DNA of 36,669 nt. Source: a virus. The stretch is taken from positions 1 through 36,669 of the IMG/VR virus record IMGVR_UViG_3300020021_000029; one strand, written 5' to 3'. The notes under the pieces are model-generated. The model ran no database searches, was not told the DNA's origin, and saw only the letters and a list, made by a program, of their open reading frames with translations. Positions 1-36,669 of this stretch are shown here, piece by piece. Every line of letters begins with the position of its first letter. Positions within the stretch are counted from its first letter, which is position 1. Made by a program: the position numbers and the translations under genes.

Positions 1-1
1 A

Positions 2-535
2 GGCTTTCTCTATAATGACGCTAATTCATACTACACAGGCGGTACTAATGGCCCAACGGCGGTAGCTCCTATGGGCGCTCAAGCTACCAGCTTCTCAGTG
101 CGTGCTAATAGTGGTGGTAGTGGAAGTCCTAATGCAGCTGGTGGTAATGGGTTCAATTTAGGCGGCCAAAATCTTCCTGGATCTTTCTTCACTCGCTACA
201 GACAGGTACTCGGCACTGGTGGTGGTGGTGGTGGCGCTATTGGCTTTGCTGGTGGTACTGGCGGCGGATTTGTAGCTTTTGATAATACAACGGTCATTGT
301 TGCAGGTGCTGCTGCAGGCGCAGATGGCATAACTCCTCCAAGTAGTGGAGCTATCATTTCTGGTGGCTTTGGTGGTGGCGGTGGTAATGGCCAAATGGGT
401 ACGACTCCAGCTCAAGATGGTGGCACTGGCGGATTCCCTGGAGGCGGTGGCGGCGGTGGTGGACAAGGATCTACACTCGCTTCAGGTGCTGGTGGAGATG
501 GTGGAGACGGCTTCGTTATTGTTATTGAATGGTAA
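2..535 (+). CDS. Glycine-rich tail fibre, C-terminal part (5' end outside window)
   Basis: The reading frame is open from base 2 with no start codon, so this is the 3' part of a longer gene; the ATG at 71 is internal. The product is dominated by Gly, Ala and Ser with runs of glycine and ends in a short hydrophobic strand (GFVIVIEW). That is the pattern of glycine-rich distal domains of phage tail fibres, where polyglycine helices form the receptor-binding tip. The gene at the right end of the window stops in the same kind of sequence, so the two pieces probably belong to one fibre gene cut by the window boundary. A direct join is one base out of frame. Seen: composition and open frame. Inferred: the fibre role and the join. 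Confidence 0.75.
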   Translation, partial: GFLYNDANSYYTGGTNGPTAVAPMGAQATSFSVRANSGGSGSPNAAGGNGFNLGGQNLPGSFFTRYRQVLGTGGGGGGAIGFAGGTGGGFVAFDNTTVIVAGAAAGADGITPPSSGAIISGGFGGGGGNGQMGTTPAQDGGTGGFPGGGGGGGGQGSTLASGAGGDGGDGFVIVIEW

Positions 536-580
536 TTGAAGTAATGTGAGTGCAAGGTTTCATACCCTTCATTCCATTGT

Positions 581-616
581 CCCCTGGGGGTTAGTTATTT
601 TCCCCCGGGGGTTTTG
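581..616 (+). terminator. Rho-independent terminator after the fibre operon
   Basis: A 10-bp stem (581-590 with 602-611, one G-T pair) with an 11-nt loop is followed by TTTT. It lies 45 bases after the fibre stop codon and faces convergent minus-strand genes. The reverse strand lacks a T run, so it acts mainly on plus-strand transcripts. Confidence 0.85.
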
Positions 617-645
617 CTTTCAACCTGTGACAAAACGTCACGACC

Positions 646-876
646 TCATTGGTACTCTTGGAATATATCTAACACTTTCCTGATGAATCGTGGGCTCTTG
701 ATACATTTGGCTGATGCAACTTCAAGCACATAGCCGAATGGATGCCATGTAGGATGTTGATCATCTTCGTTTATTTGAATGTATGTCCCATCGATGCTTC
801 CCTCTATCTCCCATAGAGTTCCGCGTGGATGTTTGTCATAGCGTGTTGGCTTGGTATGCTTCACTACTCTTTCCAT
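646..876 (-). CDS. Hypothetical protein, 76 aa, downstream of Erf
   Basis: Small soluble protein with no motif I recognise. It has a good ribosome site (AGGGAG, 4-5 bases before ATG) and lies 40 bases downstream of the Erf gene on the same strand, so it is probably co-transcribed. It is rich in charged and aromatic residues and its C-terminus looks helical. It may be an accessory of the recombination module, but nothing in the sequence shows this. The convergent fibre terminator lies just beyond its stop. Confidence 0.6.
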   Translation of the reverse strand: MERVVKHTKPTRYDKHPRGTLWEIEGSIDGTYIQINEDDQHPTWHPFGYVLEVASAKCIKSPRFIRKVLDIFQEYQ

Positions 877-916
877 ATCGCTCCCTTGGCCTTTGTAGCT
901 TTACGCGTAATAGGCT

Positions 917-1678
917 TTATTTGTTCTCTAACGCAGCTCTTATCTTATTAATGTGTTTATGCACGGTGCTAAATTGATCACGAGGTAGATCAGCCAATGT
1001 CTGGATCTTGAAGGTAGTAAGTAAGTTTGCTGCTAGTTCATCATCAGGATGATTTTCTAATGCATCGTTAAGTATTTGATACTGATCTCTGCTTATAGTG
1101 ATATTTTGATGGGGATTTATTACGACTGGATCTTTTTTATTCTCTTCTTTTTTATATGGATAGATATCTTTGCGCACTTCTGCCATAACTGTTTCGCCAT
1201 CATCATCCTCAAGCTCATCTGCTACCCCTACAAGTGCTGCATAACTATAGCGCTTAAGATAACTTACATACTTGCCGAACTCTTGTATGTCTGGCTTTGG
1301 AGGCATTATTTTCAATCTACTTGCTACAAACTGACCGGATGCGTGCATGAGAATTGTGTAAAGATATTTCTGACCGTTCTCCCGTTCCATAATATTTTGA
1401 GCGACTGCTAAATTATTTTTAGAAAGGACTGGTCGTGAGGCTTTAATGATGTCACTGAATGAAGCGTAGTTACTTTTGAAAAAGGGATTTATGCTGCCCC
1501 GTGTTGCAATGGGCATGTCAGCCTGAGCCTTTGCCATAGCTGCAAACAGTTCGTTCTGCTCCGTTGATCTTAGAGGCATCTCTTCTGATAAGAGAGGCTC
1601 CTGGCGATTATTTTCTTTGAGCGAGGTTATTTCTTTAAGAATTTGTGATAATATAGCGCTTGTATCGTGAGTAATCAT
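917..1678 (-). CDS. erf: Erf-family single-strand DNA annealing protein
   Basis: 253 aa. The central part (about residues 45-165) matches the Erf superfamily. It has the block NPFFKSNYASFSDIIKASRP, which is the family's usual way of starting its core, then a hydrophobic segment with HASGQ, then GKYVSYLKRYSYAALVGV followed by the acidic stretch ADELEDDDGE. Erf proteins anneal complementary single strands during phage recombination and circularise terminally redundant genomes, as in P22. The N-terminal 40 residues and a Lys/Glu-rich linker near 165-185 are outside the core. The gene is transcribed divergently from the replication operon, with an extended -10 element about 40 bases upstream. Family assignment is confident; no exonuclease partner is seen nearby. 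Confidence 0.9.
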   Translation of the reverse strand: MITHDTSAILSQILKEITSLKENNRQEPLLSEEMPLRSTEQNELFAAMAKAQADMPIATRGSINPFFKSNYASFSDIIKASRPVLSKNNLAVAQNIMERENGQKYLYTILMHASGQFVASRLKIMPPKPDIQEFGKYVSYLKRYSYAALVGVADELEDDDGETVMAEVRKDIYPYKKEENKKDPVVINPHQNITISRDQYQILNDALENHPDDELAANLLTTFKIQTLADLPRDQFSTVHKHINKIRAALENK

Positions 1679-1713
1679 GATTATCCTATCTAGACATGTA
1701 ATGTACTTATGTT

Positions 1714-1724
1714 AGTATATCACA
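1714..1724 (-). promoter_or_regulatory. Extended -10 promoter of the erf operon
   Basis: On the minus strand this reads TGTGATATACT, a TGn-type extended -10 hexamer. Transcription would start near 1707 and leave a leader of about 30 bases before the erf ATG. Almost the same element (TGTGATATAGT) precedes the toxin gene at 15201. No good -35 is visible, as is usual for extended -10 promoters. Confidence 0.5.
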
Positions 1725-1737
1725 ACTAGATAGATTA

Positions 1738-1771
1738 GAAAATATTAAAGGGATGCTTTAGAGAGCATCCC
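1738..1771 (-). terminator. Rho-independent terminator (minus strand)
   Basis: An 8-bp perfect stem (1750-1757 with 1764-1771) with a 6-nt loop is followed on the minus strand by TTTAATATTTT. It sits immediately after the stop of the tentative small ORF at 1772-1960 and before the erf promoter, so it ends a short minus-strand transcript and insulates erf. Confidence 0.75.
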
Positions 1772-1960
1772 TCAATATTTAATTTTCACCAATGTTCCTC
1801 TACCAAGATGCTCATTGTGTGATATGTGATGAACCAAACTAACCAAGTCTTCTAGAACGAAAGGATAATTTAGCACGCAGTGTATGCACCCGAACTGATT
1901 CAACATTCTAGAAATGCGAAAGGCCCTGATATGTATGCGTTGTCTATAAGAGTCCTGCAA
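1772..1960 (-). CDS. Tentative small gene or vestigial ORF, 62 aa
   Basis: A 62-codon frame starting at TTG (1960) with no clear ribosome site. The same frame stays open further upstream to about 2036 without a better start. The product is His/Arg/Leu-rich and not recognised. The main argument for a real transcript is the strong terminator that begins at its stop codon and serves only this strand. It could equally be a decayed gene or the body of a small RNA. Confidence 0.25.
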   Translation of the reverse strand: MQDSYRQRIHIRAFRISRMLNQFGCIHCVLNYPFVLEDLVSLVHHISHNEHLGRGTLVKIKY

Positions 1961-2063
1961 GTAGTCCGGGCCAAACCCGTTTTCATGTAGTCCGCATATA
2001 GCGTGAGTAAATAGTAAATCATTTTTTAAAAAGAATCAATGATTGCGAAAAAAATAAAAGAGA
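1961..2063. promoter_or_regulatory. Divergent control region before the replication operon
   Basis: Non-coding DNA upstream of the plus-strand operon. It contains GTAGTCCG twice (1961-1968 and 1987-1994), a small CGGG/CCCG hairpin followed by TTTT near 1967-1981, and an A/T-rich stretch up to the start codon. I see no convincing -35/-10 pair for the plus strand. The paired octamers could be a regulator site, which is inference. Confidence 0.3.
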
Positions 2064-3287
2064 ATGATGAATAAAAAAGAAATATTGGAAGAAAATACAC
2101 GGAATTTGAGCGCTACAGAACTAAAAGTTTTAGAGGCGTTTACTTCTTATGCTGCTTCATATGGATCGGTGTACCCGTCCCAAGAAAAAATTGCTAAGAG
2201 AGTAGGTATATCAAGAGGCCATTGTAACAGAATCATTAAGAAGTTAAAGAGCAAAGGCTTCCTTGTCGTTACATACAGGCATCGTAACACGTGTGTCTAC
2301 GAATTGGCTAAAACTCTCTTTATAGACGGCATAAAACATATTCTCATGAAGTCAGTTCCCTCATTGAAATATATGCCAATATTTCTATCTATATCTATGC
2401 TATATAGCAACTATGTTACACCAGTTAATCTTACGGTCTTAAAAGGTATTACGGAAACCGTTATTAATAGAAGGCGGAATATGGAACCGTTTATTCCAAA
2501 AAGAGTTCGTGAGATAATTACTCTCAATCTGACATTGTCGGGCATGGTTAAACTTAGCGGCATGCCTTCAGAGGCTATAGACTACGCTGAGAAGCAGATG
2601 CAGTTTAGCAAGAACATCAATGACCCTTATGGTTGGTTCTTTAAGAACTGTATGGACTATTGCAAAAGAGAGGGATTGGTGATTGATTGGGTTCTTGTCG
2701 ATAGCCTCAAGAAGCAATTACGGATAGAAGAAACGGAAGAACGGACGGTCACGGAACGGATTCATAGAGAAAAATATCTCAAGAAGAATCATCCGGAGAA
2801 AGCCTTTAACGATAGCCAAATACCATCCAAGCATCCTGTTGAAGGAAAGAAAGAAGTTGTTACGCCAAGATCAGCTGTGACGCCACCTGATGTTATTGAA
2901 TCGAATAGGCGTAAAAAAGAAAGAGAAGAGATGAGCGAATTTGCGAAGAAAGAAGATAAAGTTTTTAGAGATGGCGTAGTGGAAATAAAACTGGGGTGTG
3001 GTTCAAAAGAAGAAAAACATCTAATGCAGCATCATCTTATGGGATTAACTACCGTAGATCCTATTGCTATAAAAATGATTGCTTGTGAGCCATCTTCCTG
3101 TCTCTTTTTAGTTTCTAAAGAACCGTCCGTCGACGTAGAGGATGATAAGCCGACAACTCAAACCCCAGAAGCTACCCGTACCGTTTTTCCAGAGACTTCT
3201 TCCGGTATGAAAACTATCCAGTCTATTATGTTTGGGCAGAATGGAGCAATGATTAAGCGATATACCGATGGCACTACGTCTGGATAA
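2064..3287 (+). CDS. Winged-helix replication-initiator-like protein
   Basis: 407 aa. Residues about 15-80 form a winged helix-turn-helix: LSATELKVLEAF, then YPSQEKIAKRVGISRGHCNR, then a basic helix and wing. This is the helix_turn_helix_36 type fold seen in phage and plasmid replication initiators and lambda O/DnaD-like proteins. The middle (about 165-225) has aromatic helices reminiscent of initiator C-terminal domains. The remaining ~180 residues are Lys/Glu-rich and then Pro/Thr-rich and look disordered. It is the first gene of the plus-strand operon opposite erf, which suits a replication role. Two ATGs occur in tandem (2064, 2067), preceded by a weak AAAAGAGA site. It could instead be a transcription regulator. 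Confidence 0.55.
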   Translation: MMNKKEILEENTRNLSATELKVLEAFTSYAASYGSVYPSQEKIAKRVGISRGHCNRIIKKLKSKGFLVVTYRHRNTCVYELAKTLFIDGIKHILMKSVPSLKYMPIFLSISMLYSNYVTPVNLTVLKGITETVINRRRNMEPFIPKRVREIITLNLTLSGMVKLSGMPSEAIDYAEKQMQFSKNINDPYGWFFKNCMDYCKREGLVIDWVLVDSLKKQLRIEETEERTVTERIHREKYLKKNHPEKAFNDSQIPSKHPVEGKKEVVTPRSAVTPPDVIESNRRKKEREEMSEFAKKEDKVFRDGVVEIKLGCGSKEEKHLMQHHLMGLTTVDPIAIKMIACEPSSCLFLVSKEPSVDVEDDKPTTQTPEATRTVFPETSSGMKTIQSIMFGQNGAMIKRYTDGTTSG

Positions 3288-3331
3288 TTGTATGATAAAA
3301 AGAAAGAGGACCTTAAACGGGAGTGATAAGC

Positions 3332-3688
3332 GTGACGTACACATATCGTATCCTTGGGGAACCGCTTGTTCATATACAAGGACAAGAGGGAAAACTTCGA
3401 TCTTGGACCACCTACAAACAAAATAAGACATACTATGAGATTACCGTAGAAGCGCAGCATGATGACCGTCCTAAACTTCAAGGGCCATTATCTGTCGAGA
3501 TCCATTTATATCAAAAAGAAGGATGGGGAAAAAATGATATTAGTTCATACTCACGGTTCGTTGAGCACATACTTGCAGACATTGTATACAACAACTATCA
3601 GAACATAACCGATCTTATATCCCATCGTATCCGTGTTAAAAAGGACCCTTGTACGATCATCTATGTAACCGAGATAGAGAAAGAATGA
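3332..3688 (+). CDS. RusA-fold-like protein lacking the usual acidic pair
   Basis: 118 aa from a GTG at 3332. GGGAG lies 8 bases upstream, whereas the GTG at 3323 overlaps that Shine-Dalgarno and is less likely. Order of elements: N-terminal strand YRILGEP, a central strand PLSVEIHLYQ, a helix with RFVEHILADIVY, and a final strand in KKDPCTIIYVTEIE. This follows RusA-type Holliday-junction resolvases (KPDxDN, helix, DD, then P-x-T-x-I/V-x-I). The positions where RusA has catalytic aspartates read KND and NNYQ here, so at least part of the active site appears lost. The neighbours (initiator before, terminase after) fit a recombination/packaging junction. Assignment is by pattern only. Its last bases overlap the next gene (ATGA). 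Confidence 0.45.
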   Translation: MTYTYRILGEPLVHIQGQEGKLRSWTTYKQNKTYYEITVEAQHDDRPKLQGPLSVEIHLYQKEGWGKNDISSYSRFVEHILADIVYNNYQNITDLISHRIRVKKDPCTIIYVTEIEKE

Positions 3689-4230
3689 AGAAATCCCCTC
3701 AACGTACTACAAATAGAAAGATTGCTAATAAAAAAGTTACTAAAGATATTGTGTCTGATAACAGAACTACTGATACCAGAAATGCCTTCTTGCAACTGGG
3801 GACTTGGAGAATAGTTCCTCTTACGAAACAATCCGCTGAACGACTCGCTATTACCCTTATGGACTGGTGTCTTCATGAGACTGAGCCACTATGCTTGGAT
3901 GAATTTCTAATTAAGCATAGATTGCATCGCAAGACATATTACAGTTGGGTAGACAAGTTTGAAGAGCTTGAGAGGGTCCATGGATTCGCTATGATGACAC
4001 TTGGTGCTCGTCGTGAAGTAGGAGGTCTCCGTAATGAATTGAATGCAGCTCTGGTCAAATTTACCCTCCCTCTTTATAACGAGGAACATAAGGCGCTTGT
4101 TGAATGGTATAACCAAGCTAAGGCTGACCAAGAGACTTTACTTGCAGCATCTAAAATAGTTGTTAACATGAGTAAGTTTCCGGAAAGTGACTTAGTACCT
4201 TATAAAGTGAAAGATGAAGATGGAAGATAA
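3685..4230 (+). CDS. terS: Small terminase subunit (putative)
   Basis: 181 aa. The start is placed at ATG 3685, overlapping the previous stop as ATGA, with AGAAAGA just before. A basic, disordered first ~35 residues are followed by helices with a helix-turn-helix-like segment LDEFLIKHRLHRKTYYSWVD, then GARREVGGLRNELN and an aromatic region ending in EWYNQAKADQ. That order (DNA-binding helix-turn-helix, then oligomerisation helices and a short acidic tail) and the position shortly before the large terminase fit a small terminase that recognises the packaging site. The final 25 codons are duplicated 471 bases downstream. Confidence 0.65.
   Translation: MKKSPQRTTNRKIANKKVTKDIVSDNRTTDTRNAFLQLGTWRIVPLTKQSAERLAITLMDWCLHETEPLCLDEFLIKHRLHRKTYYSWVDKFEELERVHGFAMMTLGARREVGGLRNELNAALVKFTLPLYNEEHKALVEWYNQAKADQETLLAASKIVVNMSKFPESDLVPYKVKDEDGR
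4153..4230 (+). repeat. 78-bp direct repeat, copy 1 (end of terS)
   Basis: The last 25 codons plus stop of the small terminase. A copy lies at 4624-4701 with about 66 of 78 bases identical. The encoded 25 residues differ at only two positions (Val/Ile, Val/Leu), so most changes are silent. Confidence 0.9.
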
Positions 4231-4630
4231 AGTAGCCATTAGAATGCAAGATAAAATAGTGTATTTAAAAACTTTACTTGTTGATATTGAATCAATGAAG
4301 GAATGTATACCTTCTGATGAGTCAATACAGTGTAGATATAAAATAGGATTTTTACTTGGCCGAGAGAATTCAGAAAAATGGGAAGAGGCTTATGCACATT
4401 TGATTCAGACAGTCAGAACAAATGCTGACAAATGCGCATGGTCATTAAGGCGATGCATTGAAAGAGGTTATGATACAGAGTCTGAACTTGATGAGGATAT
4501 AGAGGATGCGCAAGACTCAAAGAGATTATTTAGAAATGATATCATAGGATGCGCTAAGTTATTGGGTGTATATTGTGCTGATGAGAGACTCTCTAAGTTC
4601 GAATATTCAAGAAATATGCCGATAAAATAG
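4214..4630 (+). CDS. Hypothetical protein, 138 aa, inserted after terS
   Basis: Starts (MKMED) inside the end of terS in another frame and stops inside the second copy of the terS tail, so it sits exactly between the two repeat copies. It is a helical, acidic and Cys-containing protein. Charged helices around residues 10-60 are followed by W-S-L-R-R and ESELDEDIEDAQ. I recognise no nuclease or DNA-binding motif. The flanking duplication suggests it arrived as a cassette that re-created the terS end. It would be translated by coupling to terS. Function unknown. Confidence 0.6.
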   Translation: MKMEDKVAIRMQDKIVYLKTLLVDIESMKECIPSDESIQCRYKIGFLLGRENSEKWEEAYAHLIQTVRTNADKCAWSLRRCIERGYDTESELDEDIEDAQDSKRLFRNDIIGCAKLLGVYCADERLSKFEYSRNMPIK

Positions 4631-4701
4631 TTATTAACATGAGCAAGTTTCCTGAGAGCGACTTAGTCCCTTACAAGTTAAAGGATGAAGATGGAAGATA
4701 G
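4624..4701 (+). pseudogene. Detached duplicate of the terS 3' end (78-bp repeat, copy 2)
   Basis: This encodes the same 25-residue tail as terS but is not attached to a terS body; the preceding gene ends inside it in another frame. A 20-codon remnant from ATG 4639 has no ribosome site. In both copies a gene begins with MKMED at the same place in the repeat. This suggests that the original order was terS followed by the zinc-ribbon gene and that the 138-aa gene was added later. Confidence 0.75.
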
Positions 4702-4876
4702 ATCAATGAATATTAATGAATGGGATGGTTCATGCTTTCGTTGCTCTGCTCATAGAGATTATATACGAACAAATGAAGATGTAGATTATCTCTTTTGTAC
4801 CATTTGTTCTTTCACTGCTTCAGTTAAATTAGAAGATGATATAGCGATTATAGAAGAGATTACCGCGGGGGCATAG
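4685..4876 (+). CDS. Small zinc-ribbon protein, 63 aa
   Basis: Two CxxC pairs (CFRC near residue 17 and CTIC near 38) separated by about 18 residues form a probable zinc ribbon, followed by an acidic tail. It starts within the detached terS tail and ends immediately before the next ATG, so translation is coupled. Small zinc-ribbon proteins of this kind are common between phage packaging genes, often of unknown function. The alternative ATG two codons later is equally possible. Confidence 0.55.
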   Translation: MKMEDRSMNINEWDGSCFRCSAHRDYIRTNEDVDYLFCTICSFTASVKLEDDIAIIEEITAGA

Positions 4877-5059
4877 ATGTGTGCAAAGATGATTTGTGTT
4901 ACATGGAGTAGTGATAAGCTTTCATTTAAAGAAGAAAATGAAAGAAGCGAAAAGATGAGATTGAGGAGAGAGAAGAAGGAGCAAAAGTTATTGATAAAAG
5001 CTATAGCATTAGCCAGTTATTTAAATAAAGATTTCGAATCTATGCCAGAAGAAATATGA
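4877..5059 (+). CDS. Small basic helical protein, 60 aa
   Basis: The ATG follows the previous stop directly, and the gene overlaps the large terminase start by four bases (ATGA). The protein has a charged Lys/Arg/Glu-rich helix (about residues 20-45) and no known motif. Its tight coupling to the terminase genes supports expression; function unknown. Confidence 0.5.
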   Translation: MCAKMICVTWSSDKLSFKEENERSEKMRLRREKKEQKLLIKAIALASYLNKDFESMPEEI

Positions 5060-6417
5060 AGATAACGCCTGATATTCAAATCTATCTTGATAAGTTTGTA
5101 CCACGATCATATCAACTTCCTATCCTTGATGCGATTGAGAACAAGGGATATAAGCGAGTGCTCGCTATTTTACCTAGACGAGCAGGTAAAGATATTACTG
5201 CTTTTAATTTATGTATCAGAGCATGTTTGCAAAAGATCTGCGTTATCTATTACATCTTCCCCACCTATTCTCAAGGTAAGAAGATCCTATGGGATTCTAT
5301 AACATCGACTGGCGATCGCATCCTCGACTACATACCACCACAGGTTATAGAGTCTAAGAATTCACAGGAAATGAAGATACGATTTGTTAATGGTTCAGTA
5401 TTACAGATTGTAGGCTCTGACAACTTTGATAGCCTTCGAGGAACTAATCCTCAAGGTGTTGTCTTCTCTGAGTATGCCTACCAGGACCCTCGCGCCTATC
5501 CAACCATTCGACCAATTCTTACGGCCAATGAGGGATGGGCTTTATTCATTTCAACTCCTTATGGTAAGAACCATTTTTGGTCTCTCTATCAAATTGCTGA
5601 GCAATCTCCCGATTGGTTCTGTTATAAACTCACGGTAGAAGATACCCAACACATCTCGTTGTGGGAAATTGAGAAAGAGCGTGCCGAAGGTATCATGTCT
5701 GATGACCTCATACAGCAAGAATACTACACTTCGTTCACGATGGGTGTTGAAGGATCATATTACGCCAAGTACTTACAAAAGCTTCGTCTTGATGGACGAA
5801 TCAGTGATGTGCCATGGGAAAGCGCATTCAAAGTTCATACTGCTTGGGATATTGGGGTGCGTGACTCAACGACTATTATCTTCTTCCAGACAATCGGTCA
5901 GACGGTACGGATCATAGACTGTTACGAAAACTCGAAAGAAGGGCTTGAGCATTATGTGGCTGTGCTTGAAAAGAAGCCTTATTCATATGGAAAGCATATA
6001 GCGCCACATGATATAGCGGTTAAAGAATGGGGTTCTGGCATGACGCGTATAGAAAAGGCCAAACATCTGGGGGTAACCTTCACTCTGGCGCCAAATGTCT
6101 CCGTAGAGGACGGGATTGAGGCCGTTAGATCCACTATGAGCAAACTCTGGTTTGATGGAAAGAATGCCGCACCATTGCTCAAAGCTCTTGAGAACTATCG
6201 CCAGGAATATGATGCTAAACGTAAGGTATATAAATCCCACCCTCTTCATGATTTCTCCAGTCATTTTAGTGATGCTATGCGTTATCTCTGTATATCATTG
6301 CCTAAAACTCGTGATGGATTAAGTCCAGAGCAGTTGCAGCAGCGTTATCAGGATGCCGTCTATGGGCGCAATAGTAACATGCCATCGATATTTCGAGAAG
6401 ATCTCCCTCCATACTAA
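5056..6417 (+). CDS. terL: Large terminase subunit (ATPase and nuclease)
   Basis: 453 aa, normal length for the family. The ATPase domain has the Walker A-like loop RRAGKD (residues 41-46), a Walker B-like GVVFSEYAY with Glu139 as the likely catalytic carboxylate, and the coupling motif TPYGKN (167-172). The RNase H-like nuclease has Asp265 in WDIGVRDS, Asp319 in APHD, and Asp406 in HFSDAMRY. It packages DNA into the prohead through the portal and makes the cuts. It is the last part of the terS-terL cluster; a regulatory region and the RHH gene follow. All expected motifs are present and the frame is intact. Confidence 0.95.
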   Translation: MKITPDIQIYLDKFVPRSYQLPILDAIENKGYKRVLAILPRRAGKDITAFNLCIRACLQKICVIYYIFPTYSQGKKILWDSITSTGDRILDYIPPQVIESKNSQEMKIRFVNGSVLQIVGSDNFDSLRGTNPQGVVFSEYAYQDPRAYPTIRPILTANEGWALFISTPYGKNHFWSLYQIAEQSPDWFCYKLTVEDTQHISLWEIEKERAEGIMSDDLIQQEYYTSFTMGVEGSYYAKYLQKLRLDGRISDVPWESAFKVHTAWDIGVRDSTTIIFFQTIGQTVRIIDCYENSKEGLEHYVAVLEKKPYSYGKHIAPHDIAVKEWGSGMTRIEKAKHLGVTFTLAPNVSVEDGIEAVRSTMSKLWFDGKNAAPLLKALENYRQEYDAKRKVYKSHPLHDFSSHFSDAMRYLCISLPKTRDGLSPEQLQQRYQDAVYGRNSNMPSIFREDLPPY

Positions 6418-6424
6418 GAAGTGT

Positions 6425-6470
6425 ACATAGTGTAGGATACAAGCTATACTATTGATCTATGTATACTATG
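6425..6470 (+). promoter_or_regulatory. Promoter/operator before the RHH gene
   Basis: An imperfect inverted repeat (CATAGTGTA at its left side, TATACTATG at its right) includes two TATACT hexamers (about 6445-6450 and 6464-6469) and the 13-mer CTATGTATACTAT at 6457-6469. The same 13-mer lies in the toxin promoter at 15242-15254. Its position directly before an RHH regulator gene suggests autoregulation, which is inference. No good -35 is seen. Confidence 0.45.
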
Positions 6471-6482
6471 AGAGGAAGAATC

Positions 6483-6680
6483 ATGAAAGAAATTGAATAT
6501 ACGCATTTTACGATGCGCTTGAAAAGAACACAGTTAGATAAGCTTAAAGAGATAGCGCGATTAGAGACGGTAAAGAGGGGTGAAGTGATATCAGCGGCCC
6601 ATCTCATTCGTGAAGTAATTAAAAGGAAGTATCCTCAGGTATTCAATGAGGAAAAGGTAGAAGGTCAGACATCCCTATGA
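6483..6680 (+). CDS. Ribbon-helix-helix DNA-binding regulator
   Basis: 65 aa from ATG 6483, with AGGAAG 5 bases upstream; upstream in-frame ATGs at 6459 and 6468 lack a site and fall in the operator. It has the RHH order: a short N-terminal strand (YTHFTMRLK), helix A (RTQLDKLKEIARLE), then a turn and helix B ending AAHLIREVIKRKYPQ. This is the CopG/Arc type, which binds DNA as a dimer of dimers at short inverted repeats, such as the one just upstream. It is translationally coupled to the next ORF (ATGA). Confidence 0.65.
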   Translation: MKEIEYTHFTMRLKRTQLDKLKEIARLETVKRGEVISAAHLIREVIKRKYPQVFNEEKVEGQTSL

Positions 6681-6847
6681 ACAGCGTTGCAGGATTAATT
6701 GGTTGCTTTATATTAAGACTTGGATTTGAAGTTGCTGTTCAGCCACAAAGGAGCGCCTATGAGTTTACGTTCTATCGTGATGATTTTATCGCTTATTCTA
6801 CTTCTTCCTCTATCACAGAGAGCAATGAGTCCATCGAAGAGAGCTGA
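6677..6847 (+). CDS. Small coupled ORF, 56 aa, overlapping the next gene
   Basis: The ATG overlaps the RHH stop as ATGA. The frame runs 56 codons, with a hydrophobic start (GLIGCFILRLGFEVAV) followed by YEFTFYRDDFIAYSTSSS, which looks like a folded β-rich peptide, and an acidic tail. It overlaps the secreted-protein gene (from 6759) by 89 bases in another frame. Both frames look protein-like and the AAGG upstream is weak but acceptable. Function unknown. Confidence 0.4.
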   Translation: MNSVAGLIGCFILRLGFEVAVQPQRSAYEFTFYRDDFIAYSTSSSITESNESIEES

Positions 6848-7043
6848 TAGATCATTCACTATACCGAACTTTACAGAACGTGAAACAGTGCTGGCGCTTC
6901 TCGTTGTGTTTCATAAGCTAGACGCTAAACAGAAATCTATGTTTTTATTCTTGTTGGATAAGTGTTATAAGCATTTGCCTAAGGATTTGATGGAGCTTCG
7001 TGTAGAGTGTTCGGTTCATGATGATTATGACGTTCTTATCTAG
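6759..7043 (+). CDS. Small secreted protein with signal peptide, 94 aa
   Basis: The start at ATG 6759 has a strong AAAGGAG 6 bases upstream; the in-frame TTG at 6720 has no site. Residues 1-23 form a Sec signal peptide: Arg at 4, a hydrophobic core of Leu/Ile, and a cleavage region SQRAM. The mature ~70 residues are helical with TERETVLALLVVFHKLDAKQ and two cysteines. Together with the products at 10763 and 13546 it is one of three signal-peptide proteins in this genome whose signal ends in (A/S)-Met. Its function is not recognised; periplasmic or secreted location is inferred. Confidence 0.6.
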   Translation: MSLRSIVMILSLILLLPLSQRAMSPSKRADRSFTIPNFTERETVLALLVVFHKLDAKQKSMFLFLLDKCYKHLPKDLMELRVECSVHDDYDVLI

Positions 7044-7051
7044 GAGAGTAG

Positions 7052-7306
7052 ATGGAAGAAAAGAAGATAAAGACAGTAAGGGCTGCTGCGTATATTGAAG
7101 AAAAATTCCTCGTGGTAGAACATGATTTAAAGAGCATGCATATGGCGCTCGACTCACAAATACATAAGATGCGCGAACAGATTCATGATATGACCCGTAA
7201 TATAAATCTCATTACCCGTGAGCTTGTGGAAACGGTAAAAAAGATGTCTAGCCTTGAACAAAAGAATCCATGTTTTATTCAAAGAATAAAGAACTGGTTC
7301 TGCTAA
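7052..7306 (+). CDS. Coiled-coil protein, 84 aa
   Basis: A strong AGGAGAG precedes the ATG. Residues about 15-70 show heptad-like spacing of Leu/Ile/Met with charged residues between and should form a long coiled coil. The C-terminus (CFIQRIKNWFC) is short, basic-aromatic and could touch a membrane. Its position after the secreted protein, at the end of an operon, would suit a spanin- or holin-accessory role, but there is no signal peptide or transmembrane segment, so function is open. Confidence 0.55.
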   Translation: MEEKKIKTVRAAAYIEEKFLVVEHDLKSMHMALDSQIHKMREQIHDMTRNINLITRELVETVKKMSSLEQKNPCFIQRIKNWFC

Positions 7307-7328
7307 ATTAGTATTGTTGCTATTACGT

Positions 7329-7376
7329 GCCTCTCTTTTTAGACTGCTTATAGAGTAGTTCTTTTAAAGAGGGGAA
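7329..7376 (+). promoter_or_regulatory. Stem-loop covering a ribosome site
   Basis: CCTCT (7330-7334) pairs with AGAGG (7368-7372), and inner AGACT/AGTTCT segments extend the stem. The right arm contains the AGAGGGG ribosome site of the ATG at 7381, so folding would hide it. This may be a leftover of the original portal leader, now separated from the portal gene by the HNH gene. Confidence 0.35.
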
Positions 7377-7380
7377 CGTA

Positions 7381-7461
7381 ATGCCATTTACTCAACTTGA
7401 TCCTTACATTCTTGCGAAATCATTTATACTTAAATTCTTTAATGGTTTAAAGGTTTTTTGT
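7381..7461 (+). other. Possible duplicated start of the portal gene
   Basis: A ribosome site and ATG begin a frame MPFTQLDPYIL that resembles the portal start MPLFPQLGPQYY (seven matches in ten with gaps). It then runs in frame into the HNH gene. The HNH family normally begins at the LVGQxFGKWTVL block, i.e. at ATG 7462. I read 7381-7461 as the original 5' end of the portal gene left behind when the HNH gene inserted. An N-terminal extension of the HNH protein is the alternative. Confidence 0.4.
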
Positions 7462-8136
7462 ATGAATAATTTAGTTGGTCAAGTATTTGGCAAATGGACT
7501 GTATTATCAAAAAGTGGAAGAACCTCTCGTGGAGAGACAACCTATCTATGTGAGTGCACATGCGGATCTCGCAAAATACAGAGAGGAAGCACGTTAAAAG
7601 CTGGAGAATCAACTCAGTGCAAATCTTGCTTTGTTGATAGCCTTAATAAAACTCTTGATCTGGTGGGTAAAAAATTTGGTTCTTGGCTAGTTGCATCTAG
7701 ATTTAAAAATGTTCAACGCAATGAATTATTCTATACGTGTATATGTGATTGTGGAACAAGAAAAAATATACCGGGTCATGCATTAAAATCTGGTCAAACC
7801 AAACAATGCAATAAGTGTCGGTGTAGTAAAAGGGGCGCAGAATACTTATCCACTAAGCTTGTTTGGCGCGCTATGATTGCTAGATGTTCGAACAAAAACT
7901 TAAAAGTATATAAATATTATGGTGGCCGAGGCATAACAGTTTGTAAAAGATGGCATTCATATGATAATTTCGTCGAAGATATGGGACTAAAACCATTAAA
8001 ATTACAGATTGATAGGATAGATAACGACGGTAACTATGAACCTTCCAATTGTCGTTGGGTTACTGCTAGGGAGAATAGCTTAAACAGAAGAATTCCTCAA
8101 AAAAGGAGCTTAAAATGCCGCTTTTCCCTCAGTTAG
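7462..8136 (+). CDS. HNH-type homing endonuclease with tandem zinc fingers
   Basis: 224 aa from ATG 7462 (AAAGG 9 bases upstream). Two similar Cys modules come first: CECTCG with CKSC at the end, then CICDCG with CNKC. Each is introduced by a (L/F)VG(Q/K)xFGxW block, so this is a duplicated DNA-binding unit. The C-terminal nuclease has VWRAMIARC, YYGGRGITVCKRW, then the signature IDRIDNDGNYEPSNCRW and NSLNRR, typical of free-standing phage HNH homing enzymes. These cut phage DNA lacking the gene and spread it. It lies immediately before the portal gene and overlaps it by 22 bases. Confidence 0.88.
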   Translation: MNNLVGQVFGKWTVLSKSGRTSRGETTYLCECTCGSRKIQRGSTLKAGESTQCKSCFVDSLNKTLDLVGKKFGSWLVASRFKNVQRNELFYTCICDCGTRKNIPGHALKSGQTKQCNKCRCSKRGAEYLSTKLVWRAMIARCSNKNLKVYKYYGGRGITVCKRWHSYDNFVEDMGLKPLKLQIDRIDNDGNYEPSNCRWVTARENSLNRRIPQKRSLKCRFSLS

Positions 8137-10148
8137 GCCCGCAATATTACGATGAAAAAGATAGGGGTATCCTTTCTCGCATGGAAGCTTTCTATGCAGA
8201 GAGCATCACTATCAATCAAGCATTTTGGTCCGAAGCTGATACTGACACACGTTTTGAAGCAGGTGATCAGTCTTTGTGGAATGATGTATATGGCAATCTT
8301 CCGGCTACTCGTCGTCGTCAGTTTAATTTTAACCGTATCCGTCGCACTATAGAGATGATCGGTGGGCACCAACGCCGTAACCGTAAATCTACGATCGTTG
8401 TTCCCGTTGATAATGGTGATGATCAGACTGCTGATCAGTTCTCTAAGATTCTCATGTGGGTTAATCGCCAGGAAGGAGTTCTGGAAACAATATCTGAATC
8501 ATTCCATGGTGCGCTTGTTACCGGTATGAACCTCATGCAGGTATGGGTTGATTACCGATCCGATCCTGTTTCAGGGAATATTAGAGTTGATAACTGTTCA
8601 TACAATAGCTTTCTTATTGATCCATTCTTCAAAAAGGCTGATCTCTCCGATTGCAATGCCCTATGGAAACGATCCTATCTGACTAAGCGTGAGTGTATTT
8701 CTCTACTCCCTGACAAAAAGGAAGAGATAGCAGGGCTTGCTGGCCAATTCAATGAAGGGCGAGACGGCAAGTTCCAGTTCATGCCACAAAATTATAATTA
8801 TGGTCCCCGCAACTTACTGTCCTATGACGAGTTCTATTATCGTGACTATCGTACCCAGAAGATACTTGTAGATTCCCAAACGGGAGAAACTCAAGAATGG
8901 AAGGGGAAAGATGAAGACCGACTCAAAGAATTCCTGCGCGTGTATCCGCAGGTTGCTATTGTCGAACAGGAAGTACCAACTGTACGCATGGCTATTGTTA
9001 TACAAGGCAAAGTCATGTACGACGGTCCTAACCCAATCGGTATTGATAAGTATCCATTCGTTCCTGTTCTGGGCTATTATACGCCGGAACTGCCATATTT
9101 TCCTTGGCGGGTACAAGGTGTTGTACGTGGGCTGCGTGATGCGCAGTATCTGTATAATCGTCGTAAGGCTATTGAACTCGATATACTAGAAAGCCAGATC
9201 AACTCTGGATTTAAGTACAAAGAAAATGCATTGGTCGATCCTAAAGATGTATTCCTGAGTGGTCAAGGGCGCGGGCTTGCACTCAAAGAAGAAGCACAGA
9301 TGTCTGATGTGGAGCAGATCATTGCGCCACAGATACCACCATCAATGATCCAATTATCTGAGATATTAGGCAAAGAGATACAAGAGATATCGGGTGTTAA
9401 TGAAGAGCTTCTAGGATCAGCTATTGATGATAAGGCTGGGATCCTCTCAATGCTTAGACAGGGCGCAGGTCTCACTACATTACAAAGGCTCTTTGATCAG
9501 CTTGATCAGTCACAGAAATTACTTGGCAGCTTGATGATCGATATCATTCAGAACAATTTCACTCCTGGCAAAGTAAAACGGATTCTTGAAGGAGCCGAAC
9601 CGAGTCCTCAGTTCTATAATAAATCGTTCGGCACTTATGATGCGGCAATTGAAGAAGGAATGAACACAACAACCCAGAAGCAGATGCAATTCGCTCAGCT
9701 TCTTCAATTGAGAGAGATGGGCATTCCTATTCCCGATTCAACGCTTATCAATGCCGCTACGTTGCAGGACAAAAAGGAACTTATTGATGCTATGGAAGCT
9801 CAACAGAAAGAGCAAAAACAACAGCAAGAGCAACAGATGCAGGCTGCTATGCAAGAACAGATGGCGCGTGTCGAGCTTGCTCAATCACGTGCGATGGCTG
9901 ATAAAGGGCTTGGCATCGAACGTATCAGCCGTGTACAAGAGAATGAGGCGTTAGCGATAGAGCGCAAGGCGGAAGCACAGAAAGACAGGGACCAAGCGAC
10001 TCTCAACATGGTACGAGCTATAAAGGAAATGGAAGACATAGATCTCGGACAAATAGAGAAACTGATTACGCTAAGCCAGCTATTGAAGGCGCAGGATCGT
10101 GTGCAAGAAGAGCAGGCTGAAACGCAAGAGGTAGTTAGAGGCTTATAA
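8115..10148 (+). CDS. Portal protein, P22-like
   Basis: 677 aa, close to P22 portal length (~725). The ribosome site GGAG lies 8 bases before ATG. The N-terminal region has FNFNRIRRTIEMIGGHQRRNR and IDPFFKKADLSDCN, both characteristic of the P22-like portal family. The middle holds clip and crown regions, for example VRGLRDAQYLYNRRKAIELD and SGVNEELLG. From about residue 560 there is a Gln/Glu-rich barrel-like helix (many QQ and KEQ), as in the P22 barrel. It forms the dodecameric DNA entry channel and docks the terminase. Its 5' end is overlapped by the HNH gene. Confidence 0.93.
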   Translation: MPLFPQLGPQYYDEKDRGILSRMEAFYAESITINQAFWSEADTDTRFEAGDQSLWNDVYGNLPATRRRQFNFNRIRRTIEMIGGHQRRNRKSTIVVPVDNGDDQTADQFSKILMWVNRQEGVLETISESFHGALVTGMNLMQVWVDYRSDPVSGNIRVDNCSYNSFLIDPFFKKADLSDCNALWKRSYLTKRECISLLPDKKEEIAGLAGQFNEGRDGKFQFMPQNYNYGPRNLLSYDEFYYRDYRTQKILVDSQTGETQEWKGKDEDRLKEFLRVYPQVAIVEQEVPTVRMAIVIQGKVMYDGPNPIGIDKYPFVPVLGYYTPELPYFPWRVQGVVRGLRDAQYLYNRRKAIELDILESQINSGFKYKENALVDPKDVFLSGQGRGLALKEEAQMSDVEQIIAPQIPPSMIQLSEILGKEIQEISGVNEELLGSAIDDKAGILSMLRQGAGLTTLQRLFDQLDQSQKLLGSLMIDIIQNNFTPGKVKRILEGAEPSPQFYNKSFGTYDAAIEEGMNTTTQKQMQFAQLLQLREMGIPIPDSTLINAATLQDKKELIDAMEAQQKEQKQQQEQQMQAAMQEQMARVELAQSRAMADKGLGIERISRVQENEALAIERKAEAQKDRDQATLNMVRAIKEMEDIDLGQIEKLITLSQLLKAQDRVQEEQAETQEVVRGL

Positions 10149-10188
10149 ACCCTTGCTCTTATGGGGCAATTTCTACCAGGAGAGCCAT

Positions 10189-10575
10189 ATGGCTAAAAAG
10201 AAACGCTATCATCAATCTGCGCGTGATCGCAGACATGAAAGAGCGGGAATGGAAGGAAGACGTAACTATTCTCGTGATCCACTCAAACAAATGCATGAAG
10301 CTAATGGTCCTTATGATGTAGCAATGCATCGTCTTGGCGATGAGTTTTATGCTGGTTATCGTGGCCGTACTGTTCAAGAACATATGGACTACGGTATGTT
10401 GCACGAGGATCACAATGCAATCGCTAACATGCCTCAGCAAGTCATCATGAAGATGTATCCTAAAGTTAACTACTCTATGGAAGAAGGTCTTAATGATGAT
10501 ATCCGTGGTGTGGATTATCAAATCAATCAAGATGGAAAACGCCAGAAGAAAGGCGAATTCCCTGAGAAGTACTGA
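10189..10575 (+). CDS. Basic small protein, 128 aa, between portal and scaffold
   Basis: The start is ATG 10189 with AGGAGAG 4 bases upstream; the in-frame start at 10153 lacks a site. The N-terminus is very basic (MAKKKRYHQSARDRRHERAG), followed by a region rich in His, Tyr and Met, with a polar C-terminus. It probably binds nucleic acid or is a minor virion protein; this position in related podoviruses often holds conserved proteins of unknown function. No catalytic motif is seen. Confidence 0.65.
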   Translation: MAKKKRYHQSARDRRHERAGMEGRRNYSRDPLKQMHEANGPYDVAMHRLGDEFYAGYRGRTVQEHMDYGMLHEDHNAIANMPQQVIMKMYPKVNYSMEEGLNDDIRGVDYQINQDGKRQKKGEFPEKY

Positions 10576-10576
10576 T

Positions 10577-10717
10577 ATGCCTGCTATGCTTCGCCCGCAA
10601 GGCAAGCCAAAAAAAATTGCTTACAAACTACTAGGCACTCCTGACTCATTTGCAGGAAGAGACAGTAAAAAGTTACGTAAGCGTTTGCAGAATCAGGATA
10701 CGTGGCGCGTGAGATAG
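10577..10717 (+). CDS. Small basic protein, 46 aa
   Basis: ATG 10577 begins two bases after the previous stop. The sequence MPAMLRPQGKPKKIAYKLLG ends in a very basic tail and stops right at the following terminator stem. It is likely translated by coupling with the gene before. Function unknown; a minor virion or DNA-condensing protein is conceivable. The longer frame from 10493 overlaps the previous gene and is not supported. Confidence 0.55.
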   Translation: MPAMLRPQGKPKKIAYKLLGTPDSFAGRDSKKLRKRLQNQDTWRVR

Positions 10718-10745
10718 AAAAGAGGGGGAGCAATCCCCCTCTTTT
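10718..10745 (+). terminator. Rho-independent terminator (bidirectional form)
   Basis: An 11-bp perfect stem, AAAAGAGGGGG (10718-10728) with its complement (10735-10745), has a 6-nt loop. The stem itself ends in CTTTT on either strand. It closes the portal operon just before the secreted moron gene. Confidence 0.8.
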
Positions 10746-10762
10746 AAAAGGAAAGGAAGTAT

Positions 10763-11326
10763 ATGTTTTTACTACTATGCCTTCTCTTTTTTTCACCTGT
10801 TTGCTCAATGGCCCCTCAAGACATTATCAAAGTTAATTCATTGCAATCATTACATGATCTACATCTGGATTTTAAAAAGGATATATCTCATGTCGTACTC
10901 GATGATGAGGTAATGGCTCATGCAATGCATCACTTTATATTTCCTACTGATAATGATGCAGGGGTTATAGAAATGATAAAAGACCGACTTGAAATACTAA
11001 AGAATAATAATAAACCATCATATGATAACCTAACCCCTTACATACTCTATAAAACAAGTAAACTTGCATTCAAAGACCCTTTAGTGACTGATATTGATGA
11101 GCGTCTTTACTCAACCACGTATGATGATTTTAAAGATGCCCATTATACACCGCTTGCTCTAGCTAAGATGTATATAAAATTGATCACGCAGAAATCTTAT
11201 CAAGACTATTTATATGAAAAAGATAAAGCGCGCAAACGTGCATTGATATGTGCAACGATAAGATCAGGAGCATTATTTCCTGTACTCGCAACGCCTGCTA
11301 ATAAACGAAGGAAAAGTAATGGCTAA
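10763..11326 (+). CDS. Secreted protein with signal peptide, 187 aa
   Basis: AGGAAG lies 5 bases before ATG. Residues 1-16 (MFLLLCLLFFSPVCSM) are a hydrophobic signal peptide with very few preceding charges. A cysteine near the end raises a lipoprotein option, but SPVC is a poor lipobox. The mature part is helical, Asp/Lys/Tyr-rich, and ends in a basic tail (NKRRKS). It is sandwiched between a terminator and the next virion gene, which it overlaps by 8 bases, and looks like a moron gene. No domain recognised; export is inferred from the signal peptide. Confidence 0.65.
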   Translation: MFLLLCLLFFSPVCSMAPQDIIKVNSLQSLHDLHLDFKKDISHVVLDDEVMAHAMHHFIFPTDNDAGVIEMIKDRLEILKNNNKPSYDNLTPYILYKTSKLAFKDPLVTDIDERLYSTTYDDFKDAHYTPLALAKMYIKLITQKSYQDYLYEKDKARKRALICATIRSGALFPVLATPANKRRKSNG

Positions 11327-11630
11327 AAAAAAGATAACTGTGGCTAAGGGAGTTAAAGTAGCCCACGGTTCAGAAGAAAAGATGCGATCTAAAAAAGGTT
11401 CATCAAGCGCAGGCAAATACAAAGATGTATCACCTAAATCCTTTGCGGGAGCCAAGGGTGGCGCATCTAAATTCAGCTTTCCAATTAACAGCCTAGCACG
11501 CGCGAGAAATGCACTTGCTCGGGCTCACTATGCCCCTAATCCATCAGGCATTCGTGCTGCGGTCTATGAAAAATACCCACAATTGAAAATGCGTGCTGAA
11601 AAAAGACATAAACAATCAAAGGAGAAGTAA
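11319..11630 (+). CDS. Basic protein with an ARNALARAH-type motif, 103 aa
   Basis: AAGGAAA precedes ATG 11319. The N-terminal half is Lys/Ser/Gly-rich. The C-terminal half contains FSFPINSLARARNALARAHY followed by GIRAAVYEKYPQLK. This block (a short start, ARNALAR, then xxVxxKYPxL) is a widespread small phage domain, often near or fused to capsid proteins or proteases (DUF6582-like, from memory). A virion or capsid-maturation accessory role is likely but unproven. It overlaps the next gene by one base. Confidence 0.6.
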   Translation: MAKKKITVAKGVKVAHGSEEKMRSKKGSSSAGKYKDVSPKSFAGAKGGASKFSFPINSLARARNALARAHYAPNPSGIRAAVYEKYPQLKMRAEKRHKQSKEK

Positions 11631-11953
11631 TGGCTGGCAAAAAACAGGTCATTAAGCATCTAAAAAGTGATATGAAAAAGTGCAAAGAAGAGATGTATGA
11701 AGAAAAAGAGCACATGAAGAAAGTAGAACATAAAAAGAAGAAAGATCCTAAGCATAAACATAAAAAGAAAGCTGCTAAATCTTCTAAGTTTAAGGCTAAG
11801 ACTGAGAAAGTTATGCATGAATTTAAAGAAGGCAAGTTGCATAGCGGGTCAAAACATGGACCCGAAGTAACTAATCCTAAGCAAGCGATTGCGATTGCTT
11901 TGTCAGAATCTCGCAAAGCTACCGGTGCTAAAAATAAAAAGAGACGTAAATAG
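11630..11953 (+). CDS. Lysine-rich protein, DUF6496-like, 107 aa
   Basis: AAGGAG lies before ATG 11630. The first 60 residues are an extremely Lys/Glu/His-rich helix. The end contains KVMHEFKEGKLHSGS and KQAIAIALSESRKA, the hallmark of the small DUF6496 phage/bacterial family (name from memory). Such proteins are encoded next to capsid genes and probably bind DNA or RNA. The antisense frames here are artefacts of the Lys-rich composition. Confidence 0.65.
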   Translation: MAGKKQVIKHLKSDMKKCKEEMYEEKEHMKKVEHKKKKDPKHKHKKKAAKSSKFKAKTEKVMHEFKEGKLHSGSKHGPEVTNPKQAIAIALSESRKATGAKNKKRRK

Positions 11954-11974
11954 ATACCCTCCCTATTTACCAAA

Positions 11975-12010
11975 CCATGCATAGGGTAGTTTACCCGTCC
12001 CTATGCATGG
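11975..12010 (+). terminator. Perfect 12-bp stem-loop between operons
   Basis: CCATGCATAGGG (11975-11986) pairs perfectly with 11999-12010 around a 12-nt loop. There is no T run after it on either strand, so it may be a weak or factor-assisted terminator or an RNA-processing/stability element rather than an intrinsic terminator. Confidence 0.5.
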
Positions 12011-12033
12011 CCCTAACCACACACGACTAGCGC

Positions 12034-12071
12034 GTGTATATATATACTACCATATGTAAGATACATGTGCA
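12034..12071 (+). promoter_or_regulatory. AT-rich palindromes before the scaffold operon
   Basis: GTATATATATAC (12036-12047) is a perfect 12-bp palindrome and includes a TATACT -10-like hexamer (12043-12048). ATGTA/TACAT arms follow at about 12054-12066. They resemble the GTATA...TATAC operator-like sites near the two RHH genes. No -35 is clear. Confidence 0.35.
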
Positions 12072-12103
12072 AGTAATCACAATTAATACTATCTGGAGAA
12101 TGG

Positions 12104-12589
12104 ATGTCCCAAGAAACTGTGGGTAAAGTATCCCGAGACCTTCTTTTGAAAGGTGATAAAAATGATCACACCGTTGTTGAACAGATGCAAGAGCAGCTAT
12201 CGGACTATACGGCAAACCTTATCGATAAGGTGGAGCAAGGTAAAAATGTGTATAAAGGATGCTTTTACATTGTTGTAATCTTCAAGAAAGAGCGGCTGAT
12301 GGAGAATGTTCTGCGTAACTACTTCTTCCATCGTGCTACCTGTCCAACTCCTGATTATGACCAAGTTGTCTATCGCTATATACCAGAAGATGATAAGTTA
12401 GAGTTCCTTTGGACTATCCCTGCAAAAGATATTTGCTTTTACCTAAGAGATAATGCATTAATGGTAGATGAGAAGGAAAGAGCGCTTCTCCAATTCGTGC
12501 TCGAGTTCTTCGATGACACCTTGATGAAGAAAGCGAAACGATTGAATGGCGAGCTACTGCTAACACCTATGCTAGAAAAAGGAGCATAA
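12104..12589 (+). CDS. Conserved virion-region protein, 161 aa, unknown
   Basis: GGAGAA lies 5 bases upstream of ATG. It has a central β-rich region (FYIVVIFKKERLMENVLRNY) and an acidic C-terminal helix. The content is mixed and globular, with no signal peptide or catalytic motif. It lies between the Lys-rich protein and the scaffold-like gene, which starts on its last base (TAATG), so it is in the head-assembly operon. Function unknown. Confidence 0.65.
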   Translation: MSQETVGKVSRDLLLKGDKNDHTVVEQMQEQLSDYTANLIDKVEQGKNVYKGCFYIVVIFKKERLMENVLRNYFFHRATCPTPDYDQVVYRYIPEDDKLEFLWTIPAKDICFYLRDNALMVDEKERALLQFVLEFFDDTLMKKAKRLNGELLLTPMLEKGA

Positions 12590-13248
12590 TGGAAGAGTTG
12601 AATCAATTAGAATCCCCTATGGAACAAGAAATTGCCGTCCCGGCCGAACCGTCCCACCTTTCTGAAGAGCAACAACAAGCAGCAGCTCAGAAGAAAGCTG
12701 ATGACTCAGATCGTAATATTACTCGCCTTAGAGAAGATAAAAAACGTCTAGAGCGTGAACGTGATGATATGTATCGTCGTGTTCAGGAGTTTGAAGCATC
12801 AAAGCAACGTGAATTAGCACCGGATGATATTGCTGAAGGTAAAGATCTTAAGAGATTAGAAGATAAAATAGAGCGAACATTCACTGAATTGAGACTAAAA
12901 GCTCAATATCCTGACTTTGATGAGGTAGTAAACAGTGAAACTATAGCTTCTCTGCGTGATTTATACCCTGACATAGCCGCTGCGCTCCATGCAACGCCAG
13001 ATACAGAAGCAAAAGGCTCAAGCGTCTATAAGATCATCAAAAAGATGGGTATATATCGCGAAGATACCTTCAAAAATGAGAAAGAACAGGCAGTTAACAA
13101 CGCCACGAAGCCTCGTCCTCTTACCAGCGTCTCTCCTCAACAAGGGGAAAGCCCACTCGCGCGCGCTAATGCGTTTGCTAATGGACTTACCGATGAGCTA
13201 AGAGAGCAACTGCGTAAAGAAATGTACCAAGCTCGTATGAAAAATTAA
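12589..13248 (+). CDS. Scaffold-like coiled-coil protein
   Basis: 219 aa. A disordered Gln/Ala/Glu N-terminus is followed by a strong coiled coil (about residues 40-100; ITRLREDKKRLERERDDMYR). A short globular part comes next, and the basic helical C-terminus ends LREQLRKEMYQARMKN. Acidic, helical proteins with a positively charged C-terminal helix placed before the major capsid gene are typical scaffolding proteins. Here the capsid gene comes next on the same strand, after the inserted minus-strand toxin pair. The role is inferred from form and position. Confidence 0.6.
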   Translation: MEELNQLESPMEQEIAVPAEPSHLSEEQQQAAAQKKADDSDRNITRLREDKKRLERERDDMYRRVQEFEASKQRELAPDDIAEGKDLKRLEDKIERTFTELRLKAQYPDFDEVVNSETIASLRDLYPDIAAALHATPDTEAKGSSVYKIIKKMGIYREDTFKNEKEQAVNNATKPRPLTSVSPQQGESPLARANAFANGLTDELREQLRKEMYQARMKN

Positions 13249-13267
13249 TCTTCTTCCTCTTCCTTTT

Positions 13268-13304
13268 CCCCTATACAGGCCGCTTCACCCTGTATAGGGG
13301 TTTT
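13268..13304 (+). terminator. Rho-independent terminator after the scaffold gene
   Basis: A perfect 12-bp stem (13268-13279 with 13289-13300), a 9-nt loop and TTTT directly after. It ends the head operon before the convergent toxin/immunity-like genes. Confidence 0.9.
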
Positions 13305-13309
13305 GCATT

Positions 13310-13537
13310 CTAGTCGTCATCATCCGGTAATGGATCAGGGAACTTTGTACCACACCATGGACAATACAATATTCCTTGTTTACCAGAAGAAGCGATGAAT
13401 CTAATACAGTACATGTCTCGTCTTTCTAAGTAGACAAGTCTCACTCGGCAATCATTAAGCATTTGCTTAAAGAACTCACAACACGGTGTAATACGATCTA
13501 AATGCTTATCGCACCTACATTTCAATGTAACGCGCAT
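13310..13537 (-). CDS. Small Cys-rich CPWCG protein, candidate immunity protein
   Basis: 75 aa from ATG 13537, nine bases after the toxin stop, with GAGG before it; the upstream in-frame start overlaps the toxin. An N-terminal CRC and CC cluster and a C-terminal YCPWCGTKFPDPLP could bind zinc, and the tail is DDDD. The C-terminal block resembles small CPxCG proteins (DUF6980-like, from memory) that are often encoded near phage or toxin genes. Its place, directly after a gene with a colicin E3-type RNase centre and on the same transcript, is where an immunity gene would be. It shows no resemblance to the E3 immunity protein. The immunity role is inference. Confidence 0.55.
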   Translation of the reverse strand: MRVTLKCRCDKHLDRITPCCEFFKQMLNDCRVRLVYLERRDMYCIRFIASSGKQGILYCPWCGTKFPDPLPDDDD

Positions 13538-13545
13538 TTTCCTCA

Positions 13546-15201
13546 CTATTCTCCTTTGCCAAATGAAACTCCCATTGACCATGCAGGAGTTCCTGAATGG
13601 CTTGCTCCTGAACTACTACCACTCCAGCCACCAGTTGATCCATAGTCATTAGAGTATGTACTCGATGAATCACTTGTATCATTTGACCATGATCTTGCAG
13701 AAGGTGTATAGCCTGATGGTGCAGCAGCTGGCATGCCATTAACTGGCATAGGAGGAATCACTGGCGCTACAGGTGGCGGAGTACACACAGTTCCTAGTGC
13801 ATCATTTGCATTCGGACTAGCTGCGGGCATATACACTCCTGTGTTTATATGAACTGGCATTTGATAGGTAACCGGACTATTGTCGTTATCGCTTATATAT
13901 CCTGTATCTTGCCATCCAGCAGCAGCAGGAGTTGGTGTTGTTACAGTGGTTGGCGTAGCTGGGGTCGCTTTTGCAACTTCCACAGCATCTAAAAGTTTCT
14001 TAAACTCTTTTCCCCTTTCTATAGCAGCTACTGCTACAGAAGGTTCAAATGGCTTTTGTCCTATTAAATATTCTGCAAATTGAGGATCAAAAATAGATCT
14101 TACCGCTTCTTTGAGCATTGATTCTCTGTGTTCTTGTGGGACCTTATTTGGTTCATCTGGCTGAGCAGCTTCTGCGTTGCCTTCAAGTATCCATTCTGCT
14201 GCTGCTATACCTACAATACCTCTTTTGAAGTCCCTATGACCAATTCCTGGTTTGTAGATTACTCTATCAACAGGATCTAAAGAACCAAGATGATTTCCTT
14301 TTTTATCAAGGCATTCTAGATCTCTATGACTATAATCAGGCCTCGTTTCGTATATTTCAACGCCATTCGCATCTTTTATGGGTGTCCCATTATCTTTCAA
14401 GCGCATGCCACCTTCTTTGGTAGTATAATAATCGTCTTTCATTTCTTTTTTAATGCGCTGTTTGAAATCATGAGGATTTACTTTACGCACTTTTTTATCA
14501 TCTTCAGGCTTTTTAGGACCGCCTGTACCACCAACCGCTTTAGCCGCTGCTTTAGCTATGTCTGCCTTATTAGGCTTCTTATCATTCCCATTACCTTTGC
14601 GCATTTGAACATTGGCTGCTGGCTGAACTACTGCATATACCGGTTCTTTTTTAGCCATTAGTTCTGCATACCGTGCCGTGCCGGGCCGAACTATAAATTG
14701 AGTTTCAGGATCAGTAATTGAACCATCTGGATTCCGTTCAATGGAAGGGCCAGCTTGGAAACCAGTAGTGAACGCTGCAGTTGTATCTACGATAGTAGGA
14801 CTGTTGTCGCGGAATTCTGAGTTATCAGCAGACCTTCCTTTATACGTATCCCATAACAGCCAACTAGTTAACGTTCCTAGTCCAACTCCCAATACAACAG
14901 GAGGCGCCAGTATAACAAAGCCAGCTCCTGCAGTGGCACCTGCTGCCAATGATAAAACAACGTTAATTGTAGAAGGCTCTTTAGCAACATCTTTTGCAAC
15001 ATCTACCGCCGCTGCAGGAGTCATAGCTAATGCAGGAAGACCTTTCTCTTTATTCTCAAGCATCTTCTTTAGAAGAACTCTGGAATAAGAGGTAGTAATG
15101 TGTTGAGAGAGTTTGGTGTTTGCCTTAGGATTCATTGCTCCTAATGGTAAAGAGATAAGAAGAGAGAGCGCCAAAAATTGACGCGAAAAACGTGGTCTCA
15201 T
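13546..15201 (-). CDS. Secreted protein with colicin E3-like ribonuclease centre
   Basis: 551 aa. Residues 1-23 are a Sec signal peptide (Arg-rich start, LALSLLISLPLG core, then AM). About 75-118 is a long hydrophobic Gly/Ala segment (two transmembrane spans or a pore-like region). About 200-255 is a basic linker. 260-330 resembles the colicin E3 cytotoxic RNase: Asp289, His292 and Glu296 have exactly the D-x2-H-x3-E spacing of E3 Asp510/His513/Glu517, followed by KKGNHLGSLDP like E3 GQHLGSFEP, then basic residues (HRDFKR) that may supply the catalytic Arg. From 330 on there is a helical domain and a Pro/Ser/Gly-rich tail. E3 enzymes cut 16S rRNA in the decoding site. The domain is internal rather than C-terminal. 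The gene is a minus-strand moron between head genes, with AAGGGGA before ATG. Confidence 0.65.
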   Translation of the reverse strand: MRPRFSRQFLALSLLISLPLGAMNPKANTKLSQHITTSYSRVLLKKMLENKEKGLPALAMTPAAAVDVAKDVAKEPSTINVVLSLAAGATAGAGFVILAPPVVLGVGLGTLTSWLLWDTYKGRSADNSEFRDNSPTIVDTTAAFTTGFQAGPSIERNPDGSITDPETQFIVRPGTARYAELMAKKEPVYAVVQPAANVQMRKGNGNDKKPNKADIAKAAAKAVGGTGGPKKPEDDKKVRKVNPHDFKQRIKKEMKDDYYTTKEGGMRLKDNGTPIKDANGVEIYETRPDYSHRDLECLDKKGNHLGSLDPVDRVIYKPGIGHRDFKRGIVGIAAAEWILEGNAEAAQPDEPNKVPQEHRESMLKEAVRSIFDPQFAEYLIGQKPFEPSVAVAAIERGKEFKKLLDAVEVAKATPATPTTVTTPTPAAAGWQDTGYISDNDNSPVTYQMPVHINTGVYMPAASPNANDALGTVCTPPPVAPVIPPMPVNGMPAAAPSGYTPSARSWSNDTSDSSSTYSNDYGSTGGWSGSSSGASHSGTPAWSMGVSFGKGE

Positions 15202-15241
15202 ACGAGATCCCCTTGGTTTGTTATGGATATTTGAAACACTG

Positions 15242-15260
15242 CTATGTATACTATATCACA
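15242..15260 (-). promoter_or_regulatory. Promoter/operator of the toxin gene
   Basis: On the minus strand TGTGATATAGT (15250-15260) is an extended -10, with TGTACA 17 bases upstream of TATAGT as a weak -35. It overlaps the 13-mer CTATGTATACTAT (15242-15254) that also precedes the RHH gene at 6483. A leader of about 40 bases results. Confidence 0.5.
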
Positions 15261-15400
15261 TCTATATATGATGTACAGTACGCGCTTAAAAAAATATATA
15301 TTATTTCCAATAGTGTGATCGGATCAGGCTATTTGATTTTTTTAATAGTCATGTAGTAGGGTGATTATGCGTACGAAGGGTCGCGCCTTCATATCCTATC
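15261..15400 (+). promoter_or_regulatory. Non-coding region upstream of the capsid leader
   Basis: An A/T-rich stretch between the divergent toxin promoter and the capsid leader repeats. TTGATT near 15334 followed by TAGTAG at 15 bp is a poor sigma70 match. A small GAAGG/CCTTC hairpin lies near 15375-15390. A capsid promoter is expected here, but I cannot fix its position. Confidence 0.3.
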
Positions 15401-15469
15401 GACGTACGGGCATCGTCACCCCAGACGTACGGGACTCGTCAACCCACGACGTATTAAGCCTCGTCAGCT
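15401..15469 (+). repeat. Tandem 23-bp repeats in the capsid leader
   Basis: Two 23-base units (15401-15423 and 15424-15446, each GACGTACGGG...CGTCA.CCCA) and a degenerate third (from 15448, GACGTA...CTCGTCAG). They are GC-richer than the surroundings. They lie in the untranslated leader, although an in-frame ATG at 15361/15367 could run through them. Confidence 0.75.
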
Positions 15470-15505
15470 TGAAAGCCGAACATACTTGTTCCACTTTTCA
15501 AGGAG
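15468..15505 (+). promoter_or_regulatory. Hairpin sequestering the capsid ribosome site
   Basis: CTTGAAAG (15468-15475) pairs with CTTTTCAAG (15494-15502, one bulge). The right arm overlaps the AAGGAG ribosome site (15500-15505) of the capsid gene. Folding would reduce initiation, and unfolding or protein binding could control capsid output. Inference from pairing only. Confidence 0.4.
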
Positions 15506-15510
15506 CCAAC

Positions 15511-16458
15511 ATGGCTATAACAACTACTAGTGTGTTACCAGCACCGGTACAGCAGAGCTTTAGTTATAAGCTCTTGTCCGTACCGGTACCTAACATGATT
15601 CACAAGATTCCTGCAATGCGTAAGGAAATGCCGCGTAATGGTGGTACAACTCTGCGTATGCGTAGATATAATCCTTTAGCAACGGCGATGGTACCACTGG
15701 GAAATTCCGGTGTTACTCCTCCAGGGCAATTGCTAACCGCTGTTAACATCGATGCTACTATTTCATTCTATGGCACCTACGTGCAAATAAATGAACAAGT
15801 AACATTGCAAAACCAAGATCCAGTATTGAATGAGTGCGCTGCTCGTTTGGGTGTATCGCTTCGTCAAACTGAAGATCAGTTAACGCGTGATATGCTTGCA
15901 TCAACTGCTTCATTTATTAACTGTACTGGCGGCGTAAATGGTGACACCCCTACTGAAATCACACGTTCAGACGTTGATGAAGTAGTACGTGCACTCTTGA
16001 ACAACAATGCATATACAATCCTGGATAACATTGAAGGTGAAGATAAGTTCGGTACTGCACCAGTTCGTGATGCATACTTTGCTCTTTGCTCTACTCAATT
16101 GACTGGTGACTTGGATGCGGTTTCAGGATTCATTCAAAAGAACCAATATCCAGCTCCTATGGAAGCATTACGCTCTGAATGGGGTGCAATTGGTAACCTT
16201 CGATTCCTTATCTCATCTATTGGTTCTGTATCGCCTAATGCATCAAACCTTGGTGCTAACGTATACAACATCTTCTGTGTGGGTATGGAAGCATACGCTT
16301 GTATTGAACAAGATGGGTATAGTGCTGCGTTTATTTATAGACCACCTATATACGATGGACCATTGGCGTTGAATGCTTCTGTAGGCTACAAATTTGCTGA
16401 AGTTCCACGCATAACAAACGATCTTTGGGTCATTAACTTGCGTGCAACGCTAGCATAA
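15511..16458 (+). CDS. Major capsid protein, N4-gp56 family
   Basis: 315 aa from ATG 15511 (AAGGAG 5 bases upstream); the longer in-frame start at 15361 would translate the leader repeats and is not favoured. The N-terminus MAITTTSVLPAPVQQSFSYK, then VPNMIHKIPAMRKEMPRNGG and FYGTYVQINEQVTLQNQDPV are the recognisable blocks of the N4-gp56-type HK97-fold capsid family. The C-terminal half has repeated Gly/Ala and the ending typical of the family (YKFAEVPRITNDLWVINLRATLA, split over the last 25 residues). It forms the icosahedral shell. A head protein gene follows 11 bases later. Confidence 0.9.
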   Translation: MAITTTSVLPAPVQQSFSYKLLSVPVPNMIHKIPAMRKEMPRNGGTTLRMRRYNPLATAMVPLGNSGVTPPGQLLTAVNIDATISFYGTYVQINEQVTLQNQDPVLNECAARLGVSLRQTEDQLTRDMLASTASFINCTGGVNGDTPTEITRSDVDEVVRALLNNNAYTILDNIEGEDKFGTAPVRDAYFALCSTQLTGDLDAVSGFIQKNQYPAPMEALRSEWGAIGNLRFLISSIGSVSPNASNLGANVYNIFCVGMEAYACIEQDGYSAAFIYRPPIYDGPLALNASVGYKFAEVPRITNDLWVINLRATLA

Positions 16459-16469
16459 AGGAGATATTC

Positions 16470-17582
16470 ATGGATGGTACAATAATTGGACAAGGTACAT
16501 TTGTTGCTCAGTTTTCTGGCGCCAACCCCAATCCGGGAAGTGCATCAAACCAAGCAGCAATGTTAAATATTATTCAAATACCTTCTGGTGCTGATTGGGT
16601 GAAAGTGTATAACTACACCAAAGCTGGCGCTAATGGCTTGAATAGTGTTTATTTCCAGGGAACGGCTAACTCATTTGCTGGTGTAGAGTTCTACTGGCAA
16701 AGAGGTATGGCTGCAGGAACTGGTATCGTACGTTATAAAGCGAATGGTGCTGCTACATTAGCAGAAGACACCATGGTTACTGGTGGATTCACTATTTACG
16801 ATCCAATCGCTAATGCAATTGGTGCTTTAAATACGACCATAACAGCAATTTCAACTGCTTCAATACCGGTAGTGACTAATTCAGGGTCTAATGGCTTACT
16901 GCCAGGAGACGTTGTTCGTCTTATCAACATAGTTAATGCACAAGAACTAGGTGGTATTGATTTCACCGTAGGTAATAACACACTTACAAGTGGCACATTT
17001 TCTCTTGATTACATGTCTCAGCTTGGATTGGCTGGTACAACAGGATCTTGGAGAAAGATTAACTTTGACCCTATCTTCTATCCTCGCCATCGTTTCATTT
17101 CTAAGATATCACAGGCTCTTCAAGCAGTGGTTACCCTTACAGTGACTCATGGTTATACCGTTGGACAAGAAGTTCGTGTGGTTGTTCCTGATGCCTATGG
17201 CATGGTAGAGATCAATGGATTGCAAGGAACTATTGTTGCTATCGATACTACCGCAGCAACAGGTAACACAATCACGCTGAATATTGATAGTTCAGCATTC
17301 ACAACATTCGCATTCCCAGCTAACGCTGCAGTACCATTTAGTCCTGCAATGATAGTTCCGATTGGTGAAGCGGCGACTGCTCCTTGGCAGAATCTGCTTG
17401 ATGATGCAACGATCAATACCGCATTCCTAGGCATGATTTTAGGTGCTGGTGGAAACGGTAATGCATTAACAACGCCTATTAGTGGTCCTGCTGGAACCGT
17501 ACATTTCTCTACTGCAGATGCAATAGATGCACGAGATACATTGTACTGGGTCGCAGGTAAATCTACATACGGCGGTCTATAA
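16470..17582 (+). CDS. Virion protein with FCCH-like β domain, 370 aa
   Basis: AAGGAG precedes ATG by 6 bases. The N-terminal ~120 residues are a β-rich, Gly/Asn/Ala-rich domain (DWVKVYNYTKAGANGLNSV). The C-terminal half includes the module VTLTVTHGYTVGQEVRVVVP, then GMVEINGLQGTIVAI and FTTFAFP, the β-domain often annotated as ubiquitin-activating-enzyme FCCH-like in phage structural proteins. It is the second gene after the capsid gene, so probably a head decoration, head-tail or appendage protein. The same module occurs in the genes at 18203 and 20315. Confidence 0.6.
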   Translation: MDGTIIGQGTFVAQFSGANPNPGSASNQAAMLNIIQIPSGADWVKVYNYTKAGANGLNSVYFQGTANSFAGVEFYWQRGMAAGTGIVRYKANGAATLAEDTMVTGGFTIYDPIANAIGALNTTITAISTASIPVVTNSGSNGLLPGDVVRLINIVNAQELGGIDFTVGNNTLTSGTFSLDYMSQLGLAGTTGSWRKINFDPIFYPRHRFISKISQALQAVVTLTVTHGYTVGQEVRVVVPDAYGMVEINGLQGTIVAIDTTAATGNTITLNIDSSAFTTFAFPANAAVPFSPAMIVPIGEAATAPWQNLLDDATINTAFLGMILGAGGNGNALTTPISGPAGTVHFSTADAIDARDTLYWVAGKSTYGGL

Positions 17583-17596
17583 TCGAAAACCATATT

Positions 17597-17618
17597 CATG
17601 GGCCCACGTGGGCCCATG
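17597..17618. repeat. Perfect 22-bp GC-rich palindrome
   Basis: CATGGGCCCAC followed by its exact complement lies between two head genes. In RNA it forms a 9-bp stem with an ACGT loop and no T run, so it could be a pause, processing or stability element. Confidence 0.7.
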
Positions 17619-17641
17619 GGCTCTTACCTAAAAGGAAAAGC

Positions 17642-18097
17642 ATGTCCAAAGTTGCAACAAATCCTGGCCAAATAGATTCTCCTCGTCCTATTGATAGGCA
17701 CTCTCTCGACAGAGAAACACAAAAGAAGAAAATGAAGATGCTTCGGGATAAAGACCGCGAGCTCGTTAAAGGAATCTTCCGCTTTTATGAAGTACCTGGC
17801 GGATCCATGTCATTTGTTCTTAGGCTCTACAAAGAGGATCAAACAGAGCGTTATGAACTATGGGATGGTGAGATTTATACCATACCACTGGGTGTAGCAA
17901 AGCATCTCAATAAAAATGGTTGGTATCCAATCTATGGCTATATTGCTGGTGAAACTAAGATCCAACAAGGCTATGGTTCAGGCCATCCAATGCAAATAAG
18001 TAAGAAAGTAAGGCGATTTGGGTTCCAAAGCCTTGAGTTTGTGGATACTGATGATCTGACTCCGGTTGGTGATTCAATCATTCAAGTTACGTATTAA
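17642..18097 (+). CDS. Conserved virion protein, 151 aa
   Basis: AAGGAAAAGC precedes ATG. A basic N-terminus (QKKKMKMLRDKDRELVKGIF) is followed by a compact β-rich domain and the block KKVRRFGFQSLEFVDTDDL, which I recognise as shared by small proteins in many podovirus structural clusters, without a name. The position between capsid and connector genes suggests a head-completion or tail-adaptor role. Not assigned further. Confidence 0.6.
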   Translation: MSKVATNPGQIDSPRPIDRHSLDRETQKKKMKMLRDKDRELVKGIFRFYEVPGGSMSFVLRLYKEDQTERYELWDGEIYTIPLGVAKHLNKNGWYPIYGYIAGETKIQQGYGSGHPMQISKKVRRFGFQSLEFVDTDDLTPVGDSIIQVTY

Positions 18098-18105
18098 TTA
18101 AAGAA

Positions 18106-18124
18106 GGCCAGCATTACACTGGCC
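18106..18124 (+). promoter_or_regulatory. Small GC hairpin in the intergenic gap
   Basis: GGCCAG/CTGGCC, a 6-bp stem with a 7-nt loop shortly after the gene ending at 18097. There is no T run. It may be a weak terminator or processing site in the 105-base gap before the next gene. Confidence 0.35.
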
Positions 18125-18202
18125 TCACACCATTTAGCTTTCCATAAGGGAGTCACTTACGAAAGCAATTTTAGTATAGGTGAACTTATAGGAGGTAAAC
18201 AA

Positions 18203-18562
18203 GTGGCTAGTTGTTATGCGAATCCTAATCCTTTATTTCAACCTGCTATGCGGCTTATTGCTGCTATTACTAATTCAAATCCTGCGGTAGTTACTACTAC
18301 TTTTGCGCATCAATACCTTGATGGCCTTAGTGTTCGTCTAGATCTGCCTCCCGCAGTTGGTATGCAGCAAGCTAATGGGCTCATAGGCATCGTAACTGTA
18401 TTAACAGATGTCACTTTTTCTGTAACGATTGATACGACTACCTTTGAGCCATTTGCTATACCTATGAGTCCTCCCCCGTTCATTGATACCTGTGCTCAAG
18501 TGGTTCCCGTAGGTGAGGTAGCAGAGACGCTTAGAAATGCGACTAGGAACAGATTAGGCTAG
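18203..18562 (+). CDS. Small FCCH-like β-domain protein, 119 aa
   Basis: Starts with GTG at 18203 behind a near-perfect AGGAGGT (7-8 bases upstream), a clear case for a non-ATG start. Almost the whole protein is the β module also seen in the genes at 16470 and 20315 (a strand, then DGLSVRLDLP, GMQQANGLIGIVTVL, FEPFAIP). It is likely a virion decoration or tail-adaptor protein. The unusual start may tune its level. Confidence 0.6.
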   Translation: MASCYANPNPLFQPAMRLIAAITNSNPAVVTTTFAHQYLDGLSVRLDLPPAVGMQQANGLIGIVTVLTDVTFSVTIDTTTFEPFAIPMSPPPFIDTCAQVVPVGEVAETLRNATRNRLG

Positions 18563-18580
18563 TTAAAAAAGGAGCTTAGT

Positions 18581-19657
18581 ATGCCAGCTACATTAGCAGA
18601 TATCAGGACTAAGGTTCGCAGACTAACGCGTTCTCCTAGCCCTGCTCAATTATCAGATAATGAGATATTAGATTATATAAATACTTTTATACTCTATGAC
18701 TTTCCTGAACATCTGCGTCTATTCAGTTTGCGGCAGACATTCTCTTTTTATACCAATCCAGGACAGGATAGATATCCTACGGACAAGATTTCATTTGGTG
18801 GTAATACTACTAATCCATTGTATGACTTTCAAAATAGGTATGTTGCTACCCAAATGCCGGTCTATATTGCGGGAACTGAGTCTATATGGAGTCAGTCGCG
18901 CACTGAGTTCTACCGTATGTACCCATTAACCAATAGTATTCAGACTATAGCTACAGGCAATGGTGTAACAGCTGCATTTAGTGGTACTATCCCTGGAACT
19001 AATGGGAATGCGGGCGGTGCAGTCCTTCTACAAAACAATGTCTTACTATCATCAATTGACTCAAATGGCGAAGGGCTTTCTCTTGTAGATGTACCTATAG
19101 TCGATCCTACAACAGGAAATAATACCATCAACGGGAATCTCTATAATCCTAGTAACTTGCCCGCAACTCCTCCTACGGTCATAGACCCATTCAATGTGGT
19201 TAATTATGTTACCGGTTCTTATGCGGCTACGTTCGCTTTTCCTCCTGGTCCTGGAGAGAATATAACAAGCCAAACCGTACCGTTACAAGTAGCTAGACCG
19301 AACGCTCTTATGTATTTTGATAATACTTTTTTCTTGAGACCCGTGCCGGATATGCCGTATAAAATAGAAATTGAAGTAGATGCACTACCGTCCGTTCTCC
19401 TTCAAAGTAGCGATCAACCTAATCTGAATCAATGGTGGCAATATATTGCCTATGGTGCAGCTAAAAAGATATATGAAGATAGAACAGACACCGATAGTGT
19501 TCAGCTTTTGATGCCAGAATTTAAGACGCAAGAACGCTTGGCATTACGTACAACCTTAGTGCAGATGACTAAAGAACGCACTGCTACGATCTATAGTGAG
19601 AACTCTGGACTTGGTGGTACTGGCGGATGGGGTTGGGGTGCAGGAAGCCCGTTTTAA
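18581..19657 (+). CDS. Head-tail connector / tail accessory protein (gp4-like, putative)
   Basis: 358 aa. The N-terminal motif MPATLADIRTKVRRLTRSPS and LSDNEILDYINTFILYDFPE, with the aromatic pattern that follows, marks a conserved podovirus connector protein. The middle has an inserted Gly/Asn-rich β region (about 120-230). The C-terminal helices (WWQYIAYGAAKKIYEDR, then KTQERLALRTTLVQMTKERT) and Gly/Trp-rich tail are typical. In P22-like phages the protein in this position (gp4) seals the portal. I infer the same role from form and order, since no direct homology search was possible. Confidence 0.6.
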   Translation: MPATLADIRTKVRRLTRSPSPAQLSDNEILDYINTFILYDFPEHLRLFSLRQTFSFYTNPGQDRYPTDKISFGGNTTNPLYDFQNRYVATQMPVYIAGTESIWSQSRTEFYRMYPLTNSIQTIATGNGVTAAFSGTIPGTNGNAGGAVLLQNNVLLSSIDSNGEGLSLVDVPIVDPTTGNNTINGNLYNPSNLPATPPTVIDPFNVVNYVTGSYAATFAFPPGPGENITSQTVPLQVARPNALMYFDNTFFLRPVPDMPYKIEIEVDALPSVLLQSSDQPNLNQWWQYIAYGAAKKIYEDRTDTDSVQLLMPEFKTQERLALRTTLVQMTKERTATIYSENSGLGGTGGWGWGAGSPF

Positions 19658-19689
19658 TTGAATGATTTTGAATTGAAAAGGAGAAAACT

Positions 19690-20313
19690 TTGGCATATCA
19701 GAATAATATTCCGCAGCCGACTAATAGGCTAAAGGATTCACAACAAGACCTTTTAGATAATTTTATTGCCATAAAACAGTTAATAGATGTAAACCATTCT
19801 ACCTTTGGTTCTGCTACAGAGGGAAAACATCCTTTTATAGAATTTCCTACTGCAACGCCAACTCTCAATACATTAACCACACCTGAAGTAGCATTATATT
19901 CAAAGGTTGGAGCTGTTAGTGGTGTCCCGGAACTCTATTTTCAGCGCAATAATCTTGCAGCTGACATGGGATATTCTATAACAGAAGCAACTTTAAATAG
20001 TAATGGATGGACCAGATTGCCCTCTGGATTATTGATTAAATGGGGCACTGGCACCGTCCCTAGAAATCCGTCTAATCCGTGTCCATTTAGTAGTGAAGTG
20101 ACATTTCCTTCTGGCGGGTCAATTCCAGTGTTTACTGCAGTATTTTGTATTGTGGGGAACCAAACGTTTACTTGTCCCATTGGTGAAAATCAATTAAACA
20201 CATCTTTAGCGATTGGAAACTTCTCAACAACAAAATTCTCAGTGCTTGCGCGTGCCAATGGTCTGCCAAATAATGGAAATGTTTCTATGAATTATTTTGC
20301 TATAGGAATGTAA
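19690..20313 (+). CDS. Tail fibre-like protein with gp53-like C-terminus
   Basis: 207 aa with a TTG start at 19690 (AAAAGGAG 6-7 bases upstream). The N-terminus MAYQNNIPQPTNRLKDSQQD is a conserved podovirus opening (virion attachment). The C-terminal ~95 residues start GWTRLPSGLLIKWGTGT and end TKFSVLARANG...MNYFAIGM, the gp53-like tail fibre C-terminal domain. It is a short trimeric fibre or needle candidate between two tail-hub genes. It lies 2 bases from the next gene. Confidence 0.7.
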   Translation: MAYQNNIPQPTNRLKDSQQDLLDNFIAIKQLIDVNHSTFGSATEGKHPFIEFPTATPTLNTLTTPEVALYSKVGAVSGVPELYFQRNNLAADMGYSITEATLNSNGWTRLPSGLLIKWGTGTVPRNPSNPCPFSSEVTFPSGGSIPVFTAVFCIVGNQTFTCPIGENQLNTSLAIGNFSTTKFSVLARANGLPNNGNVSMNYFAIGM

Positions 20314-20314
20314 C

Positions 20315-22489
20315 ATGGCATATGATCGTTTTCTTATAGCTCCTATGAACTCTGGCCTTGAATCAAACGTCAAGCCATGGCTTATTCCGGACGATGCATT
20401 CGCGATGCTTCAGAATGCATATAATTTTCGTGGACGCATAAGAAAACGATTTGGATCTACTTTATTACAAGGTAGCGCTGCTGTTAATCCATTGTTTGAA
20501 CAATTAGTATCACGCCTACGGATACTTCTAGGAACTACTGATGTATCAGGCAATTTTTCTGGCACTGTTCCTGGCGCTATCTTTAAAATTGGACAGATTT
20601 TTTCTATTGGTGATGAGATATTTACTGTTGTAGTTCTTGGTGTTCCTGGCATAATGCTCGATACCGGCACATCAACCGTTCATACATTTAATACGACAAC
20701 TGGTGCTGTTGTTATTACTGGCGCCGCTGCATTAACTCCTGTGTTTTTCTATCCAGCTGAACCTGTCATGGGCCTGATTACGTATGAGCGTAATACTATA
20801 AATGATGAGATTCTTTATGCTTTTGATACCCAGTTTGCTTATACCTATGCGAGTGGATGGTCTCGTTTAGGAGCTGGAATATGGACCGGCGATGATTCAG
20901 ACTTCTTTTGGGGAGCGAACTACCGTGGTGCTAATAGTTATGACAATTTATTGTTCGTCACTAATTACAATCCACCTGATGGTATCCAATATTGGAATGG
21001 CGCAACATGGGCCACGTTAGTTCCTGTCATTAATGCTGCAGCTGATACGATAATTACCTCTCGTATTATAGTGCCCTTTAAAGATAGGCTCGTACTTCTC
21101 AATACCATAGAAGATATTGGTGGCACCAATCGTCTCTTTGCACAGCGATGTAGGTTCTCTCAGAATGGAGACCCTACTGATGCAGCTAATGGATGGCTTG
21201 AAGATACACCAGGTCGTGGAGGATATATCGATGCACCTACCAAAGAAACTATTATTTCTGCAGAATTTCTACGTGATCGTCTCATCGTATTTTTCGAACG
21301 TAGCACATGGGAATTGGTGTACATCGGCAACCAAGTGTTACCATTTGTGTGGCAGAAAATAAATACAGAGCTTGGGGTAGAATCTACATTCTCAGTAGTG
21401 CCATTCGATCAGATAGTTTTAGGGGTTGGAAACGTTGGTATACATGCATGTAATGGTGCAAGCGTAGATCGTATAGATGATAAGATTCCTGATGAAGTGT
21501 TTGATATTCATAATGAGAATGAGGGCGTTCAGCGCGTCTATGGAATCAGGGATTATAAAGTAGAAATGGTCTATTGGGCTTTCCCCTCTCAGGATGCTAA
21601 TGTTAAATTTCCAGACCGTGTCCTCGTATTCAATTACAAGACGGGAACATGGGCTATAAATAATGATTCTATAACAGCTTTTGGTTACTTCCAGAACCCA
21701 AATGATATAACCTGGCAATCTACTAACTTAACGTGGGAAGAGTTTATAGATCAATGGGATAGTGGAACACTGCAAGCCTTATTCCGCCAGGTCATTGCGG
21801 GTAATCAGGAAGGATTTACATTCTTGATTGAACCTGACACTGCAGCAAATAGTCCTGCGCTGCAGATAACAAATACCACTGTGTCTGGCAACGTAGTTAC
21901 ATTTACCGTCATATCACATAATCTTCACGTTGATGAGTACGTTTATATAGAGAATATGCAAGGCATGTTTGGTCTTAACGGTCTTATATTGCCTATAAAT
22001 TCTACGCCAACAGTAGATACGTTCACTGTTCTTTTACCTGGTGTTACTGGCACCTATACCGGTGGTGGAACCATTGCGCGCGTAAGCAATATCGACATAC
22101 GAACTAAGCAGTATAATTTCTACAATCAAGAAGGCTGCAATGTTTACATACCAAAGATCGTCTTCTATGTAGATCGTACGTCTGAAGGTGAAATTACCGC
22201 TAATGTGTATGTATCATCTGCAGATCAATACAATCTAGTTCAGCAAGGGCAGATAACAGGTGCTATGTTAGGCACGAGTGTAATTGAGACGAGTGGTTAT
22301 TTCTTGGTTCCATTACAACAATTGCAGGATAGATTCTGGCACGTCTGTTATTTCCAGGCAGAAGGTGAGGTAGTACAGATTCAACTTACATTTAGCCCTA
22401 CTCAAATAATGACACCAGCATTTGCCTTCAGTGATTTCGAACTCAATGCCATGTTTATATATGCCATGAAGACAAATCAATATTTCTGA
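20315..22489 (+). CDS. Tail hub protein, P22 gp10-like β-propeller type (putative)
   Basis: 724 aa. The N-terminus MAYDRFLIAPMNSGLESNVK with PWLIPDDAFAMLQNAYNFRGR is a conserved podovirus tail-hub start. The body (about 60-500) is β-rich with repeated aromatic/Asp blades. It includes LGIH-type turns (VGNVGIHACNGASVDRIDD) and FQKINTELG-like features, in line with the β-propeller of P22 gp10. About residues 515-590 carry the FCCH-like module (HNLHVDEYVYIENMQGMFGLNG). The C-terminal region is another β domain. It would close the connector and hold fibres. It ends the tail operon; a terminator follows. Role inferred from sequence style and order. Confidence 0.65.
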   Translation: MAYDRFLIAPMNSGLESNVKPWLIPDDAFAMLQNAYNFRGRIRKRFGSTLLQGSAAVNPLFEQLVSRLRILLGTTDVSGNFSGTVPGAIFKIGQIFSIGDEIFTVVVLGVPGIMLDTGTSTVHTFNTTTGAVVITGAAALTPVFFYPAEPVMGLITYERNTINDEILYAFDTQFAYTYASGWSRLGAGIWTGDDSDFFWGANYRGANSYDNLLFVTNYNPPDGIQYWNGATWATLVPVINAAADTIITSRIIVPFKDRLVLLNTIEDIGGTNRLFAQRCRFSQNGDPTDAANGWLEDTPGRGGYIDAPTKETIISAEFLRDRLIVFFERSTWELVYIGNQVLPFVWQKINTELGVESTFSVVPFDQIVLGVGNVGIHACNGASVDRIDDKIPDEVFDIHNENEGVQRVYGIRDYKVEMVYWAFPSQDANVKFPDRVLVFNYKTGTWAINNDSITAFGYFQNPNDITWQSTNLTWEEFIDQWDSGTLQALFRQVIAGNQEGFTFLIEPDTAANSPALQITNTTVSGNVVTFTVISHNLHVDEYVYIENMQGMFGLNGLILPINSTPTVDTFTVLLPGVTGTYTGGGTIARVSNIDIRTKQYNFYNQEGCNVYIPKIVFYVDRTSEGEITANVYVSSADQYNLVQQGQITGAMLGTSVIETSGYFLVPLQQLQDRFWHVCYFQAEGEVVQIQLTFSPTQIMTPAFAFSDFELNAMFIYAMKTNQYF

Positions 22490-22548
22490 TGTATGGTGTG
22501 TATGTTAAGTGTTTGAAATGATAATCTTCAGATGCTCGACCTTTTTTG

Positions 22549-22576
22549 CCGCTAAGGTAACTTGGCGGTTTTTTAT
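22549..22576 (+). terminator. Rho-independent terminator after the tail operon
   Basis: An 8-bp stem (CCGCTAAG with CTTGGCGG) with a GTAA tetraloop is followed by TTTTTTATT. Directly after comes the tRNA gene. Confidence 0.9.
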
Positions 22577-22579
22577 TAA

Positions 22580-22655
22580 GTCTCTGTCGTCTAATGGTTA
22601 GGACATCGCCCTTTCACGGCGAAAATCGTGGGTTCAACTCCCCGTAGGGACGCCA
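22580..22655 (+). tRNA. tRNA-Glu (anticodon TTC)
   Basis: 76 bases with CCA encoded. The acceptor stem GTCTCTG/TAGGGAC has two G-T pairs, the D-arm is GTCTAATGGTTAGGAC, and the anticodon stem is TCGCC/GGCGA with loop CTTTCAC (TTC at 22613-22615). The T-loop TTCAACT is normal, but the T-stem needs a bulged T at 22629-22630 to form five pairs. It closely resembles bacterial tRNA-Glu apart from that bulge. It has no own promoter visible beyond the tail-operon terminator. Confidence 0.9.
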
Positions 22656-22687
22656 TCCGCCGTCGCTAAAGCTTTGGCGTGACTAGA

Positions 22688-22882
22688 CTAATCCCACGAC
22701 GGTTTCTTATATCCCGTATTCTTTCTATGTACCTTAAAAGGCCGTCCCGGAGCCGGACTATCAACTTCTTTTGAGTCTTGCTCGGTGAAATGTTGATACA
22801 TACAAGCTTTTAGATGCTTTTCTAGCCGTTCAACCGTGATTTCTATCTCAGCCATGATATTGTCTTTGAATGATTGCTTCAT
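22688..22882 (-). CDS. Small acidic/basic protein, 64 aa
   Basis: The start is chosen at ATG 22882 with AGG 6 bases upstream; an earlier ATG at 22888 sits on the Shine-Dalgarno. A helix (MAEIEITVERLEKHLKAC) is followed by a Ser/Pro-rich basic tail. It sits 11 bases after the 116-aa gene on the same strand. No motif recognised; a small regulator or accessory is possible. Confidence 0.45.
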   Translation of the reverse strand: MKQSFKDNIMAEIEITVERLEKHLKACMYQHFTEQDSKEVDSPAPGRPFKVHRKNTGYKKPSWD

Positions 22883-22893
22883 TACCATCCTTT

Positions 22894-23244
22894 TTACAAA
22901 TAATGACCTAGGGTAATCATTTTTTCTTTTATAATGCTGAGATCTCTTTTTGTTTTTTCCATTGTCGTTTGAGCTGGTTCTTCGGCAAACACGCACCCTT
23001 CAGCAGGAGTATATTCTTCTGATAATTGATGTAGTAGATCCTTACATCTATCAATAAGCGTAATTGATTGTTCTATTATTTGTTCTCGTAGATCTAGGCC
23101 AAATGTCTTCAAGGATCTTCTATCGCTTTGTGCAAGAATCTGGGCGCCCATTTGTTCTATAGTAGGTAAAGAACATATTATAGAATCTAGTATATCTTCT
23201 ATAATATCGTTATATTCTTTTCTATATTTTTCTTTATCTAACAT
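22894..23244 (-). CDS. Helical protein, 116 aa, unknown
   Basis: AAAGGG precedes ATG. The protein is helical and charged (MLDKEKYRKEYNDIIEDILD), followed by a long helix with regular Leu/Ile spacing. No signal peptide or DNA-binding motif is clear. It is the first gene of the minus-strand pair beside the paired-repeat region, which might contain its promoter. Confidence 0.55.
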   Translation of the reverse strand: MLDKEKYRKEYNDIIEDILDSIICSLPTIEQMGAQILAQSDRRSLKTFGLDLREQIIEQSITLIDRCKDLLHQLSEEYTPAEGCVFAEEPAQTTMEKTKRDLSIIKEKMITLGHYL

Positions 23245-23307
23245 CTAATCCCTTTTAAATTGGTTTGATGCCGCTATCATAGCAATTTTTAATTTTTTGC
23301 ACATTAG

Positions 23308-23351
23308 TTCGAAATAGTCCTATTGGGGTACTCCAATAAGACTATTTCGAA
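23308..23351. repeat. 44-bp inverted repeat, 19-bp arms
   Basis: TTCGAAATAGTCCTATTGG and CCAATAAGACTATTTCGAA form arms with one mismatch around a 6-base centre (GGTACT). No T run follows on either strand, so it is not a typical terminator. It borders the paired-repeat region. Confidence 0.9.
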
Positions 23352-23364
23352 CCGGATTGTCAGC

Positions 23365-23625
23365 CCGACAGAACCCGACAATTATTTTGTTAATTTAATT
23401 GCCGACAATTTGACGACAGTTGATTCTGGGGTTCATGGTACACTTTCTGGGGTTCATGGTACAAAAGTTGACTGCACAGAGGTACGGTAAATTGGTACTT
23501 TTACTGCACAGAGGTACGGTAAAAGCGTAACCGCTAACTCTACAAAGCGTAACTGCTAACCTACGCATAAATTAATTTTTACCCTGTAAATATGTAAATC
23601 TCTGCCACGTATGACGTAAATCTCT
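23365..23625. repeat. Array of paired short direct repeats (non-coding)
   Basis: Four different motifs each occur exactly twice: TTCTGGGGTTCATGGTACA (23424, 23445; 21 bp apart), ACTGCACAGAGGTACGGTAAA (23471, 23503; 32 bp), AAAGCGTAACYGCTAAC (23522, 23544; 22 bp) and GTAAATCTCT (23594, 23616; 22 bp). Before them, CGACA recurs at 23366, 23376, 23403 and 23414. No reading frame crosses the region. Spacings near two helical turns suggest sites on one face of the DNA. A replication origin or regulatory region is the likeliest explanation. Confidence 0.85.
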
Positions 23626-23670
23626 CTATCAAACTTAGGGCAAACTTTTAGTAGGCGGTACCCAAGCTTT

Positions 23671-23699
23671 TAAAATGTTGCAACAGCTGCTGCAACATT
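23671..23699 (-). terminator. Rho-independent terminator of the virion gene
   Basis: AATGTTGCAACAGC and its near-complement (one mismatch) form a 14-bp stem centred on CAGCTG (23674-23699). On the minus strand TTTTA follows directly. It overlaps the stop codon of the gene at 23698-24258. Confidence 0.8.
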
Positions 23700-24258
23700 A
23701 GCTTTTTATGTATTCGAGAACTACATAAGTAGTTGTATAAGCTGTTCTATCGATACCGGTGGTTATGTTTACATTAACGGCATCAACATTCAGTTCTATG
23801 TTATTGATGAGAACTACGGAAGCATAAGGAATAGGAAGATAAGAGAATGCTATTTGATCTGAAGCAGTTGCATAAATACGAGTAAAGCTAAAACCGGTTG
23901 TTATAACAAGGCCATGTGGAACTGATTTTGTTCCTGCATTAGGAAGCGCCCCAAAGAATATTATTTTACGAAATACTTGTCTGAACTCAGGAGATAATGG
24001 TGTATTGCCTGTTGTCGAACTATTAATTGGATTTGGATAATAGATCTGGCCACATACAAATTCTTCTTGCACATAATAGCCAGCATCACGCGTATTCATG
24101 GAAAGAGAGTTATAGTTCAATGATTGGGCTATGCGGATAAGAACATCTCTTAGTTGGGGAGTTTCCTGTTGTAGTTGATGTATAAGGGCTGGATCTACGA
24201 TATACGTAGTAGTAACGAATGAACCTGGATTAGTCTGAAATGGATAACTACCTGCCAT
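23698..24258 (-). CDS. Virion structural protein, 186 aa, reversed orientation
   Basis: AAAGGTATGCCTC precedes ATG. The protein is β-rich. It has YNSLSMNTRDAGYYVQEEFV, FRQVFRKIIFFGALPN, then VPHGLVITTGFSFTRIYATA and IPYASVVLINNIELNVDAVN, ending TYVVLEYIKS. This is the pattern of a conserved tail-associated structural protein of podovirus metagenomes, with no name. It is on the opposite strand to the other virion genes, separated by its own terminator, and divergent from the ejection-like genes. Role inferred. Confidence 0.6.
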   Translation of the reverse strand: MAGSYPFQTNPGSFVTTTYIVDPALIHQLQQETPQLRDVLIRIAQSLNYNSLSMNTRDAGYYVQEEFVCGQIYYPNPINSSTTGNTPLSPEFRQVFRKIIFFGALPNAGTKSVPHGLVITTGFSFTRIYATASDQIAFSYLPIPYASVVLINNIELNVDAVNVNITTGIDRTAYTTTYVVLEYIKS

Positions 24259-24293
24259 GAGGCATACCTTTCTTTTTTATGCCTTACTTCATA

Positions 24294-24308
24294 TGGTATA
24301 GTGTATAC
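24294..24308 (+). promoter_or_regulatory. Extended -10 promoter before the ejection-like genes
   Basis: TGGTATAGT (24294-24302) is a TGn extended -10, followed by GTATAC (24303-24308), which is similar to the GTATAC sites near the RHH genes. It lies in the divergent gap between the genes at 24258 and 24338. Confidence 0.45.
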
Positions 24309-24337
24309 AGGAGAGTTGTTAAATTGAAAGGTACGTG

Positions 24338-24913
24338 ATGGCAAATGGCATGCAAGCAATGGGAAATCTAGGGGGTCAGCAATATAAGTCTTATGACTTT
24401 GGTGGGAACCCTTGGGATATAGGAAACTTTCTATTTGGTAAACAGGATAGAATCAATCAAGTTCCAACGGTAACACCAGAAGTGTCTCAAGCATTGCAGC
24501 AATTGTTGCAACAAGGTCTTGGTAATGTGACCGGTCAACAGACAAGCTCATTTGCGCCCATTGAACAACAAGCCCGTACTCAGTTTAATCAACAAACCGT
24601 ACCGTCTATTGCCGAACGATTCTCTGGCTTAGGAGCACAAGGTTCCAGTGCATTTTCACAGCGAGTAGGTCAAGCAGGAGCCGGATTAGAAGAAAACCTC
24701 AAAGCTCGCCAGCAACAACAAGGCTTGCAACAAATAGGGCTTGGTCTCACTCCTCAATTTGAGAATATCCATACTCCTGGAAGCTCTGGACTTATATCAT
24801 CTCTATTTGGTCCAGCGCTACAAGGACTTGGTCAGCCAATGAGTGCTCAAGGTGGCGGACAAGGTCAGGATCTATTCAGAATGCTTTCTCAACTTCTACC
24901 TCTATTATTGTAA
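24338..24913 (+). CDS. Gln/Gly-rich virion protein (DNA ejection candidate), 191 aa
   Basis: Start at ATG 24338, six bases after AAAGG; the GTG one codon earlier is less likely. It is rich in Gln, Gly, Leu and Ser. Residues about 75-130 look helical (IEQQARTQFNQQTVPSIAER), with SALGAQGSSAFSQR-type segments. The C-terminus is hydrophobic (MLSQLLPLLL). Small Gln/Gly-rich proteins next to a glycine-zipper protein match DNA ejection proteins of short-tailed phages. Function inferred. Confidence 0.5.
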   Translation: MANGMQAMGNLGGQQYKSYDFGGNPWDIGNFLFGKQDRINQVPTVTPEVSQALQQLLQQGLGNVTGQQTSSFAPIEQQARTQFNQQTVPSIAERFSGLGAQGSSAFSQRVGQAGAGLEENLKARQQQQGLQQIGLGLTPQFENIHTPGSSGLISSLFGPALQGLGQPMSAQGGGQGQDLFRMLSQLLPLLL

Positions 24914-24922
24914 GGAATTACT

Positions 24923-26122
24923 ATGCCTATACAAACAATCGGTGTTCCACAGCAATATGGTAAAGGATTAGAAGAAGGGCTTTCATCATTACTTTCTGGT
25001 CTTGCAGGAAGTAAAATCCAGCAGTTACAACAAAGACAACAAGCTAAACAATTCCAATCAGTTCTTAGTGGATTATCGCCTGATAAAGCACACGCTCTCG
25101 CTGCATTGCCACCAGAACTACAACAATTAGCCTTCAAGGATCTCTTGGCTCAACCAGGACAACAGGCCTATGCTCAAGCATTAGCTCAACTTGGTGGCCA
25201 GCAAGCTCCTCAACAACAGCAACAGGCATTACAGCCAAATATTAGCCCTATGGAATCGCTTCAACTGCTTCAGGGCAATGTTCCTCAGCAAATGTTCCAA
25301 CAGAAGCCGCAGCAGCAATTTGGAGCTGATCAACAACAAGAACAAGCTTTGCCACGGCTAAATGAGAAACAGGCTACCGAAATAGCTAAGTTGCGAAGAG
25401 AAGAGCATAAGCAAACTCAAAAAGAGAAGCAAGAAGCCTTTAAGTTCAATAAAGAATTTATTAAAGAAGTCACAGAGAAAGCTAAGTCATCACGTCAGGC
25501 TATAAATGATCTTGATCGTATGGAAGAACTTCAGAATGAAGGAAAACTAGATACGCCAGGATATGTAGATCTTTTAAAAAAAGTTGGATTAGATATACCT
25601 AATTTGATGAATGAAGGATCAGAAGAGTTCAATAAAATAGCTCAGAATTTTCTTCGTAATGCTAAACAATACTATGGCGGTCGTGTATCAAACTTTGAAG
25701 TAGAACAATTCTTAAAGACTATTCCTAGTCTTTCTCAGTCTCCTGAAGGAAGAAAGCGAGTCATCGCTAATTTGAAGAATATCTCAAGAGCTGAATTAGA
25801 ATATAATAAAGCAGTTAGAGATATCATAAAAGAGAATAGAGGAGCTCCTCCTTATGACTTGCAACTTCAGGTTGATGAACGTGTTGAAAAACAATCTAAA
25901 AGACTTGCTGACTTATTCAAAAAGGATTTAGCTAAACCAGTTCCTAAAGGACAGCATAAGTTAATTACTGCTATTCAATCTCTCACAGGAAGCGGTCTTA
26001 ATGCAGTCGGCAAAGCTGCTCCAGCATTAATAGGCGGTGGACTTGGAGCATTTTTTGGAGGTCCAGGAGGAGCATTGGCAGGTGGTGCTTTAGGCGAATT
26101 AGGATCCAGATTATTGCGTTAA
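24923..26122 (+). CDS. Internal virion / DNA ejection protein with glycine zipper, 399 aa
   Basis: AAGGA precedes ATG. A Gln-rich N-terminal half (about 30-140) is followed by a charged helical region (about 145-350). The C-terminus is a glycine-zipper membrane segment (ALIGGGLGAFFGGPGGALAG). Such C-terminal zippers are seen in ejected proteins that cross or open the host membrane, as in P22 gp16/gp20-like sets. The order after a Gln/Gly-rich partner fits. The stop codon overlaps a convergent gene by TTAA. Function inferred. Confidence 0.6.
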   Translation: MPIQTIGVPQQYGKGLEEGLSSLLSGLAGSKIQQLQQRQQAKQFQSVLSGLSPDKAHALAALPPELQQLAFKDLLAQPGQQAYAQALAQLGGQQAPQQQQQALQPNISPMESLQLLQGNVPQQMFQQKPQQQFGADQQQEQALPRLNEKQATEIAKLRREEHKQTQKEKQEAFKFNKEFIKEVTEKAKSSRQAINDLDRMEELQNEGKLDTPGYVDLLKKVGLDIPNLMNEGSEEFNKIAQNFLRNAKQYYGGRVSNFEVEQFLKTIPSLSQSPEGRKRVIANLKNISRAELEYNKAVRDIIKENRGAPPYDLQLQVDERVEKQSKRLADLFKKDLAKPVPKGQHKLITAIQSLTGSGLNAVGKAAPALIGGGLGAFFGGPGGALAGGALGELGSRLLR

Positions 26123-26343
26123 TCCATCTGGTCTGTTCGTTTATCTATATTCCTTGACCCAGATTCTAGTATCTTTGCTAGATTTCTAGTGACTGCTAGG
26201 TTGGCTCTATATTGCTCTCTTATTATTTTAAAAAAGAGAAAGCATAAATAGAGGGGGATTATTATGACTAGAGTTATCCAAAAAAATAGCTCTAGTGTTT
26301 CATAGGTATGCTTAATAAATAATTGTAGCGTATTTGAGAACAT
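26119..26343 (-). CDS. Small single-pass membrane protein, 74 aa
   Basis: Start at ATG 26343 with GGAGGAAACT before it; a longer start (MEET) would include that ribosome site. A transmembrane helix spans about residues 18-42 (LFFWITLVIIIPLYLCFLFF), followed by a basic helical cytoplasmic tail. It is the last gene of a four-gene minus-strand operon of tiny membrane proteins. Holin-like or membrane-toxin roles are possible. Its leader (catagtttcctccat...gaactattt on plus) is a copy of the one before the next gene. Confidence 0.55.
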   Translation of the reverse strand: MFSNTLQLFIKHTYETLELFFWITLVIIIPLYLCFLFFKIIREQYRANLAVTRNLAKILESGSRNIDKRTDQMD

Positions 26344-26579
26344 AGTTTCCTCCATTAAAAGAACTATTTGTTTGAGAACAGTTTTTTACAAAATAATAGA
26401 AATATAACAACTGGAATCAACAGCATTGAAAAGAGAGCTGCTGCTAAACAAATGAGGAATAGAGCTTGCCCTATTGGCTCTATAAGTTCAAGTCCTAGCC
26501 ATATAGCTAGTGGTGCAAGTAGAATAGAGATTACTGCTTCAGAATTAGTCATAGTTTCCTCCATTTACGAGAACTATTT
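26341..26579. repeat. Repeated ~30-bp leader before two membrane genes
   Basis: 26341-26369 and 26550-26579 are near-identical (about 27 of 30 aligned) and contain the GGAGG ribosome site and start codon of each gene. This suggests that a gene-leader unit was duplicated, although the two proteins are not obviously alike. Confidence 0.8.
26364..26552 (-). CDS. Small two-span membrane protein, 62 aa
   Basis: Start at ATG 26552 (GGAGGAAACT upstream). Two hydrophobic helices, about residues 8-25 and 32-55, are separated by an acidic loop (LELIEPIGQ), with a Lys-rich end. This is holin-like topology, but many small phage membrane proteins share it. It is in tandem with the 74-aa protein and has the same 30-base leader. 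Confidence 0.55.
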   Translation of the reverse strand: MTNSEAVISILLAPLAIWLGLELIEPIGQALFLICLAAALFSMLLIPVVIFLLFCKKLFSNK

Positions 26580-26661
26580 AGGGTTTAAAATATAGATATA
26601 AAAGGACAATGTGCACTACGGCAACGATAAATAATATCAGCGGAAAGCTAACTTTTTTCAT
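26578..26661 (-). CDS. 27-aa single-span membrane peptide
   Basis: MKKVSFPLILFIVAVVHIVL plus LYLYFKP: a basic start, one long hydrophobic helix and a short end. The ATG follows the RHH stop after one base, so translation is coupled to it; there is no own ribosome site. Its stop lies within the leader of the next gene. It looks like small toxic or lysis-linked membrane peptides, which is inference. Confidence 0.5.
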   Translation of the reverse strand: MKKVSFPLILFIVAVVHIVLLYLYFKP

Positions 26662-26662
26662 A

Positions 26663-26836
26663 CTATTTAAACTGTAAATCTTTCTTAAATCGTTCTATTA
26701 TCGCCTCTAACACATACTGACGCATTGTTGTATTTCGGTACAATGCCCATTCTTTTATCTGCTTATGGATAAGAACTGGTATATCCATAATTAATCTTTT
26801 TTGCCTGATTTCTACAGGCTTTTTAGTAGTATTCAT
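26663..26836 (-). CDS. Ribbon-helix-helix regulator, 57 aa, near-leaderless
   Basis: It starts with a short β segment (RLIMDIP), then helix A (VLIHKQIKEWALYRN), a turn (TTMRQ), and helix B (YVLEAIIERFKKD). This is the RHH fold of CopG/Arc-type repressors and antitoxins. The ATG lies about seven bases after the -10, with no ribosome site, so the mRNA would be leaderless or nearly so. It heads an operon of three small membrane proteins, a layout like an antitoxin/repressor with membrane toxins, or a lysis cassette with a regulator. The palindrome at its start is the likely self-operator. Confidence 0.65.
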   Translation of the reverse strand: MNTTKKPVEIRQKRLIMDIPVLIHKQIKEWALYRNTTMRQYVLEAIIERFKKDLQFK

Positions 26837-26872
26837 ATGTATAAATATACATTGCTATTAACATGATGTCAA
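26837..26872 (-). promoter_or_regulatory. Near-consensus sigma70 promoter with operator
   Basis: On the minus strand: TTGACA (26867-26872), 17 bases, TATATT (26844-26849). The start would fall around 26836-26838, on or next to the ATG. ATGTATA-AA-TATACAT (26837-26852) is a perfect 16-base inverted repeat covering the -10 and the bases next to the start codon. It resembles the GTATAC-type sites elsewhere and would suit the RHH dimer. Confidence 0.75.
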
Positions 26873-26922
26873 TATGGTGTTGTGATAGTTATATGTAGAC
26901 CATATTAAAAAGGAGATACGTA

Positions 26923-27684
26923 ATGGCAGTTAATAATTTGCAGAGGAATGTAGCCTATGGGCTATCACAACCTCTGATTGTGGTAGGATCAGAGCCGATC
27001 ATATCTCAACGTGCACCAAAAGCCAGTGATAAAGCGCCATTTGGGACGCTGTGGATAGATCAACCCAACAATGACGTGTATGTTCTAACTTCTATTGTAG
27101 CTAATGCTGCAATGTGGTTAGGCGTTGGTGGGGGTGCAGGATCGTTTACTAATATTATAGCTACTGGATTCATACAAGCGGCGGGCAATATAACGTCCAC
27201 TACTGGCAATATTTCTGCTACGATAGGCACGATAACCGCTGGTAGCACTATAACTGGCGCTGGGCTTGTTGCCACGACCAATAACATTGTAGCCACTTTG
27301 GGTGATATTCGCGCAGTTGCTGGAGATATATTTACTGATCCAGCTGCTGGTGACATTAGATCAGGGAATGATGTAATCGCTGCTCAAAACATTACCGCGA
27401 CTGCTGGTGATATTACAGCGACAGCAGGTGATATCGTCGCGACTGCTGGCGAGATAGAAGCCGTTCTTGGTGCTGTTGCAGGTAAAACACTTCTTTCCTC
27501 TGGTGATCTTGGTGGCACTGCATTAACGACTGGTATAACTAATGTGGTAAACACTACACAAAGTACTGGCGCCCTTACTATTGTGTCGGCAAGCGCTAAT
27601 CCTGGTACTAACGCAGGGTTTTTGAAATTTTACGTGGGTGTAACACCCGTATTTGTTCCTTATTACACAAATGTAGCTCCATAA
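26923..27684 (+). CDS. Fibre/collar-type protein with GDI repeats, 253 aa
   Basis: AAGGAG precedes ATG. The N-terminus has APFGTLWIDQPNNDVYVLTS, a variant of the attachment domain seen at the starts of the genes at 32482 and 33762. The middle is a low-complexity β repeat (GNITSTTGNISAT, GDITATAGDIVATAGE). It is first in the fibre cluster and probably a baseplate or fibre-network protein. Function inferred. Confidence 0.6.
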   Translation: MAVNNLQRNVAYGLSQPLIVVGSEPIISQRAPKASDKAPFGTLWIDQPNNDVYVLTSIVANAAMWLGVGGGAGSFTNIIATGFIQAAGNITSTTGNISATIGTITAGSTITGAGLVATTNNIVATLGDIRAVAGDIFTDPAAGDIRSGNDVIAAQNITATAGDITATAGDIVATAGEIEAVLGAVAGKTLLSSGDLGGTALTTGITNVVNTTQSTGALTIVSASANPGTNAGFLKFYVGVTPVFVPYYTNVAP

Positions 27685-27702
27685 AACAAAAAGGATTTTT
27701 TG

Positions 27703-27900
27703 ATGACTGCTAAGACATATGTAGCGCTTGAAGTAGAGAAGAATGGACATACCTATTACTTCCACATGCCGGTTGGTGTTAACTATGGGGAAGCATATGA
27801 TGCTTCATTCGCCATACTTGAAGACGTTCTAGCTCTATCTAAACAAGCAGTCGATGCTGCCCGTAGAGAGCAAAAAGAAGATGAAGACGTTACATCGTAA
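27703..27900 (+). CDS. Small protein, 65 aa, between fibre genes
   Basis: ATG 27703 is placed 8 bases after AAGGA; the TTG just before is not favoured. It has VALEVEKNGHTYYFHMPVGV and a C-terminal charged helix. No motif. It may be a fibre chaperone, since small helical proteins in fibre clusters often assist folding. A terminator follows. Confidence 0.5.
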   Translation: MTAKTYVALEVEKNGHTYYFHMPVGVNYGEAYDASFAILEDVLALSKQAVDAARREQKEDEDVTS

Positions 27901-27922
27901 AGGTAGACGATAAAACGTTGCT

Positions 27923-27950
27923 CTAGGGGGCTCTTTGCCCCTTAGTTTTT
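27923..27950 (+). terminator. Rho-independent terminator
   Basis: A 9-bp stem (CTAGGGGGC with GCCCCTTAG, one G-T pair) with a 5-nt loop and TTTTT. It partly separates the first fibre genes from the rest. Confidence 0.85.
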
Positions 27951-27967
27951 ATAAAAGGAGACTAGTA

Positions 27968-28303
27968 ATGAGCTTAGCCGTAAGATGTCTTGCCGAGCCA
28001 CTTCGATCTCTCGCTTTTGGGAGTATTAGTGGAACGTATGCTGCCATTGGAACTGCGCTTGCGCATCCAGCACATATGATTCTTTTTCAAAATCAAACAA
28101 ATGCTACCGTCACTATTTCTATGGATGGTATTAACGATCATTTTACACTTTTAGCCAATGGCTACTTTGTTCTCGATATATCAGGCAATAAGGCCGCGAG
28201 TTCATATGGTTTTTATATTTCTAAAGGAACCATTTTCTACGTTAAAGGTACTGTTGGATCTGGAAACGTGCAGGTATCTGTATTCTATGGAGATGAATCA
28301 TGA
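27968..28303 (+). CDS. Small β-rich virion protein, 111 aa
   Basis: AAAAGGAG lies 7 bases before ATG 27968; the longer start 27935 overlaps the terminator. β-rich with SGTYAAIGTALAHPAHMILF and FYVKGTVGSGNVQVSVFYG, a compact β-sandwich-like fold as in capsid or fibre attachment domains. It overlaps the next fibre gene by ATGA, so it is probably a component or chaperone of that fibre. Confidence 0.5.
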   Translation: MSLAVRCLAEPLRSLAFGSISGTYAAIGTALAHPAHMILFQNQTNATVTISMDGINDHFTLLANGYFVLDISGNKAASSYGFYISKGTIFYVKGTVGSGNVQVSVFYGDES

Positions 28304-30249
28304 GTCAAATAGGATCGCTGGCTATAGTCAGCTCACTGGGAGCGGTTGATACGCTTACCGGAAATACAGGTGGCACCGTTTCTCCCGATGGTGGCGGTAA
28401 TATAAACGTTGTTGGTGGTAACAATATAACAACCGTAGGAAATGGCTCTCCTAATACCTTAACAGTTAATGTATCAGGAACTACTAATCATGCAGTACAG
28501 ATAGGTAATGCTTCTGGCTCATTAACCTCTATACCGGTCGGCACTAATGGCCAAGTTATTGTGGGAGCGACTGGAGCTGATCCATCGTTTGCTACTTTAA
28601 CTTCAACGGGTGGGACGATAACCTTCACTTTGGGTGCTAATACACTTAATTTGGAAGCAGCTGCTGCTGCTGCATCAGCAATTACGTATCAAGCACGTTC
28701 ATCATCAGGCTCAATAACCAAGGGACAATTAGTTCAGATAAATGGCTTTAATGGGGGACTTAGTCTTCCTTTAGTTCATTTAGCTGATTCCGATACGAGT
28801 AATGTACCTGTACATGGTATGGCGCTTACTGCATTTGATACCGTTACCACAGGCACTGTTCAGATAACAGGCCTTATAACTGGCGTTAATACGAATGCGA
28901 TGCCTAGTGGAACTGTTCTCTATCTACAATCAACTCCTGGCACTTATGGAATCAATGCTCCTGACGGTGAAATAAATAACATAAATCCAATAGGTTCAGT
29001 AGTTAAATCAGATGCTACTACTGGTTCGATATTGCTCAATTGTCCAGCTAATGTGGTGCAAGCTCCTAATCTTGATGAACATAATGTTTTCATTGGTGAT
29101 TCTGATGGCGTAACGATCACTGCTACATTATCGAATGGCATACAAACGTACAACACTGGTTCCCATACATTTTCTGGCAGTACTATAACTCAAAATGGAT
29201 CTTTATATGGTGGGGCTTCTAATACTGTTTCTTCTACTTCTGTTGGCACAAATGGCCAAGTTCTTCTAGGGGCTACGGCAGCTGCGCCAGCATTTGGAAC
29301 ATTAACTTCAACTGGTGGAACTATCACCTTTACCACTGGTGCTAATTCCCTTAATTTAGAAACAGCCGGAGCCGTGCCGTCCGTATTCCATACTGGTAGT
29401 GGTGATGCTACGCCGTCTGCTGGAGCGCTCACTATAGCTGGGGGAAATAATATAAGTACTTCAGGGGCCGGATCAACCGTTACCGTTGCCGTATCCGGTA
29501 CTAATAATCATGCGCTTCAAGTAGGTAATGCATCAGGATCGCTCACGTCTCTTTCTATCGGAACAACAAATACGGTTCTTCTTGGTAACACTGGCGCTGA
29601 TCCTTCATTTGGTGCGGTTCCTAACGCAGCATTGGCTAATAGTTCTATTACGTTAACGAATGGTAGCAATATTACGGTGACCGGCTCTCCTGTTGCCCTC
29701 GGAGGAGCAGCAACTATTGCCGTATCAGGCACTACTAATCATTCCGTACAAATAGGTAATAGTGGTGGCTCATTAACCTCAGCAGCAGTTGGTACTAACG
29801 GGCAAGTTCTCATTGGTGCTACGACAGCTGATCCAGCATTCGCAACACTGACTTCTACTGGTGGCACCGTAGTATTTACTACAGGCGCAAACACCTTGAA
29901 CTTGGAAGTTGCTGGTGGTGGTATTGCTTGGACAGAAGTTACAGGAACTACGCAAGCAATTGCAGTTAATAATGGTTACATAGCTAATAATGGTGGTCTT
30001 GTAACGCTCACATTACCTGCAACAGCAGCTTTAGGATCTAATGTTCGTGTGACTGGTAAAGGAGCGGGTGGTTGGCGGATAGCGCAGAACTCAGGTCAGA
30101 CTGTATTCTTTGGAAATACCGCAACTACTACGGGTGCTACTGGCCATCTTGATTCTACAGCAACAAGGGACACCATAGAATTAGTCTGCGTTACTGCCAA
30201 TAATGATTGGAATGTGCTCTCGAGCATAGGAAATCTTACAGTGGTATAA
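28300..30249 (+). CDS. Tail fibre with repeated GTNGQ modules, 649 aa
   Basis: Starts by ATGA overlap. The body is built of repeated modules: T-N-H-A-V-Q-I-G-N-A-S-G-S-L-T-S followed by GTNGQVLIGATxADPxFATL and LTSTGGTxTFTxGANTLNLE (about four copies). The last ~110 residues (GGIAWTEVTGTTQAIAVNNG to NDWNVLSSIGN) form a distinct distal domain seen in phage fibres. It is a receptor-binding fibre; modules are shared with the other fibre genes. Seen: repeats. Inferred: receptor role. Confidence 0.75.
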   Translation: MSQIGSLAIVSSLGAVDTLTGNTGGTVSPDGGGNINVVGGNNITTVGNGSPNTLTVNVSGTTNHAVQIGNASGSLTSIPVGTNGQVIVGATGADPSFATLTSTGGTITFTLGANTLNLEAAAAAASAITYQARSSSGSITKGQLVQINGFNGGLSLPLVHLADSDTSNVPVHGMALTAFDTVTTGTVQITGLITGVNTNAMPSGTVLYLQSTPGTYGINAPDGEINNINPIGSVVKSDATTGSILLNCPANVVQAPNLDEHNVFIGDSDGVTITATLSNGIQTYNTGSHTFSGSTITQNGSLYGGASNTVSSTSVGTNGQVLLGATAAAPAFGTLTSTGGTITFTTGANSLNLETAGAVPSVFHTGSGDATPSAGALTIAGGNNISTSGAGSTVTVAVSGTNNHALQVGNASGSLTSLSIGTTNTVLLGNTGADPSFGAVPNAALANSSITLTNGSNITVTGSPVALGGAATIAVSGTTNHSVQIGNSGGSLTSAAVGTNGQVLIGATTADPAFATLTSTGGTVVFTTGANTLNLEVAGGGIAWTEVTGTTQAIAVNNGYIANNGGLVTLTLPATAALGSNVRVTGKGAGGWRIAQNSGQTVFFGNTATTTGATGHLDSTATRDTIELVCVTANNDWNVLSSIGNLTVV

Positions 30250-30284
30250 TACCGATAATCCTTCAGAGCGCATAGGAGAATTAA

Positions 30285-31238
30285 ATGGCAACTAATAATG
30301 CTACTAATAATACACCGTCCATCCCCGTTGCGGTGAGTCAGGGAGGGACGAGTACTAATACATTGACGGCTCATGGTGTTATCGTTGGTAATACTACTTC
30401 TGCAGTGAATGTGACGGCGGCTGGTACTGATGGCCAGCTTTTAGTGGGAGTAACCAGTGCTGATCCAGCATTTGGTTCTACTGCTGCTGCAGACTTTACG
30501 TTTACTACGGCAACAGCAGGTGCTACACGAACGTTAACTGTTTCTAATACGGATAACTCTTCGGGAGCGTCTAACGCAGAGCTTCTCGTAAGTGTCGGCG
30601 GTGCAAGTGCCGGAGACCCAGTCATAACATTTGCAGTTGGTGGTACTACTAATTGGACAATGGGCGCTGATAATAGCGTAACCTCACCTAATGCTGATCC
30701 ATTTGTTATAGCGGCAAGTGCCGCATTAGGCACAACAAATGTAATGAGTGTTGATATAACAGGAAACGTTTCTCTTCCCCTGACTCCTGCTTTTCTTGGT
30801 GTGTTAGGAACAACTGATACTGCCGTGACCGGTGATGGCACTGCATTTACTATCGGTACGGGACATGCATACACCGAAGAATTTGATCAAGGAAGTAATT
30901 TTAATCCTGCAACGGGCGTATTTACTTCCCCTACTGCAGGCATCTATTACTTCTGCGGTATGGTTCTTTTGGGAAGCGTAGGAGCTTTGCATACTTCTGA
31001 AACATTTACATTAACACACTCAACTTTTGTTTTTTTTGGTAACTATGCTTCTCCTGCTTTAATGCGCGATATCAATAATAATGTTTCTTATACCGTAGGT
31101 GTGTTTGTTTCAATGGCGGCAGCCGATACAGCAAAGCTTATTATAACTGTATCTGGTAGTACCAAGACCGTAGACGTTGTTGGAGGAACTCCTTCAACCA
31201 ATAGTGTGACCTATTTTTCTGGCTATTTAGCATGTTAG
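30285..31238 (+). CDS. Fibre protein with C1q-like tip, 317 aa
   Basis: AGGAGAA precedes ATG. The N-terminal half has SQGGTSTNTLTAHGVIVG and GTDGQLLVGVTSADPAFG, paralogous to the next gene. The C-terminal ~130 residues (FDQGSNFNPATGVFTSPTAG, IYYFCGMVLL, SVTYFSGYLAC) follow the C1q/TNF-like trimeric jelly-roll pattern. It is likely a receptor-binding tip. Paralogue of the gene at 31249. Confidence 0.7.
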   Translation: MATNNATNNTPSIPVAVSQGGTSTNTLTAHGVIVGNTTSAVNVTAAGTDGQLLVGVTSADPAFGSTAAADFTFTTATAGATRTLTVSNTDNSSGASNAELLVSVGGASAGDPVITFAVGGTTNWTMGADNSVTSPNADPFVIAASAALGTTNVMSVDITGNVSLPLTPAFLGVLGTTDTAVTGDGTAFTIGTGHAYTEEFDQGSNFNPATGVFTSPTAGIYYFCGMVLLGSVGALHTSETFTLTHSTFVFFGNYASPALMRDINNNVSYTVGVFVSMAAADTAKLIITVSGSTKTVDVVGGTPSTNSVTYFSGYLAC

Positions 31239-31248
31239 TGAGGACATA

Positions 31249-32154
31249 ATGCCGAATAATAATGCTATAAACTTTAATTCCGCTACATCGCTTTCTGTTT
31301 CTCAAGGAGGGACTGGCGATAATACGCTGACTATACACGGTGTATTAGTTGGAGCAGGAACATCTCCCGTTGCTGCTCTCACTGCAGGAACAACAGGGCA
31401 GTTATTGGTAGCAACAACTGGTGCTAATCCTGCATTTGCGGCTTCAGCTAATGGTGATTTCACGTTTACAACAGCTACCGCAAGTTCTACGCGAACATTA
31501 ACAGTATCTAATACTAATAATAGTAATACTGCCTCTTCTGCCGATCTAGCTTTGTCTGTAGGAACTTTTGGTGCTCCATCCTTAGATATGGACATAAATG
31601 GAGTAAATACATGGGCATTTGTTGGATCTTCTACTGATTTAGAACTTCAAAGAAATACAACCGATGTAATTAGATTTGCTTCAACAGGAGAGCGAACATT
31701 TATTAATCAAGCATCAGCAGCAGTAAGAAAAACAGTGACCACTTCTAATGCAACTGGTGATGGCACAAATGCTACCGTGACTGGCTATAATGCATCAGCT
31801 TTGTTTAATAGAGATAGTTTTTGGGGTGGTAGTACTTCATTTTCTGCTCAAGATGCTGGTATTTATCTTATTTCATGCCAAGGATCAGTTTCCTCAACAG
31901 CGGCTATGACGAGTGGGTTAGCTACTATAGCTACTACCTCGCACATTATGTTATTCAATCAATGCAAAATAGGCACTATTCGTAATGCTTCTAACAACTT
32001 TAGTGGTGTAAGAGGAACAGCGTTAGTAAATATGGCAGCAGGAGATACCGCTATCTTTACTATCAAATTTAGTGGCTCTACTAAAACAGCCAGCATACAA
32101 GGTGTAACTGGCGCAAATGTAATTTCATATTTCTGTGGTGCAAAAATTGCTTAA
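31249..32154 (+). CDS. Fibre protein with C1q-like tip, 301 aa (paralogue)
   Basis: GAGGACA precedes ATG. It shares the SQGGTGDNTLTIHGVLVG and GTTGQLLVATTGANPAFA start with the previous gene; the C-terminal domain (FSAQDAGIYLISCQGSV, ISYFCGAKIA) is the same fold class but divergent. A duplicated, then diversified receptor-binding gene. Confidence 0.7.
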   Translation: MPNNNAINFNSATSLSVSQGGTGDNTLTIHGVLVGAGTSPVAALTAGTTGQLLVATTGANPAFAASANGDFTFTTATASSTRTLTVSNTNNSNTASSADLALSVGTFGAPSLDMDINGVNTWAFVGSSTDLELQRNTTDVIRFASTGERTFINQASAAVRKTVTTSNATGDGTNATVTGYNASALFNRDSFWGGSTSFSAQDAGIYLISCQGSVSSTAAMTSGLATIATTSHIMLFNQCKIGTIRNASNNFSGVRGTALVNMAAGDTAIFTIKFSGSTKTASIQGVTGANVISYFCGAKIA

Positions 32155-32163
32155 GGAGTAATG

Positions 32164-32463
32164 ATGAAAATATCCGTGAATGATCAAGAGCTATTTACGC
32201 TGAGTGATATTCAGAAAAGAGTTATGGCACATGTAATACCAGACGATATATTTGAAGAAGATATGAAACGTCGCTTACAGTGGGTTTTGACTCATAAATA
32301 TGAGCATACGATGGAGCTAATGAGAAAAGAGTGGGAGCCGAAATTAAGAGAAGCTGGCGTAGCAATGATCCCTACCGACAACGATAGATTAGCGAACCTT
32401 ATTTTCAGTCAACCAGATTACAGAAATAGAAGCGAACGTGATTCTGATGCCCGCAACAGCTAG
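32164..32463 (+). CDS. Helical protein (fibre chaperone candidate), 99 aa
   Basis: The second of two tandem ATGs (32164) has proper spacing to AAGGAG. Highly helical and charged: LSDIQKRVMAHVIPDDIFEE, then a helix with RRLQWVLTHKYEHTMELMRK, ending FSQPDYRNRSERD. Small helical proteins of this type in fibre clusters are often fibre-assembly chaperones or tail accessory proteins. Function unproven. Confidence 0.5.
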   Translation: MKISVNDQELFTLSDIQKRVMAHVIPDDIFEEDMKRRLQWVLTHKYEHTMELMRKEWEPKLREAGVAMIPTDNDRLANLIFSQPDYRNRSERDSDARNS

Positions 32464-32481
32464 CTAAAAAGGAGCGTAGTA

Positions 32482-33762
32482 ATGGCAAAACGTTTAACGG
32501 GGCTTAATCCTCTCGCCTATATGGGTGTAGAGCCATTAGCCCCAAGTAATACAGTTACGGCACGTAGTAATCCAAATGTTAATGACTTCCAGGGATTCAA
32601 TGTAGGCGATACCTGGATAAATATTTCCACACAGCAAATATGGGTATTCGTTGGACTCAATACTATGCGCCAAGCGCAATGGGTTGAGACCGGTGCTCCT
32701 GCTGGCGTAGGTGCGTCTGATTTTATAACCGACTCTGGAACAGCAATTGCAACTGGCTTAGGATTTATTAGTGTTGTTGGTGGCTCTAATATTAATACCG
32801 ATGGCAATACTCCCAATACTGTCACTATAAATCTCAATGATTCAGTCTCTATTACCGGATCTATGAATGTTGATTCTTTAAATGTTAATACAGGTCCTAC
32901 TGTCCTTAATGCCGGTGACTTGGATATTAATGGCGGAAACATCAATTTGCCACGAACCTTTGCTATTCCTGAAGGGGTAATAACAGTAGGTGGAGCTAAT
33001 TTCATCCATTCGTTTGGTGATAATCCCTCAAGTAATGCTTTTTTAGGAAGAAATGCCGGTAATTTAACCCTTACTGTGGGATCTGCTGTAGCCAATAATG
33101 GCTTTGGTGGTCTTGCATTAAATGCACTAACTACAGGCGCTCATAATATAGCGATTGGTACATCTGCAGGCAGTTTGCTCACTACTGGCGATCAAAATAC
33201 ATTTATTGGCGGTGCTTTAAGTATTATTACCGGTGATCGCAATGTTACCATAGGATCTTTTGCTGGTAATAATTACACTGGCGCAGAATCTTCTAACATT
33301 GTCATCTCTAACCTAGGGGTAATTGGCGATACTGGCATTATACGAATAGGCGCTTCGCCAGAACAAGCTAAATGCTTTATTGCCGGTATTAGTGGTGTTA
33401 CCACTGATATTAATGATGCCGTACCCGTTCTTGTGGATTCTGCCGGTCAACTTGGTGTTACTTCATCTTCACGTGTCTATAAAGACAATATTGTATCTAT
33501 GCGTGATGATAGTCTTGGATTAATGGCACTCCGTCCCGTAACGTTCGAATATAAGACTGATGTCCGTAAGATGAAACAGTATGGTTTTATAGCGGAAGAA
33601 GTTGCCGAAGTTATGCCGGATCTTGTGGTTTATAATCAAGAAGGGAAACCGGAAACCGTTAAATACCATGTTATGCCGGCCATTATAATCAATGAACTCC
33701 AGCGTTTGAATGAACGCATCAATGAACTCCAATCACATTGTTCTTGTAGGAGGGCTGACTGA
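32482..33762 (+). CDS. Tail fibre with S74 auto-processing chaperone
   Basis: 426 aa. The N-terminal attachment domain (residues ~1-70: PLAYMGVEPLAPSNTVTA, GDTWINISTQQIWVFVG) is shared with the next gene. The middle is a β-helical Gly/Ala/Asn repeat part. The last 99 residues (from 328) are the peptidase S74 intramolecular chaperone: Ser329 and Lys334 in the SSRVYKDNI motif, LMALRPVTFEYK, YGFIAEEVAEVMPDLVVY. It folds the trimer and cleaves itself off. Its stop overlaps the next start (TGATG). Confidence 0.85.
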   Translation: MAKRLTGLNPLAYMGVEPLAPSNTVTARSNPNVNDFQGFNVGDTWINISTQQIWVFVGLNTMRQAQWVETGAPAGVGASDFITDSGTAIATGLGFISVVGGSNINTDGNTPNTVTINLNDSVSITGSMNVDSLNVNTGPTVLNAGDLDINGGNINLPRTFAIPEGVITVGGANFIHSFGDNPSSNAFLGRNAGNLTLTVGSAVANNGFGGLALNALTTGAHNIAIGTSAGSLLTTGDQNTFIGGALSIITGDRNVTIGSFAGNNYTGAESSNIVISNLGVIGDTGIIRIGASPEQAKCFIAGISGVTTDINDAVPVLVDSAGQLGVTSSSRVYKDNIVSMRDDSLGLMALRPVTFEYKTDVRKMKQYGFIAEEVAEVMPDLVVYNQEGKPETVKYHVMPAIIINELQRLNERINELQSHCSCRRAD

Positions 33763-36669
33763 TGACCAGACGATTAACAAGCCGTAATCCTTTGGCATAT
33801 GTAGGTGTAGAGCCACTTACTCCTGCTAACAGTACGCAATCTAAGCGTAATCCTACGGTAGATGATGTGAGAAACTTTGATATTGGTGACGTATGGATTA
33901 ATACTGCAACAACTGAAGTTTGGACTTTAGCTACTAAAACATCGACTATTGCAACTTGGGTAGAACTTGGCAATAGCAGTGGTGTAGGCGCTTCTAATTT
34001 CCAGACTGATTCAGGAGTAGCAACTGTTTTTGGTGATACAATCGATATTGTGGGCGGCGATCTTATCCATACTGATGCGCTTGTTTCCAATACCGTTACC
34101 ATATCACTTGATAATGGAAGCGATGGTGAAATCATCATAGGGGCAACTGCTGGTTCACCTGTCTATGGACATCTTACCTCTACTGGTGGTTCTATAACCA
34201 TTAGTGAAGGGCCAAATACCCTTAATATAGAAGCCGATACAACGGGATTTGCGGATCATTATCCTACTGATTCAGGAACTGCTCAGCCTTTAGGTGGAGA
34301 CCTTAGAATTATAGGTGGCGCTAATATTGATACATCAGGTTCAGGTAATACCGTAACGATTAATACAACCAATGGTACCAATGGACAACTGCTTATAGGT
34401 GGGGGTTCAGAAGCTCAATGGGCTAACTTAACTTCATCGGATGCCTCGATAGTAATAACTAATGGCCCTAATACTATTAACTTAGAAGCGCCAGGTGGAG
34501 GCGGTGGGACAACATTATTTCATGCTGACACTGGTTCTGCGACTGAAGCTGGTGGTGCGATTACTATTGCTGGTGGCGATCTGATTAATACTGTTGGATC
34601 AGGATCTACGGTTACTGCTAATCTTGATCGTGGTACTAATGGCCAGATTATCATTGCAGCAACTGGCGCAGCTTCGGCATATGGAAATCTTACCTCTACT
34701 GGCAACACTATAAGCATCACGACTGGTGCTCATACACTCAACATTGAAACTGCTGGTAGCTTTGCGAATCAATATGTATCTGATTCTGGTACCGCAATTC
34801 CTGCAGGTGGGATTTTGAATGTCGTTGGTGGTGGCAATCTCGATACTTCAGCAGTTGGTGATACGCTGTCGGTTAATATTACGAATGGAACCAATGGTCA
34901 AGTTCTTATTGGTGGTGGTTCAGATGCTCAATGGGCTAATATAACGTCATCTGGTGGATCTATTACGGTAACCAATGGCCCTAATACAATCAATATTGAA
35001 TCAAGTACTGATGGTACCAATACCTTTACGACTGATACAGGGACTGCCACTCAAGCATTAAATAATATCAATGTTGTAGGTGCCAATGTTATAAGTACAG
35101 CTGGAGCTAGTGATACAGTAACAGTCTCGCTTGATAACGGCACCAATGGTCAATTGCTTATAGGTGGCGGCGCAAATCCTGCATGGGCTAATCTCACTTC
35201 TACTGGTGCTACTGTCATCATCACGAATGGCGCCAACACTATCAACTTAGAAGCTACGGGGATTGGTGGAGGCGCATCTACCTTCAATACTGATGCTGGT
35301 GCAGCTACTGAGGCTGCTGGCGCTATTACTATTCACGGTGGTGAACTTATCAATACATCAGGTGCCGGATCTACGGTTACTGCTAACCTTGATCGTGGTA
35401 CTAATGGACAACTTATTATTGCGGCAACAGGTGCTCCTTCTGCATATGCCAATCTTACTTCAACAGGTGCTACGGTTACCATAACCAATGGCCCTAATAG
35501 TATTAACCTTGAAGCTACTGGTATAGGCGCGGGAACAACAACGTTCAATACTGATGCTGGTGCTGCAACTGAAGCTGCCGGTGCAATCAATATTGTTGGT
35601 GGATCCAATATCAATACGGTTGGTGCAGGTCAGACAGTAACTGTTAATGTGGCGAACAGTCCTTCATTCTCTGGTTCTGTTACTGCAGGGACTGGACTTA
35701 CTGTAACAACTGGTGGCATAACTTCAACAGGAACAACGACGCTTTCATCTCTTGGCAATGGTATCATGCGCACTAATGGAAGTGGCGTAGTATCTTCTAC
35801 AAATGGCACGAATGGCCAGTTGTTAATTGGTGGTGGTACGAATGCTCAGTGGGCAAATCTTACTTCAAGCGATGCATCTGTCGTGATAACTAACGGTGCC
35901 AATACAATCAATCTCCAAGCAACAGCGAGCGGTGCGACGACATTTCATACGACAAGTAATATAGGAACCGCGACTGTTTCAGCGAACGCTATTACTTTTG
36001 CAGGTAGCAGTAATGTATTACTAGGGGCATCTGGTAATACCGTGACGATAGATCTTGCTGATAGTATTAATATAGCGAACAACATCTCAGCGGGAGAGAA
36101 TTTAACTGTTGTGGGAGAGACGCTTTTACAAGGATTATTAGTTCTTACTGGTAGCTCTACACTCAATGATGGCGTATTAACACTCGATGGTAATATAGTA
36201 AATTCCAGTAACGGTACAAATGGACAGATTCTTATAGGTGGTGGTACTGCTCCTGTGTGGACTAATATCACTTCCGGTGATGCATCAGTTGTTATAACTA
36301 ATGGAACTAATAGTATTGACCTTTCAGTTCCTGGCGGTGGTGGTGGTGCATCAAAGATAACACTCTTCCCTTCATCAGCAACATGGACTAAAGCAGCTGG
36401 CACTAACATGGTTATGGTTATTGGATGGCATGGTGGAGGCGGAGGTGCATCGGGTGCTCGTGGTGCTGCTTCTAGTGGAGGTGGCGGAGGTGGTGGTGGT
36501 GCGCAAGGAAGTGCATTCTACTTCATGATACCCGCTATCTTCTGTGGTGCTACGGAGCCTGTCGTTGTAGGTGCTGGCGGTACTGGCGGTGCGGCTGTCT
36601 CTACGGCTAATACCTTAGGTAATGATGGTAACCCAGGAACTATCTCATCATTTGGCAATATCATAACGC
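33762..36669 (+). CDS. Large repeat-rich tail fibre, N-terminal part (runs off window)
   Basis: Over 969 codons with no stop. GGAGG precedes ATG. An N-terminal attachment domain (RNPLAYVGVEPLTPANSTQS, FDIGDVWINTATTEVWTL) like the previous gene is followed by about eight modules with GTNGQLLIGGG...WANLTS or GTNGQIIIAATGA...YGNLTS and a middle strand. It then turns into a glycine-rich domain (GWHGGGGGASGARG) ending SSFGNIIT at the window end. It matches the piece at the window start in composition, so the gene is probably split by the window boundary. Confidence 0.8.
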   Translation, partial: MTRRLTSRNPLAYVGVEPLTPANSTQSKRNPTVDDVRNFDIGDVWINTATTEVWTLATKTSTIATWVELGNSSGVGASNFQTDSGVATVFGDTIDIVGGDLIHTDALVSNTVTISLDNGSDGEIIIGATAGSPVYGHLTSTGGSITISEGPNTLNIEADTTGFADHYPTDSGTAQPLGGDLRIIGGANIDTSGSGNTVTINTTNGTNGQLLIGGGSEAQWANLTSSDASIVITNGPNTINLEAPGGGGGTTLFHADTGSATEAGGAITIAGGDLINTVGSGSTVTANLDRGTNGQIIIAATGAASAYGNLTSTGNTISITTGAHTLNIETAGSFANQYVSDSGTAIPAGGILNVVGGGNLDTSAVGDTLSVNITNGTNGQVLIGGGSDAQWANITSSGGSITVTNGPNTINIESSTDGTNTFTTDTGTATQALNNINVVGANVISTAGASDTVTVSLDNGTNGQLLIGGGANPAWANLTSTGATVIITNGANTINLEATGIGGGASTFNTDAGAATEAAGAITIHGGELINTSGAGSTVTANLDRGTNGQLIIAATGAPSAYANLTSTGATVTITNGPNSINLEATGIGAGTTTFNTDAGAATEAAGAINIVGGSNINTVGAGQTVTVNVANSPSFSGSVTAGTGLTVTTGGITSTGTTTLSSLGNGIMRTNGSGVVSSTNGTNGQLLIGGGTNAQWANLTSSDASVVITNGANTINLQATASGATTFHTTSNIGTATVSANAITFAGSSNVLLGASGNTVTIDLADSINIANNISAGENLTVVGETLLQGLLVLTGSSTLNDGVLTLDGNIVNSSNGTNGQILIGGGTAPVWTNITSGDASVVITNGTNSIDLSVPGGGGGASKITLFPSSATWTKAAGTNMVMVIGWHGGGGGASGARGAASSGGGGGGGGAQGSAFYFMIPAIFCGATEPVVVGAGGTGGAAVSTANTLGNDGNPGTISSFGNIIT
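34119..36340 (+). repeat. Tandem fibre modules encoding GTNGQ repeats
   Basis: About eight copies of a coding module of about 80-90 codons, recurring at roughly 34119, 34372, 34636, 34888, 35140, 35398, 35809 and 36216. Two versions alternate (IGGG..WANL and IAATGA..Y). Nearly identical copies could recombine and vary fibre length. Confidence 0.7.

What the first reader, a model, noticed from the sequence alone, without database searches (positions are those of the whole stretch)
13310..15201. Phage moron encoding a secreted colicin E3-type RNase with an adjacent candidate immunity gene
The 551-aa product has a signal peptide, a hydrophobic Gly/Ala segment and an internal block with Asp289, His292 and Glu296. 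The D-x2-H-x3-E spacing and the following GNHLGSLDP match the colicin E3 catalytic centre (Asp510, His513, Glu517; GQHLGSFEP). The gene is on the opposite strand between scaffold and capsid genes with its own extended -10 promoter. A 75-aa Cys-rich protein starts 9 bases after its stop and is in the place of an immunity gene. A Sec-exported rRNase encoded by a phage, with the toxic domain in the middle instead of at the C-terminus, would be unusual. Possible roles are killing competing bacteria, superinfection exclusion, or acting in a eukaryotic host of an intracellular bacterium.
Basis: partly seen in the sequence, partly recalled or inferred. Interest (0 to 1): 0.8.

Follow-up and report, generated by a model that had tools for sequence, protein, structure and literature searches.

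The report
Phage-borne secreted ribosome-cutting toxin with immunity gene
A phage with no detectable integrase carries, between two virion genes, a cassette for a secreted protein with a colicin E3-type ribosome-cutting domain plus a small zinc-ribbon gene that is probably its antidote; the same pair occurs in two related phages and a bacterium, which points to an unrecognised immunity family (DUF6980).

Summary
A 551-aa ORF (13546-15201, -) has a signal peptide, a Gly/Ala-rich hydrophobic segment and an internal colicin E3-like domain with D289, H292, E296, H304 and R323. A 75-aa CPWCG gene follows 8 bases after its stop, then a strong hairpin. Pfam alone is weak for the toxin (PF09000, 15-16 bits, cut-off 22), but the domain is 35% identical (E=7e-14) to one in a related phage, L202, that passes the cut-off. 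The 75-aa protein passes the DUF6980 cut-off. The decisive result is the recurring pair: in phages L202 and L203, and in a gammaproteobacterium (L091) found through the toxin domain alone, an E3 domain is followed directly by a DUF6980 gene. In L211 and L214 DUF6980 genes follow a different toxin-like domain. A relative with a decayed active site (L004) has no DUF6980 gene. So this is a toxin-immunity cassette, and DUF6980 looks like an unrecognised immunity family. Unlike its relatives, the window's toxin has a 221-aa tail and a shortened partner, so current activity is uncertain. No integrase was found in 19 phages of the family, so simple lysogenic conversion is unlikely. The host is unproven; MAG co-binning favours Chlamydiota.

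The parts
13546..15201 (-). Toxin gene P0001, 551 aa: Sec signal, hydrophobic segment, colicin E3-type domain, long C-terminal low-complexity tail
   Evidence: domain homology
15136..15201 (-). Predicted Sec signal peptide, residues 1-22 (MRPRFSRQFLALSLLISLPLGA)
   Evidence: read from sequence; similar N-termini in L202 and L004
14848..14970 (-). Gly/Ala-rich hydrophobic segment, residues 78-118, possible membrane hairpin
   Evidence: similar segments in L004, L202, L203
14212..14526 (-). Colicin E3-type (Cytotoxic / Tox-ColE3) domain, residues 226-330
   Evidence: 35% identity to L202 domain over 106 residues, E=7e-14; family HMM E=5e-7
14314..14337 (-). D289, H292 and E296, aligned with the proposed colicin E3 catalytic triad
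14290..14292 (-). H304, second histidine conserved throughout the ColE3 fold
   Evidence: conservation stated in PMC3482391
14233..14235 (-). R323, aligned with the C-terminal arginine (R545) of colicin E3
13549..14211 (-). C-terminal extension, residues 331-551, Pro/Thr/Ser/Gly-rich, absent from L202, L203 and L091
   Evidence: alignment A4
13310..13537 (-). DUF6980-like CPWCG protein P0002, 75 aa, probable immunity protein; lacks the ~35-aa C-terminus of its relatives
   Evidence: PF22400 E=1.1e-6, 29.2 bits over cut-off 27; alignments A3 and A5
15250..15277 (-). Candidate extended -10 promoter
   Evidence: not above chance expectation
13268..13300 (-). Hairpin downstream of the pair, likely terminator
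   Evidence: -23.9 kcal/mol, z=-5.65
12589..13248 (+). Scaffold-like gene flanking the slot
   Evidence: homologue in most relatives, 33-68% identity; function assigned from position
15511..16458 (+). Major capsid gene flanking the slot
   Evidence: PHROG 1357 major head protein E=8e-33; start at MAITTT

Best explanation
A phage-carried toxin-immunity cassette. The 551-aa protein is made in the infected bacterium and exported by Sec (inferred from the signal peptide). Its hydrophobic segment probably keeps it in or helps it across a membrane (inferred). Its colicin E3-type domain (homology shown) cleaves 16S rRNA in the decoding site of bacterial ribosomes reached by the toxin (inferred). The adjacent DUF6980 zinc-ribbon protein (family and pairing shown) stays in the cytoplasm, binds the toxin domain and protects the producing cell and the phage's own translation (inferred). 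The most likely benefit is removal or exclusion of other bacteria or infected rivals near the phage's host (inferred, weakest step).
For: Toxin domain: 35% identical over 106 residues to the L202 domain (E=7e-14) and 30% to L203 (E=2e-6); both pass the PF09000 cut-off (26.2 and 25.2 bits against 22). An HMM of E3 domains ranks P0001 first of 8,286 sequences including 500 shuffles of P0001, E=5e-7. D289, H292, E296, H304 and R323 all align. The AlphaFold2 model (core pLDDT about 80) ranks colicin E3 first among 350,542 PDB chains, with a second E3 entry and E. cloacae CdiA-CT in the top six, though E=0.38 is not significant. Immunity: P0002 passes DUF6980. L091 was found by its toxin domain alone and its next, overlapping gene is DUF6980, 51.9 bits, while DUF6980 occurs in only 3 of 299 sampled genomes. 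L202 and L203 carry the same pair in the same phage family. L211 and L214 have DUF6980 directly after another toxin-like domain. No other small CPWCG protein was found in 1.1 Mb of related phage loci. L004, which has H304 changed to P and lacks the H/E positions, has no DUF6980 gene in the 74 bp to the scaffold gene. Toxin-adjacent DUF6980s cluster in the tree: 2 label changes, reached by 3 of 500 shuffles, with weak branch support.
Against: P0001 itself is below the Pfam cut-off for PF09000 (15.4 bits). It lacks the Trp before the catalytic Asp and has two extra residues there. Its domain is internal with a 221-aa tail, and its partner lacks the conserved IPAEF..DEWWK.RGL end, so this copy may be decaying. 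L004 shows that decay of this lineage does occur. No activity or binding data exist. The delivery route to a target cell is unknown, and the benefit to an apparently non-integrating phage is unclear. DUF6980 also occurs as lone genes (L086-L088, L098-L100), so the family is not only immunity.
Confidence: 0.66

Rival explanations
1. A decayed or repurposed copy: the exported protein descends from an E3-type toxin but no longer cleaves rRNA, and now acts as an envelope or superinfection-exclusion protein, with P0002 a residual immunity gene.
For: Internal position and 221-aa tail, shared in kind with L004, whose active site is lost. Shortened P0002. The slot often holds other signal-peptide proteins.
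Against: All five key residues are intact and an immunity gene is retained with tight spacing, in contrast to L004.
Confidence: 0.22
2. The toxin acts on the eukaryotic (protist) host of an intracellular bacterium, not on bacteria.
For: Capsid relatives are binned in Chlamydiota MAGs, and DUF6980 genes occur in a Chlamydiota genome and a Rickettsiales (Megaera) plasmid.
Against: A co-encoded immunity gene is needed only if bacterial ribosomes are at risk. A Sec signal alone does not deliver protein into a protist. No eukaryotic targeting feature was seen.
Confidence: 0.06
3. P0002 is an unrelated small phage zinc-ribbon protein and not an immunity protein.
For: Lone DUF6980 genes exist in several genomes and phages. 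P0002 is a long branch in the tree.
Against: The E3+DUF6980 pair recurs in L202, L203 and L091; no other such gene was found in 1.1 Mb of related phage loci.
Confidence: 0.12

Closest known systems
Colicin E3 / cloacin DF13 rRNase domain (Pfam PF09000 Cytotoxic; Tox-ColE3 of Zhang et al. 2012, PMC3482391)
   Same: Homologous domain; aligned D, H, E, second His and C-terminal Arg; small gene directly downstream
   Different: Sec signal and hydrophobic segment instead of colicin translocation and receptor domains; domain internal; immunity partner is DUF6980 and not Imm-Cloacin or Imm45; phage-encoded
Polymorphic toxin-immunity cassettes of Mycobacterium abscessus prophages (PMC9934374)
   Same: Exported toxin plus immunity gene carried and exchanged by phages
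   Different: Those are in integrated prophages near att sites and are likely exported by type VII secretion with WXG-100 proteins; here a Sec signal, a slot among virion genes, and no integrase detected
DUF6980 (Pfam PF22400)
   Same: P0002 and its relatives match the family above its cut-off
   Different: Family is annotated as unknown; the toxin-adjacent branch lacks the extra C..H.D..CPDVL element of lone members

Membership tests
Cytotoxic / Tox-ColE3 domain (PF09000) | Sequence match above the Pfam cut-off (22 bits) | tested here: inconclusive
   P0001 15.4-16.3 bits, below cut-off; but E=7e-14 to the L202 domain, which scores 26.2
Cytotoxic / Tox-ColE3 domain (PF09000) | Dxx[HK], E and second His conserved | tested here: met
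   D289, H292, E296, H304; feature list from PMC3482391
Cytotoxic / Tox-ColE3 domain (PF09000) | All-beta colicin E3 fold | tested here: inconclusive
   Beta-rich model, pLDDT about 80 in the core; colicin E3 top-ranked but E=0.38
Cytotoxic / Tox-ColE3 domain (PF09000) | Specific cleavage of 16S rRNA | not testable with these tools
   needs biochemistry
E-type colicin / nuclease bacteriocin | Translocation and receptor domains with C-terminal nuclease | tested here: not met
   Sec signal, hydrophobic segment, internal nuclease domain; so not filed as a colicin
E-type colicin / nuclease bacteriocin | Immunity protein of Imm-Cloacin type | tested here: not met
   P0002 matches DUF6980, not a cloacin-immunity family
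Polymorphic toxin-immunity system | Toxin domain followed directly by an immunity gene | tested here: met
   Window, L202, L203, L091
Polymorphic toxin-immunity system | Shared N-terminal delivery part with exchangeable C-terminal toxin domains | tested here: inconclusive
   N-termini of P0001 and L004 are related (E=9e-4), but no swapped toxin domain was found on the same N-terminus
DUF6980 (PF22400) | Match above the Pfam cut-off (27 bits) | tested here: met
   P0002 29.2 bits; L202 43.1, L203 42.9; L091 51.9
Temperate-phage moron / lysogenic conversion gene | Carried by an integrating phage | tested here: not met
   No PF00589 or PF00239 match in 19 large records of the family, window included; control genomes rang. 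Records may be incomplete.

The most novel reading that the evidence does not exclude
DUF6980 is a general zinc-ribbon immunity family that neutralises at least two unrelated toxin domains, and a non-integrating phage family spreads Sec-exported ribosome-cutting toxins with this immunity among protist-associated intracellular bacteria.
Probability: 0.4. Interest if true: 0.75.

Novelty: new variant of a known kind. Interest (0 to 1): 0.6.

Why it matters
It gives a testable function to an uncharacterised Pfam family (DUF6980) as an immunity family of ribosome-targeting toxins. It also shows that exported toxin-immunity cassettes are carried by an abundant metagenomic phage family in which no integrase was found, where classical lysogenic conversion does not explain them. 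If confirmed, it would tie phage infection to bacterial warfare inside or around protist-associated bacteria.

Tried and rejected
Direct searches with P0001 or its domain in viral contigs, phages and PDB sequences found nothing. A PF09000 hit in a Chlamydiota genome (L089) is ClpB, a false positive. The first DUF6980 neighbours examined (L086-L088, L098-L100) are lone genes, which at first argued against immunity; L091, L202 and L203 reversed that. Fold comparison of the P0002 model gave nothing useful. Foreign origin by base composition: no deviation (GC 0.41-0.44 like its surroundings). Dependentiae as host: no evidence found and no such genome was reachable as a search centre. NCBIfam gave no useful name for any part. 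L085 (Methylococcaceae MAG) was not followed.

Full report
WHAT IS THERE. The 551-aa ORF 13546-15201 (-) and the 75-aa ORF 13310-13537 (-) are as described, with 8 bases between them, each with a Shine-Dalgarno-like stretch. A strong hairpin closes the unit at 13268-13300 (z=-5.65). The upstream extended -10 exists but is not above chance. The unit lies antisense between a scaffold-like gene and the major capsid gene (PHROG 1357, E=8e-33). The window is one virus record of 36,669 bases with portal, terminase and tail-fibre matches and an ERF recombinase.

THE SLOT. Capsid relatives are abundant: 516 in viral contigs. Among 109 distinct scaffold-capsid intervals, 77 are 450 bp or shorter and 32 hold cargo, including GroES/GroEL, a cytosine-methyltransferase-like gene, HNH-like ORFs and several signal-peptide proteins. 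The toxin pair is thus accessory cargo at a hotspot.

THE TOXIN DOMAIN. Pfam gives PF09000 (colicin E3) only 15-16 bits against a cut-off of 22, so by itself this is a lead. Better evidence came from relatives. Loci L202 and L203 belong to the same phage family (portal homologue present) and carry proteins with a Gly/Ala-rich hydrophobic segment and an E3 domain at the very C-terminus; L202 also shows a signal peptide, while the N-terminus of L203 is cut off. They pass the PF09000 cut-off. The window domain is 35% identical to that of L202 over 106 residues (E=7e-14) and 30% to L203 (E=2e-6). An HMM built from eight E3 domains finds P0001 first at E=1.5e-5; with L202 and L203 added, E=5e-7, ahead of 7,784 phage ORFs and 500 shuffles of P0001. 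D289, H292, E296, H304 and R323 align with the residues of this fold; Zhang et al. 2012 list R, Dxx[HK], E and a second His as conserved (PMC3482391). An AlphaFold2 model has a moderately confident beta-rich core and colicin E3 is its first PDB match, but E=0.38 is not significant; as the input alignment contained E3 domains, this is supporting evidence only.

THE PARTNER. P0002 matches DUF6980 above the cut-off. The first DUF6980 genes I looked at stood alone. But L091, a gammaproteobacterial locus found only through its E3 domain, has a DUF6980 gene overlapping the end of the toxin gene. DUF6980 occurs in 3 of 299 sampled Pseudomonadota genomes, so an adjacent DUF6980 gene by chance is of the order of one in several hundred thousand genes (my estimate). 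L202 and L203 show the same pair. L211 and L214 have DUF6980 immediately after a different, unnamed toxin-like domain. Toxin-adjacent members lack the extra CPDVL element of lone members and cluster in a weakly supported tree. No other small CPWCG protein was found in 1.1 Mb of related phage loci. L004, whose capsid is 93% identical to the window's, has a related exported protein in the same slot with a decayed active site (GKPIAAIDP in place of GNHLGSLDP) and no partner gene: loss of activity goes with loss of the partner.

HOW IT PROBABLY WORKS. Shown: homology of the domain, conserved residues, recurring pair. Inferred: Sec export, membrane association by the hydrophobic segment, cleavage of bacterial 16S rRNA, protection of the producing cell by DUF6980. 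The biological benefit is least certain. No tyrosine or serine integrase was found in 19 large records of the family, although records may be incomplete, so the cassette is probably used during infection and not in a lysogen. Killing or excluding other bacteria or rival-infected cells is my preferred reading.

WHAT IS ODD ABOUT THIS COPY. The E3 domain is followed by a 221-aa Pro/Thr/Ser/Gly-rich tail, and P0002 lacks the C-terminal IPAEF..DEWWKxRGL region present in all five toxin-adjacent relatives. L004 also has a tail. This leaves room for the rival that the window copy is losing or has changed its activity.

HOST. Three genome contigs carry the capsid: Simkaniaceae and Parachlamydiaceae MAGs and a Methylococcaceae MAG. 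The Simkaniaceae contig reads as phage along the stretch held, so this is co-binning, not a prophage junction. Chlamydiota are favoured over Dependentiae, unproven.

NOVELTY. Phage-carried exported toxin-immunity cassettes are known from M. abscessus prophages (PMC9934374), and E3-type domains from polymorphic toxins (PMC3482391). New here, as far as the tools reach: DUF6980 as partner (no paper in the searched library mentions DUF6980) and the setting in a phage family without detected integrase.

Noticed in passing
L094:1485-1715, L095:519-752, L096:2961-3194: A 77-aa protein (the L095 copy matches DUF7683, PF24731, E=1.7e-10) follows E3-type domains in three prophage-like contigs: possibly another uncharacterised immunity family.
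   Followed up: partly
L211:4262-4849 and L214:788-1528: A toxin-like C-terminal domain (KDP.Q.VGNKD..H.G..YKLF..WIADVD.TGKVI..HK..GR) with no Pfam or NCBIfam name lies directly upstream of DUF6980 genes.
   Followed up: partly
L046:3432-5407 and L049:7857-9753: Phage-encoded GroES and GroEL in the scaffold-capsid slot of this phage family.
   Followed up: no
L005:6419-7195, L006:8772-9356, L014:8118-8675: Slot proteins with N-terminal hydrophobic stretches and Gly/Ala-rich hydrophobic C-termini; L006 and L014 both end in LTGPV. Possibly a family of exported membrane-active cargo.
   Followed up: no
L008, L014, L016, L040, L052, L059 between scaffold and capsid: A recurrent 111-122 aa ORF with LHCKRLAIDLNLF...NRWGG.F..DGNHFE, resembling an M15-type peptidase, so the slot may be an endolysin position in many relatives.
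   Followed up: no
L002:5968-6327: A DUF6980 gene on a plasmid of the Rickettsiales symbiont Candidatus Megaera polyxenophila, downstream of a TPR protein without a recognisable toxin domain.
   Followed up: partly
L202:573-938: The capsid reading frame breaks off after about 80 residues in this contig: an assembly error or a real interruption.
   Followed up: no
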